Positions 1 to 43,752 of a stretch of 43,752 nt of DNA are shown here, piece after piece (within the stretch, counting starts at the first letter, position 1; every line of letters starts with the position of its first letter). The stretch lies in the NCBI GenBank assembly GCA_944358795.1, contig CALVRW010000049.1, forward strand, positions 1 to 43,752. Direction: 5' to 3'. Below the pieces are notes generated by a model that searched no databases, had not been told where the DNA came from, and worked only from the letters and a program-made list of their open reading frames with translations. This stretch comes from an uncultured Bacilli bacterium (GTDB lineage: Bacteria; Bacillota_I; Bacilli_A; RF39; UBA660). A program made the translations under genes and the position numbers.

Positions 1-75
1 GGGAATAATAAAATCAGGATGTTCTTTACGAAATCGTATAAATGATTCTTTATCTTTGATCGCGTAATAATTCAC
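1..75 (-). CDS. Partial gene start, unknown product (left edge)
   Basis: The first 25 codons of a gene that leaves the window on the left. A GTG start at 73-75 follows a strong ribosome binding site (GGAGGTGAT, about 81-88 on the complement), and the frame stays open to base 1. The visible peptide begins MNYYAIKDKES and is too short to place in a family. The start call rests on the binding site and spacing. It lies downstream of trxA on the same strand but is separated from it by a terminator. Confidence 0.5.
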   Translation of the reverse strand, partial: MNYYAIKDKESFIRFRKEHPDFIIP

Positions 76-263
76 ACAATCACCTCCAAGATAAACTTAA
101 CAAAGATGAAAAAGAGAAGCAAATGACAGTTTTATCGAATTAATACTATGATTAAAAAAAAATAATAATAAATAAATCATTCGATATCTTAATAGATGAA
201 AGAAATGAAAAAAAGAAAAGCAAAATCTTAATAAAAAAGAAAAACAGTAAACTTTCCAAGATA

Positions 264-303
264 TAAAAAAAGTCATTTTAGAAAACCAATTTCTAAAACG
301 ACT
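264..303 (-). terminator. Rho-independent terminator after trxA
   Basis: On the minus strand a 12-13 bp stem (arms 291-303 and 271-283, one G-U pair) is followed by seven Ts (270-264). It closes the cvpA-trxA transcript. The rest of the 76-316 gap is A/T-rich and I see no gene in it. Confidence 0.85.
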
Positions 304-316
304 CACCTATTATTTT

Positions 317-628
317 TTATCTTTCCTCATTAATCCAATTAGTAAGCATTTCTTTTGGCATATAACCACTTTTTTGAGAAACAATAGAACCATTTTTAAA
401 TAAGAATAATGTTGGTACACTCATCACGCCATATTCACGTGCTAAGCTTCGACTTTCATCAATGTCTACTTTAACAATCTTTACATCACTTCGATCGTTT
501 TCCAACTCTTCTAATACTGGTCCTAACATTTTACATGGTCCACACCAAGTTGCGAAAAAATCAACTAATACAAGTTCATCACTCACTAATTCTTTAAAAT
601 TTTTCTCTGTCGCATGCATAATAGCCAT
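317..628 (-). CDS. trxA: Thioredoxin
   Basis: Cytoplasmic dithiol-disulfide oxidoreductase of 103 residues, the normal length for bacterial thioredoxin. The redox motif WCGPC sits near residue 28, followed by the conserved cis-proline segment SVPTLFLF and the glycine-containing C-terminal helix region. It is reduced by thioredoxin reductase and supplies electrons to ribonucleotide reductase, peroxidases and protein disulfides. The start is the ATG at 626-628 with GGAGG seven bases upstream; a second Met three codons in is less well spaced. cvpA ends 12 bp upstream, so the two are probably co-transcribed, with a strong terminator after trxA. Confidence 0.95.
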   Translation of the reverse strand: MAIMHATEKNFKELVSDELVLVDFFATWCGPCKMLGPVLEELENDRSDVKIVKVDIDESRSLAREYGVMSVPTLFLFKNGSIVSQKSGYMPKEMLTNWINEER

Positions 629-640
629 ATTCTTTCCTCC

Positions 641-1351
641 TTATTCATATTTACTAAGTACAGTATCAACGTTCGGAATATTTAATTTTTTACTTTCTAC
701 TAACTTAGAAACAGAATCTTTTGTAATAACTTTATATTTTAAGAATACATCCAATGCTTCTAAGTTAAATTCATCTACGTTTTGTTCTACTTCATACTTA
801 TCTTTTAATTCATTAAATTCTTCATACACCTGTAATCCATCTTTTGTATAATGGGATAACACTGGTGTATTCTTTAAAATTGGATCTTTTAATTTAGAAT
901 TTTCCATCCCTTCAATTGCGAAAATCGGAAGCGTTAAAATATACAAAGCAAAGAATGCGATAATATAATATTCTACCATTCCTACTAGTGCTCCTAATAA
1001 TTTAGATGGGATTCCTAAAATAATTGTAAACTTTAATAGTGTTTCAAATATCTTACTAATAAACAACACTAATTTAAAGACAATCATAAGAATCGAAAAT
1101 ACAATAAAGAATGAAATTACTTCATAAATTAAAATATTTAATACCGTTACACCTTTAAATACTCCACCAAAATCAAAGAATGGAAAATACTGATACATGA
1201 GTTCTGAAATATAATTTTTTAATAAATACGATAAAATAATAACGATTATAAATCCAAAAAAGGAAATAATTTGTTTTGTAAAACCGCTTTTATAACCAAC
1301 AACTGCCCCTGCTAAAATAATTAAAATGACAATCACATCAATTAAATTCAA
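641..1351 (-). CDS. cvpA: CvpA family membrane protein
   Basis: Integral membrane protein of about 236 residues with an N-terminal hydrophobic helix (IDVIVILIILAG), the conserved GYKSGFTKQI segment after the first helix, and three further hydrophobic stretches; this is the CvpA (colicin V production) family pattern. Molecular function in Firmicutes is unsettled. A TTG at 1349-1351 lies nine bases after AGGAGG; another TTG two codons upstream (1355-1357) is only three bases from it, so I prefer 1351. Neighbours are trxA downstream and divergent rnhC. In Bacillus the rnhC-zapA-cvpA-polX-mutS2 region lies near trxA, so this looks like a reduced version of that locus. Confidence 0.85.
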   Translation of the reverse strand: MNLIDVIVILIILAGAVVGYKSGFTKQIISFFGFIIVIILSYLLKNYISELMYQYFPFFDFGGVFKGVTVLNILIYEVISFFIVFSILMIVFKLVLFISKIFETLLKFTIILGIPSKLLGALVGMVEYYIIAFFALYILTLPIFAIEGMENSKLKDPILKNTPVLSHYTKDGLQVYEEFNELKDKYEVEQNVDEFNLEALDVFLKYKVITKDSVSKLVESKKLNIPNVDTVLSKYE

Positions 1352-1495
1352 ATTCAACTACCTCCTATATCAATTATATTACAAAGATAGAAAAAAAGAA
1401 AGAACATTATCATTAGTATCTACTTATTTTAAGATTTCATACTATTTCTTTCTTGTATTCTTTATGATAAAATAGTCTTATAGATGGAGGGAACT

Positions 1496-2464
1496 ATGAC
1501 AATTACTCTAAAAATAAGTGATAATACAAAAGAAAAAATGATTGAATATTTTGATGATAAAAAAAGAGAAAAAACACCACCATATGCCGTATTTCAAGCA
1601 GATGAAGCAGATACTGTTGTAACACTTTATGAATCAGGAAAAGTTGTATTTCAAGGAGTAAGTGCTGATATTGATGCAGCAATGTGGAAACAAATGGAAC
1701 AACATTTAAATCCAGGTAAAAAAATCATTGAAACCAATAGTGAAGATAAGAAAAAAGATGATAAAAAGAAAAAAGAAAATGGATTTGATCCAGCGATTTA
1801 TTATGCGAATACCATCGGTTCTGATGAAGTAGGAACTGGAGATTATTTTGGACCAATTGTTGTTACAAGTACTTTTGTAAAAAAAGAAGATATTTCCTTT
1901 TTAGAAAAATTAGGTGTCAAAGATTCAAAAAAGATGACCGATGAAAAAATATTAGAAGTAGTACCAAAATTAATTAAACGAATTCCTTATCAAAGTATGA
2001 TTCTTTCTAATCAAGATTATAATGAATACTATAGTAGTAATATTAATATGAATAAGATTAAAGCAATTTTACATAACAAAGTTTTAGCCAAAATGAAAGC
2101 ACAACAAAATACTTATGATTATATTGTTGTAGATGAGTTTGCAAAACCATTTGTTTACTTTAATTATTTAAAAGAAGCTGGTACTGTTGTAAGAGATATT
2201 ACCTTTATGACAAAAGCCGAAGATAAAGTATTAAGTGTTGCCTGTGCATCTTTAATTAGTCGTTATATCTTTATTAAAGAATTTGATAAACTAGGTAAAA
2301 AACTAAATAGAACGCTACTAAAAGGCGCTAGTAATCAAGTAGATATGCAAGGGTTAGAAATTGTAAAAGAATATGGATTTGACAAATTAAAAGAATGTGC
2401 TAAATTAAACTTTAAAAATACAGAGAAAATTAAAACATTATTAAAAGAGGAATCTAATAACTAG
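1496..2464 (+). CDS. rnhC: Ribonuclease HIII
   Basis: Degrades the RNA strand of RNA-DNA hybrids and removes ribonucleotides from DNA. 322 residues, as expected for the HIII type. The N-terminal ~90 residues form a TBP-like substrate-binding domain, then a lysine-rich linker (KKDDKKKKE), then the RNase H catalytic domain. The HIII signature GSDEVGTGDYFGP is near residue 110; later acidic positions appear in IVVDEFAKP and TKAEDKVLSVACASLISRY. The start is ATG 1496 with TGGAGGG just upstream; the earlier in-frame ATG at 1484 overlaps that binding site. A TATGAT at 1463-1468 could be the -10 box. The terminator overlaps the stop codon. Confidence 0.95.
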   Translation: MTITLKISDNTKEKMIEYFDDKKREKTPPYAVFQADEADTVVTLYESGKVVFQGVSADIDAAMWKQMEQHLNPGKKIIETNSEDKKKDDKKKKENGFDPAIYYANTIGSDEVGTGDYFGPIVVTSTFVKKEDISFLEKLGVKDSKKMTDEKILEVVPKLIKRIPYQSMILSNQDYNEYYSSNINMNKIKAILHNKVLAKMKAQQNTYDYIVVDEFAKPFVYFNYLKEAGTVVRDITFMTKAEDKVLSVACASLISRYIFIKEFDKLGKKLNRTLLKGASNQVDMQGLEIVKEYGFDKLKECAKLNFKNTEKIKTLLKEESNN

Positions 2465-2474
2465 ATTCCTTTTA
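2446..2474. terminator. Bidirectional terminator between rnhC and yitT-like gene
   Basis: Perfect 9-bp stem, 2448-2456 with 2462-2470, loop ATAAC, with a short T run on either strand. It includes the rnhC stop codon and lies at the end of the convergent minus-strand gene, so one hairpin can serve both. Confidence 0.75.
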
Positions 2475-3062
2475 TAATGATTTTTTATATTTTTTTCCTA
2501 ATAAATAAATGACTTGTGTTTGAATAAAAGTAAAGAATAATCCATATAACACGGATAAAATACCAAATGTCATAACTCCAATTACTAATACAAACATACC
2601 AATGCAACGAAGAATAATTGTCGTATTCCATTTTGGTATTTTTTTATGAATATATAACGCAATGACATCATATCCAACCGTAGAAGAATCTTCATATAAA
2701 CAAAGAAAGTGTCCTAATCCAACAAGAATTCCAGCAATTAACGCACAGACAATCAATGGCAAATCTGGACTATATGATATCATATGAAATCCATTAAAGA
2801 AAACAATATAGCAAATACTACTGAAAAAAGAATTCCAAAAGAAATCTTTTCCATGCGCAAAAAAACCAAAAATTAATAAAAATAATGTCATAGCACCACT
2901 AATATAACCAATATCTATGTTTAAAAAATGAGATATTAACAATGAAGTACTTGTAACTCCACCATTAATCATATTATTAGGAACCGTTAAAAAAGCATAT
3001 GCTGCTGTTAACAACATATTTCCAACTGCGATAATAAACCAACTTTTTAATTTCTGTTTCAT
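2472..3062 (-). CDS. YitT family (DUF161) membrane protein, lacks the C-terminal soluble domain
   Basis: A 196-residue polytopic membrane protein with five or six hydrophobic helices. The N-terminal region contains VPNNMINGGVTSTSLLISHFLNI, matching the VP-N-I-GG-x-S/T-G-x-S pattern of YitT/DUF161 proteins; a later conserved stretch is EDSSTVGYDVIALYIHKK. Typical YitT proteins are about 280 residues and end in a cytoplasmic DUF2179 domain that is absent here, so this is the short form. Function is unknown. The ATG at 3060-3062 has GGAG nine bases upstream. It follows murC on the same strand, but a terminator intervenes, so it should have its own weak promoter or depend on read-through. Confidence 0.75.
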   Translation of the reverse strand: MKQKLKSWFIIAVGNMLLTAAYAFLTVPNNMINGGVTSTSLLISHFLNIDIGYISGAMTLFLLIFGFFAHGKDFFWNSFFSSICYIVFFNGFHMISYSPDLPLIVCALIAGILVGLGHFLCLYEDSSTVGYDVIALYIHKKIPKWNTTIILRCIGMFVLVIGVMTFGILSVLYGLFFTFIQTQVIYLLGKKYKKSL

Positions 3063-3092
3063 AACAAACTCCTTTACTACATTCCTATCATC

Positions 3093-3120
3093 AAAAAACT
3101 CTTTTATGCAAGAGTTTTTT
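3093..3120 (-). terminator. Terminator after murC, overlapping its stop codon
   Basis: Stem 3110-3120 with 3093-3103 (AAGAG core) and a six-base loop; on the minus strand it runs directly into a T run. The murC stop codon (3104-3106) is in the loop. Confidence 0.8.
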
Positions 3121-4417
3121 TCTTTTTATCCATATAGTCTTGTTCTAATTTTGATAAATCGTTTGGACTCATAAACAAGATAACGGCATCATCCCACTTT
3201 AATAATTTGTCACTTTCTTCCATTGTAATTGCTTCTCCATGTTTTAATTCTCTTAAGATTAAATCACTTGTTACATCTGGATAATCTTCTTGCGATTCTC
3301 TTGCTGGATGAATATCCATTACATATGAATAATCTACAGTATTCATCACTTCTGCAAGTTCACTTGCAAACTCTTTTGTTCTAGTAAACGTATGTGGTTG
3401 AAAAACCGTGATAATTTTTTTATTCGGATATTTTTGTCTTGTTGCTTTAATCGTCGCTTTCACTTCTGTTGGATGATGAGCATAATCATCAACACATACA
3501 ATATCCCCTACGATCGTTTCTGTATAACGTCTTTTTGCTCCAGGAAATGTTTTAAATATTTTAGCTACTTCTTTTGCGTCCATTCGTTCATAATAGCAAA
3601 TTGATATTACTGCTAAAGCATCTAACAACATATGTTTTCCATAAATTGGTAAATCAAAGAACCCATAATAGTTATCTTCAACAAATACTTCAAAACTAGT
3701 TCCCTTCGCATGATAATTCACATTTCGTGCTTGAATATCATTATCTTCATCCATTCCATAAAAGAAAATAGACTTTTTAATATCTAAAGAATGCGTATAT
3801 TGATCGTCACCACAAGCAATTACCATTTTTTCAGCTTTATTCGCATAATCAGTATAAGCGCTAATGACATCATCAATATTTTTGTAATAATCAACATGAT
3901 CTAATTCAATATTTGTAATAACAGCATATGTTGGTGTATATTCTAAGAAATGTCTTTGATACTCACAAGCTTCTAAAATAAAATATTTATTTTCTTTATC
4001 AGCATGACCAGTTCCATCGCCAATTAAGTAATTAGCACCTCTCATATGGTCTAACACATGTGCAAGCATGGATGTTGTCGTTGTTTTACCATGACAACCA
4101 GCAACACAAATTGTTTCAAATTTACGTGTCAATTTTCCAATCATTTCTTGATACGTATAAATCTTTAATCCTAATTCTTCAGCTTTTTTTACTTCTATAT
4201 TATTATCTCGATGAAAAGAATTTCCTTTTACAATCACTAAATGTTCTTTGATGTTTTCAGAATTAAATTCAAAGACTGGAATATTCATTTCATGTAATCG
4301 ATCCTCTGTAAAAAAATGTTTTTTAACATCACTACCTTGTACTTGATATCCAAGAGTATGCATAATTTGTGCTAGTGCACTCATTCCAGAACCTTTAATT
4401 CCAATAAAATGATACAT
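3104..4417 (-). CDS. murC: UDP-N-acetylmuramate--L-alanine ligase
   Basis: Adds L-alanine to UDP-MurNAc using ATP, the first step of the peptidoglycan stem peptide; cytoplasmic. 437 residues with the three Mur ligase domains: an N-terminal nucleotide-binding fold (HFIGIKGSGMSALA near residue 3), the ATP-binding P-loop AGCHGKTTTTSML near residue 106, and a C-terminal domain with DDYAHHPTEV near residue 320. The start is ATG 4415-4417 with GGAGG nine bases upstream; codons further upstream belong to the leader. A TATAAT (complement of 4448-4453) suggests its own promoter. It is transcribed alone: a terminator precedes it at 4593-4622 and another follows it. The gene is away from the main division/cell-wall cluster, as is common for murC in Firmicutes. 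Confidence 0.95.
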   Translation of the reverse strand: MYHFIGIKGSGMSALAQIMHTLGYQVQGSDVKKHFFTEDRLHEMNIPVFEFNSENIKEHLVIVKGNSFHRDNNIEVKKAEELGLKIYTYQEMIGKLTRKFETICVAGCHGKTTTTSMLAHVLDHMRGANYLIGDGTGHADKENKYFILEACEYQRHFLEYTPTYAVITNIELDHVDYYKNIDDVISAYTDYANKAEKMVIACGDDQYTHSLDIKKSIFFYGMDEDNDIQARNVNYHAKGTSFEVFVEDNYYGFFDLPIYGKHMLLDALAVISICYYERMDAKEVAKIFKTFPGAKRRYTETIVGDIVCVDDYAHHPTEVKATIKATRQKYPNKKIITVFQPHTFTRTKEFASELAEVMNTVDYSYVMDIHPARESQEDYPDVTSDLILRELKHGEAITMEESDKLLKWDDAVILFMSPNDLSKLEQDYMDKKKKTLA

Positions 4418-4592
4418 ACGATACCTCCCCTGTTGTACTCTAATAATATTATACAACAAGAATTAAAATATTACTAGATAATGACATAGATTTGACAAAA
4501 CAAAATGTCAAAATAAATTTTATCATTCCCTTGCCCCACGGTACTTTTTTCTACTCCATTGGGATCTTTAACATTGTTTACATACTACAAAA

Positions 4593-4622
4593 AAATATAG
4601 GTATTTTCGCATACCTATATTT
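4593..4622 (-). terminator. Terminator after the M23 hydrolase gene
   Basis: A perfect 12-bp stem (4593-4604 with 4611-4622, core ATAGGTAT) and six-base loop. On the minus strand it is followed by seven Ts. It starts a few bases after the stop of the upstream gene. Confidence 0.85.
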
Positions 4623-4628
4623 CTTTTT

Positions 4629-5873
4629 TTATCGTACTGACCACTCATCTGGAAAACTGATATATTTTGCTGGATCTTGCCATGTATTTTTTAAATGTTT
4701 AATGTAACTATTCCAACTATAACAATCAGAACCTGCATATAAATATGGACAATCAGATACTTCTAAATGTAAGTGAATTCCAAATGCATTTCCAGTCTCA
4801 CCCATGATACCAATATAATCATCAGTATCAACATCCATTCCTTCATAAATATTAGGTGCAAAACTAGCTAAATGGACATACGTAGAACCGACGATTTTTC
4901 CGTCATAATTATGAGCAATTCTGACAATTTTTGCCCCATAAATATCATAACCAACATCATAAATAACTCCTGGAGCAATTGGATAAATTTTCGTGTTATA
5001 ACGATCATAGTTTGATAAATCGATTCCATAATGGAAATCATCAAATGATCTACCACCAAAACTACTTGTTACATATCCTTGTACCATTGGTCGAATAAAA
5101 GATCCTGTTGATGGCACATCGCCACTAGAAGATCCTCCACCTCCACCAATTGGACTAGATGGTTTAGATGGGGCTTTGGGAATAACTGCACAATCAACTC
5201 CAATCACATCATTTGGTTGACATCCTTTATTCTTATATAATGTAACCATTTTTTGTGCTGATTCAATTTGTTCTTCTACCGAAGGCATACCTTCTCGAAT
5301 ACTAGCACTTTCCGCATTTAATTTATTTTTTTTCTCTGTCAATTCTTTTTCCAATTTATTTAATTCTTCATCTTTTTTTGATAATTCTTCTTTTTTCTTC
5401 TTATTATCTTCAATTAACTGGTTTAATTCATCAACAATTTTTTCATTGTAAGTACTAATTTGCTCTACTAAAGCTGCACGATACATCATATCAGTTAAAT
5501 TATCTGCACCAAATACATAATCTAAATAGAAGTTATCACCAGCTGATACTTGTGCATATTCTACCAATGACTTCGTTTCTTTTTCTTTTTCTTTAATTTT
5601 CTGATTATTTTTCTTAATTGCTTCTTGTAAAGACTTCTGTTCTTTCTTTATGTTTTCCATTTGCTTTTCAATATCTGCGATTTCCCCTTGAATTTTCTTT
5701 ACTTCAGCATCATTTGCAGCAACCTTATCTTTTTTATCTTGTAATTCTTTTGTATATTTATTTACTTTATCAATATAATCTTGTAATGTTTCAGCTTGAA
5801 CATTTAGTGGAAGCACACAAGTTGCAAGCATACATACACAAATAACACTAATTAAACCTTTCTTCACCGGCAT
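4629..5873 (-). CDS. Secreted coiled-coil M23 peptidoglycan hydrolase
   Basis: Exported murein endopeptidase of about 414 residues. A signal peptide occupies residues 1-28 (hydrophobic core ISVICVCMLATCVLPL, then a VQAE cleavage-type site). Residues ~30-215 are strongly charged Lys/Glu coiled coil of the EnvC type, then a Ser/Gly/Pro linker near residue 235, then an M23/LytM domain with HYGIDLS (HxxxD zinc ligands) and HLHLEV (HxH). Both zinc motifs look complete, so it should be catalytically active. In relatives, such coiled-coil proteins are switched on by the FtsEX complex, which is not in this window. The start is ATG 5871-5873; an upstream GTG is directly adjacent, and the binding site AGAAAG is modest. 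An extended -10 (complement of 5893-5901) precedes it. Confidence 0.88.
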   Translation of the reverse strand: MPVKKGLISVICVCMLATCVLPLNVQAETLQDYIDKVNKYTKELQDKKDKVAANDAEVKKIQGEIADIEKQMENIKKEQKSLQEAIKKNNQKIKEKEKETKSLVEYAQVSAGDNFYLDYVFGADNLTDMMYRAALVEQISTYNEKIVDELNQLIEDNKKKKEELSKKDEELNKLEKELTEKKNKLNAESASIREGMPSVEEQIESAQKMVTLYKNKGCQPNDVIGVDCAVIPKAPSKPSSPIGGGGGSSSGDVPSTGSFIRPMVQGYVTSSFGGRSFDDFHYGIDLSNYDRYNTKIYPIAPGVIYDVGYDIYGAKIVRIAHNYDGKIVGSTYVHLASFAPNIYEGMDVDTDDYIGIMGETGNAFGIHLHLEVSDCPYLYAGSDCYSWNSYIKHLKNTWQDPAKYISFPDEWSVR

Positions 5874-6056
5874 CACACTACTTTCTTATGCCATTATATC
5901 ATAAACAATTAGAAAAAAAAAGTAATCATTTCACTTGTAATATTTGGTAATTTTAAATTCTGTCAAAAATAGTAAACTTTTGAAAAGTAAAAACTACTTC
6001 TATCTTTAAAATTCAGTGCATATAGTGATATTGTAGAAAGTGAGGAATCAATATTT

Positions 6057-6317
6057 ATGGAAACACTTAAAGTTTCATCGAAGTCAAATCCAAATTCAGT
6101 AGCAGGAGCACTTGCTAATGTATTTAGAGAAAAAGGAAGTGTAGAAATTCAAGCAATTGGAGCTGGAGCTTTAAATCAAGCAATCAAAGCAGTTGCAATT
6201 GCTAGAGGATTTGTCGCACCAAGTGGAAAAAATTTAGTTTGTATTCCAGCATTTACTGATATAGTAATTGAAGGAGAAGAACGAACAGCAATTAAATTAA
6301 TTGTAGAAGCCCACTAA
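6057..6317 (+). CDS. spoVS: Stage V sporulation protein S
   Basis: Small Alba-fold nucleic-acid-binding protein of 86 residues, the usual SpoVS length. The sequence has the family's conserved features: KVSSKSNPNSVAGALA at the start, the core VEIQAIGAGALNQAIKA, and the segment IARGFVAPSGKNL. In Bacillus it affects septation and coat development; homologues also occur in non-sporulating bacteria, so on its own it does not prove sporulation. The gene is monocistronic, divergent from the M23 hydrolase and followed by its own terminator. GAGG lies about 12 bases before ATG, slightly long spacing. CATATAGT just upstream resembles a SigE -10 box, but no clear -35 was found. Confidence 0.93.
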   Translation: METLKVSSKSNPNSVAGALANVFREKGSVEIQAIGAGALNQAIKAVAIARGFVAPSGKNLVCIPAFTDIVIEGEERTAIKLIVEAH

Positions 6318-6329
6318 CAGAATCTGACT

Positions 6330-6361
6330 AAAACTATTACGTAAACCGTGATAGTTTTTTC
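6330..6361 (+). terminator. Terminator after spoVS
   Basis: 12-bp stem 6330-6341 with 6347-6358 (one mismatch or G-U) ending in a T run. Confidence 0.8.
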
Positions 6362-6372
6362 TATTTTGTAAA

Positions 6373-6401
6373 TTGTTTTTTTCTATAATTGTGGTTATAA
6401 T
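6373..6401 (+). promoter_or_regulatory. SigA-type promoter of the deacetylase gene
   Basis: -35 TTGTTT (6373-6378), 17-base spacer, -10 TATAAT (6396-6401). The predicted transcript start near 6408 rules out the in-frame codons upstream of 6418 as starts. Confidence 0.7.
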
Positions 6402-6417
6402 AAATATGGTGAATCAT

Positions 6418-7848
6418 ATGAAGTCTGTTTTAAAAAAAGTACCACATTATGTTTGGTGGATACTTGCAATAGTACTACTTATTATTAGTATTCTTATCTT
6501 TTATTTTTTCATTGAAATACCAGTTATCAAGTTAAATGGAAAAGAACAGATTACTCTTTCCTATCAAGATACTTATAAAGATCCTGGTTATCAAGTAAAA
6601 ACTAAAGTATTACAAAAAAATATTAAAAGTTGTATCAAAACAAAAGGAAACGTAAATACCAAAAAGATTGGTACTTATACCATTACATATACCTGTAACT
6701 ATCACCACAGAACATTTACAAAAAAAAGAACCATAAAAATTGTTGATAAAAAAAATCCAGAACTAACATTAAAAGGTGACAATCCAATTTATGTTTGTCC
6801 AGGAAAAGAATTACAAGAACCAGGGTTTCAAGCAATTGATGAATATGATGGTGATTTAACAAAAAATGTTGTCATTAAAAAACTAGAAGATGGTAGTTAT
6901 GAATATCAAGTAAAAGATTCTTCTAACAATCAAGTAATTAAAACAAGAAAAGTAGAATATAAAGATATTACAAAACCAACGATTACATTAAAAGGACCTA
7001 CAACTTTATATTTAACAGTAGGATCACGTTATCCAGAATATGGTGCAAGTGCTTCTGATAATTGTGATGCCATAGGTTCTAATAATATTACGATTAAAAA
7101 TAATGTCAATATGAATCAGCCTGGAACCTATTCTGTTGTTTATTCCGTAAAAGATAAAAGTGGAAATGAAAGTAGCGTAACAAGAACGGTAAAAGTTTCT
7201 AGACCAGCTTATAGTGGAAAAGGAAAAACAATTTATCTCACATTTGATGATGGACCATCTGGTGATATTACGCCACAAATATTAGATATTTTAAAAGAAG
7301 AAGGTGTCAAAGCAACATTCTTTGTGATCAATCATGGTAGTAGTTTAGATTATTTAATCAAACGAGAACATGATGAGGGTCACACCGTTGCCCTTCATAG
7401 TTATACTCATAATTATGGACAAATTTATGCCAGTGAAAGTGCATATTTTAATGATTTAAGAATGATCCAAACAAAAGTAAAAAATATTATTGGTGTTGCC
7501 CCTACTCTCATTCGTTTTCCAGGTGGTAGTTCCAATACAGTTAGTAAATTTAATCCTGGAATTATGACAAGATTAACGAATCAAGTAGAACAACAAGGAT
7601 TTGACTATTTTGATTGGAATATCGATAGTGAAGATGCTGGTGGAGCAAGTTCTAGTAAAGAAGTTTATGATAATGTTACAAGTGCATTACGTGGTGGCAA
7701 TTATATTGTATTAATGCATGATTTTTCAAGTAATTATAAAACATTAAATGCTTTAAGAGATATTATCCGTTATGGAAAAGCACAAGGCTATACTTTTGCT
7801 GCATTATCTCATAACAGCATCAAAGCACATCATGGTGTCAATAATTAA
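6418..7848 (+). CDS. Membrane-anchored polysaccharide deacetylase with Ig-like domains
   Basis: 476-residue cell-surface enzyme that probably N-deacetylates peptidoglycan or another surface glycan. An N-terminal membrane anchor (residues ~10-35) is followed by three Ig-like/HYR-type domains of about 70 residues; the repeated pattern is a proline-glycine turn (YKDPGY, LQEPGF, YPEYGA) then DxxGxxS. The C-terminal NodB domain (about 285-470) has TFDDGPS (metal-binding and catalytic Asp), HSYTHNYG (HxxxH metal ligands), RFPGGS and LMHD, so the active site looks complete. The start is ATG 6418 with GGTGA upstream, set by the promoter. Similar Ig-NodB proteins confer lysozyme resistance in other Firmicutes; substrate here is inferred. 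Monocistronic. Confidence 0.88.
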   Translation: MKSVLKKVPHYVWWILAIVLLIISILIFYFFIEIPVIKLNGKEQITLSYQDTYKDPGYQVKTKVLQKNIKSCIKTKGNVNTKKIGTYTITYTCNYHHRTFTKKRTIKIVDKKNPELTLKGDNPIYVCPGKELQEPGFQAIDEYDGDLTKNVVIKKLEDGSYEYQVKDSSNNQVIKTRKVEYKDITKPTITLKGPTTLYLTVGSRYPEYGASASDNCDAIGSNNITIKNNVNMNQPGTYSVVYSVKDKSGNESSVTRTVKVSRPAYSGKGKTIYLTFDDGPSGDITPQILDILKEEGVKATFFVINHGSSLDYLIKREHDEGHTVALHSYTHNYGQIYASESAYFNDLRMIQTKVKNIIGVAPTLIRFPGGSSNTVSKFNPGIMTRLTNQVEQQGFDYFDWNIDSEDAGGASSSKEVYDNVTSALRGGNYIVLMHDFSSNYKTLNALRDIIRYGKAQGYTFAALSHNSIKAHHGVNN

Positions 7849-7851
7849 AAA

Positions 7852-7885
7852 GCATCAAATAAATAATATTTGATGTTCTTTTTTT
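7852..7885. terminator. Bidirectional terminator, deacetylase / bceB
   Basis: Nine-bp perfect stem CATCAAATA (7853-7861) with 7867-7875, T-rich on the plus side and CTTTTT on the minus side; sits between convergent genes. Confidence 0.8.
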
Positions 7886-9948
7886 TATTCTTTTTCACTA
7901 ATCATCGATCTACTACATAAATAAGTAATGATAAAATAACCACCATAAATAAAGATTAAGAAGATTGCTGTCATAATAATAGAAGATAATAATTTTTCAT
8001 TTCCAAATGTTTCTAAAATGGTACTTGCAAACATAATACCAAAGATAGAATGAATGATTGCTACAATGAGTGGGAATAAGAAGAAAATGGCAATTTGAAT
8101 AAATAACGTTTTACGAATCATTTTCTCATCTACCCCTAACCTTCTTAACATCATGTAACGTTCTTTATTATCACTACTTTCTGATAATTCTTTTAAAGCT
8201 AAAATAGCTGCACTTGAAATTAAGAAAATAATTCCTAAATAAATACCAATAAAGGTTACGATTGCTCCAAGTCCAATACTTGCTTCATAAATAGAAATTT
8301 TTGTAGAAGCACTTAACGTCGTCTTATCTTCAAAGGCACTCACTTCTTCACTAGCAAGTTGTGCTTCAATTTCTTCCTTTTCATCTTCCGTTTTCCCAGT
8401 ATAATTGGCAATTAAATATGTTTCTTCTTTCATCTCTTCTGGCAACGTTTGATCCGGTATTAAAATAATTCCTGTATTAATATGATTCGCGCTGATTTCA
8501 ATAAAACCTGGCTTACATTCTGGATATTTCGGTTGATACGTTTTACCATTTAATGTAAGCGTTGTTCCTTTTTTTAATACTCGATTTCTAATTTGAACCA
8601 TGGAATCGAAGTCTGCAATGATCATGTATTCATCTTCTTTTAATTCATAAGTTGGATTACCGTATTGTTTGGCAACTTTATTATATTCACTTACTTTTAC
8701 AATTGGTTCAGCACTATCATAAAGTAACATAGGATATTCTTTTTTGATTGCTCCATATTCTGTACCAAATGTATCCTTCATCGTAATATCATTTGTCGCA
8801 TAAATATTAACATTGATCATATCTGTTAAGTTATTTTTCCAATCAAAATCTAATAATTCTAATGTATCGGTAATTGGTGTTTTAGAATCTGCAATTTGTT
8901 CTTCTGTATATGGAATTCCATAATACTGATCACTACTAGTTAAATTGGCTTTTTTTGATAATAATATATCCACGGGTGTTAACTCTTTTAAATTATTTGT
9001 CATTGAATTTTTAAGTGATAACGCACTTGATAAAATACAAATTGTTAAGAATAACATTAAACTAATGGTTGTCATAGAAAAGACAGTTGTATTAATTTTA
9101 CTATTTACTTGTCTTAAAATAAACATATTTAAATTCTTGTGATATAGTTTTTTACGTTTCATTACTAATTTTAAAACAAATCCAGATAATGACCAGAATA
9201 AGAAGAATGTTCCAATTACTCCAAGAACAATATCGGTTAATAATTGATTACTAGTAAGTGTCGTATTTAATACTGTAACATTATAATAGGCATATCCTAA
9301 CATGACAACAGAAAGAATAAATACAATCGTACAAAGAATTGGATTCTTCATTTTGATTGTTTCACTCTTTTTATTGGCTGTAATTAAATCAATTAATTTA
9401 CATTTACTAACTGAAATTGTATTAAAAATCATCACACAGAAATACATGATACAAAAGTAAAGAATTGTTTTTCCTAAAGCTTTAGTAGAAAATACAAAAC
9501 TAAATTTTGTCATATCTGCTTCAAACATATTCGCAACAACAATACTCATTCCCTGTGATAAAATCGTTCCAATTACTAACCCTATCACAAGAGAAACTGT
9601 TCCAATCAAAATGGTTTCTAATAACAAAATTCTCGATATTTTTCCTTTACTCATTCCCAGTGTCATATAAATACCAAATTCTTTTTTTCTTCGTTTCATT
9701 AAGAATTGACTAGCATAAATAATTAAGAAACCAAGAATAAAGGATACAAAGACACTTACACCGGATAACATCGTATTCATTAGTTTAATAATATCTTTTG
9801 TTGAGTTCGAAACTTCTAACATAACAGTCTGTGTTTCCATTGCATTAAAAATATAGAAAATAGCAACTGCTAAAATAAGTGTAAAAAAGTAAATGGTATA
9901 ATCTTTGATACTTTTTTTAATATTTTTTAATGATAATTTAAATAACAT
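7885..9948 (-). CDS. bceB: BceB-type ABC transporter permease (antimicrobial peptide resistance)
   Basis: 687-residue permease of the FtsX/BceB family, the normal size. One N-terminal helix (about 17-37), a set of helices at about 55-75, 108-130, 150-170, 200-250, a large extracellular region (~310-530), and three or four C-terminal helices fit the ten-helix BceB plan. BceB proteins recognise lantibiotics and bacitracin-like peptides bound to lipid II-cycle intermediates, free the target, and signal to the partner kinase. It overlaps bceA by 11 bases, with GGTGAGG upstream of ATG 9946-9948, so the two are translationally coupled. The kinase and response regulator lie upstream, beyond the LRR genes. 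Confidence 0.9.
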   Translation of the reverse strand: MLFKLSLKNIKKSIKDYTIYFFTLILAVAIFYIFNAMETQTVMLEVSNSTKDIIKLMNTMLSGVSVFVSFILGFLIIYASQFLMKRRKKEFGIYMTLGMSKGKISRILLLETILIGTVSLVIGLVIGTILSQGMSIVVANMFEADMTKFSFVFSTKALGKTILYFCIMYFCVMIFNTISVSKCKLIDLITANKKSETIKMKNPILCTIVFILSVVMLGYAYYNVTVLNTTLTSNQLLTDIVLGVIGTFFLFWSLSGFVLKLVMKRKKLYHKNLNMFILRQVNSKINTTVFSMTTISLMLFLTICILSSALSLKNSMTNNLKELTPVDILLSKKANLTSSDQYYGIPYTEEQIADSKTPITDTLELLDFDWKNNLTDMINVNIYATNDITMKDTFGTEYGAIKKEYPMLLYDSAEPIVKVSEYNKVAKQYGNPTYELKEDEYMIIADFDSMVQIRNRVLKKGTTLTLNGKTYQPKYPECKPGFIEISANHINTGIILIPDQTLPEEMKEETYLIANYTGKTEDEKEEIEAQLASEEVSAFEDKTTLSASTKISIYEASIGLGAIVTFIGIYLGIIFLISSAAILALKELSESSDNKERYMMLRRLGVDEKMIRKTLFIQIAIFFLFPLIVAIIHSIFGIMFASTILETFGNEKLLSSIIMTAIFLIFIYGGYFIITYLCSRSMISEKE

Positions 9949-10705
9949 CGTTTACCTCACCCCCAAGGATGGTAACAACATCAATAATCTTATCAAAAAA
10001 TTCTTTTCTAGAATCATTTCCTTTTACTAATTCATTAAATAATTTTCCATCTTTTATAAAAATTACACGATTTGCATAACTTGCAGTGAAAGCATCATGT
10101 GTAACCATTAAAATCGTTGCTTCTAAACTTTGGTTCATATATTCAAAGTTTTCTAATAACATCTTTGCACTTTTTGAATCAAGTGCTCCTGTTGGTTCAT
10201 CAGCTAGAACTAATTTAGGATTTGTAATCATTGCTCGAATAGAAGCAACTCTTTGTTTTTGTCCTCCTGACATTTGATATGGATACTTTTGTAATACTTG
10301 CTCTACATTTAACTTTTTCGCAAATTCATGAACTCTTGCTTCAATTTCATTTGCTTTCACACCTTGAATCGTAAGAGCAAGTGCTATATTTTCATAAGCT
10401 GTTAAAGTATCTAATAAATTGAAATCTTGAAAGATAAATCCTAACTCTTCTCTACGGAAACGATTTAATTGGTTTCCTTTTAATTTCGTGATATCAACTC
10501 CACCTACATAAATATGTCCACTCGTTACTTTATCAATGGTAGAAATACAATTAAGCAAAGTTGTTTTTCCACTTCCACTCGCTCCCATGATCGCGACAAA
10601 CTCTCCCTTATTTACAGAAAAAGAAATACCATCCACCGCTTTGGTTAAATTTAATTTATTTCCATAATATTTTTCTACATGTTCTATTTTTAAAATTGGT
10701 TCCAT
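9938..10705 (-). CDS. bceA: BceA-type ABC transporter ATP-binding protein
   Basis: 255-residue ATPase of the MacB/BceA class. Walker A GASGSGKTT near residue 41, Q-loop region FQDFNLL, ABC signature MSGGQKQR, Walker B LVLADEPTG with the D-loop ALDS, and the switch His in MVTHD are all present, so it should hydrolyse ATP and drive BceB. The start is the ATG at 10703-10705 with AGGAGGGG five bases before; upstream in-frame codons lack a site. Immediately upstream are a -10 box (complement of 10725-10730) and a BceR-type dyad at 10774-10787, so bceAB should be induced through BceRS. Confidence 0.93.
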   Translation of the reverse strand: MEPILKIEHVEKYYGNKLNLTKAVDGISFSVNKGEFVAIMGASGSGKTTLLNCISTIDKVTSGHIYVGGVDITKLKGNQLNRFRREELGFIFQDFNLLDTLTAYENIALALTIQGVKANEIEARVHEFAKKLNVEQVLQKYPYQMSGGQKQRVASIRAMITNPKLVLADEPTGALDSKSAKMLLENFEYMNQSLEATILMVTHDAFTASYANRVIFIKDGKLFNELVKGNDSRKEFFDKIIDVVTILGGEVNDVI

Positions 10706-10724
10706 ATTTTCCCCTCCTGCATTC

Positions 10725-10730
10725 ATTATA
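10725..10730 (-). promoter_or_regulatory. -10 box of the bceAB promoter
   Basis: TATAAT on the minus strand. The hexamer 17 bases upstream (TGGTAA) is a poor -35, as expected for a promoter that needs an activator. Confidence 0.5.
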
Positions 10731-10773
10731 GTAAATCTAATCATGAATTACCATCGATTTATATTACAAAACC

Positions 10774-10787
10774 TTACATTTCTGTAA
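10774..10787 (-). promoter_or_regulatory. BceR-type operator before bceAB
   Basis: Perfect dyad TTACA-TTTC-TGTAA, extended on both sides to CCTTACATTTCTGTAAGG. It fits the TNACA-N4-TGTAA consensus known for BceR-like regulators and lies about 45-60 bases upstream of the bceA -10 box. It could also fold as a GAAA-loop hairpin with a short T run on the minus strand, so a terminator role for the upstream LRR transcript is possible. The rest of 10791-10920 is A/T-rich without a gene. Confidence 0.7.
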
Positions 10788-10920
10788 GGCTTTATCATTT
10801 ATCCATAAATTCGTTTTAAATAAATTTGTTCTTGTCCTTTTTTTAAACAATTATTTCTTTATCATTTAATAACTTTATATTATTATCTTGATTTTCTAAA
10901 GGTGCAAAATTAAAGAGATT

Positions 10921-12603
10921 TTATTCTTTTACCTTCTGTTTTGACTTTGAACACATACTAGAATCCAACATAATTAATCCAGAATTTATTTCTGTTGGAA
11001 CTTCTACTGCTTCTAAATTTTCATTAAACTTTAAAATCTCATCCCCTATTATCAACACTTTTGGTAAGATGACTTCTTTTAGTGAAGTATTAAAAAAGAA
11101 ACTGCGATACCCGATTTCAATGACATTTGGTAATTCTACTTTCTGCAATTCCTGATTAAAACAAAGGAAATAACTTCCAATAACTGTTGCTTTTGGTAAC
11201 TCTATTTTATTCAATTGAACATTAAAATACAAAAAGTAAGGTCCTACCGATACTACATTTGGTAATATCAGTTCTTTTAAAGTTTCATTACTGTATAAAA
11301 AACAACTTCCAATTGCATTTACATTTCTAATATCAATTTCTTTTAATACTTTATTATGATATAAAAAATAATTTTCTATCTTTGTTAACTTAGGAACAGA
11401 TAGTGTTTCTAAATTTTCATTATAGTGTAAAAAATGGGTTCCTATTGATGTAACCTTTGATAATTCAAGTTGTTCTAATGCAATGTTAGAATATAAGAAA
11501 TCTTTTCCTACAACTATTACATTTGGTAAAATTAATTTTTTTAATTCTCGATTATAATATAAAAATCGATCATCTATCTGAGTGATATCATTATTTTGTA
11601 ATTGAATCAATTGATTTTTTTGATTAATTGTAAGTTCAACCACCGTTCCATCTTCTTCAAACAGTACAATATTCTTATAGTCACGGTCTTTTTTTATTTC
11701 TATTTTATTGATTTTTTTGATTGTCTTTAAAAAACTATCGCGAATCGTTTTATCATATGACGATATTGTTTTTTCTTTTAAATCTAAAATGAAATGTTCA
11801 AAGAGAATGTATCGTTCTTTTTCATATCGTCGCACTTCAAAATTATCAATCACAATATTATTTGGACAATAATAAATATTATTGATTTCCTGATTATATT
11901 GATAAAATTTTCCATCAGTTGCTTCCACATATCCTTTTAATTCAAATCCAGTATCGTCAAATGATTGTTTTAATCCATAGTACTTAGCAAAACTTTCTGT
12001 TAACCCAGGAATAATATTATCTAAGTTGTTAGAGAATGTAGAATCAGGATTTTCTACCTTATGATTATATCGATTTTTAATTGATAAAGTATGCGAATTA
12101 TCTTTTTTAAATTGAATACTAATCACAGATGTTCCATATTCATCTTGTCTTTCCGGATGTGAAAAGTTCTCTCTTTTAATGTCCTCCACATTTTTCTTAA
12201 CTGCAAAGAATACATACCAATTATTTAATCTTCCACCATTAAAAGTACAAAGTTCTTCTTCCTTTATATAATACTTTCTAAAGTTTTTTATTTCTTCTTC
12301 ACTATTACACCGATATAATGTATATCCAGCTTCATCTAATAATTCTTCTGGCGTTTTTTTGACCTGAACTTCTTCTTGTGCTTCTTCTTTATCTTCAATA
12401 AAAGAATAAAGAAAGGATTGAAATTCTTTTTGTTTTTCTTCTTTTATAATGTCATCATATAATGAATGAGTTGGTTCAAAATGGTCTAATAATAATGCGG
12501 AAAGTAATCCTTCTGTTTCTAATAATGTGGGAAATAATTCTCTACATAATTGACTCATTCTTTCTCCATAATGTTTTTTGATAATCTTTAAATCATTTGT
12601 CAT
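10921..12603 (-). CDS. Leucine-rich-repeat protein in Bce locus, paralogue 1
   Basis: 560 residues, no signal peptide or membrane helix, so probably cytoplasmic. Residues 1-~330 form a conserved N-terminal region (begins MTNDLKIIKKHYGE; includes the segment DEYGTSVISIQF near 165 and NRYNH near 185). From about 355 on there are eight or nine BspA-like (LRR_5) repeats of 23 residues, pattern L-x-x-L-x-LPNV-x-x-IG-x-x-FLYxN. The function of this architecture is unknown to me; LRR_5 arrays usually bind proteins. The start is ATG 12601-12603 with AGGTGATAAT upstream. It has its own promoter copy and lies between bceS and bceA. It aligns over its full length with the next gene, a tandem duplication. 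Confidence 0.8.
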   Translation of the reverse strand: MTNDLKIIKKHYGERMSQLCRELFPTLLETEGLLSALLLDHFEPTHSLYDDIIKEEKQKEFQSFLYSFIEDKEEAQEEVQVKKTPEELLDEAGYTLYRCNSEEEIKNFRKYYIKEEELCTFNGGRLNNWYVFFAVKKNVEDIKRENFSHPERQDEYGTSVISIQFKKDNSHTLSIKNRYNHKVENPDSTFSNNLDNIIPGLTESFAKYYGLKQSFDDTGFELKGYVEATDGKFYQYNQEINNIYYCPNNIVIDNFEVRRYEKERYILFEHFILDLKEKTISSYDKTIRDSFLKTIKKINKIEIKKDRDYKNIVLFEEDGTVVELTINQKNQLIQLQNNDITQIDDRFLYYNRELKKLILPNVIVVGKDFLYSNIALEQLELSKVTSIGTHFLHYNENLETLSVPKLTKIENYFLYHNKVLKEIDIRNVNAIGSCFLYSNETLKELILPNVVSVGPYFLYFNVQLNKIELPKATVIGSYFLCFNQELQKVELPNVIEIGYRSFFFNTSLKEVILPKVLIIGDEILKFNENLEAVEVPTEINSGLIMLDSSMCSKSKQKVKE

Positions 12604-12646
12604 ATTATCACCTACATTCCACATCAAATCATTTGTATATTCTACT

Positions 12647-12674
12647 ATTATAATCAAAAAATAGAATCGTGCAA
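12647..12674 (-). promoter_or_regulatory. Promoter of LRR paralogue 1
   Basis: Minus-strand -35 TTGCAC (12669-12674), 16-base spacer, -10 TATAAT (12647-12652). The same arrangement, with a nearly identical spacer, precedes paralogue 2. Confidence 0.55.
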
Positions 12675-12689
12675 AATACTTATCTTATT

Positions 12690-14294
12690 TTAAAGCCATA
12701 CCCATTTCCTTTTTTGCTTTGTTTTATGAGATTCCTCTTCTAATTCATACGAACTCATAAAAGATTCTTCATTTAAATATTGGCTCATAAATAAAAATCC
12801 CGCTCCTACTTCAGCATCATCGGCAATATTTTTATATTTTAATTTTTCATTAAAATATAAACAACAAAATCCTATTTCTTTTACATTTGGTAATTCTAAC
12901 ATTTCTAAATCTTTATTCACATATAAAAAATAATGTCCTATTTCGATTACGTTTTGTAATTGTATTGTTATTAAAGATTCGTTAGAATATAGGAAATGAT
13001 TACCAACTTTTTTTGCAGATGGTAGTCCTGCTCTTTTTAAATATTTGTTAAAATACAAACATTGATCGCCAATTTCAATTACATTCGGTAAATAGATTTC
13101 TTCTAACGCTTTATTATAATATAAAAAATATGATTCTATCTTTCTCGCATTTGGTAATTCTATCTTTTTTAAAACTTGATTAGAAAATAAAAACTGTGCT
13201 CCAATTTCAGTTACATTCGGTAAAATCACTTCTATTAATGAACTATTTTCTCCTAAAAAATCAATTCCAATTTTTTCTACTTTATCATTTTTTAACTTCA
13301 CTAATTGATTCGTATCATCTAATACTAATTCTATCTTATTATCGTCTTGCTGAGTTAGTATAACCTTTTTTCCATGATTCTCCTTTTTTATTTCTATACG
13401 ATCTATTTCTTGTACAGTGTCCAAAAAAGCATCATCAAAGTTATCATATAACGAGATAGTTTTCTTTTTTAAATCTAAAATAAAATAGTCAAAGATAATA
13501 TATCGTTCTTTTTGATATCGTTTTACATCTAAATTATCGATAATAATATTATCTAGGCAATAATAAACATCGCAAATATCTAAATTATATTTATAAAGTT
13601 TTCCATCATTAGCCCTTACATATCCATCTAGTTCAAATTGTAACTCATAACAAGATTGTATTAATCCATAGTATTTAGCAAAGCTATCTGTTAATCCAGG
13701 GATAATATTATCTAAGTTATTAGAAAATGTAGAATCAGGATTTTCTACCGCATGATTATATCGATTTTTAATCGATAAATTGTGAGAATCATCCCTTTCA
13801 AATTGAATACTAATTACTGATGTTCCATATTCATCTTGTCTTTTTGGATGAGGAAAGTTCTCTCTTTTAATCTCATCTACATTTTTCTTTACTGCAAAGA
13901 ATACATAACAACTATCTAATCTATCCTCATCAAAAGTACATAATTCTTCATCTGCTTCATAGTATTTTCTAAATGATTCAATTTCTTCGTCATTATTACA
14001 CTGATATAAGATATAACCTGCCTCATCCAATAATTCTTCTGGTGTTTTTTCTACCTGAATGGCGTCTTTCAAATATTCTTTTTCTCCAATAAAAGAATAA
14101 ATATAATTTTGAAAATCTACTTTTCTATCTTGTTTTATGATATCATCATACAAAAAAAGATTAGGTTCAAAATGGTCTAATAATAATGTTGAGAGTAATC
14201 CCTCTTTCTCTAATATTGTAGGAAACAATTTTCTACATAGCTTACTCATTTTTTCTCCATAGTATTTTTTGATAATCTTTAAATCATTTGACAT
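12690..14294 (-). CDS. Leucine-rich-repeat protein in Bce locus, paralogue 2
   Basis: 534 residues, soluble, with the same plan as its neighbour: a ~330-residue N-terminal region (begins MSNDLKIIKKYYGE; DEYGTSVISIQF and NRYNH conserved) and a C-terminal array of about seven 23-residue LRR_5 repeats (for example LPNVIEIGDQCLYFN). It has fewer repeats than paralogue 1 and a different tail (ends KTKQKRKWVWL). The start is ATG 14292-14294 with AGGTGAAGAT upstream. The strongly matched N-termini suggest a fairly recent duplication and a shared partner, while the repeat arrays have diverged. Position directly downstream of bceS suggests a role connected with peptide sensing, but that is only an inference from context. 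Confidence 0.8.
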   Translation of the reverse strand: MSNDLKIIKKYYGEKMSKLCRKLFPTILEKEGLLSTLLLDHFEPNLFLYDDIIKQDRKVDFQNYIYSFIGEKEYLKDAIQVEKTPEELLDEAGYILYQCNNDEEIESFRKYYEADEELCTFDEDRLDSCYVFFAVKKNVDEIKRENFPHPKRQDEYGTSVISIQFERDDSHNLSIKNRYNHAVENPDSTFSNNLDNIIPGLTDSFAKYYGLIQSCYELQFELDGYVRANDGKLYKYNLDICDVYYCLDNIIIDNLDVKRYQKERYIIFDYFILDLKKKTISLYDNFDDAFLDTVQEIDRIEIKKENHGKKVILTQQDDNKIELVLDDTNQLVKLKNDKVEKIGIDFLGENSSLIEVILPNVTEIGAQFLFSNQVLKKIELPNARKIESYFLYYNKALEEIYLPNVIEIGDQCLYFNKYLKRAGLPSAKKVGNHFLYSNESLITIQLQNVIEIGHYFLYVNKDLEMLELPNVKEIGFCCLYFNEKLKYKNIADDAEVGAGFLFMSQYLNEESFMSSYELEEESHKTKQKRKWVWL

Positions 14295-14340
14295 ATCTTC
14301 ACCTATTTCAATTATATTAATACTTCTTACATATTTCATT

Positions 14341-14368
14341 ATTATAATCAAAAAATAAAACAATGCAA
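14341..14368 (-). promoter_or_regulatory. Promoter of LRR paralogue 2
   Basis: Minus-strand -35 TTGCAT (14363-14368), 16-base spacer, -10 TATAAT (14341-14346), just after the bceS stop codon; duplicated upstream of paralogue 1. Confidence 0.55.
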
Positions 14369-14378
14369 GTATATTGTT

Positions 14379-15398
14379 TTACTTTTCAATAACATCATAA
14401 AAATCATGCTTTCCAAACTCTATTGTCACTTCCGTATACTGTCCTTCTTCTGATTGAATAGAAAGTTTATGACCTAATTTATCACATAATTTTTTACACA
14501 AATATAATCCCATACCAGTTGACTTCTTTTTCTTTCTTCCGTTCGTACCAGTAAATCCTTTTTCAAACACACGAGATAAATCTGATTTTGCAATTCCGAT
14601 TCCATTATCTGTTATTGAGATGGCAACGCAATCCTCAGTTTCTTCTGCTTTAATCGTAATGATAGAATCTTGATCTTTTCGATACTGAATACTATTTTGA
14701 ATCAATTGATTCAGTAAATACTCTAACCATTTAGAATCTGTATAAACAGTTTTATCTAAATGTTGTAATTCTAATTTAATTTTATGTTCAATAAAACTAT
14801 CTTTATTTTTTATCGCAACTTGATTCACCACTTGTTTGATTGAAACTTTACTAATGACATAATCTTTTTCTGGATGCTCACTTCTGGCATAATACAATAC
14901 TTGTTCAACATAAGCATCAATTTTATGAAATTGATCAACTAATTTTGCTGATTCTTTCGTTGGATGATTATGAAGACATAATAATCCTGCTGAAATTGGT
15001 ATTTTCACTTCATGAACCCATAATTCAATATATTCTTTTAATTCTTCTAATTTTTGTTCATAAGTAATAATATGTTCTCTCATATCTTTATCTGTTTCGT
15101 ACAATGTTTCAAATAATATTTTTCCATCTAAAAAATGAGGTTCATAAAGTAAAGAATGAAGAAGATACTTTTTATCTAATTCTTTTAATTGGTTGGTTAC
15201 TAAATCATAGTATTTTTTCTTTCGATAATAAGGATATAAAAGTAAATAAACCCCATACATCAATACTAATAATAAAATTGCGATAAATAAGGATTGATTC
15301 ACTTGAAATCCAAGTAATAAGAAAATTAAAATTCCTAAAAATAAAATGTAGACAAAAATCGCAATCATTTGATCTTTGATATAATCTCTAAACTTCAT
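14379..15398 (-). CDS. bceS: BceS-type intramembrane-sensing histidine kinase
   Basis: 339-residue sensor kinase with two N-terminal transmembrane helices (about 12-30 and 35-55) and almost no extracellular loop, the hallmark of intramembrane-sensing kinases that take their signal from a BceAB-type transporter. The H-box is ELWVHEVKIP near residue 150, with the phospho-accepting His followed by Glu. The N-box (LLNQLIQNSIQY), G1 (DNGIGI), F/G2 (FEKGF, KSTGMGLYL) motifs are present, so the ATPase domain is complete. The ATG overlaps the bceR stop (ATGA), so translation is coupled. Partners: BceR upstream, BceAB downstream. Confidence 0.93.
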   Translation of the reverse strand: MKFRDYIKDQMIAIFVYILFLGILIFLLLGFQVNQSLFIAILLLVLMYGVYLLLYPYYRKKKYYDLVTNQLKELDKKYLLHSLLYEPHFLDGKILFETLYETDKDMREHIITYEQKLEELKEYIELWVHEVKIPISAGLLCLHNHPTKESAKLVDQFHKIDAYVEQVLYYARSEHPEKDYVISKVSIKQVVNQVAIKNKDSFIEHKIKLELQHLDKTVYTDSKWLEYLLNQLIQNSIQYRKDQDSIITIKAEETEDCVAISITDNGIGIAKSDLSRVFEKGFTGTNGRKKKKSTGMGLYLCKKLCDKLGHKLSIQSEEGQYTEVTIEFGKHDFYDVIEK

Positions 15399-16063
15399 AA
15401 TAAGATATACCCCTGTCCTCTTCTTGTTTCAATCGCATCCGTTAAGCCAATTTCACGAAGTTTATTACGAATTCGATTCATATTAACTGTTAAGGTATTA
15501 TCATCAATAAATTCTTCCGTATCCCATAAATAACGCATAATTTCTTCTCTTGATACAATGGTTCCTTGATGCATCAGTAAATAATAAAATATTTTTAATT
15601 CGTTTTTAGATAACGGTACTTCTATGTTTCCTTTTTGAATCATTCCTTTTGATAAATGTAATGTAATATCACGGTATGAAAGAACAGTACTTGTTTGATT
15701 CATTCTTTTTAATACAGCTTCAATTCTAAGTAATAAAATTTGAGGATTATATGGTTTGGTAATATAATCATCTGCTCCATAACTCATACATAATAATTCA
15801 TCCATTTCATTATTCTTACTCGTTACCATGATGACAGGAATATTACTCGTTTTACGAAATTCTTTTAATAAAGACTCGCCATTCATACCAGGTATATTAA
15901 TATCTAATAAGATTAAATCAACATTGCTAGTAAGATTAGAAAAAGTTTGACTTAATGTATCAAATTCTGTTACTAATGTTACTTGGTAACCACTATTCTT
16001 AAGAAAAGTTGCCAGTTCTTCTCTTAATTCTATATCATCTTCTACAATCAAAATGGTCTTCAT
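15395..16063 (-). CDS. bceR: BceR-type response regulator, OmpR/PhoB family
   Basis: 222-residue DNA-binding response regulator. Receiver domain (1-~120) with the acidic pocket EDD near residue 8, phospho-acceptor Asp in LILLDINIPG near residue 51, conserved Thr/Ser in VMVTS and Lys in DYITKPY. The C-terminal winged helix (about 125-220) ends with the RRGQGYIL motif typical of OmpR/PhoB proteins. The start is the ATG at 16061-16063 with GGGAG upstream. It probably binds the dyad at 10774-10787 to induce bceAB. Transcription starts from an extended -10 promoter overlapping the divergent glycosylase promoter. Confidence 0.93.
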   Translation of the reverse strand: MKTILIVEDDIELREELATFLKNSGYQVTLVTEFDTLSQTFSNLTSNVDLILLDINIPGMNGESLLKEFRKTSNIPVIMVTSKNNEMDELLCMSYGADDYITKPYNPQILLLRIEAVLKRMNQTSTVLSYRDITLHLSKGMIQKGNIEVPLSKNELKIFYYLLMHQGTIVSREEIMRYLWDTEEFIDDNTLTVNMNRIRNKLREIGLTDAIETRRGQGYILL

Positions 16064-16084
16064 TCTATCACTCCCAATATCGAT

Positions 16085-16115
16085 ATTATAACACAAATAG
16101 AAAGTGTGCTATAAT
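16085..16115. promoter_or_regulatory. Overlapping divergent promoters, bceR and deoxyinosine glycosylase
   Basis: Minus strand: extended -10 TGTTATAAT (16085-16093) for bceR. Plus strand: extended -10 TGCTATAAT (16107-16115) for the glycosylase. Neither has a good -35, and each polymerase footprint covers the other, so the two promoters probably compete. Confidence 0.6.
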
Positions 16116-16131
16116 AAAATTGGTGATAACG

Positions 16132-16635
16132 GTGAAAGAATATGTAACACATGAATTTGGACCTTTCTATCAAACAGATTCTAAAATATTAATTTTAGGG
16201 AGTATTCCATCAAAACAATCTAGAATTCAAGGGTTTTATTATGGACATCCAAAAAATCGTTTTTGGAAAGTACTCGCAACTGTTTTAAATGAACCAATAC
16301 CAATTTCTATCGATGATAAAAAAGCATTGTTAACTCGCAATAAAATTGCTTTATGGGATGTTCTTGCAAGTTGTGAAATTCATGGTTCTAGTGATAGTTC
16401 CATTACAAACCCAATTCCAAATGACATTGTATCTCTAATGAAACAATGTCAAATTAAAAAAATTTATACAACTGGTAAAAAATCTTATCAATTATATCAA
16501 AAATATTGTTATCCTACTACAAAAATAGAAGCAATCTATTTACCATCTACTAGTCCTGCAAATTGTAAAAAAGGAATTGAACAAGAACTAATCAATGCTT
16601 ATCAAAAAATAAAAGAAACTCTGTATCTAGAATAG
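16132..16635 (+). CDS. DNA-deoxyinosine (hypoxanthine) glycosylase, UDG superfamily family 6
   Basis: 167-residue base-excision enzyme removing hypoxanthine produced by adenine deamination. The signature region reads ILGSIPSKQSRIQGFYYGHP followed by KNRFW, which matches family 6 rather than uracil-specific UDGs; motif 2 is LPSTSPAN near residue 140. The length is normal. The start is GTG 16132-16134, with GGTGAT upstream; the frame is open further upstream but that part overlaps bceR and precedes the promoter. The leader is only about ten bases. Confidence 0.85.
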   Translation: MKEYVTHEFGPFYQTDSKILILGSIPSKQSRIQGFYYGHPKNRFWKVLATVLNEPIPISIDDKKALLTRNKIALWDVLASCEIHGSSDSSITNPIPNDIVSLMKQCQIKKIYTTGKKSYQLYQKYCYPTTKIEAIYLPSTSPANCKKGIEQELINAYQKIKETLYLE

Positions 16636-16649
16636 AAACAGGGTTTTTA
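16616..16649 (+). terminator. Terminator after the glycosylase gene
   Basis: Stem AAACTCTGT (16616-16624) with ACAGGGTTT (16638-16646), one G-U pair, then a short T run; includes the stop codon. Confidence 0.65.
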
Positions 16650-16670
16650 TTAAACTGAATAATATCACTT

Positions 16671-17132
16671 TTAGTTTAAAAAGATAATGGCCATATTTAA
16701 ATAACTAGCAAAGAAAAGCCATAATAAGTATGGAAGTTGTAGTACTCCTGCCCTTTTATTAATCTGATAAAATAAGAAAATCATTTTGATTACCGTATAA
16801 ATTAAAATAAATAATAATATGAGTGCAAGAAAATAATTTTTACAAACAAAGAATAAAATAGGCCATAAGAAATTTAGTAGTAATTGTCCAAAATAAAGAA
16901 CAATTGCTTGTTTTCTATTTCGATGATAAGTTTTACAAATAAGATAAGAAGAAATTCCCATTAGAACATAAAGAATTGTCCATACAATTGGAAATACAAT
17001 GCTAGGTGGAGATAATGGTGGTTTCTGTAACGTTTGATAAGTACTTGCTCCATTTATAAAAAAGCCAATTAAGATTCCTCCTACAACTGGAATAATAAGA
17101 CAAATAAGGAACTGTTTTGCTGTTTGTTTCAT
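16671..17132 (-). CDS. tspO: TspO/MBR family protein
   Basis: 153-residue membrane protein with five helices, the standard TspO size. Conserved residues include KPPLSPPSIVFPIVWTILYVL near residue 37, LMGIS, and the NFLWPILFF motif near residue 87. TspO proteins bind porphyrins and other hydrophobic ligands; roles in Firmicutes are stress-related but not settled. The ATG at 17130-17132 has AGGTGA upstream. It follows mutY and cls on the same strand, after a terminator that overlaps the mutY stop. Confidence 0.92.
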   Translation of the reverse strand: MKQTAKQFLICLIIPVVGGILIGFFINGASTYQTLQKPPLSPPSIVFPIVWTILYVLMGISSYLICKTYHRNRKQAIVLYFGQLLLNFLWPILFFVCKNYFLALILLFILIYTVIKMIFLFYQINKRAGVLQLPYLLWLFFASYLNMAIIFLN

Positions 17133-17155
17133 AATTTCACCTAATGAAATATATG

Positions 17156-17186
17156 AAAATAGAGTCTGTTTTATGACTCTATTTTT
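17156..17186 (-). terminator. Terminator overlapping the mutY stop codon
   Basis: Eleven-bp stem 17156-17166 with 17175-17185 (core GAGTC/GACTC), eight-base loop, TTTT on the minus strand. The mutY stop codon (17179-17181) is inside the stem. Confidence 0.75.
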
Positions 17187-18222
17187 CTAGTTCTTTTATC
17201 ACATCTTTATAAGTTTTGTATGCAGTAGGAATCGCGTACTTTTCTTCTAACTCTTGATAACGAACCCACTCATAATTCATACAAGTATCTTCTACTTTGA
17301 CTAAGAATCCATGCATATGCCACTCTACATGAGTAAAAATATGTTTTGAATATTTTAATTCTACTACTTTTAATGGTTCTAATCCTTGTTTTCTTGTAAA
17401 TTCTTCTACTTCTTTTTTTGATATCCAACCTTCTACATTTGGAAATTCAAACATTCCAGCAAGTAACCCTGTATGATTTCTTTTTTGTAATGCTACTTCT
17501 TTATCATTACAAAATATAAGGATCGTTTTTTGTTCTACTTTTCGTTCCTTTTTCTTTGTTTTAACTGGTATCTGATCAGTCGTTTGAAAAACGTATGCTT
17601 GGCACATCGATTGTAAGGGACACTTAGAACAATATGGTTTTCCATTAGGAACACAAACGGTTGCGCCTAATTCCATAAGTGCTTGATTAAAAGTTCCGAC
17701 TTCTTTCGGTAAGATTGGTAACATTTCATTCCATAATTCTTTTTTTGTTTTTGGTAATGTAATATCACGATTAGAATTCATAAGTCGCATCATAACTCGT
17801 AAAACATTCCCATCTATCGCTGGTACTTTTTCTTGATAACAGATAGAAGCAATCGCTCCAGCAGTATATTCTCCAATTCCCGGAAGCTTTAATAATTCAT
17901 CATAAGTATGAGGAGGAATGCCTTGTTTCTCTTCTACGATAATCTTAGCAGCTTTTTGTAAATTACGGACTCTATTATAATAACCCAGTCCTTCCCATAA
18001 CTTTAGCAATTTTTCTTCTCTTACTTGGGCTAGAGATTCAATTGTAGGAAGCTCAGTTAAAAAGCGTGTATAGTATCCTTTTACAGCCTCTACTCTCGTT
18101 TGTTGTAACATAATTTCAGATAGCCAAACATGATAAAAAGATGGTTGCTCTCTCCATGGTAATATTCGTTTTTCATCTTGATACCACAATAATAGTGGTT
18201 CTACAATATTCTCTAACTTCAT
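17179..18222 (-). CDS. mutY: A/G-specific adenine glycosylase
   Basis: Removes adenine mispaired with 8-oxoguanine. 347 residues. The helix-hairpin-helix glycosylase domain contains the catalytic Glu in SEIMLQQTRV (about residue 37), the hairpin LPGIGEYTAGAI (about 110-121) and the catalytic Asp in PAIDGNVLRV. Four cysteines (C-x7-C-x2-C-x5-C in the CVPNGKPYC..C..C region, near 195-211) form the [4Fe-4S] loop. The C-terminal third is the Nudix-like 8-oxoG recognition domain. The ATG overlaps the last base of the cls stop (TAATG), so it is translationally coupled to cls. Confidence 0.95.
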   Translation of the reverse strand: MKLENIVEPLLLWYQDEKRILPWREQPSFYHVWLSEIMLQQTRVEAVKGYYTRFLTELPTIESLAQVREEKLLKLWEGLGYYNRVRNLQKAAKIIVEEKQGIPPHTYDELLKLPGIGEYTAGAIASICYQEKVPAIDGNVLRVMMRLMNSNRDITLPKTKKELWNEMLPILPKEVGTFNQALMELGATVCVPNGKPYCSKCPLQSMCQAYVFQTTDQIPVKTKKKERKVEQKTILIFCNDKEVALQKRNHTGLLAGMFEFPNVEGWISKKEVEEFTRKQGLEPLKVVELKYSKHIFTHVEWHMHGFLVKVEDTCMNYEWVRYQELEEKYAIPTAYKTYKDVIKELEK

Positions 18223-19754
18223 TACATTAATGGGGCAAAAACTCTTAAAATAGCACGATATAATCTTTTAAACGCCCCTACCTTTCTACAATCTTCTATC
18301 GTAATTTCTCGACATACTTTCAATGTATCTTGATAATCTTTTAAAATATCTTGAATACATGACGTTTGATACATCCAAACACCACATTCAAAATGAAGAT
18401 ATAAACTACGAAAATCTAAATTAACCGTTCCAATAGTCGCATACTGATCATCTGATACAAATGTTTTCGCATGAATAAAACCTGGTTGATATTCATAAAT
18501 TCGAACACCACTTTCTACAAGTAATTCATAGTAAGCTTTTGTTACTTCATTCACAATCTTCTTATCAGGAATACCTGGTGTAATAATACGTACATCAATT
18601 CCACTTTTTGCCGCATTACATAACGCTGTTATCATTTCATGGTCGATAATTAAATACGGAGTTGTGATATAAATATAGTTGGTTGCTCGATTAATCATAT
18701 TCATATAAATGGTTTCAGCTGTTGCTTCATCATCCATTGGTGCATCACTATAAGGAATTACAAAACCATCTTTTTTCGTTTCTAACTCTTTATTTACCCA
18801 ATAAAAATGGTGATACTCTTCATTTATATTATGAATATAATCCCAAAGAGATAAAAACATAACAGTAAAACTATTTACTCCATCTCCTACTAATTTCACT
18901 CCGTTATCTTTCCAATGACCATATTTTTGTATCACATTAATATATTCATCTGCTAAATTAATTCCTCCCGTATAGGCAACCATACCATCTATGACAATAA
19001 TCTTACGATGGTTACGATTATTTAATCTCTTTGTCAAAATAGGAATAAACGGATTAAATACAGCACACTTAATCCCCTTCTTTCGAAGAACTTTATCATA
19101 CCCTTTTGGTAAAGTCATAATACATCCAATATCATCATATAAAAGACGAACTTCGACCCCTTCTTTTACTTTTTGTTCTAAAATTTCTAAGATGGAATTC
19201 CACATTTTTCCTTCACTAATAATAAAGAATTCCATAAAAATAAATTTTTTCGCCTTTTTTAAATCTTCTATCATACTTTCATATAATTCTTCACCTAATT
19301 TAAAATAAGTCGTTTTCGTATTTTGATAAACAGGACTAAACGCATTTTGATTGATGTAATAAGCTTGTCGATAAGCATTCACATCTGTTTTTTTCAATTG
19401 TTGTAATACAGTATCGTCTTGTTGATAACTATTTTTATAATTATTGTAAATACCATTCAACTTTTTCTTTTCTCTCTTACTCAGTTTGTTTCCACCAAAG
19501 AAAAGATATAATACCCCTCCAAAAATAGGAAAAATAATGATGGGAATAATCCAAGCAATTTTATAACTAGGATTAGTTTTACTACTTAAAATATAGATTA
19601 CAACCAAGGCACTAAGTAAAGTACTCGCAAGGGAAAAATAAATAAGATAACGATCAAATATAGTAATCATTAATAATAAAATTAAAAATTGAATCAATAA
19701 TGATACACCAGCAATTACAACACGATGAGATAAAAATTTTGTAATTTTTTTCAT
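18222..19754 (-). CDS. cls: Cardiolipin synthase
   Basis: 510-residue membrane enzyme that condenses two phosphatidylglycerols to cardiolipin. Two N-terminal helices (about 12-32, 38-58) and the PLDc_N segment are followed by two phospholipase-D motifs: NHRKIIVIDG near residue 247 and IHAKTFVSDD near residue 425, both complete HxKxxxxD. The ATG (19752-19754) has GAGGT four bases upstream. An extended -10 lies 25 bases before the gene. pgsA, which makes its substrate, is at 28651-29247. Confidence 0.95.
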   Translation of the reverse strand: MKKITKFLSHRVVIAGVSLLIQFLILLLMITIFDRYLIYFSLASTLLSALVVIYILSSKTNPSYKIAWIIPIIIFPIFGGVLYLFFGGNKLSKREKKKLNGIYNNYKNSYQQDDTVLQQLKKTDVNAYRQAYYINQNAFSPVYQNTKTTYFKLGEELYESMIEDLKKAKKFIFMEFFIISEGKMWNSILEILEQKVKEGVEVRLLYDDIGCIMTLPKGYDKVLRKKGIKCAVFNPFIPILTKRLNNRNHRKIIVIDGMVAYTGGINLADEYINVIQKYGHWKDNGVKLVGDGVNSFTVMFLSLWDYIHNINEEYHHFYWVNKELETKKDGFVIPYSDAPMDDEATAETIYMNMINRATNYIYITTPYLIIDHEMITALCNAAKSGIDVRIITPGIPDKKIVNEVTKAYYELLVESGVRIYEYQPGFIHAKTFVSDDQYATIGTVNLDFRSLYLHFECGVWMYQTSCIQDILKDYQDTLKVCREITIEDCRKVGAFKRLYRAILRVFAPLM

Positions 19755-19776
19755 AAAAACCTCACAATCTAATTTT

Positions 19777-19785
19777 ATTATAACA
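19777..19785 (-). promoter_or_regulatory. Extended -10 promoter of cls-mutY
   Basis: TGTTATAAT on the minus strand; no clear -35. Belongs to a set of nearly identical extended -10 boxes in this window. Confidence 0.6.
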
Positions 19786-19809
19786 CGAATTTTGTCTTTT
19801 CTTTCACAC

Positions 19810-19838
19810 TTTACATTCTTTCATAAGTACGTTACAAT
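19810..19838 (+). promoter_or_regulatory. SigA-type promoter of ldh
   Basis: -35 TTTACA (19810-19815), 17-base spacer, -10 TACAAT (19833-19838). Confidence 0.7.
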
Positions 19839-19858
19839 GGATAAGATAGGAGGTTCAA

Positions 19859-20773
19859 ATGAAAAATAAAGTTGTATTAATTGGGTGCGGAAATGTTGGA
19901 ATGAGTTATGCTTATGCTTTACTCAACCAAAAAACAGCAGTCAATGAATTAGTTTTAATTGATTTAAATAAAGAAAAAGTAATGGGTGAAGTCATGGACT
20001 TAAATCATTGTCTTGCTTTTGCCCCTAGTAAAATTCAAATTAAAGCTGGAAGTTATCAAGATTGTAAAGATGCAGATATTGTGTGTCTTGCAGCAGGAGC
20101 AAATCAAAATCCAGGAGAAACCAGATTAGATTTAATTTCTAAAAATACAAAAGTATTTTATGATATTATTCACCAAGTAATGGAAAGTGGATTCCAAGGA
20201 ATCTTTTTAGTGGCGACTAACCCACTTGATATTATGACTTATATTACTTATAAATTATCTGGATTACCTGCTCATCGTGTCATTGGAAGTGGTACGACAC
20301 TTGATACAGCAAGACTTCGTTATTTAATTGGTGAAAAATTACAAATTAACCCAAAAAATGTTCATGCTTATGTTATGGGAGAACATGGAGATAGTGAATT
20401 CGTACCATGGAGTAATGCCAGTGTTGGATTAATTAATATTAATCAATTTTTACAACCAGAAGAATTAGAAACAATCGCAACAGAAGTACGAAACGCAGCC
20501 TACGAAATTATTAAAAGAAAAGGTGCTACATATTATGGAATTGGAATGTGTTTAGTGCGAATTACCAATGCCATTTTAGGAGATGAAAATACTATTTTAA
20601 CTGTTTCTACGTATGATAAAAATCACGATATTTATATTAGCAGTCCAGCGATTATCAATCGTAAAGGAATTAAAGGAAATGCAAAACTTCTTTTAACACC
20701 AGAAGAATTAGAAAAATTTGAACATAGTATGAATACCATCAAACAAGAGATTGAAAAGATTAATCTTTCATAA
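19859..20773 (+). CDS. ldh: L-lactate dehydrogenase
   Basis: Reduces pyruvate to L-lactate with NADH, regenerating NAD in fermentation; cytoplasmic. 304 residues, slightly short for LDH. The NAD site GCGNVG is at residues ~9-14 with the Asp ending strand 2 in VLIDLN. The substrate loop NQNPGETRLDL has Gln at the position that selects pyruvate over oxaloacetate (malate dehydrogenase has Arg), and the catalytic His is in GEHGDSEF. ATNPLDIMTY is also conserved. AGGAGG lies six bases before ATG. Monocistronic. Confidence 0.94.
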   Translation: MKNKVVLIGCGNVGMSYAYALLNQKTAVNELVLIDLNKEKVMGEVMDLNHCLAFAPSKIQIKAGSYQDCKDADIVCLAAGANQNPGETRLDLISKNTKVFYDIIHQVMESGFQGIFLVATNPLDIMTYITYKLSGLPAHRVIGSGTTLDTARLRYLIGEKLQINPKNVHAYVMGEHGDSEFVPWSNASVGLININQFLQPEELETIATEVRNAAYEIIKRKGATYYGIGMCLVRITNAILGDENTILTVSTYDKNHDIYISSPAIINRKGIKGNAKLLLTPEELEKFEHSMNTIKQEIEKINLS

Positions 20774-20788
20774 GATAATCTTTTTTTT
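20754..20788 (+). terminator. Terminator at the end of ldh
   Basis: Long stem with one bulged A (20754-20767 with 20772-20784), TCAT loop, then eight Ts. It includes the ldh stop codon. Confidence 0.85.
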
Positions 20789-20837
20789 CGTATTTTTATC
20801 TTTCAACTATGCATATACATTAATGGGAGGATGAAAT

Positions 20838-21728
20838 ATGAACGAACGTGATTATGTCCAAAATTCAATCGCATTGCACTTATTTTTTGATCGTATTATG
20901 AAAGAACATAGCTTTTTCTTAGAAGCATCTTTTATGGAATCAAACCAAAACTTAAAAGATATTGCCCGAAATTTTCAAACGAATTTTTCACGTATTTTAA
21001 ATAAAACAATTACACTGGCAAATAAAATGGTATCAAAAGAATTATTAGATGCAAAGGAAATTGTAACCGACAAAACGTTACAAGCTGAAACAATGACAAC
21101 AAAACTATCTGGGATTCCGATTGATACCGATATTACTAATAAAGAACTTCGTTTAGAACCAGGGACAATTAAAGTAAATTCACTGCAACTATAAGAAATA
21201 GAAAGATTAAATCAAAATACGTTACCGATTATCCAAAATCTAATTCGTTTTAAAAGTGAAATTTTAGAAAAAGTATTAATGTGTCAACTATATACAACTA
21301 ATTATCCGTTACTAATTACTCATATTTTAAATGAAGCAAAAATGTATTTTGAATTATTAAGTAAATTAGAACGCCGTGAACCTTTCTCTAAAGAATATTT
21401 ATATGAACAAGAATTGTTTTGGAATAATATTATGAAAGAACATGCAGAATTTATTCGCGGATTATTGGATCCAAGTGAAACAAAATTAATGATGACGGCC
21501 GATGAATTTGCCGAAAAATATGAAATGATATTAAAAAAATATGCGAAAAATCCATATGATTTACAGAGAATCAGTTTAAAAGAAACAATTAATTTTAGAG
21601 ATTTCAAAATTGCTGGTGAAGAAGAAATTTTAAATTGTAATATCAAAAGTATTATTATTCCCCTTCTTTCTGATCATGTTGTAAGAGAAGCAAATCATTT
21701 TATTCGTTTATTAAAAAATTTATCATAA
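20838..21728 (+). pseudogene. DUF2935 protein broken by an in-frame UAA
   Basis: The reading frame is open from ATG 20838 to the stop at 21726 except for one TAA at 21192-21194. The first half (118 residues) has a metal-ligand-type pattern for this all-helical family (MKEHSFFLEASF); after the stop the same frame continues EIERLNQNTLPIIQNLIRF and has the second matching repeat (MKEHAEFIRGLLD). Together about 296 codons, close to the DUF2935 size, with two ferritin-like helical halves. A strong GGAGG site is at 20826-20830. An internal start near 21279 has no binding site, so two separate genes are unlikely. Nonsense mutation or sequence error; function unknown. Confidence 0.8.
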
Positions 21729-21732
21729 ATCA

Positions 21733-21761
21733 AAAACGATTGATAATGAATCAATCGTTTT
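21733..21761. terminator. Bidirectional terminator
   Basis: Perfect 12-bp stem AAAACGATTGAT (21733-21744) with 21750-21761, loop AATGA; between the DUF2935 gene and the convergent SDR gene. Confidence 0.8.
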
Positions 21762-21765
21762 ACTT

Positions 21766-22635
21766 TTATCCTTTAAAATTTTGTTTGATGATATCAAATG
21801 TAACAGATCCCATCGGATCTTGTTGGAACCCTGAAGTTGTCATAATCGTACATCCGTAGTCAGCAATCAATAATTCTCCTGAAATAAAACTTGCCATATT
21901 ACTGTTTAAGAAGACAACTGGTTCAGCCATTTCTCTTGATTCAGCCAAACGAGAAGCGAATCCAGCAGCAGCGATTAGTTTATCATCTCCACCGGCTGCA
22001 ATTGAAAACTCATCTTTCATTCCTGTTTCTGTAGAACCAGGTAAAACGGCATTCACCCTAATGTGCTTTGATGCGAAAACTGGTTGTAATACTGCAGTAT
22101 AATAATTCATCGCCATTTTTGCAAACATGTAACCTAATGGTCCAGGTAAATGGTTAAGATTTAATTGTTCTAATGCCCTTATCATTGCATCCCAACCAGT
22201 TGCTTCTACAATTGGTAAATATTCTTTTTTATTTCCTTCTTTTTCCCAATTATTTCCTCCAGTTGATGTAATAAAGGCAATTGCTCCCCCACTTGTCATA
22301 CGATTTGTTAAATACGTTTCACAAATGTATTTATTTGCAATCAAATCAATCGTTACAGTTTTATTAAAATCTGTTTTAATTCCTGATACACCGGCAATTC
22401 CAAAAAATGAATCAATATGTTCTGGAATTTTAGTAAATGCTTGATCAATAGAATCTTTATTACTTAAATCTACTGAAATAAATTCTGTAATTCCATCTAC
22501 TTCTACTGTATTCCAATCTAAAGCATATACTTTTGCACCTAGATCTACTAACATTTCTGCGGTTGCTTTTCCCATACCAGATGCAGCACCGGTTACAACA
22601 CATACTTTCCCCTGATATCCAAAATAATCTTTCAT
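21766..22635 (-). CDS. Short-chain dehydrogenase/reductase
   Basis: 289-residue classical SDR. The dinucleotide motif TGAASGMG is at residues ~13-20, with an acidic residue (ALDW) at the end of strand 2 that favours NAD(H). A catalytic Ser lies in FITSTGG, and Tyr/Lys in GYMFAK. The insertion between the Ser and the Tyr and the overall form recall the 3-alpha-hydroxysteroid dehydrogenase / coniferyl alcohol dehydrogenase subgroup, but the substrate cannot be named. The start is ATG 22633-22635 with GGAGGG upstream. It is divergent from an aldo-keto reductase, with 230 bases of regulatory DNA between. Confidence 0.85.
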   Translation of the reverse strand: MKDYFGYQGKVCVVTGAASGMGKATAEMLVDLGAKVYALDWNTVEVDGITEFISVDLSNKDSIDQAFTKIPEHIDSFFGIAGVSGIKTDFNKTVTIDLIANKYICETYLTNRMTSGGAIAFITSTGGNNWEKEGNKKEYLPIVEATGWDAMIRALEQLNLNHLPGPLGYMFAKMAMNYYTAVLQPVFASKHIRVNAVLPGSTETGMKDEFSIAAGGDDKLIAAAGFASRLAESREMAEPVVFLNSNMASFISGELLIADYGCTIMTTSGFQQDPMGSVTFDIIKQNFKG

Positions 22636-22786
22636 CTTATCCCTCCATTTTAAACATACACTATTTTCTTTCAATTGTTAAGAAGAGTTGACAAAATTTA
22701 ACATCTTCACTCGATAAAATAATGATGCTGGATTACTAAAATTATTTCGTTTATCTTCTAAAAATAAATTATTTTACAAAAAAGCC

Positions 22787-22817
22787 TTGACCGGGTGTTA
22801 CTCACGAATAGTACACT
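22787..22817 (+). promoter_or_regulatory. Possible MerR-type promoter with 19-base spacer
   Basis: -35 TTGACC (22787-22792) and -10 TACACT (22812-22817) are separated by 19 bases, the long spacing of MerR-activated promoters, and the spacer holds a partial dyad centred on GTGTTACTCAC. A perfect 8-bp inverted repeat ACTAAAAT/ATTTTAGT follows (22815-22822, 22836-22843) in the leader. No merR-type gene is in the window. The remaining bases between the SDR and AKR genes are A/T-rich. Confidence 0.45.
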
Positions 22818-22865
22818 AAAATTGTACTAAAAAATATTTTAGTTATCAAAGAAAGAAATGAGTTT

Positions 22866-23756
22866 ATGGAATATGTAACATTAAATAATGGTGTTAAAAT
22901 GCCAATGTTGGGGTTTGGTGTTTATCAAATTCCAAAAGAAGAAACAAAAAGATGTGTGTTAGATGCAATCAAAGTTGGATTTCGCGCTATCGATACAGCA
23001 CAAAGTTATTTTAATGAAAGTGAAGTTGGAGATGCAATTGTAGAATGCGGGATTCCTAGAGAGGAACTTTTCATTACAACCAAAGTATGGATTGATAATT
23101 ATGGATATGAAAAATGTAAAAAATCAATTGAAGAATCACTAAAAAAATTAAAAACAGATTATATTGATTTAGTTTTATTACATCAACCTTTTAGTGATTA
23201 CTATGGTGCATATAAAGCATTAGAAGATCTATATCAAGAAGGAAAAATTAAAGCAATTGGTGTTAGTAATTTTTATCCAGATCGCTTATCAGATATGTGT
23301 TTATTTGAACGAAAAATCATTCCAGCAATCAATCAAGTAGAAGTTAATCCACTTAATCAGCAAATCATGGCACAAAAAAATATGGAAAAATTTGGAGTTC
23401 AAATTGAAGCTTGGGCCCCATTTGGTGAAGGAAAAAGTGGAATGTTCGAAAATGAAACATTAAAAAGAATTGGAGAAAAATATCATAAAAGTGTTGCTCA
23501 AGTAATTCTAAGATGGTTAATACAAAGAGGCGTTGTTATCGCATGTAAATCTACCCATATAGAAAGAATGCAAGAGAATATCGATGTATTTGATTTTGAA
23601 CTATCTAGTAGTGATATGGAAGAAATTAAAAAGTTAGATTCTGGGGATAGTCTATTCTTCAATCATCAAGACCCAGCTATGGTAGAATGGTTTGATTCTA
23701 TGGTAGTACAAAGAAGAAAAAATGATGATTATAGAAAAGAAAATAAAAATTGGTAA
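22866..23756 (+). CDS. Aldo/keto reductase
   Basis: 296-residue NADPH-dependent carbonyl reductase with the (beta/alpha)8 fold. The catalytic tetrad is visible: Asp in AIDTAQSY (about 45), Tyr in the same segment, Lys in ITTKVW (about 75) and His in LLHQP (about 107). IGVSNFYPDRL and the C-terminal ACKSTHIERMQEN (NADP phosphate binding) are also conserved. Substrate unknown; such enzymes detoxify glyoxal-type aldehydes. The ribosome binding site is weak. The flavodoxin gene follows after 19 bases with a strong site, so the two form an operon. Confidence 0.9.
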   Translation: MEYVTLNNGVKMPMLGFGVYQIPKEETKRCVLDAIKVGFRAIDTAQSYFNESEVGDAIVECGIPREELFITTKVWIDNYGYEKCKKSIEESLKKLKTDYIDLVLLHQPFSDYYGAYKALEDLYQEGKIKAIGVSNFYPDRLSDMCLFERKIIPAINQVEVNPLNQQIMAQKNMEKFGVQIEAWAPFGEGKSGMFENETLKRIGEKYHKSVAQVILRWLIQRGVVIACKSTHIERMQENIDVFDFELSSSDMEEIKKLDSGDSLFFNHQDPAMVEWFDSMVVQRRKNDDYRKENKNW

Positions 23757-23775
23757 AAAAGGAGTGTAAAAAAAT

Positions 23776-24432
23776 ATGAAAAAAAAAACAATAGTTGGAA
23801 TCATTGCTGTCATTATCATTTTAGTACTAGGAATAATAGGATATTTTATACTAACAAATAATAATACAGCCGAAAACAAAAATCAATCAAATCAAAATGA
23901 AATTACAGAAGATGAACAAGAAAAAGATACAAATGAAACCGTAACAATAGAAGGAAAAAGTTTAGTTGTATACTTCTCTGCACAAGGACATACCAAAGCA
24001 GTTGCTGAAGAAATTGCAAATCAATTAAATGCCGACGTCTTTGAAATTACTCCAAAAGAAGAATATACTTCTGATGACTTAGATTGGACAGATGATAATT
24101 CAAGAGTTGTAAAAGAACATGAAGATGAATCGTTACAAAAAGTAGAACTTACTACTACTGAAGTTCCTGATTGGGATAGCTATGATACCGTATTCATTGG
24201 TTACCCTATTTGGTGGGGTGTTGCCGCTTGGCCAGTAAATACATTTGTTAGTATGAATGATTTTACTGGAAAAACTGTAATCCCATTCTGTACTTCTACA
24301 TCATCTGGTATTGGTGAAAGTGATAAATTATTATCTCAAGTTAGCAATACTGGTAATTGGTTAGAAGGACAACGTTTCTCTTCTTATCCATCCGATTCAG
24401 AAATTCGTGATTGGTTAAATCAATTTAAATAA
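23776..24432 (+). CDS. Membrane-anchored flavodoxin-like protein
   Basis: 218 residues. An N-terminal uncleaved-type helix (residues 5-28) and an acidic Asn/Glu/Gln-rich linker (~30-55) precede a flavodoxin domain of about 160 residues. The FMN phosphate loop is YFSAQGHTKAVAE, flavin-facing segments are GYPIWWG and FCTSTSSGIGES. The domain therefore should bind FMN, but it is tethered outside the membrane rather than cytosolic, if the anchor orientation (positive MKKKT inside) is right. No lipobox cysteine is seen. GGAG lies 11 bases before ATG. Operon partner of the aldo-keto reductase. Confidence 0.85.
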   Translation: MKKKTIVGIIAVIIILVLGIIGYFILTNNNTAENKNQSNQNEITEDEQEKDTNETVTIEGKSLVVYFSAQGHTKAVAEEIANQLNADVFEITPKEEYTSDDLDWTDDNSRVVKEHEDESLQKVELTTTEVPDWDSYDTVFIGYPIWWGVAAWPVNTFVSMNDFTGKTVIPFCTSTSSGIGESDKLLSQVSNTGNWLEGQRFSSYPSDSEIRDWLNQFK

Positions 24433-24461
24433 TATTACCTATCCCCTACTCTTTATCACAC

Positions 24462-24492
24462 AAAAAAAGATGATCGCATGTCATCTTTTTTT
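24462..24492. terminator. Terminator after the flavodoxin gene
   Basis: Stem AAAAAAAGATGA (24462-24473) with 24481-24492, seven-base loop, ending in Ts on both strands; on the minus side it follows the remnant gene below. Confidence 0.85.
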
Positions 24493-24648
24493 ATTCGTTC
24501 CATGAACGAACTACAACTTCTAATTCTTCTTTAAAACGAATTAAATTAACCGAATAAATTAATTCTTCATCTTGCATTCCATCACGTTATTTCTACTATA
24601 ATAATGTCATTTAATTTTAATCGTTATATTACGGTTGAATATTGCCAT
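24491..24648 (-). pseudogene. Degraded gene remnant downstream of mscL
   Basis: A coding-like stretch runs from an ATG at 24575-24577 to a TAA at 24491 (28 codons, ending EVVVRSWNE) with no good binding site. Upstream sequence back to an ATG at 24646-24648 (MAIFNRNITIKIK...) reads like an N-terminal part in other frames. At least two frame changes are needed to join them. It may be the decayed remains of a small gene; I do not recognise the family. It ends exactly at a terminator, which supports a former gene. Confidence 0.35.
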
Positions 24649-24659
24649 TTCAAGTGAAC

Positions 24660-25091
24660 TTAATTCTTCTGTTGATTTTCTTTTAATAAATCTCTTATTT
24701 CTTCTAGTAGTAATATTTGCTCATCTTTCTTAATTGTCTCTTCATGCTCTTTTTTCTTACTAAATTTAGATAATAATTTAATAAAAATAAAAATACATGC
24801 AGCGACAATCAAAAAATCAATAACATTTTGTAAGAAGGCTCCATAACGAATTGTCGCATCTCCAACTCGAATTGTTAAAGAAGAAAAATTCAATCCACCA
24901 ATCATAATACCGATAATAGGCATGAGTAAATCATTTACAAGCGATGTTACAATTTTGCCAAAAGCTGATCCAATAATAACTCCGACTGCTAAATCGATAA
25001 CATTTCCTTTAGAGATAAATTGTTTGAACTCTTTTAAAGTAGAATTTCCTTTTTTTATTAAATCATTTTTATCTACTTTCTTTTTTTCCAT
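24660..25091 (-). CDS. mscL: Large-conductance mechanosensitive channel
   Basis: 143-residue MscL: the channel opens under hypo-osmotic membrane tension to release solutes. The first helix contains [19 protein letters not shown], the pore-lining segment; then a periplasmic loop, a second helix ([14 protein letters not shown]) and a cytoplasmic helix bundle rich in charge (EEIRDLLKE). The start is ATG 25089-25091 with GAGGTGATAAC upstream; upstream in-frame codons lack a site. Confidence 0.95.
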
Positions 25092-25211
25092 GTTATCACC
25101 TCGCCTATAGCGTATCATAAATCCTATTCAATTACAAGAAACGATAAAATAAGATTTATAAAAGGATTTTTTACTTTTATGTCGAATCATATAAGTAAGG
25201 AGGATGTTAAC

Positions 25212-25961
25212 ATGGTTTTTAATAAAGAAATTTCTGGATTTCAGAACGAATATGAATTTGCCACTTATTTAAATGGGAAACAAGTGGGAAAAGTATATCC
25301 TAATTTTTTAGACTTGCTATATAAATTATATGATAACCTTGATTTTAAAGACACAATTGAATGCTGGGTAAATAAATCTAAAAGAAAAGCAGATATTTAT
25401 ATTAAAATTAATGGTTATGTTAGAGGTATCAGTATAAAAAAAGGAGTTAAAAATTCTGTACACGTGGAGCATATTGATTCATTTACTCAATTTTTAAAAG
25501 AATTAGGAATTTCTAACGATGTTATTCGCTACTTTTTAGAATATCATTATGCAGATGGAACTTTAGATGGTACTGGTAATAATCGATTATCTAGCATATC
25601 ATACCGTAATCTCTATCAAAATAAGGTAGATCTGATTAATCAGGCTTTTAATAATGAAAAATATATTGATGCTTTTATCAATCGCTTTATTTTACAAGGA
25701 AATCGTTCTACATATGAAGTAAACGCTATTATATTTGGTGTCGTTAAAGATTTTATTTGGATTACAAAAGATGAAATATATTATATTATAAAAAAACACT
25801 TGTCTAACTGTAGTTCAAGTTTGCATATTTCTTGTTTAAATTTACAACCAATGTCTAGAAATTTAAATTATAATCCAAAATATGAATTTGGTAGAAATCA
25901 AGTTCAGGTAAAATGGTATAATCTAGCCGATCAGATTATAGAAGTAATGGTTCTCAGGTAG
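25212..25961 (+). CDS. Unrecognised protein, possible PD-(D/E)XK-type nuclease
   Basis: 249 residues, soluble, no signal peptide. I do not recognise the family with certainty. Residues ~55-75 read KADIYIKINGYVRGISIKKG, an Asp followed by a strand ending I-x-I-K-K, which resembles the PD-(D/E)XK nuclease core, followed by SVHVEHIDSFTQFL. The match is weak and the acidic residue of the second motif is replaced. Other notable features are GTGNNRLSS and the C-terminal HISCLNLQPMSRNL. AAGGAGG lies eight bases before ATG 25212. The last codons and the stop lie inside a tRNA-Gly-like segment. It stands alone between mscL and tRNA-Gly, on the opposite strand. Confidence 0.6.
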   Translation: MVFNKEISGFQNEYEFATYLNGKQVGKVYPNFLDLLYKLYDNLDFKDTIECWVNKSKRKADIYIKINGYVRGISIKKGVKNSVHVEHIDSFTQFLKELGISNDVIRYFLEYHYADGTLDGTGNNRLSSISYRNLYQNKVDLINQAFNNEKYIDAFINRFILQGNRSTYEVNAIIFGVVKDFIWITKDEIYYIIKKHLSNCSSSLHISCLNLQPMSRNLNYNPKYEFGRNQVQVKWYNLADQIIEVMVLR

Positions 25962-25990
25962 GCCTTCCGGACTGACTACGTGAGAGTTCA
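25943..25990 (+). repeat. Degenerate inverted copy of tRNA-Gly
   Basis: Plus-strand sequence that matches the D-arm (TAATGGT), anticodon arm (GCCTTCC) and the CTGACTACGTGAG / TTC region of the tRNA-Gly encoded on the minus strand 45-60 bases away, with small insertions (GTAG, AG) and no acceptor stem. An inverted repeat of 16-18 bases results (25972-25989 with 26052-26067). It carries the last codons and TAG stop of the upstream gene. Confidence 0.65.
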
Positions 25991-26020
25991 AAAAAAAGAA
26001 CTAGTCATTGACTAATTCTT
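25990..26020 (-). terminator. Terminator of tRNA-Gly
   Basis: On the minus strand a near-perfect 10-11 bp stem (26011-26020 with 25996-26005, one mismatch) leads into eight Ts, 12 bases after the tRNA 3' end. Confidence 0.75.
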
Positions 26021-26031
26021 GGTTTTACTTA

Positions 26032-26105
26032 TGGAGCGGATGATGAGAATCGAACTCACGTAGTCAGCTTGGAAGGCTGAGGTTCTACCATTAAACTACA
26101 TCCGC
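26032..26105 (-). tRNA. tRNA-Gly (anticodon TCC)
   Basis: A 74-base cloverleaf with encoded CCA: 7-bp acceptor stem GCGGATG/CATCCGC, D-loop TTTAATGGTAGAA, anticodon loop with CTTCCAA, and T-loop TTCGATT. Anticodon UCC reads GGA and GGG. Own promoter and terminator. Confidence 0.95.
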
Positions 26106-26138
26106 ATTTTACCAGTCGTTTCCTCAACAACTGAATTA

Positions 26139-26168
26139 ATTATACAATATACTTAATATTGAAGTCAA
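26139..26168 (-). promoter_or_regulatory. Promoter of tRNA-Gly
   Basis: Minus strand: -35 TTGACT (26163-26168), 18-base spacer, -10 TATAAT (26139-26144). Confidence 0.75.
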
Positions 26169-26304
26169 TACTTTTTTTAAAAAAAATTTAATTTTTTTTA
26201 CGATATTTTTCTATACATATAAGTATAAGTCTCTATTTCAATTTTATAATATGCAAAAAAATGATTATTATACTATTATTATTTTTTTAAATATTCAAAA
26301 ACTG

Positions 26305-26333
26305 TTGACAACCACCATAATATCCTGTAAAAT
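26305..26333 (+). promoter_or_regulatory. Promoter of tRNA-Ser
   Basis: Consensus -35 TTGACA (26305-26310), 17-base spacer, -10 TAAAAT (26328-26333). The A/T-rich stretch 26169-26300 between the two tRNA promoters holds no gene. Confidence 0.8.
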
Positions 26334-26344
26334 GTTAATTGTTT

Positions 26345-26435
26345 GGAGACATACTCAAGAGGCTGAAGAGGCGCCCCTGCTAAGGGTGTAGGTCGGGCAA
26401 CTGGCGCGAGAGTTCAAATCTCTCTGTCTCCGCCA
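26345..26435 (+). tRNA. tRNA-Ser (anticodon GCT)
   Basis: 91-base class II tRNA with long variable arm (GTAGGTCGGGCAACTGGCGC region), acceptor GGAGACA/TGTCTCC, anticodon loop CTGCTAA, T-loop TTCAAAT and encoded CCA. GCU reads AGC and AGU. Confidence 0.95.
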
Positions 26436-26446
26436 TTAAGAAATTT

Positions 26447-26478
26447 AAAACGTTAATCATTTAGATTAACGTTTTTTT
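26447..26478. terminator. Bidirectional terminator, tRNA-Ser / sigma factor
   Basis: Perfect 12-bp stem AAAACGTTAATC (26447-26458) with 26464-26475, loop ATTTA, then Ts. The stop codon of the convergent sigma gene lies inside the right arm. Confidence 0.85.
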
Positions 26479-27365
26479 GTTTTAACTTGTGGTTTTTCAC
26501 AAAGTCGATCTAACATTACTGATTGAAGATCATCATACGGTTGTATCTCTATTTTATCAAATTGATAAGCATTTCTTATTTTTGATAATGCCTTGCTTTC
26601 TATTTGGCGAATTCTTTCACGTGTTAATCCATAGTAATGAGATAATGCTTCTAATGTATGTGATTTATTACCAAATAGTCCAAAACGTAAAATAAGAATG
26701 TCTTTTTCTTTCTCAGTTAAAATAGAAAAACAATTTTTAATTGCAATCTGCATCGTTAGTTCTTTTTGAATTGTTTGTGCACTTTTACTATTATCACATT
26801 CTATCAAATCGACTAATTCTTGATCTTTATCATTTCCTACTGGAGAATTAAAACTAACAACCTGATTTACATCCATAAATTTCTGTATACTTTGAACCTT
26901 TTCTAATGAATATCCAGTTAATTTTACTAACTCTTTATCAGTAGGTTTTTCACCATGTTCCACTTCATATTGATAAATATAGCTTCTCATTTTATTAATA
27001 CTTTCTTGTGCATGTACTGGTACTTTTACAGTAGATTGATATTGTAATGAATATCGTATAATTGCTTGTTTAATCCAAGGAACTGCATATGTACTAAATT
27101 TATACCCTGTCGAAAGATCAAACATTTCAATTGCTCTTGCAATTCCTGTACATCCTTCCATAATTAAATCTTCTAAAGGAATATCGTTAGAAGTGAATTT
27201 TCTTGCGATTGAAACAACTAATCGAATATTAGAATAGTATAATAACTCTCTCGCTTCTTCATCATTATATCGTTGAACTCTTTCAATTAAGTCTTTTTCC
27301 TGATCAGCCGTTAATAATTTATAATCATCAGTTTTTTCAAATAATAAGTTTATTGAATTTTTCAT
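26466..27365 (-). CDS. RNA polymerase sigma-70 family factor (RpoD/RpoS-like)
   Basis: 299 residues with regions 2, 3 and 4 and no region 1.1. Region 2 includes IRLVVSIARKFTSNDIPLEDLIMEG and the -10 recognition segment GYKFSTYAVPWIKQAIIR; region 3 is PVHAQESINKMRSY; region 4 includes LTEKEKDILILRFGL and the helix-turn-helix GLTRERIRQIESKALSKIR. The sequence is close to the primary sigma class but short, and regions 2/4 diverge moderately (CTGIARAIEMFD instead of the usual NLGLMKAVEKFD), so a group 2 or alternative sigma is likelier than rpoD. The start is ATG 27363-27365 with AGGGG upstream. No anti-sigma gene is adjacent. Confidence 0.85.
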   Translation of the reverse strand: MKNSINLLFEKTDDYKLLTADQEKDLIERVQRYNDEEARELLYYSNIRLVVSIARKFTSNDIPLEDLIMEGCTGIARAIEMFDLSTGYKFSTYAVPWIKQAIIRYSLQYQSTVKVPVHAQESINKMRSYIYQYEVEHGEKPTDKELVKLTGYSLEKVQSIQKFMDVNQVVSFNSPVGNDKDQELVDLIECDNSKSAQTIQKELTMQIAIKNCFSILTEKEKDILILRFGLFGNKSHTLEALSHYYGLTRERIRQIESKALSKIRNAYQFDKIEIQPYDDLQSVMLDRLCEKPQVKTKKR

Positions 27366-27402
27366 ATATAATGCCCCTTTCATTTCGTGCCTATGTATAT
27401 TA

Positions 27403-27437
27403 CCAAAAAAAAGAAAATATTGCAAATATTTTCTTTT
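27403..27437 (-). terminator. Terminator after recA
   Basis: Perfect 13-bp stem (27425-27437 with 27409-27421), three-base loop, T run on the minus strand, six bases past the recA stop. Confidence 0.85.
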
Positions 27438-27442
27438 AAATA

Positions 27443-28465
27443 CTAATTTTTTTCTTCTTTTTTAGGCTTTTTCACAGCAATATCAAAGTGTTCTCTTACT
27501 TTTGTTTCAATTTCATCACGCATTTCTGGTTTTGCGCGTAACAATGCTTTGACATTTTCTTTTCCTTGCCCTATTTTTTCTCCATTATAAGAATACCAAG
27601 AACCACTCTTTTCAATAATAGCTGCTTCACTTGCTAAGTCGACAAGTTCCCCTTCTCTTGATACTCCTTCTCCATACATAATATCAACACTGCATGTTTT
27701 AAATGGAGGGGCCATTTTATTTTTTACTACTTTAATATTCGTTTTATTTCCGATAATATCTGATCCATCTTTAATTTGTTCTGATCTTCTAATTTCTAAA
27801 CGAACAGACGCATAGAATTTTAAAGCTCTACCTCCTGGTGTCGTTTCTGGATTTCCAAACATAACACCAACTTTTTCTCTTAATTGGTTAATGAAAATTG
27901 CAATTGTATTCGTTTTACTAATAACTCCAGATAGTTTACGTAATGCTTGGCTCATTAAACGAGCTTGTAAACCAACATGACTATCGCCCATTTCTCCTTC
28001 AATTTCAGCTTGTGGAACTAATGCAGCAACAGAATCAATTACAACAACACTAATTGCTCCACTACGAACAAGAGCTTCACAAATTTCTAATGCTTGTTCT
28101 CCGTTATCTGGTTGTGATAATAATAATTCACTCGTATTAACACCTAATTTTGCTGCATATTGTGGATCAAGTGAATGTTCTGCATCGATAAACGCTACTC
28201 TTCCTCCCAACTTTTGGGCTTCAGCAATTGCATGTAATGCAAAAGTTGTTTTACCACTTGATTCTGGTCCATAAATTTCAACAATTCTTCCCTTTGGATA
28301 TCCACCGATTCCAAGAGCAATATCAAGTGCTAAAGAACCACTTGGAATAATATCAATTTCTCGGTGTTCTGTAGCTCCCAATTTCATGACAGCTCCTTTA
28401 CCAAATTGTTTTTCAATATCTGATAAAACTTGGTCTAATGTTTTATCCCCTGATGTTTTTGCCAT
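27443..28465 (-). CDS. recA: Recombinase A
   Basis: 340-residue RecA. Walker [10 protein letters not shown] near residue 68, Walker [11 protein letters not shown] near 140, the L1/L2 DNA-binding loops (the [20 protein letters not shown] stretch near 193-212), and a Lys/Glu-rich tail. It polymerises on single-stranded DNA for strand exchange and triggers LexA cleavage. The start is ATG 28463-28465 with AAGGAGG upstream. A consensus-like promoter and an SOS-box-like dyad precede it. The usual Bacillus neighbour cinA, between pgsA and recA, is missing. Confidence 0.97.
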
Positions 28466-28513
28466 AATCTTCCTCCTTATAATGACAAGTTCATTCTTTT
28501 TTATTACATATCC

Positions 28514-28542
28514 ATTGTAACGGATATAAAACAAAATGTCAA
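28514..28542 (-). promoter_or_regulatory. Promoter of recA
   Basis: Minus strand: -35 TTGACA (28537-28542), 17-base spacer, -10 TACAAT (28514-28519). Confidence 0.8.
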
Positions 28543-28551
28543 CACTTTTTA

Positions 28552-28565
28552 CGAACATTCGTTTG
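28552..28565. promoter_or_regulatory. Possible LexA (SOS) box before recA
   Basis: CGAACATTCGTTTG resembles the Firmicute box CGAAC-N4-GTTCG with one or two mismatches and lies ten bases upstream of the -35. A GTTCG half-site at 28575-28579 adds a second, wider dyad. Confidence 0.45.
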
Positions 28566-28612
28566 ATATTTTTTGTTCGTTATTTTAGACAAAATAATAA
28601 AATAACACTATA

Positions 28613-28638
28613 ATAAAAAAACCATTTTGCATGGTTCT
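28613..28638 (-). terminator. Terminator after pgsA
   Basis: Minus strand stem AACCAT-GCAAA-ATGGTT followed by a T run (28621-28614). Confidence 0.75.
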
Positions 28639-28650
28639 TTTTCAATTCTT

Positions 28651-29247
28651 TTATTTTTTATCAAATAATAAGTCTTTATTTAATACATAATATTGTACAC
28701 CAGAAATAATTGAAAGTACTGCAGCAATGATTAATAAGAAATCTGATACTTTATAATTCCATAATTCGAATGGTAAATTATAAAATAATGTTAACGTAAT
28801 TCCTACCATTAAACAAGCAGTTTTCCATTTACCACTTTTAATTGCGGCAACAGCTTTTCCTTTATTTCCAGCTACCATTTTAATCGCATTTACAATACTG
28901 TCTCTTACAATAATAACAACTGTAATAATTGGATGAATAAATCCGCTTGCACATAAAATAATTAAAACTGAATTTACTAGTACTTTATCAGCAATTGCAT
29001 CAATCATTTTACCAAAATCAGTAATTAAATTATATTTACGAGCAATATATCCATCTAAAAAGTCAGTAAGTGAAGCAATAATAAATAATACTCCAGCAAT
29101 GATATATTTTACATCAATTACAATTGTTTCATTTACAAATAATTTAGGTAATGTAACTCCCATCGCATCGAATGGAAATAATAAAATAATAATAATCATA
29201 AATGCCATTACAATTCTGGCCATCGTTAATTTATTTGGTAAATTCAT
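28651..29247 (-). CDS. pgsA: CDP-diacylglycerol--glycerol-3-phosphate 3-phosphatidyltransferase
   Basis: 198-residue membrane enzyme making phosphatidylglycerol phosphate, the precursor of phosphatidylglycerol and cardiolipin. The CDP-alcohol phosphotransferase motif D-x2-DG-x2-AR-x8-G-x3-D-x3-D is complete (DFLDGYIAR, then FGKMIDAIADK). The N-terminus MNLPNKLTMARI is typical. The ATG overlaps the rodZ stop by four bases (ATGA), so it is coupled to rodZ. It supplies cls (18222-19754). Confidence 0.94.
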   Translation of the reverse strand: MNLPNKLTMARIVMAFMIIIILLFPFDAMGVTLPKLFVNETIVIDVKYIIAGVLFIIASLTDFLDGYIARKYNLITDFGKMIDAIADKVLVNSVLIILCASGFIHPIITVVIIVRDSIVNAIKMVAGNKGKAVAAIKSGKWKTACLMVGITLTLFYNLPFELWNYKVSDFLLIIAAVLSIISGVQYYVLNKDLLFDKK

Positions 29248-29738
29248 TTGTTTTCCTCCCACTCACCAGCATTCATTACAATTGGATCTTCTACAAAATC
29301 ATCATTATCTTGATTGAAGAACAATACTACAAAATATCCTACCACTAAAATAACAAGAAGTAATGCTACATAAATTACAACTGGTGGTATTTCGATTTTT
29401 CTCTTCTGCACTGTATATGGAGAAGCAATTCTTTTTGTCGTATCTTTTTTCTTCATTTTTTTCTTTGCTTTCTTAATATCATCTAATGATAGCTTAGATG
29501 TATAATCAAACAAATATTCATTATATTCATCAATCATATCTTCATAATCTAGACCTAAATACTTAGAATAATCTCGAATAAAGTATTTAAGAGAAAATAT
29601 ATCTTTAAATGCTTCCATATTTCCAGCTTCGATATTTTCAATCTGACTTGGACGCATTTTTAAATCTTCCGCTGCCTCCTCAATGGAGACGCCAATACTT
29701 TCCCTAGTCTCTTTTAGCTTTTCTCCGATTTCCTTCAC
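29244..29738 (-). CDS. rodZ: RodZ-like helix-turn-helix membrane protein
   Basis: 164 residues: an HTH_25/XRE-type domain (about 1-75, EIGEKLKETRESIGVSIEEAAEDLKM), a charged linker with KKAKKKMKKKD, one transmembrane helix (about 118-140, PPVVIYVALLLVILVVGYFVV) and a short acidic exterior tail. This is the RodZ/YmfM plan, linking MreB to the membrane for elongation, though the outside domain is very short. The chosen start is GTG 29736-29738 with GAGGTG six bases before; another GTG three codons upstream is part of that site. The order rodZ-pgsA is conserved with Bacillus. Confidence 0.85.
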   Translation of the reverse strand: MKEIGEKLKETRESIGVSIEEAAEDLKMRPSQIENIEAGNMEAFKDIFSLKYFIRDYSKYLGLDYEDMIDEYNEYLFDYTSKLSLDDIKKAKKKMKKKDTTKRIASPYTVQKRKIEIPPVVIYVALLLVILVVGYFVVLFFNQDNDDFVEDPIVMNAGEWEENK

Positions 29739-29783
29739 GATTAACACCTCGCTTTACCTGTGTTTTAACATGAAAAAAAATAA

Positions 29784-30134
29784 ATAATATTTTATAAGCC
29801 ACGTTCTGTTCCTATTGCTAGGCGACAAACATTTATCTATTACCGAAGTAATCCCATAAGAAATTCTTGATTCTCTCTTATTAGGTTCCCCTACCATATT
29901 TGGGTTTCTCGCTCGTGGGGTTTACCCGTTCCACCTATCTATTTCTAGATAGCTCGTCTCTGTGGCACTTTCAGCCTATTATCTATCACGAAGAGTTAGA
30001 TAAGGAAGGCGCCGTTAGTAAAATACTACCGTAGGTTACTTTATCCCTACGCACGAACACTACAAGCATCTCAGCTTGTGCGAGCATGGACTTTCCTCTA
30101 CATTACAAAGAATGCAGCGTTTGTCAAAATATTA
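29784..30134 (-). ncRNA. rnpB: RNase P RNA, B type
   Basis: About 351 bases. It carries the diagnostic conserved blocks: GAGGAAAGTCCATGCTCGC near the 5' end, AGATGCTTGTAGTGTTCGTG, GAAAGTGCCACAG, TGGAACGGGTAAACCCC followed by CGAGCGAGAAACCC, GGTAGGGGAACC, and GAACGTGGCTTA near the 3' end. P1 pairs the terminal ATAATATTTT (30125-30134) with AAAATATTAT (29784-29793), followed by a T run. Sequence organisation is the Bacillus (B) type. Ribozyme for tRNA 5' maturation. gpsB ends exactly at its 5' end. Confidence 0.95.
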
Positions 30135-30458
30135 TATATCTTTTCCATAAATAATTTTCTCTAAATTAGAGAGTCTTCTTAATAAGTCAGCATTACTAAC
30201 ATCTGGATGACTATTTTCTTTTACAACATCTAATTTAGTACGTAATGCTCTTACTTCTTGTTTTAAACGAATATTTTCTTCAATTAATTCTTTTTTATCG
30301 GCATCTAATTCTCGAATTCTTCGTTCAAAAACTTCATAATCACTGATAATAACATCTAAGAATTTATCTACCTCTTGAGGTCGATATCCTCTTGTGTCAA
30401 TCTTAAATTGCTTTTCTAATATTTCTTTTACTGTAAGAGCAATTCCATCTTGATACAT
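30132..30458 (-). CDS. gpsB: Cell division/cell-wall adaptor GpsB
   Basis: 108 residues, normal length. The DivIVA-type N-terminal membrane-binding and PBP-docking domain contains LTVKEILEKQF and GYRPQEVDKFLD, followed by a coiled coil (30-75) and a short C-terminal trimerisation segment with DLLRRLSNLEKIIYG. GpsB shuttles class A penicillin-binding proteins between septum and side wall. Adjacent to rnpB, as in Bacillus and relatives. The stop codon overlaps the rnpB 5' end, so rnpB may be cut from a longer transcript or started within gpsB. Confidence 0.95.
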   Translation of the reverse strand: MYQDGIALTVKEILEKQFKIDTRGYRPQEVDKFLDVIISDYEVFERRIRELDADKKELIEENIRLKQEVRALRTKLDVVKENSHPDVSNADLLRRLSNLEKIIYGKDI

Positions 30459-30532
30459 ATTCTTTCACCCCATTTATTCATATCTATTTTCTCAAATAAT
30501 CCTATATTTGTCAATTGACGTTTATTGTACAT

Positions 30533-30564
30533 AAAAACTACTTATTATTTCTTAAAATAAGTAG
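30533..30564 (-). terminator. Terminator at the end of the small ORF
   Basis: Stem CTACTTATT (30556-30564 on the complement) with 30538-30546, then five Ts on the minus strand. It overlaps the last codons of the small gene upstream. Confidence 0.7.
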
Positions 30565-30634
30565 CTCTCTTAATCATTTTTACATCTTCAATCATTTCAT
30601 CAAACATTCCGTCAATATAGTAGTAATAATTCAT
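30545..30634 (-). CDS. Small protein, 29 residues, unknown
   Basis: A short minus-strand frame with ATG 30632-30634, an excellent ribosome binding site (GAGGTGAGAAA before ATG) and a terminator at its end. The peptide starts MNYYYYIDGMFDEM and ends KRATYFKK: aromatic at the start, acidic in the middle, basic at the end, no membrane segment. No family recognised. A perfect GAGAA/TTCTC dyad (30664-30675) lies just upstream. It stands between an unknown zinc-motif protein and gpsB. Confidence 0.55.
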   Translation of the reverse strand: MNYYYYIDGMFDEMIEDVKMIKRATYFKK

Positions 30635-30709
30635 TTTCTCACCTCACACGTATACTGTAACATGAGAAAATTCTCTTTTCTACCAATTCGACAAAACTAG
30701 AAAAAAGTT

Positions 30710-31252
30710 TTACTTTTTATGATTACTTTTTCTTAAAACTTTAAACTCTAACTCTTCTCCAACTTGTTCTTTTAATGCTTCATAATTAATTTCATCATGA
30801 TGAAATTCTCCATGCTCTATTTCTAATTGTTCTTTTAATTCTAATAGTTCTTCATAGGTACCTGGTATCATAGAACTGCAACTCTCACAAATATCTAGAT
30901 TCTCTCGTTTTAATACGCGAATTTCAGTAGTAGGACCCTTTTTTATCATAACAAATGGATGATAGCGATAGTAAAAATGATTCTTATAGATTCTACTGCC
31001 ACAAAAAGCACATGTTCTTATTTTTAAGTTTCGAATCAATTTTACTCCCTTGTAATACGTAATAGACCCATGTTCATATCTCATTGATAAGATTGGATCA
31101 ATCTCTGCAATCTTTTTTCCATAGTATGGACTTAATTCTTCCATTGTAAATCCTAGTGACATCCAGTCATAAAAATACGATAGATAGAAATCGAAATATT
31201 CTTGATTATTTAACTTTAAAATCTCATCTAATGTCATCTTAGAAATATCCAT
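30710..31252 (-). CDS. Unknown protein with two CxxC zinc-type motifs
   Basis: 180 residues, soluble. Residues 1-75 are acidic and rich in aromatics (YFDFYLSYFYDWM); then CAFC (81-84) and CESC (122-125) could bind one zinc in a split zinc-ribbon; the tail has an acidic helix (EELLELKEQLEIE) and ends KSNHKK. I do not recognise the family. GAGGCG lies seven bases before the ATG. It has its own extended -10 promoter, immediately downstream of thrS. Confidence 0.75.
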   Translation of the reverse strand: MDISKMTLDEILKLNNQEYFDFYLSYFYDWMSLGFTMEELSPYYGKKIAEIDPILSMRYEHGSITYYKGVKLIRNLKIRTCAFCGSRIYKNHFYYRYHPFVMIKKGPTTEIRVLKRENLDICESCSSMIPGTYEELLELKEQLEIEHGEFHHDEINYEALKEQVGEELEFKVLRKSNHKK

Positions 31253-31270
31253 ACGATCGCCTCGGTAAGT

Positions 31271-31279
31271 ATTATAACA
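31271..31279 (-). promoter_or_regulatory. Extended -10 promoter of the CxxC protein gene
   Basis: TGTTATAAT on the minus strand 20 bases before the gene; preceded by TG as in other copies in this window. Confidence 0.6.
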
Positions 31280-31287
31280 CAGAATAG

Positions 31288-31311
31288 AAAAAAACGATTA
31301 TTTACTAATCG
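31288..31311 (-). terminator. Terminator overlapping the thrS stop
   Basis: Minus-strand stem CGATTA-GTAAA-TAATCG followed by seven Ts; the stop codon (31298-31300) is in the stem. Confidence 0.75.
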
Positions 31312-33058
31312 CTTTTGTATTAATTTCTTCTACTAACATTGTAATAAATTCGTCTTTTGAAACAGTGGTTGTTTTTTGTTCACCGTGTAAACGATAACTA
31401 ATTAAATTACCATCACGTTCTTTATCTCCCAATACTAAGATATATGGAATTTTCTTTGTTTGTGCTTCACGCATACGGTAGCTTAATTTTTCATCTCTAC
31501 TATCTAATTCTAAACGAATACCATGGTTTAATAATTCATCCTTGATTTGTTCAGCATATTCTAAGTGATATTCATTTTTAACTGGAATAATACTTACTTG
31601 TACTGGTGCTAACCAAGTTGGGAAGTTACCTTTTGTTTCTTCAATTAAGAATGCGGTAAAACGATCGAATGTTCCAAAGATTGCTCTATGTAATACAACT
31701 GGAACTTGTTTTTGTCCATTTCTATCAACATAAGATAAATCAAATCTACGTGGTAATAAGAAGTCTAATTGACAAGTAGAAAGTGTTACTTCTGGTCCTA
31801 CAGCTGGTTTTACTTCTACATCTAACTTAGGTCCATAGAATGCTGCTTCCCCTACTGCTTCAAAGTATTCTACTCCAAGTTCATTTAATACATTTCTTAA
31901 TTTATCTTCTGCTGCATTCCACATTTCATCATCATCAAAATATTTTTCTTTATCTTCTGGATCCCTTAATGACAATCTAAATTTATATTCTTTGATACCA
32001 AAATCACGATATACATCTAAAATTAAACTAACTACTTTCTTAAATTCATCACCAATTTGTTCTGGTGTAACAAATAAATGGGCATCATTTTGACACATAC
32101 AACGAACTCGTTCAAGTCCTTTTACTGCTCCACTCGCTTCATAACGGAAATCAGTTGCAAATTCACCAATTCGAATTGGTAAATCACGATAAGAATGAAG
32201 TTTATTTTTAAATACTAGCATATGATGTGGACAATTCATTGGTCTTAAAACAAATTCTTCTTCGTCAACTTTCATCATAGGAAACATGTTTTCTTGATAA
32301 TGATCCCAATGTCCAGATGTTTTATATAAATCAACGGTTCCAACACAAGGAGTATAAACATGTTCATATCCCATATTTCTTTCTTTTTCGTAAATATAAT
32401 TTTCTAATTGTTTACGAATAACAGCACCATTTGGTAACCATAATGGCATACCTGCTCCAACTAAAGAATGGGTCATAAATAATTCTTGTTCTTTTCCAAT
32501 TTTTCTATGGTCTCTATTTTTTCGATCTTCTAATTCTGCTAAATGTTTTTGTAGATCTTCATCTGTTTCAAAGCATACACCATAAATTCGTTGTAATACT
32601 TTATTTTTAGAATCACCCTTATAATAAGCACCACTTACTTTTAACAATTTAAAATGCTTTAGTAATTTTGTACTTTCTACGTGTGGTCCACGGCATAAAT
32701 CCATAAATTCTGCTTGTTCATACCCTGTAATAACAGTTCCTTCTTCCATATTTTCAATTAAATCGATTTTATATGGATCATCTTTGAATTTTTCTAATGC
32801 TTCTTCTTTTGTAAGTTCTACGCGTTTAATTAATTTATTATCTTTGACAATTTTCTTCATTTCTTTTGAAATTTTTTCTAAATCTTCTTCTGTTAATTTA
32901 TCGTCACCTAAATCAATATCATAGTAGAAACCTTCTTCAATAACAGGTCCTACCCAAAACATTGCATGTGGGTATAATCTTTTTACTGCGTGTGCTAGTA
33001 AATGTGCACAACTATGATTTAATACATTTAATTTTTCATCTTCTTTTATATTAATCAT
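31298..33058 (-). CDS. thrS: Threonyl-tRNA synthetase lacking the TGS domain
   Basis: 586 residues, about 60 shorter than usual because it starts directly at the editing domain without the N-terminal TGS domain. The editing (N2) domain has HSCAHLLAHA near residue 15, and the class II core includes GVCFETDEDL, RNRDHRKIGKE-type linker, MNCPHHM (zinc-binding Cys and active site) near 300, and the motif 3 region LHRAIFGTFDRF near 480, followed by the anticodon-binding domain. The loss of TGS is compatible with activity. RBS AGGAGA is embedded in the end of the upstream gene, two bases apart from ATG. Regulated with that gene by a T-box. Confidence 0.94.
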   Translation of the reverse strand: MINIKEDEKLNVLNHSCAHLLAHAVKRLYPHAMFWVGPVIEEGFYYDIDLGDDKLTEEDLEKISKEMKKIVKDNKLIKRVELTKEEALEKFKDDPYKIDLIENMEEGTVITGYEQAEFMDLCRGPHVESTKLLKHFKLLKVSGAYYKGDSKNKVLQRIYGVCFETDEDLQKHLAELEDRKNRDHRKIGKEQELFMTHSLVGAGMPLWLPNGAVIRKQLENYIYEKERNMGYEHVYTPCVGTVDLYKTSGHWDHYQENMFPMMKVDEEEFVLRPMNCPHHMLVFKNKLHSYRDLPIRIGEFATDFRYEASGAVKGLERVRCMCQNDAHLFVTPEQIGDEFKKVVSLILDVYRDFGIKEYKFRLSLRDPEDKEKYFDDDEMWNAAEDKLRNVLNELGVEYFEAVGEAAFYGPKLDVEVKPAVGPEVTLSTCQLDFLLPRRFDLSYVDRNGQKQVPVVLHRAIFGTFDRFTAFLIEETKGNFPTWLAPVQVSIIPVKNEYHLEYAEQIKDELLNHGIRLELDSRDEKLSYRMREAQTKKIPYILVLGDKERDGNLISYRLHGEQKTTTVSKDEFITMLVEEINTKAISK

Positions 33059-33060
33059 GT

Positions 33061-33648
33061 TTATCTCCTCTTCTTTCTTTTCTTTTTACATTGATTACTA
33101 ATAAGTTCATCTTCATCCTCTTCGAAATAAATAACATCTTCATATTCCGCTTCAAAATCATATGGATCTATTTTCTCACTTGCAAAATTATGATAAGGAA
33201 TTTGTTTTCCATTTTCATCTTCAAAAATATTTAATTTTTCCAATGGATTTTGATATGGTAATTTTTCTCCATGAGAATCAATCACCCAGAAAAATTCACT
33301 GCTTCCCTTCACTACTTCAAATGGAACTCGTTTTACTTCTTCAAATCCCATCATATCAAGTTCTCTATGTGTACAATAGCTTAGCTGATTTAATGCTTCA
33401 CCACTAATTCCTAAATACTGACTTAGGAATGTTTTCATACTAATCACACCATTTTTTTTATCTGTTCGTTCTCTTTTTATGAATCCTTTATCAATATCTT
33501 TCTTATGTTTCAATTTGGTAATTTTCTTTTTATCATGACTTCTATGAATTTTCATTTTTTTCATTTTATATTCCGTAGAAATTAATTCATAGTCTTGCTC
33601 TGCTGTCGCACTATTAGAAAAGTACATTGTTAATCGATTTTTTCCCAT
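33061..33648 (-). CDS. Unknown protein co-transcribed with thrS under the T-box
   Basis: 195 residues, soluble. The N-terminal ~75 residues are strongly basic (KMKKMKIHRSHDKKKITKLKHKK), the middle contains STSQYLGIS-like MKTFLSQYLGISGEALNQLSYC, the C-terminal part is acidic (EYEDVIYFEEDEDEL) and it ends KKKRKKRR. I do not recognise a family. GGGGGG lies just before ATG. It is the first gene after the T-box terminator and ends two bases before thrS, so both respond to uncharged tRNA-Thr. The basic ends suggest RNA or DNA contact, but that is only composition. Confidence 0.75.
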   Translation of the reverse strand: MGKNRLTMYFSNSATAEQDYELISTEYKMKKMKIHRSHDKKKITKLKHKKDIDKGFIKRERTDKKNGVISMKTFLSQYLGISGEALNQLSYCTHRELDMMGFEEVKRVPFEVVKGSSEFFWVIDSHGEKLPYQNPLEKLNIFEDENGKQIPYHNFASEKIDPYDFEAEYEDVIYFEEDEDELISNQCKKKRKKRR

Positions 33649-33664
33649 TTTTATCCCCCCCTAA

Positions 33665-33877
33665 AATATTAAAAAGCTCCTTAAAAATTTATTTAAGGAG
33701 CGTATAAACGCGGTACCATCCTACCTTGTTTCTTATTTTGATAACGGAATTACCGGATTTCTCTTTCGAGCTCTACTCATAGGTAGTAATGTTTTACCGT
33801 TTTGATCAGGTTTCCAGCTACCCCTGACTCTCTTTACAAATCATAATAAAACACCATGTCCTAATCAATGTATTTAC
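33665..33877 (-). promoter_or_regulatory. T-box riboswitch, probably threonine-specific
   Basis: Minus-strand leader with the T-box sequence GATGGTACCGCG (33709-33720), Stem I elements AGGAC near the start and AGAGAG with a distal loop, and a terminator hairpin GCTCCTTAAA/TTTAAGGAGC (33676-33685 with 33692-33701) followed by Ts. The specifier region reads ATTACTACC; ACT (33785-33787) or ACC (33782-33784) are both Thr codons, consistent with thrS downstream. Uncharged tRNA-Thr should stabilise the antiterminator and allow expression. Confidence 0.92.
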
Positions 33878-33883
33878 AAATTT

Positions 33884-33912
33884 ATCTTACCGATTTCTAC
33901 CACCCTTGTCAA
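33884..33912 (-). promoter_or_regulatory. Promoter of the T-box operon
   Basis: Minus strand: -35 TTGACA (33907-33912), 17-base spacer, -10 TAAGAT (33884-33889); transcript start near 33877. Confidence 0.8.
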
Positions 33913-33916
33913 GTAG

Positions 33917-34672
33917 TTAAAATAATTTACTTAAAAAAAGTATCGTAACTCCAAGTATCATTCCAATCCAAGTAGTACTTTCTTTCTTATGATCTATAAT
34001 ATGTGGTAATAATTCAAACAATATAATATAGCAAATCATACCGAAGGTAATCGTAAGTAATATTCCTAATAATAAAGTAGATATCATACCACTTACTAAA
34101 TACATTACTACTCCACCAATAAAAGTGGAAATAGAAATTAGCAAACTAGCTCCCAATGTTTTTTTTATACTATTATTATATTTATAAAAAGTAGATGTAA
34201 TAACCATTCCAAGGGGAATATTATGAAGTCCTACACCAATACACATTAATAACCCTAAATTAAGATCTGTTGTAACAGAACTATATACTGCCATTCCTTC
34301 AATGATATTGTGTAAGATTAATGCGATACTAGATACAATTCCAATATGACGTAAATTCTCATTAATTTCCTTCTCTGTTGGAGCATCAATCTCATGATCA
34401 GGAACAAACTTATCTAACCCATATAAAATACCAATACCAACTAATAGAAATAAAATAAAGTAAAGCCATTTTAAATCACCACCAGCATTTAAATGTTCTA
34501 ATGACTCTGGTAATAATTCGAATAACCCTAGTGCCACCATCACACCAAATGCCATACTAATCGAAAAATTAACAACTTTATTACTATTTTTTGTTATAAA
34601 TACAATTGCACTACCAAATAAAATAAATAAACCTAATGCTAGTGTAATTCCTAATCCCATAATCTCATTCAT
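33917..34672 (-). CDS. ZIP family metal transporter
   Basis: 251-residue transporter with eight membrane helices and the ZIP metal-site motifs HNIIEGMA (about 121-128) and HNIPLGMV (about 150-157). A short histidine-poor loop separates helices 3 and 4. ZIP proteins import zinc, iron or manganese; the metal cannot be told from sequence. The start ATG has AGGTGATAAC upstream. It is transcribed alone, upstream of the T-box operon, with no metal regulator site recognised. Confidence 0.9.
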   Translation of the reverse strand: MNEIMGLGITLALGLFILFGSAIVFITKNSNKVVNFSISMAFGVMVALGLFELLPESLEHLNAGGDLKWLYFILFLLVGIGILYGLDKFVPDHEIDAPTEKEINENLRHIGIVSSIALILHNIIEGMAVYSSVTTDLNLGLLMCIGVGLHNIPLGMVITSTFYKYNNSIKKTLGASLLISISTFIGGVVMYLVSGMISTLLLGILLTITFGMICYIILFELLPHIIDHKKESTTWIGMILGVTILFLSKLF

Positions 34673-34724
34673 GTTATCACCTGTTATTCATTCTAACACG
34701 GATAGGAATTTTGTGCAAGGAAAC

Positions 34725-34763
34725 AAAAAAAGATAATATCTATTCAAGATACTATCTTTTTTT
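34725..34763. terminator. Bidirectional terminator, LCP gene / ZIP upstream region
   Basis: Stem of up to 16 bp with one mismatch (34725-34740 with 34748-34763), loop TATTCAA, seven Ts on each side. Confidence 0.85.
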
Positions 34764-34767
34764 ATTG

Positions 34768-36747
34768 TTATTCGTTTTCACCAGGAACGCCAGGAACAAT
34801 TGGTGTTGGCGTCGGTGTTGATGTAGGTTCTGGCGTTGGTTCTGGAGTTTGTTCTGGTTCATCAGTAGGCTCCGGTGTTTCACTCGGTGTCTCTTCTGGC
34901 TCTTCTTCAATCTCCTCTTCTGGTTCCTCTGCAATTGGACTTGTTACAACATAAATTACCAAATTTGTAACGTAATCAACATCCATTCCACTAGGTAAAT
35001 TTTGATTTACAATCATACCCATGGTACTACCAGTTGTTTCTTTTATTGTTACTGTAAATCCATGTTCAGCTCCAAAAGCAATCGCTTCGCTCTTATCGTA
35101 TCCAGTAAAGTCTGGAAGTAATGTTACTGAAGATCCACTGTAATTTCCTTTTCCAATTACACTTTCTTCATATTCTTCATTAACATCAAAACTGAATGTT
35201 TTAACCATTTTATGTTCTTTTAATCCTAAATTAATTTTCATTGCATCGGTAATTTCTTTTAAACTTTGTTTGTATGGAACAAAGTTATATAATTCAAGGC
35301 CTGTTCCTGCTCCATCAATTTGACTATAATCATAGATATATTGGTCATATCCACTGATATATAGTTTCTGCATTGACAATAATTCTTCCATAGGCATATC
35401 TCTACTCTTCAGTAATACATCTTTTCCAACATTATAAAGGGATAATATTTCATCTCTTGTCATGTTCGTTTCCATTGTATTTCCTAAAGAATCTAAAATT
35501 TTATATACCGTATCTAAATCTCTTACATCTTTTAGTTTATTTAAAATACCTTTAACAACTTCTTGTTGGTTTTGACCACGTACAAAGTCATCAAATCCAG
35601 CACTTTTTCTATGTCTTGCCCATGCAAGTGCTTGTTCTCCATTGATTGTTTGTTGTCCAGGTTCTAGGCATTGTAAATTACCAAAATCACGATTACTATC
35701 TTGTTCACAGAATCCACGTGGTACATACACATCAATTCCTCCAAGAGCATCAACTAATTTAACTACTCCCTTGAAATTGATTTTCGCATAATAATCAATT
35801 GTAACTCCTGTAAAACCTTCAATCGTATCAATCATACAATCTTCTCCATACCAAGCAGCATGTGTAATCTTATTTTTACGCTTATTTGGGAAACATGCGA
35901 TTGGTACATAAGTATCACGAGGAATACTCATAATCGTTGTACTTAAAGTTTTTGGGTTAAAAGTAAGTAACATAAGTGAATCCCCATTATAAGAACTGTT
36001 TCTTACATCTTCTAATTCACTATCAACACCCATTAATAATACAGTAAATGGTTCTGTTAACTTTTTACTTGCTCTTTTTTCATTGGCAATTTCTTTCTTT
36101 TGTGTATAAATAATCTTTGTTTTCTCACCAAGATCTTGATATTGTTCCATGCTCTTAAACATAATCGCATAATTTGTTGGTAAGAATACATATTCGATTT
36201 TTTCTTCTAATAATGCGTCGATAAGATGAGGATAACTATCATACTTTTCAATTTTATTTTTTAAATTATTTGACTTAATAATTTCTTGTGGTATTTGATA
36301 TCCATCAACACTTTTTTCATCATTTAATATACCTATTTTTTTATTACCAATTCCTTTTAAATCAGTTGCTTTATTATCTTTTAAAGCTACGATACTAGCA
36401 GAATAAGTTGTTTTTGTTGTTGTAAATTGCCCTAGTTTTGATAACGCTGTTGCTGCAACACTTGCAATCACAAATAAAATAACAGAATAAATTAAAGTTA
36501 AAATACAAACTCTTAAGTATCGTTTTATCTTGCGTTTAAATAATGATTGAATTAATTTAAACGTAATAAATAGCCATAATAAGATGACTACAATTGCGAC
36601 AATTAATCTTCCAATATTTTCAACATTATTAAACTGACTTAAAACATATAAGAAATGTCCGGTTGTAAGTGTATTAATTAAAAATATAATTGCGACAATG
36701 ACTAGCCAACCTCTTGCTTTCTTAATGCTATTCCAAAATTCTTTCAT
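34768..36747 (-). CDS. LytR-CpsA-Psr protein with extra N- and C-terminal extracellular regions
   Basis: 659-residue membrane protein, large for the family. Three N-terminal helices (about 13-33, 45-65, 78-100) are followed by a ~100-residue region with substrate-binding-protein-like text (KKIGILNDEKS, then EYVFLPTNY), then the LCP domain (about 205-370: LLMGVDS, SIPRDTYV, HAAWYG, WARHRKSAGFDDFVRGQNQQ). A PASTA-like domain (~535-605, LLPDFTGYDKSEAIAFGAEH) and a Pro/Glu/Thr-rich tail of about 55 residues end it. LCP enzymes attach wall teichoic acid or capsule to peptidoglycan; the Arg/Asp core looks complete. Transcribed alone. Confidence 0.88.
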   Translation of the reverse strand: MKEFWNSIKKARGWLVIVAIIFLINTLTTGHFLYVLSQFNNVENIGRLIVAIVVILLWLFITFKLIQSLFKRKIKRYLRVCILTLIYSVILFVIASVAATALSKLGQFTTTKTTYSASIVALKDNKATDLKGIGNKKIGILNDEKSVDGYQIPQEIIKSNNLKNKIEKYDSYPHLIDALLEEKIEYVFLPTNYAIMFKSMEQYQDLGEKTKIIYTQKKEIANEKRASKKLTEPFTVLLMGVDSELEDVRNSSYNGDSLMLLTFNPKTLSTTIMSIPRDTYVPIACFPNKRKNKITHAAWYGEDCMIDTIEGFTGVTIDYYAKINFKGVVKLVDALGGIDVYVPRGFCEQDSNRDFGNLQCLEPGQQTINGEQALAWARHRKSAGFDDFVRGQNQQEVVKGILNKLKDVRDLDTVYKILDSLGNTMETNMTRDEILSLYNVGKDVLLKSRDMPMEELLSMQKLYISGYDQYIYDYSQIDGAGTGLELYNFVPYKQSLKEITDAMKINLGLKEHKMVKTFSFDVNEEYEESVIGKGNYSGSSVTLLPDFTGYDKSEAIAFGAEHGFTVTIKETTGSTMGMIVNQNLPSGMDVDYVTNLVIYVVTSPIAEEPEEEIEEEPEETPSETPEPTDEPEQTPEPTPEPTSTPTPTPIVPGVPGENE

Positions 36748-36906
36748 GAGTTCCTCCTAAATATCTTTTAGTCTTCTATTATTATAGACTATTTTTTATT
36801 TTTGCACAACTCGTTTTTATAAATTTCAAAAATTTGACAAAGCCTTCTTCTAAATTTTTTTTCTATTACTTGAAACTTTCGCTTAAGAAAAACATATAAT
36901 AAAGTA

Positions 36907-36936
36907 TTGACACTAGAAAATTATTTTTGATATAAT
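36907..36936 (+). promoter_or_regulatory. Promoter of tRNA-Cys
   Basis: -35 TTGACA (36907-36912), 18-base spacer, -10 TATAAT (36931-36936). Confidence 0.85.
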
Positions 36937-36948
36937 GTTTTTGTTGAT

Positions 36949-37022
36949 GGGGCCATAGCCAAGTGGTAAGGCATGGGACTGCAACTCCCCGATCGCCAGT
37001 TCAAATCTGGCTGGCCCCTCCA
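36949..37022 (+). tRNA. tRNA-Cys (anticodon GCA)
   Basis: 74 bases with encoded CCA; acceptor GGGGCCA/TGGCCCC, anticodon loop CTGCAAC, T-loop TTCAAAT. Discriminator base U, as in tRNA-Cys. Confidence 0.95.
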
Positions 37023-37030
37023 TGAGATAT

Positions 37031-37056
37031 AAAAGAGATAGAAATATCTCTTTTTT
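37031..37056 (+). terminator. Terminator of tRNA-Cys
   Basis: Ten-bp stem AAAAGAGATA (37031-37040) with 37045-37054 and a GAAA tetraloop, then Ts. Confidence 0.85.
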
Positions 37057-37091
37057 GTTATTTTTTACAAAAAAAACGACTATCAAAATAA

Positions 37092-37604
37092 TCATTTTAT
37101 TTCATATAAGTAAATATTTTCCTTATATACTTCACCAAATAAATGAAAATCTTCTTGTCTTATTACTCTACCACCTAAATGTTTATAAAACGTATTCGCA
37201 GAATTTCCATCAAGACAACCAATAACAATCTTTTTAAATCCTTTTCGACTTAAAATTTGAAAAGCAGTTTCAACAAGTGCTTTCCCATACCCTTTTTTCA
37301 TTTCTGTTGAAAGAAGATATAACATTTGGATTTCTCCACAATCTTCTAATCCATACCGATTAGAGTTTTTTATTTTTAAGATGCCAACAACACGATTTTC
37401 TTCTTCCAAAACATAATGATTATCATCTTCCTTAAAAGTTTCTATCGCATGTTTGATTTTTTCATCTTTATTTGATGATATTAATTTTAAAACTCTATCT
37501 GAAACAATCCCTTTTAAATTATCATTCCAACTAGAAATATTAATATCGATCCAAGCTTCACAATCTTTTAACTCTTTTTTTCTAATGACAAATTTATTTT
37601 TCAT
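37092..37604 (-). CDS. GNAT family N-acetyltransferase
   Basis: 170-residue acyltransferase. Motif A region LLSTEMKKGYGKALVETAF has the acetyl-CoA pyrophosphate loop (KKGYGKA) near residue 105; motif B follows with GCLDGNSANTFYKHLGGRV near residue 140. The length is that of a single GNAT domain. Substrate unknown. AAGGAAG lies about ten bases before ATG 37602-37604. It lies beside a second, frameshifted GNAT gene. Confidence 0.88.
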   Translation of the reverse strand: MKNKFVIRKKELKDCEAWIDINISSWNDNLKGIVSDRVLKLISSNKDEKIKHAIETFKEDDNHYVLEEENRVVGILKIKNSNRYGLEDCGEIQMLYLLSTEMKKGYGKALVETAFQILSRKGFKKIVIGCLDGNSANTFYKHLGGRVIRQEDFHLFGEVYKENIYLYEIK

Positions 37605-37643
37605 ATTACTTTCTTCCTTTATCTAATCGTTTCATAACTTATT

Positions 37644-38223
37644 TTATAGATTAAAACTTTTTATCTTTTGATTTTGATAAAACTTTTGTAACGACGCTTC
37701 GATATCAATTTTATATCTACGTGTTTTAAGATGCTCACTATTTTTAGAACCATCGCCTTGAATCGTTTCTATCAAATTTCCAAAATTATTTTCTATAATA
37801 TGAATTGACCCAAAATTTGTATCATAGCAAGATATTAATGCAGTTTTAAAACCCATATCATACATTTTCTAATAACAAATGACACAATATCGTACCATAA
37901 CCTTGATTTCTTTTAGATGGAACAACTTGATAAAAAATATGGTCACCGTAAAGTTCAATCGTTTCGTCTATTTCTGGATTTAATCGAATACTTCCAGAAC
38001 CAATAATCTTTTCGTCTTCTATAAACCAGTAATAGATTTCTTTTAATCCTGTTTGATCTATTCCTCGCTTTTTCTCTTCCGTTAATTTTAAATATTCCTG
38101 AAAATTATTTTGTGTTACAAATGGTTTCCAATCAGGATAAAGATTGATAAACTCTTGGTTGTAATCATCGATTTTATCAATATCCAACATTTCAGTTACT
38201 TCTTTTAAATAAATTGAATGCAT
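37644..38223 (-). pseudogene. GNAT acetyltransferase with frameshift
   Basis: One acetyltransferase split over two frames. From ATG 38221-38223 (RBS GAGGGTGATACC) the frame gives 121 residues with the motif A region VVPSKRNQGYGTILCHLLLENV, then a TGA at 37858. A shift of one base near 37860-37866 continues YDMGFKTALISCYDTNFGSIHIIENNFGN, the normal motif B, to 37644. Neither half would be a full GNAT. No slippery sequence longer than AAAA is present, so mutation or sequence error is likelier than programmed shifting. Confidence 0.8.
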
Positions 38224-38246
38224 GGTATCACCCTCTAGCTTTTGCT

Positions 38247-40205
38247 TTATTTTAAATGATACTTTTGTTTAAAACTTTTAATATATCTTTTTCTCATAGC
38301 AGGCATTATTTGTGAAGCTATCTCTACTGAAACATCATTCATACTCATAGAAGTAGTATCTAGTAAAACGGAATCTTCTACACTTGTTTCAAATAATTCT
38401 TTTAAATCATTTAAACTTTCATTATATTCATTTATATTATCAACATTTAAAAAAGTTCTTTTTTCTAATGCCAAATTTGCGTTATAATCTCTTTTTAATG
38501 AAATTAAAGGTTCAGCATATGTTATAACGAGAAAATCTATTAATGCTCTTGATATTACACGATATTTCTCTCTTGCTTCTTGATATAGTTCTTCTAGCAT
38601 ATCGCCTCTAACATATCTTCTATAATTCCAAATTTGTCTATCGTTTATCGATCTATCAATTAAAATAATTTCATTATCAGAATTAAGTGCGTCTTCTAAC
38701 TGTTTTATAACCTCTTCTATTATTATCATATTTAATTCAGTAGAACTTACATCTTTATATTTTGGTCTTAATTCTTCTTTATAATATCTAGATGTTGTAA
38801 ATTCTTCAATTATAGTTGTATTAAAACCACCTTTTTTAAAGAAATCATATAAATTATTTATCGTAGTAGTTTTACCTGTTCAAGGTGTTCCACTAAATTC
38901 AATAACAAATGGTTTTGGTAATGAACATAATGCTTTTAATTTTTGTAATTCTACTTTTTGAGCATGTAGTTGTTTAAGTTTTTCATAATATTCACGATTA
39001 TCATCAAAAATAGTATCTCTTAAATATAAATCTTCTTTTTCATTAAATACAATATCTAATACATTTTTAAGTCTTTTAAATATAGGTAAATTTTCATCTT
39101 CGCCATAAATTAAACTTTTATATACACCTGTATAATACCAACTTTGTTGATTTTCCCCTCTTTTAAATGCGGAAAAATCTCTTTTACCACTTTTTTGAAA
39201 TTTAAGCATTAAATCTTCTAAATTATTTATCTTATCTGCACAAATCACAACCTTATTTCTTAAAGATAACGTTTTAGTTTCTTCAATCGTGTGTGCTTTT
39301 CTTTCTTCCCAAGATAATGATTTATTTGGCTCTGATGCACCCATAACTAAATTTGCAACTTCATCACCAAATTCTCTTTTTATATCTTCAATAGTATAGT
39401 TTGTATCTTCTACAACATCATGTAAATAACCAGCAGCAATGACTGCGTCATCATAGCCATATTCCTCTAATAAAATACCTACACTAATTAGATGTATTAT
39501 CATAGGTTTATCAGGTTCACTTTTTCTAATTTGCCCCATATGAGCATTTATTGCAAATATTTTTGCTTTTTCTTTTAAATTCATAATTCCGTTTATCTCC
39601 AAATACTTTTTGATAAATTCCCATTTATTCTTTAAGATTACTTCAACATCTTGCTTAAATTGTTCGAAATCCTTATCATAACAATAATTTTTAGCATAAC
39701 CACTACTACCATACTTTTTAACTAGATAGTTATAAGAACGTTCAACCATTTGATACAAATCTAAATCTGGGTAATGTTTTATCGTATATGAATGAGTTCT
39801 CTTTAATACCGATTCAATACTAGTTGTTCTATCAGCTGATGAAATTATTTTACCATAATCACTTCTAGGTTCATATTCTAATGATGCTCTATGATCTTCT
39901 ATTGCTTCTTTTATCATTCTTCTTTGCTCATCATCAAAGAACTTTTTCATCATTTCATTTTCATAAAATAGTTTCGCAGATAATATTTCATGATTATCTT
40001 TATCTATATGGTGTGCGATATCATGAAAAGAAGCAATCGTATACACCATATCAAGATTAATATGTGGAAATTGGTTAGCAAATTCTAAACTTCTTTTAAC
40101 AACATATTGAATATGTTTAATGCCATGACCTATATCATTTTTTTCATATATTGGTAATATTTGTTGTTCAATATAATCTTTTAATTGCTCATTTACTATA
40201 CCCAT
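38247..40205 (-). pseudogene. HD - HD - P-loop ATPase/kinase fusion interrupted by UGA in Walker A
   Basis: From ATG 40203-40205 (GGGAG upstream; an in-frame GTG at 40212-40214 is less good) the frame is open for 441 residues, ends at TGA 38880-38882 and continues in the same frame to 38247, about 652 codons in all. Domain 1: HD phosphohydrolase (HGIKH near 26, ASFHDIAHHID near 60). Domain 2: RelA/SpoT/MESH1-like HD (AINAHMGQ, IIHLISVG, GYLHDVVEDT, ADKINNLEDL). Domain 3: P-loop kinase; the Walker A reads SGTP-stop-TGKTTTI, so a glycine codon GGA probably became TGA, and LIDRS/TYAEP segments follow as in deoxynucleoside-kinase-like proteins. Without read-through the protein would stop inside the ATP loop. 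Function unknown. Confidence 0.78.
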
Positions 40206-40331
40206 ATTGTACACTCCCTAAATCATACTATAATTTAATATTGCCAACAGAATAATAAATAAAAATTAAATTTCTTTCTTCTAACTTTATAAAAACACAT
40301 TACAAAATTATTATCCTAACGTTTCTGCTTT

Positions 40332-40838
40332 CTATCTTTTTACAAAATATTTCAAAATCGTATTCTTACCAATTTCTCTTTTCATTGGTTCTTCGTAAAA
40401 TTCTGTCATATCAAAATTCTTTTTAACACTTTTCTCTGTACTACTCGTTGTATACAAACTAACAATCGTTGGTACTACTTCTAACTTACAATCTTCTAAT
40501 TCAATTGTAACGGGAATTTCATCTTTATTTTTTGTTCCAAACTTTACTTTTAAATCATAAAGATTGTTGTGTTCCCAAATACCTTCATTACAAACAGAGA
40601 TTGTTGCTCTCCCTACTTTTCCTTCATATTCTTTATTTTCTAAATCACTTAGAGAATGAATATTATTTGTATCAACATTTACTTCAACTGCTCCACTTAC
40701 AAGTTGTGTTCCAATCATTGTTGGAAAAAATTCTGTCATAATTTGAACCGTAACAATACTTTCTTTTTGATACATCCTTTGTTTTAAATTCATTTCACAT
40801 GACTTTTGTTTTACTTCTGTATTTCGAATTAAAATCAT
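40332..40838 (-). CDS. Unknown protein, probably beta-rich
   Basis: 168 residues, soluble, no signal peptide or membrane helix. Alternating hydrophobic strands (ESIVTVQIMTEF, SGAVEVNVDT, GRATISVCNEG, IPVTIELED) suggest a beta-sandwich; the C-terminus ends in a basic KREIGKNTILKYFVKR. No family recognised. The ATG has GAGGAAGAGAA upstream, and an extended -10 box lies 24 bases before it. It is divergent from the RhuM-like gene. Confidence 0.65.
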   Translation of the reverse strand: MILIRNTEVKQKSCEMNLKQRMYQKESIVTVQIMTEFFPTMIGTQLVSGAVEVNVDTNNIHSLSDLENKEYEGKVGRATISVCNEGIWEHNNLYDLKVKFGTKNKDEIPVTIELEDCKLEVVPTIVSLYTTSSTEKSVKKNFDMTEFYEEPMKREIGKNTILKYFVKR

Positions 40839-40861
40839 TTCTCTTCCTCATTTCCTTTTCC

Positions 40862-40870
40862 ATTATAACA
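40862..40870 (-). promoter_or_regulatory. Extended -10 promoter of the beta-rich protein
   Basis: Minus-strand TGTTATAAT, preceded by TG; 24 bases before the ATG. Confidence 0.6.
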
Positions 40871-40915
40871 CATCTTTACAAAAAAACGAATTATTCATTA
40901 TTTGTCTATGTTTTG

Positions 40916-40924
40916 TGTTATAAT
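40916..40924 (+). promoter_or_regulatory. Extended -10 promoter of the RhuM-like gene
   Basis: TGTTATAAT, 20 bases before the start codon; no good -35. Confidence 0.6.
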
Positions 40925-40943
40925 AAAATTAGGAGGGTCCTAT

Positions 40944-41207
40944 ATGAATCATACTTGGTTAACGAAAAAACAACTTGCATTCTTATTTGGTTGCGATGAA
41001 GTAACCATTGACAAGTGTTTAAAAGAAGCAAGTTTACAAGAATTAAAATGTCATCAAATTAAACGCTATGTTAAAAATAAAACAGAAACTATTCCATATT
41101 ATAGTACAGAAGCACTCTACTCTATCGGATACCGTGTCAATACCAAACAAGGAATTCGCTTTCGAACTTGGGCTACGAAACAATTAATGAAAGAAGATGG
41201 AAAATAG
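40944..41207 (+). CDS. Short RhuM-family protein
   Basis: 87 residues matching the N-terminal part of RhuM proteins: WLTKKQLAFLFGCDEVTIDKCLKE looks like a small DNA-binding helical unit, and YYSTEALYSIGYRVNTKQGI followed by RFRTWATKQL is the characteristic core. Full RhuM proteins are about 300 residues, so this is a stand-alone N-terminal domain. RhuM was named from a pathogenicity island, and its biochemical role is unclear; a nucleic-acid-binding role is inferred. AGGAGGG lies seven bases before ATG 40944. It precedes spoIIIAH-like by 55 bases on the same strand. Confidence 0.75.
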   Translation: MNHTWLTKKQLAFLFGCDEVTIDKCLKEASLQELKCHQIKRYVKNKTETIPYYSTEALYSIGYRVNTKQGIRFRTWATKQLMKEDGK

Positions 41208-41262
41208 TTCTATTTTCAAAACATTATCATATATTAAACTAGATAGTACTAGGAGGAATCAT

Positions 41263-41799
41263 ATGATAAATAAAAAAAGTATTTGGTTTTTAACACTATT
41301 CAGTTTAATATTAGTATTAAGTGTCTACTACGTAACGATGCCAAATGAGTTACTATTAACGACTTCGGTTATCAATCAGAAAGAAAAAGAAAAAACAGAA
41401 GAAGTAAGTAAAGATACTTCTAAAAAAGAAAAAGCAACTGTAAAAACAGAAGAAAGTGAAATTTTAACTAGTATTCGTATGGAAGCAAATGAAAAATATA
41501 ATCAAGAATTAGAGGAACTAAAGACAGTTATGACTAGTAAGGATGCTAGTACGGAAGAAAAAAATAATGCGTTTGAAAAAATAAAAAGTATTAATAACAA
41601 CCGTGGAAAAGAAGAATTGTTAGAAAAAAAGATTTTAGAACAATTTAAATATCAATCTTGTGTTCTAATTAATGGTACTGATATTAATATTACAGTATCA
41701 GAAAAAAAGCATGACGCAGCCATTGCTAATAATATTATGCGATTAGTACAAAGTGAGTTTGATTCAAAAATGTATATTACGGTAAAATTTCAAAAATAG
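41263..41799 (+). CDS. SpoIIIAH-like protein
   Basis: 178 residues: one N-terminal transmembrane helix (WFLTLFSLILVLSVYYVTMP, residues ~6-26), a charged linker, and a C-terminal region matching the YscJ/FliF-like ring-forming domain (KILEQFKYQSCVLINGTDINITV, then NIMRLVQSEF). In sporulators SpoIIIAH and SpoIIQ form the channel across the forespore double membrane. Here it is separate from the other spoIIIA genes, which are not in the window. AGGAGG lies seven bases before ATG 41263. CATATATTA (about 41229-41237) resembles SigE/SigK -10 boxes. Confidence 0.85.
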   Translation: MINKKSIWFLTLFSLILVLSVYYVTMPNELLLTTSVINQKEKEKTEEVSKDTSKKEKATVKTEESEILTSIRMEANEKYNQELEELKTVMTSKDASTEEKNNAFEKIKSINNNRGKEELLEKKILEQFKYQSCVLINGTDINITVSEKKHDAAIANNIMRLVQSEFDSKMYITVKFQK

Positions 41800-41818
41800 T
41801 CCACTTTGGACTTTTTTT
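41798..41818 (+). terminator. Terminator after spoIIIAH-like gene
   Basis: Stem AGTCCA-CTT-TGGACT followed by seven Ts, starting at the stop codon. Confidence 0.85.
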
Positions 41819-41822
41819 GTGC

Positions 41823-41850
41823 ACCGAATTTCAAGTATAAGCATAAGATA
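41823..41850 (+). promoter_or_regulatory. SigK-like promoter of gerE
   Basis: -10 CATAAGATA (41842-41850) fits CATANNNTA, with AC at 41823-41824 seventeen bases upstream, the SigK pattern. gerE is SigK-dependent in Bacillus. Confidence 0.5.
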
Positions 41851-41896
41851 ACATGAAGAAATACAAACCATCCTATACGAGGAAGTGAGGGAGATT

Positions 41897-42103
41897 GTGA
41901 AAAAAAGAATCTTAACAAAAAGAGAAAATGAAGTATTTGAATTATTAATTAAAAATAAGACAACAAGTGAAATTGCGCATACCCTTGGAATTAGTGAAAA
42001 AACAGTACGTAATCATATTTCTAATGCAATGCAGAAATTGGGGGTAACAGGGCGTGCAGGAGCAGTTGTTGAATTATTAAAACTTGGCGAATTATCATTA
42101 TAG
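41897..42103 (+). CDS. gerE: Late sporulation transcription factor GerE
   Basis: 68-residue LuxR-type helix-turn-helix protein without a receiver domain, the GerE form. LTKRENEVFELLIKNKTTSEIA, ISEKTVRNHISNAMQKLGV and GRAGAVVELLKLGEL match B. subtilis GerE very closely. In the mother cell GerE, with SigK, controls late coat genes. I choose GTG 41897-41899, six bases after GAGG; an upstream GTG at 41885 is too close to its site. gerM follows 91 bases downstream, as gerE and gerM lie close together in Bacillus (one small gene apart). Confidence 0.93.
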   Translation: MKKRILTKRENEVFELLIKNKTTSEIAHTLGISEKTVRNHISNAMQKLGVTGRAGAVVELLKLGELSL

Positions 42104-42108
42104 AACAC

Positions 42109-42136
42109 AAAACCACTTAGTAATTAAGTGGTTTTA
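42109..42136 (+). terminator. Terminator after gerE
   Basis: Perfect 11-bp stem AAAACCACTTA (42109-42119) with 42125-42135, loop GTAAT; short T run. Confidence 0.7.
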
Positions 42137-42168
42137 CTATAAAATCGGTATGAATAAGAAAGAGAGTT

Positions 42169-42176
42169 CATAAAAT
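42169..42176 (+). promoter_or_regulatory. Possible SigE -10 box before gerM
   Basis: CATAAAAT fits the SigE -10 (CATANNNT), 19 bases before the ATG; the -35 is poor. gerM is a mother-cell gene in Bacillus. Confidence 0.35.
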
Positions 42177-42194
42177 GATTATAGAGGTGAAGAT

Positions 42195-43163
42195 ATGTTA
42201 AAGAAGATGATCAACAAGAAACTAGCCATTACTTCTGCCGCCTTATTCGCACTATTTTTAATCTACTTAGTTCCCAAAGATTCCCTTTATCAAATGAAAG
42301 ATGTTCCTAGTAAAGTCAGTTATGTTGATGCCCAAGTTAATACAGAAGAAATCTATTTATTAAATCATCATAATCTATTAGGACGCACAAAAATAGTTTG
42401 TAATAAACCTAGTAATGATATTACCAAAAGAGCGCAATTTATCGTCGAATCACTTATTTTAGATGGTCCAAATAGTAGTAGTATTCCAAGTGGCTTTCGA
42501 GCAATTATACCAAGTGGAACAAAAGTAAATGGAATTTCTTATGATAATCGAGTATTAAAAATAAATTTTTCAAAAGAACTACTAGAAGTTAACGAAGAAT
42601 TAGAAGAAAAAATGATTGAAGCAATTGTTTACAGTGTTACTACCATTGATGGAGTTGATAATGTCATACTGTATGTTGACAAAAAAATCTTAACATTTTT
42701 ACCAAAAACAAAGACAAGTCTCCCATCTACGTTAAATAGATCCATTGGTATTAATAAAGAATATGACTTTACCAAATTAGATAATATTAATCAAGTAACC
42801 GTATATTATGTTGATAAATGGGATGATAACTTCTACTATGTACCAGTTACCAAATATGTGAATGATGACAGGGAAAAAGTAAAAATCATTATTGATGAAC
42901 TAACTTCTACTAGTTCCTATCATAGTGATTTAATGAGTTTTTTAAATAGTAATACTGAAATATTAAATGTAACAACAACTGATGATATTATGGAATTAAA
43001 TTTTAATTCTTATATTTTTCAAGATAGTGAAGATAAAAATATATTAGAAGAAGTGATTCACACCATCTCTTTATCAATTAAAGATAATTATGATGTTTCT
43101 GAAGTTGTTTTTAAAGTAAATGAAGAAGAAATTTGTAAAAGTGTACTAAAAAGTATTGAATAA
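42195..43163 (+). CDS. gerM: Spore germination/sporulation protein GerM
   Basis: 322 residues: an N-terminal transmembrane helix (residues ~12-27) and two GerMN repeats, about 60-160 (RAQFIVESLILDGP, IPSGTKVNGISYDNRVLKINFSKEL) and about 195-305 (KVKIIIDELTS, LNVTTTDDIMELNFNSYIF). The length and doubled domain fit GerM, which sits at the mother-cell membrane and supports SpoIIQ-SpoIIIAH localisation during engulfment and later germination. GAGGTGA lies seven bases before ATG. It completes a spoIIIAH-gerE-gerM sporulation cluster. Confidence 0.88.
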   Translation: MLKKMINKKLAITSAALFALFLIYLVPKDSLYQMKDVPSKVSYVDAQVNTEEIYLLNHHNLLGRTKIVCNKPSNDITKRAQFIVESLILDGPNSSSIPSGFRAIIPSGTKVNGISYDNRVLKINFSKELLEVNEELEEKMIEAIVYSVTTIDGVDNVILYVDKKILTFLPKTKTSLPSTLNRSIGINKEYDFTKLDNINQVTVYYVDKWDDNFYYVPVTKYVNDDREKVKIIIDELTSTSSYHSDLMSFLNSNTEILNVTTTDDIMELNFNSYIFQDSEDKNILEEVIHTISLSIKDNYDVSEVVFKVNEEEICKSVLKSIE

Positions 43164-43184
43164 AAGATAATTTTGTTATATAAT
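43156..43184 (+). promoter_or_regulatory. Promoter of tRNA-Arg
   Basis: -35 TTGAAT (43156-43161), 17-base spacer, -10 TATAAT (43179-43184). The -35 overlaps the gerM stop codon. Confidence 0.75.
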
Positions 43185-43189
43185 TTATT

Positions 43190-43207
43190 TGTTCTTGAAA
43201 AAGAACA
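43190..43207 (+). other. Leader hairpin before tRNA-Arg
   Basis: Perfect 7-bp hairpin TGTTCTT-GAAA-AAGAACA between the promoter and the tRNA, so in the precursor 5' leader. Confidence 0.6.
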
Positions 43208-43212
43208 GATAA

Positions 43213-43289
43213 GTCCTGGTAGCTCAGCTGGATAGAGCAATGGCCTTCTAAGCCATCGGTCAGGGGTTCGAATCCCTTCCAGGACGCCA
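43213..43289 (+). tRNA. tRNA-Arg (anticodon TCT)
   Basis: 77 bases with encoded CCA; acceptor GTCCTGG/CCAGGAC, D-loop AGCTGGATA, anticodon loop CTTCTAA, T-loop TTCGAAT. UCU reads AGA and AGG. Confidence 0.96.
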
Positions 43290-43298
43290 TCTGAAATT

Positions 43299-43332
43299 AA
43301 AATCTAGAAAAAGAAACGGTTCTAGATTTTTT
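43299..43332 (+). terminator. Terminator of tRNA-Arg
   Basis: Eleven-bp stem AAAATCTAGAA (43299-43309) with 43320-43330, followed by Ts. Confidence 0.85.
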
Positions 43333-43500
43333 ATTTCGCTATACATTAAAAGAAAGAAGTCTCCCCTCTTTCTTTTTTTGTTGTTATCATTGCACTTTAT
43401 CAAATTCTTTCATTATGTAAATTTAGAGTCTATAAAGAAGAGTCATATCAAATCCATAATACAATATACTTATTAAAGAGTTACTTAATCCAATTATAGA
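43333..43500. other. Gap without a gene
   Basis: A/T-rich. It contains one more terminator-like hairpin, GAAAGAAG...CTTTC with a T run (about 43352-43378), and no coding frame I can support. Confidence 0.5.
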
Positions 43501-43530
43501 ATAATAAAAAGAAGGTCTTTTTTGACCTTC
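43501..43530 (-). terminator. Terminator of the right-edge gene
   Basis: Minus strand GAAGGTC-AAAAAA-GACCTTC then five Ts; lies 14 bases after the second stop codon of the edge gene. Confidence 0.85.
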
Positions 43531-43543
43531 CATACAAGTTCAT

Positions 43544-43752
43544 TTATCTTTCATTTTGGACGTCACCAATACTACTTGATAAAGAACTAGAAACTTGCGA
43601 TTATGAACATTGCATGCTTGTTTTCAAGATTGCTGTTCCAATTGCTCCTCCACTTCCGTTAAAATATAATGGATAATTAAATTGTGAAACTGTCTTAGGA
43701 AGTGTAAAATCAATATATGCCATTGTTGGTCCTGAAGTATTTGATTGAACTG
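43544..43752 (-). pseudogene. Right-edge gene fragment with an in-frame UAA
   Basis: The minus-strand frame enters from the right edge (phase: first full codon at 43748-43750) and gives 49 residues (GPTMAYIDFTLPKTVSQF, YPLYFNGSGGAIGT), then TAA at 43601-43603. The same frame stays open for 18 more codons, SQVSSSLSSSIGDVQNER, to a TAA at 43544, just before the terminator. The distance to the terminator suggests the real end is 43544 and the first stop is a lesion. Family unknown; the composition (Ser, Thr, Gly, aromatic) suggests a beta-rich or secreted structural protein. Confidence 0.5.

Follow-up and report, generated by a model that had tools for sequence, protein, structure and literature searches.

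A three-domain HD, HD_4 and P-loop gene with an in-frame UGA in Walker A in an uncultured Bacilli bacterium

The window, i.e., the whole stretch of 43,752 nucleotides analyzed here and the entire contig C49 of its genome, was found to carry a three-domain gene broken by a single in-frame stop codon. It is probably the recently interrupted copy of an accessory gene that low-GC gut bacteria (class Bacilli or neighbours) carry on the chromosome, and the intact form would act on nucleotides. The genome (G000) is a draft metagenome-assembled genome (MAG) of 1.17 Mb in 57 contigs. Translation from the ATG at 40205 to the TAA at 38247 gave one minus-strand frame of 441 codons, the UGA, 210 codons and the TAA, with the UGA at 38882-38880 as the only interruption. 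The first-pass annotation had proposed a single frame of about 652 codons joining an HD domain, a SpoT/MESH1-like HD domain and a P-loop domain, and had given no strand; translation and Pfam searches agree with it. The frame did not arise by chance, since homologues are collinear with it across 652 amino acids.

Table 1. Features of the interrupted gene, in window coordinates.
Feature	Position	Strand	Basis
HD1 domain, residues 1-205, YpgQ/YedJ-like HD	39591..40205	-	Pfam HD 3.9e-13; residues; fold matches
HD_4 domain, residues 206-335, SpoT/MESH1/Lmo0812-like	39201..39590	-	Pfam HD_4 5.6e-17; 4yf1 profile match; residues
Helical linker, then first strand of P-loop domain, to Pro441	38883..39200	-	Model pLDDT 91; conserved in alignments of relatives
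In-frame UGA, codon 442, within Walker A	38880..38882	-	Arg in aligned intact relatives
Rest of the AAA_28 P-loop kinase-like domain, otherwise intact	38250..38879	-	Pfam AAA_28 1.6e-6; residues; constraint
TAA, stop position shared with the gene of intact relatives	38247..38249	-	

Pfam HD (PF01966) was found at residues 30-128, HD_4 (PF13328) above its cut-off at residues 216-332, and AAA_28 (PF13521) in the part of the frame that follows the UGA. The gathering threshold of AAA_28 is 27 bits; the window sequence scores 28.9 bits even without the first strand, and an intact homologue scores 31.6. Metal and catalytic residues are complete in both HD domains, i.e., H27, H31, H61-D62, H72, H105 and D125 in HD1 and R227, K228, H238, H262-D263, E266-D267, D324 and N328 in HD_4. 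Those of HD_4 (R/K, H, HD, ED, D, and N) were invariant across 20 homologues. Downstream of the UGA the window sequence retains TGKTT, E468, DRS at 517-519, R572, and R583. Intact relatives have the P-loop, the DRS motif and the LID-like arginines, and thereby the combination of Walker A and DR(S/H) typical of deoxynucleoside and thymidylate kinases (dNK/TMK), which in the window copy is interrupted by the UGA.

Nine intact collinear genes encoding 650-654 residues were identified among the 386 family genomes searched (G022, G161, G252, G182, G320, G232, G146, G304, and G092). With four further MAGs (L064, L065, L066, and L069) the intact three-domain gene is present in at least 13 other assemblies, which confirms that the three domains co-occur in one gene. 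The related records, mostly gut MAGs, carry titles of uncultured Bacilli or Clostridia. A maximum-likelihood tree built on the HD_4-AAA part placed the window copy with four intact fusions (support 100/99), and the nearest protein is that of G146, with 88% identity.

The family occurs most often as a two-domain HD_4-AAA gene that starts at a Met and encodes about 445 amino acids. In most fusions this Met marks the point where the parts join (YMEVN-x-I-MDIKEKAK), and HD1 occurs as a stand-alone protein of about 217 residues in many genomes. These three observations indicate that HD_4-AAA is the older and commoner unit and that HD1 was fused in front of it later. HD1 then decayed in several lineages. 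HD1 remnants ahead of an intact HD_4-AAA gene in L043, L044, L045, and L046 imply that HD1 has also been lost again. HD1 is promiscuous and was also observed in tandem copies and in fusions to a Nudix domain, a MnmL/YtqA radical SAM protein and a methyltransferase (L158:2778-3992, L159:2518-4068, L161:2980-4287, and L160:3763-5135).

In a sample of 395 genomes of the class, HD_4-AAA genes were confined to the family of the window organism. A wide spread in the class was thus not seen in this sample, though the records L080 and L082 bear the names of other taxa. The contig L080, titled Patescibacteria group bacterium RA.bin82, has an HD_4-AAA gene in which TGA stands at Trp positions (L080:4322-5629), and code 4 yields about four times as much long open reading frame on it; the bin may contain a Mycoplasma-like organism under a wrong label, or contamination. 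Phages, plasmids and IMG/VR gave no match to the three-domain or HD_4-AAA protein, as the listed hits span one domain each, and a phage or plasmid origin was ruled out. The three-domain protein had no PADLOC hit that would link it to a defence system. Elsewhere in the window, two tandem similar genes of 578 and 557 codons (10921-14363, minus strand) share TNDLKIIKK.YGE.MS.LCR.LFPT / SNDLKIIKK near their start.

The intact G146 protein was modelled by AlphaFold with a pLDDT of 91. The HD_4 part of the model matches Lmo0812 (4yf1, TMt 0.91), RelH and MESH1, and 4yf1 matches the family profile with an E of 3e-46. Solved fold relatives of HD_4 include complexes of MESH1 with NADPH and PAPS. Lmo0812 is 43% identical to HD_4 in the fold match, with every motif residue (R-K, H, HD, ED, D, and N) invariant. 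In contrast to Lmo0812, MESH1 and RelH-type proteins, HD_4 here has a conserved helical linker and then a P-loop domain behind it, and sometimes HD1 ahead of it. Small alarmone hydrolases of the SAH type are mostly described as single-domain proteins, whereas the chains found here are multi-domain and 445 or 652 amino acids long. A literature search for the HD_4 and AAA domain pair turned up nothing relevant. The three-domain family is real and little described, and is a variant of the SAH-type hydrolases.

The best fold matches of the P-loop part were deoxynucleoside and thymidylate kinases (8puu, dCK, 3tmk, and 1e2d), in agreement with the deoxynucleoside-kinase-like domain proposed at first, and the P-loop, DRS and the arginines of the LID-like segment are common to these enzymes and the third domain. 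The third domain differs from them in being fused to hydrolases and in falling under the TIGR00041 cut-off; the dTMP kinase profile gave 16 bits against a cut-off of 83, and the likeness rests mainly on fold. Matches of the P-loop part to SRP54 and a designed TIM protein were discarded as P-loop or compositional likeness only.

A separate model of HD1 was closest in fold to 2pq7, 2pjq and YpgQ (5dqw), with a TM of about 0.5-0.6. The YpgQ/YedJ proteins (5dqv/5dqw, 3gw7; PRK10119) share the HD fold with HD1 (TM of about 0.6 to 5dqw), with H, HD, and D ligands similarly spaced, and HD1 has the YpgQ-type metal ligands at H27/H31, H61-D62, and D125. However, the identity is just 16-18%, 2pq7 ranks higher, and HD1 scored about 23 bits against a PRK10119 cut-off of 286. 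YpgQ is a (d)NTP hydrolase (PMC8177086).

The UGA is located inside Walker A (SGTP-UGA-TGKTT), as first annotated. The accompanying statement that Walker A needs Gly at this position did not hold: the position is a free x of GxxxxGK[ST], and every aligned intact relative has Arg there, encoded by AGA, AGG, or CGA, and by AGA in the two nearest relatives. A change from GGA to TGA is therefore unsupported. A single base change in the conserved Walker A arginine codon would instead have produced the UGA. No relative was found with UGA at this position.

The sequences on either side of the stop were found to be equally constrained. When G000 was compared with its two nearest relatives, amino-acid changes private to G000 were seen at 38 of 430 positions before the UGA and 17 of 221 after it (Fisher p = 0.66), and the codon-position pattern of substitutions was equal in the two parts (p = 0.47). 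At the 76 AAA positions that are invariant in ten other sequences, the stop is the only difference in G000. Upstream of the stop, G000 departs from four positions invariant in relatives (I97M, H160Y, P239L, and P314S), and the HD part could thus also be under relaxed constraint. Conservation is as high after the UGA as before it, so the interruption is either recent or an error, as had been suggested from the intact look of both flanks. An old pseudogene was ruled out, there being no surplus of changes downstream of the UGA.

Breakage was found to recur in the family. In the HD_4-AAA gene of G387 (L183, G387:C17 about 60213) a frameshift falls inside Walker A, after GTPRTGK, a few codons from the stop of the window copy. 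A TAG is located in the linker in L081/G254 and near the start of the three-domain gene in G262, L071 is frameshifted, L084 has a frameshift and a further nonsense codon, and the gene of G263 ends soon after HD_4. The protein encoded by L077:4377-6221 has three domains, with both HD domains intact and a degenerate P-loop lacking Walker A. Some of these breaks may be MAG errors. As the family is prone to breakage, nothing marks out the stop in the window as special. Two breaks fall inside Walker A (G000 and G387), but their closeness was not counted as evidence, since a rough reckoning (about five breaks over 445 codons) gives a pair so near each other a chance of about 0.2. The gene is read as an accessory one that is readily lost, the chief alternative being error.

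An ordinary nonsense mutation of recent origin, or else an assembly error, is the most likely cause of the stop. Read as a stop, the UGA would end the product after Pro441, leaving a 441-amino-acid protein predicted to have both HD active sites and to lack the kinase. The window copy would then either keep hydrolase activity alone or be a young pseudogene that may be heading for loss. That the UGA is instead a consensus or assembly error, and that the cell has an intact gene, is a minority possibility that deserves attention. The genome is a MAG in 57 contigs, there is no relaxation downstream of the UGA, and several broken relatives are MAGs as well. The GNAT acetyltransferase gene that adjoins downstream (37644-38223, minus strand) is also frameshifted, into two overlapping open reading frames, so that two adjoining genes of the window are broken. 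However, substitutions in a consensus are rare at reasonable assembly depth, and true decay is common in the family, as seen from truncations and from HD1 remnants with many stops.

It is highly unlikely that the UGA is decoded, by readthrough, a suppressor or an altered code, and the full protein made. Constraint persists on both flanks, and the contig L080 with its HD_4-AAA gene uses UGA at Trp positions, but RF2 (prfB) was found in the genome above its profile cut-off, UGA terminates other genes within the window, each of the 88 Trp codons counted there is TGG, and the position in question is Arg rather than Trp and UGA in no relative. Recoding as in table 4 or 25 was rejected on the presence of RF2 and the stop usage within the window. 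Two genuine genes, the second starting at 38729, are barely credible. An ATG open reading frame of 160 codons does exist there, and proteins made up of HD_4 alone, e.g., Lmo0812, are frequent elsewhere. Relatives, however, carry a single gene in one frame, no homologue starts at that residue, and the 160-amino-acid protein would have no Walker A or P-loop, which excludes a split at this site. A further proposal, that a new bifunctional enzyme couples alarmone or nucleotide hydrolysis (HD1 and HD_4) to P-loop phosphorylation and that its kinase half has been selectively switched off in the window copy, and independently in G387, G263, L077, and G254, with the hydrolase left working, is improbable.

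The intact gene, of which the window copy is probably a recently interrupted version, encodes a single chain made up of a YpgQ/YedJ-like HD domain, a SpoT/MESH1/Lmo0812-like HD_4 domain and a P-loop kinase of dNK/TMK-like type. Judged by homology, the intact protein is likely a nucleotide or alarmone hydrolase combined with a nucleoside or nucleotide kinase. The HD domains are predicted to hydrolyse (d)NTPs or 3'-phosphorylated nucleotides, e.g., (p)ppGpp, and the P-loop domain to phosphorylate a nucleoside or nucleotide, in housecleaning or salvage. A gene of the uracil-DNA-glycosylase superfamily immediately precedes the fused gene or overlaps it (G320 and G161; L146:6857-7558 and L148:4721-5497), and a homologue is located upstream in G393 and G151, and at L043 and L046. 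The two genes possibly form an operon, and the genomic context fits with nucleotide housecleaning.

Elsewhere, the P-loop family is joined to other domains. In L151:1592-4216, L152:2623-4038, and L150:1682-3100 the P-loop domain carries GSPRAGKTT/GTPRAGKTT and is joined to a CYTH-like domain, a label that is a reading of the sequence without a Pfam hit, and in L151 also to a dGTPase-like HD domain. These three fusions adjoin an NrtR-type Nudix gene and a HAD-like gene, in an uncharacterised nucleotide-metabolism cluster. The CYTH-like-AAA_28 relatives in the bacterial family (GxPRxGKTT) resemble CYTH-AAA_28 proteins such as TTD14, which we take to be an AAA_28 member, in pairing P-loop and CYTH; TTD14 differs from the three-domain family in having no HD_4. 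Drosophila TTD14 binds GTP and phospholipids (PMC4624897).

The stop codon in itself is of minor interest. An SAH-type hydrolase followed by a dNK/TMK-like kinase, often with an HD hydrolase in front, points to a combined hydrolase and kinase enzyme, the substrate of which is testable in the homologues. The recurrent breakage of the gene in gut bacteria with small genomes suggests that selection on this accessory nucleotide enzyme is weak or changing.
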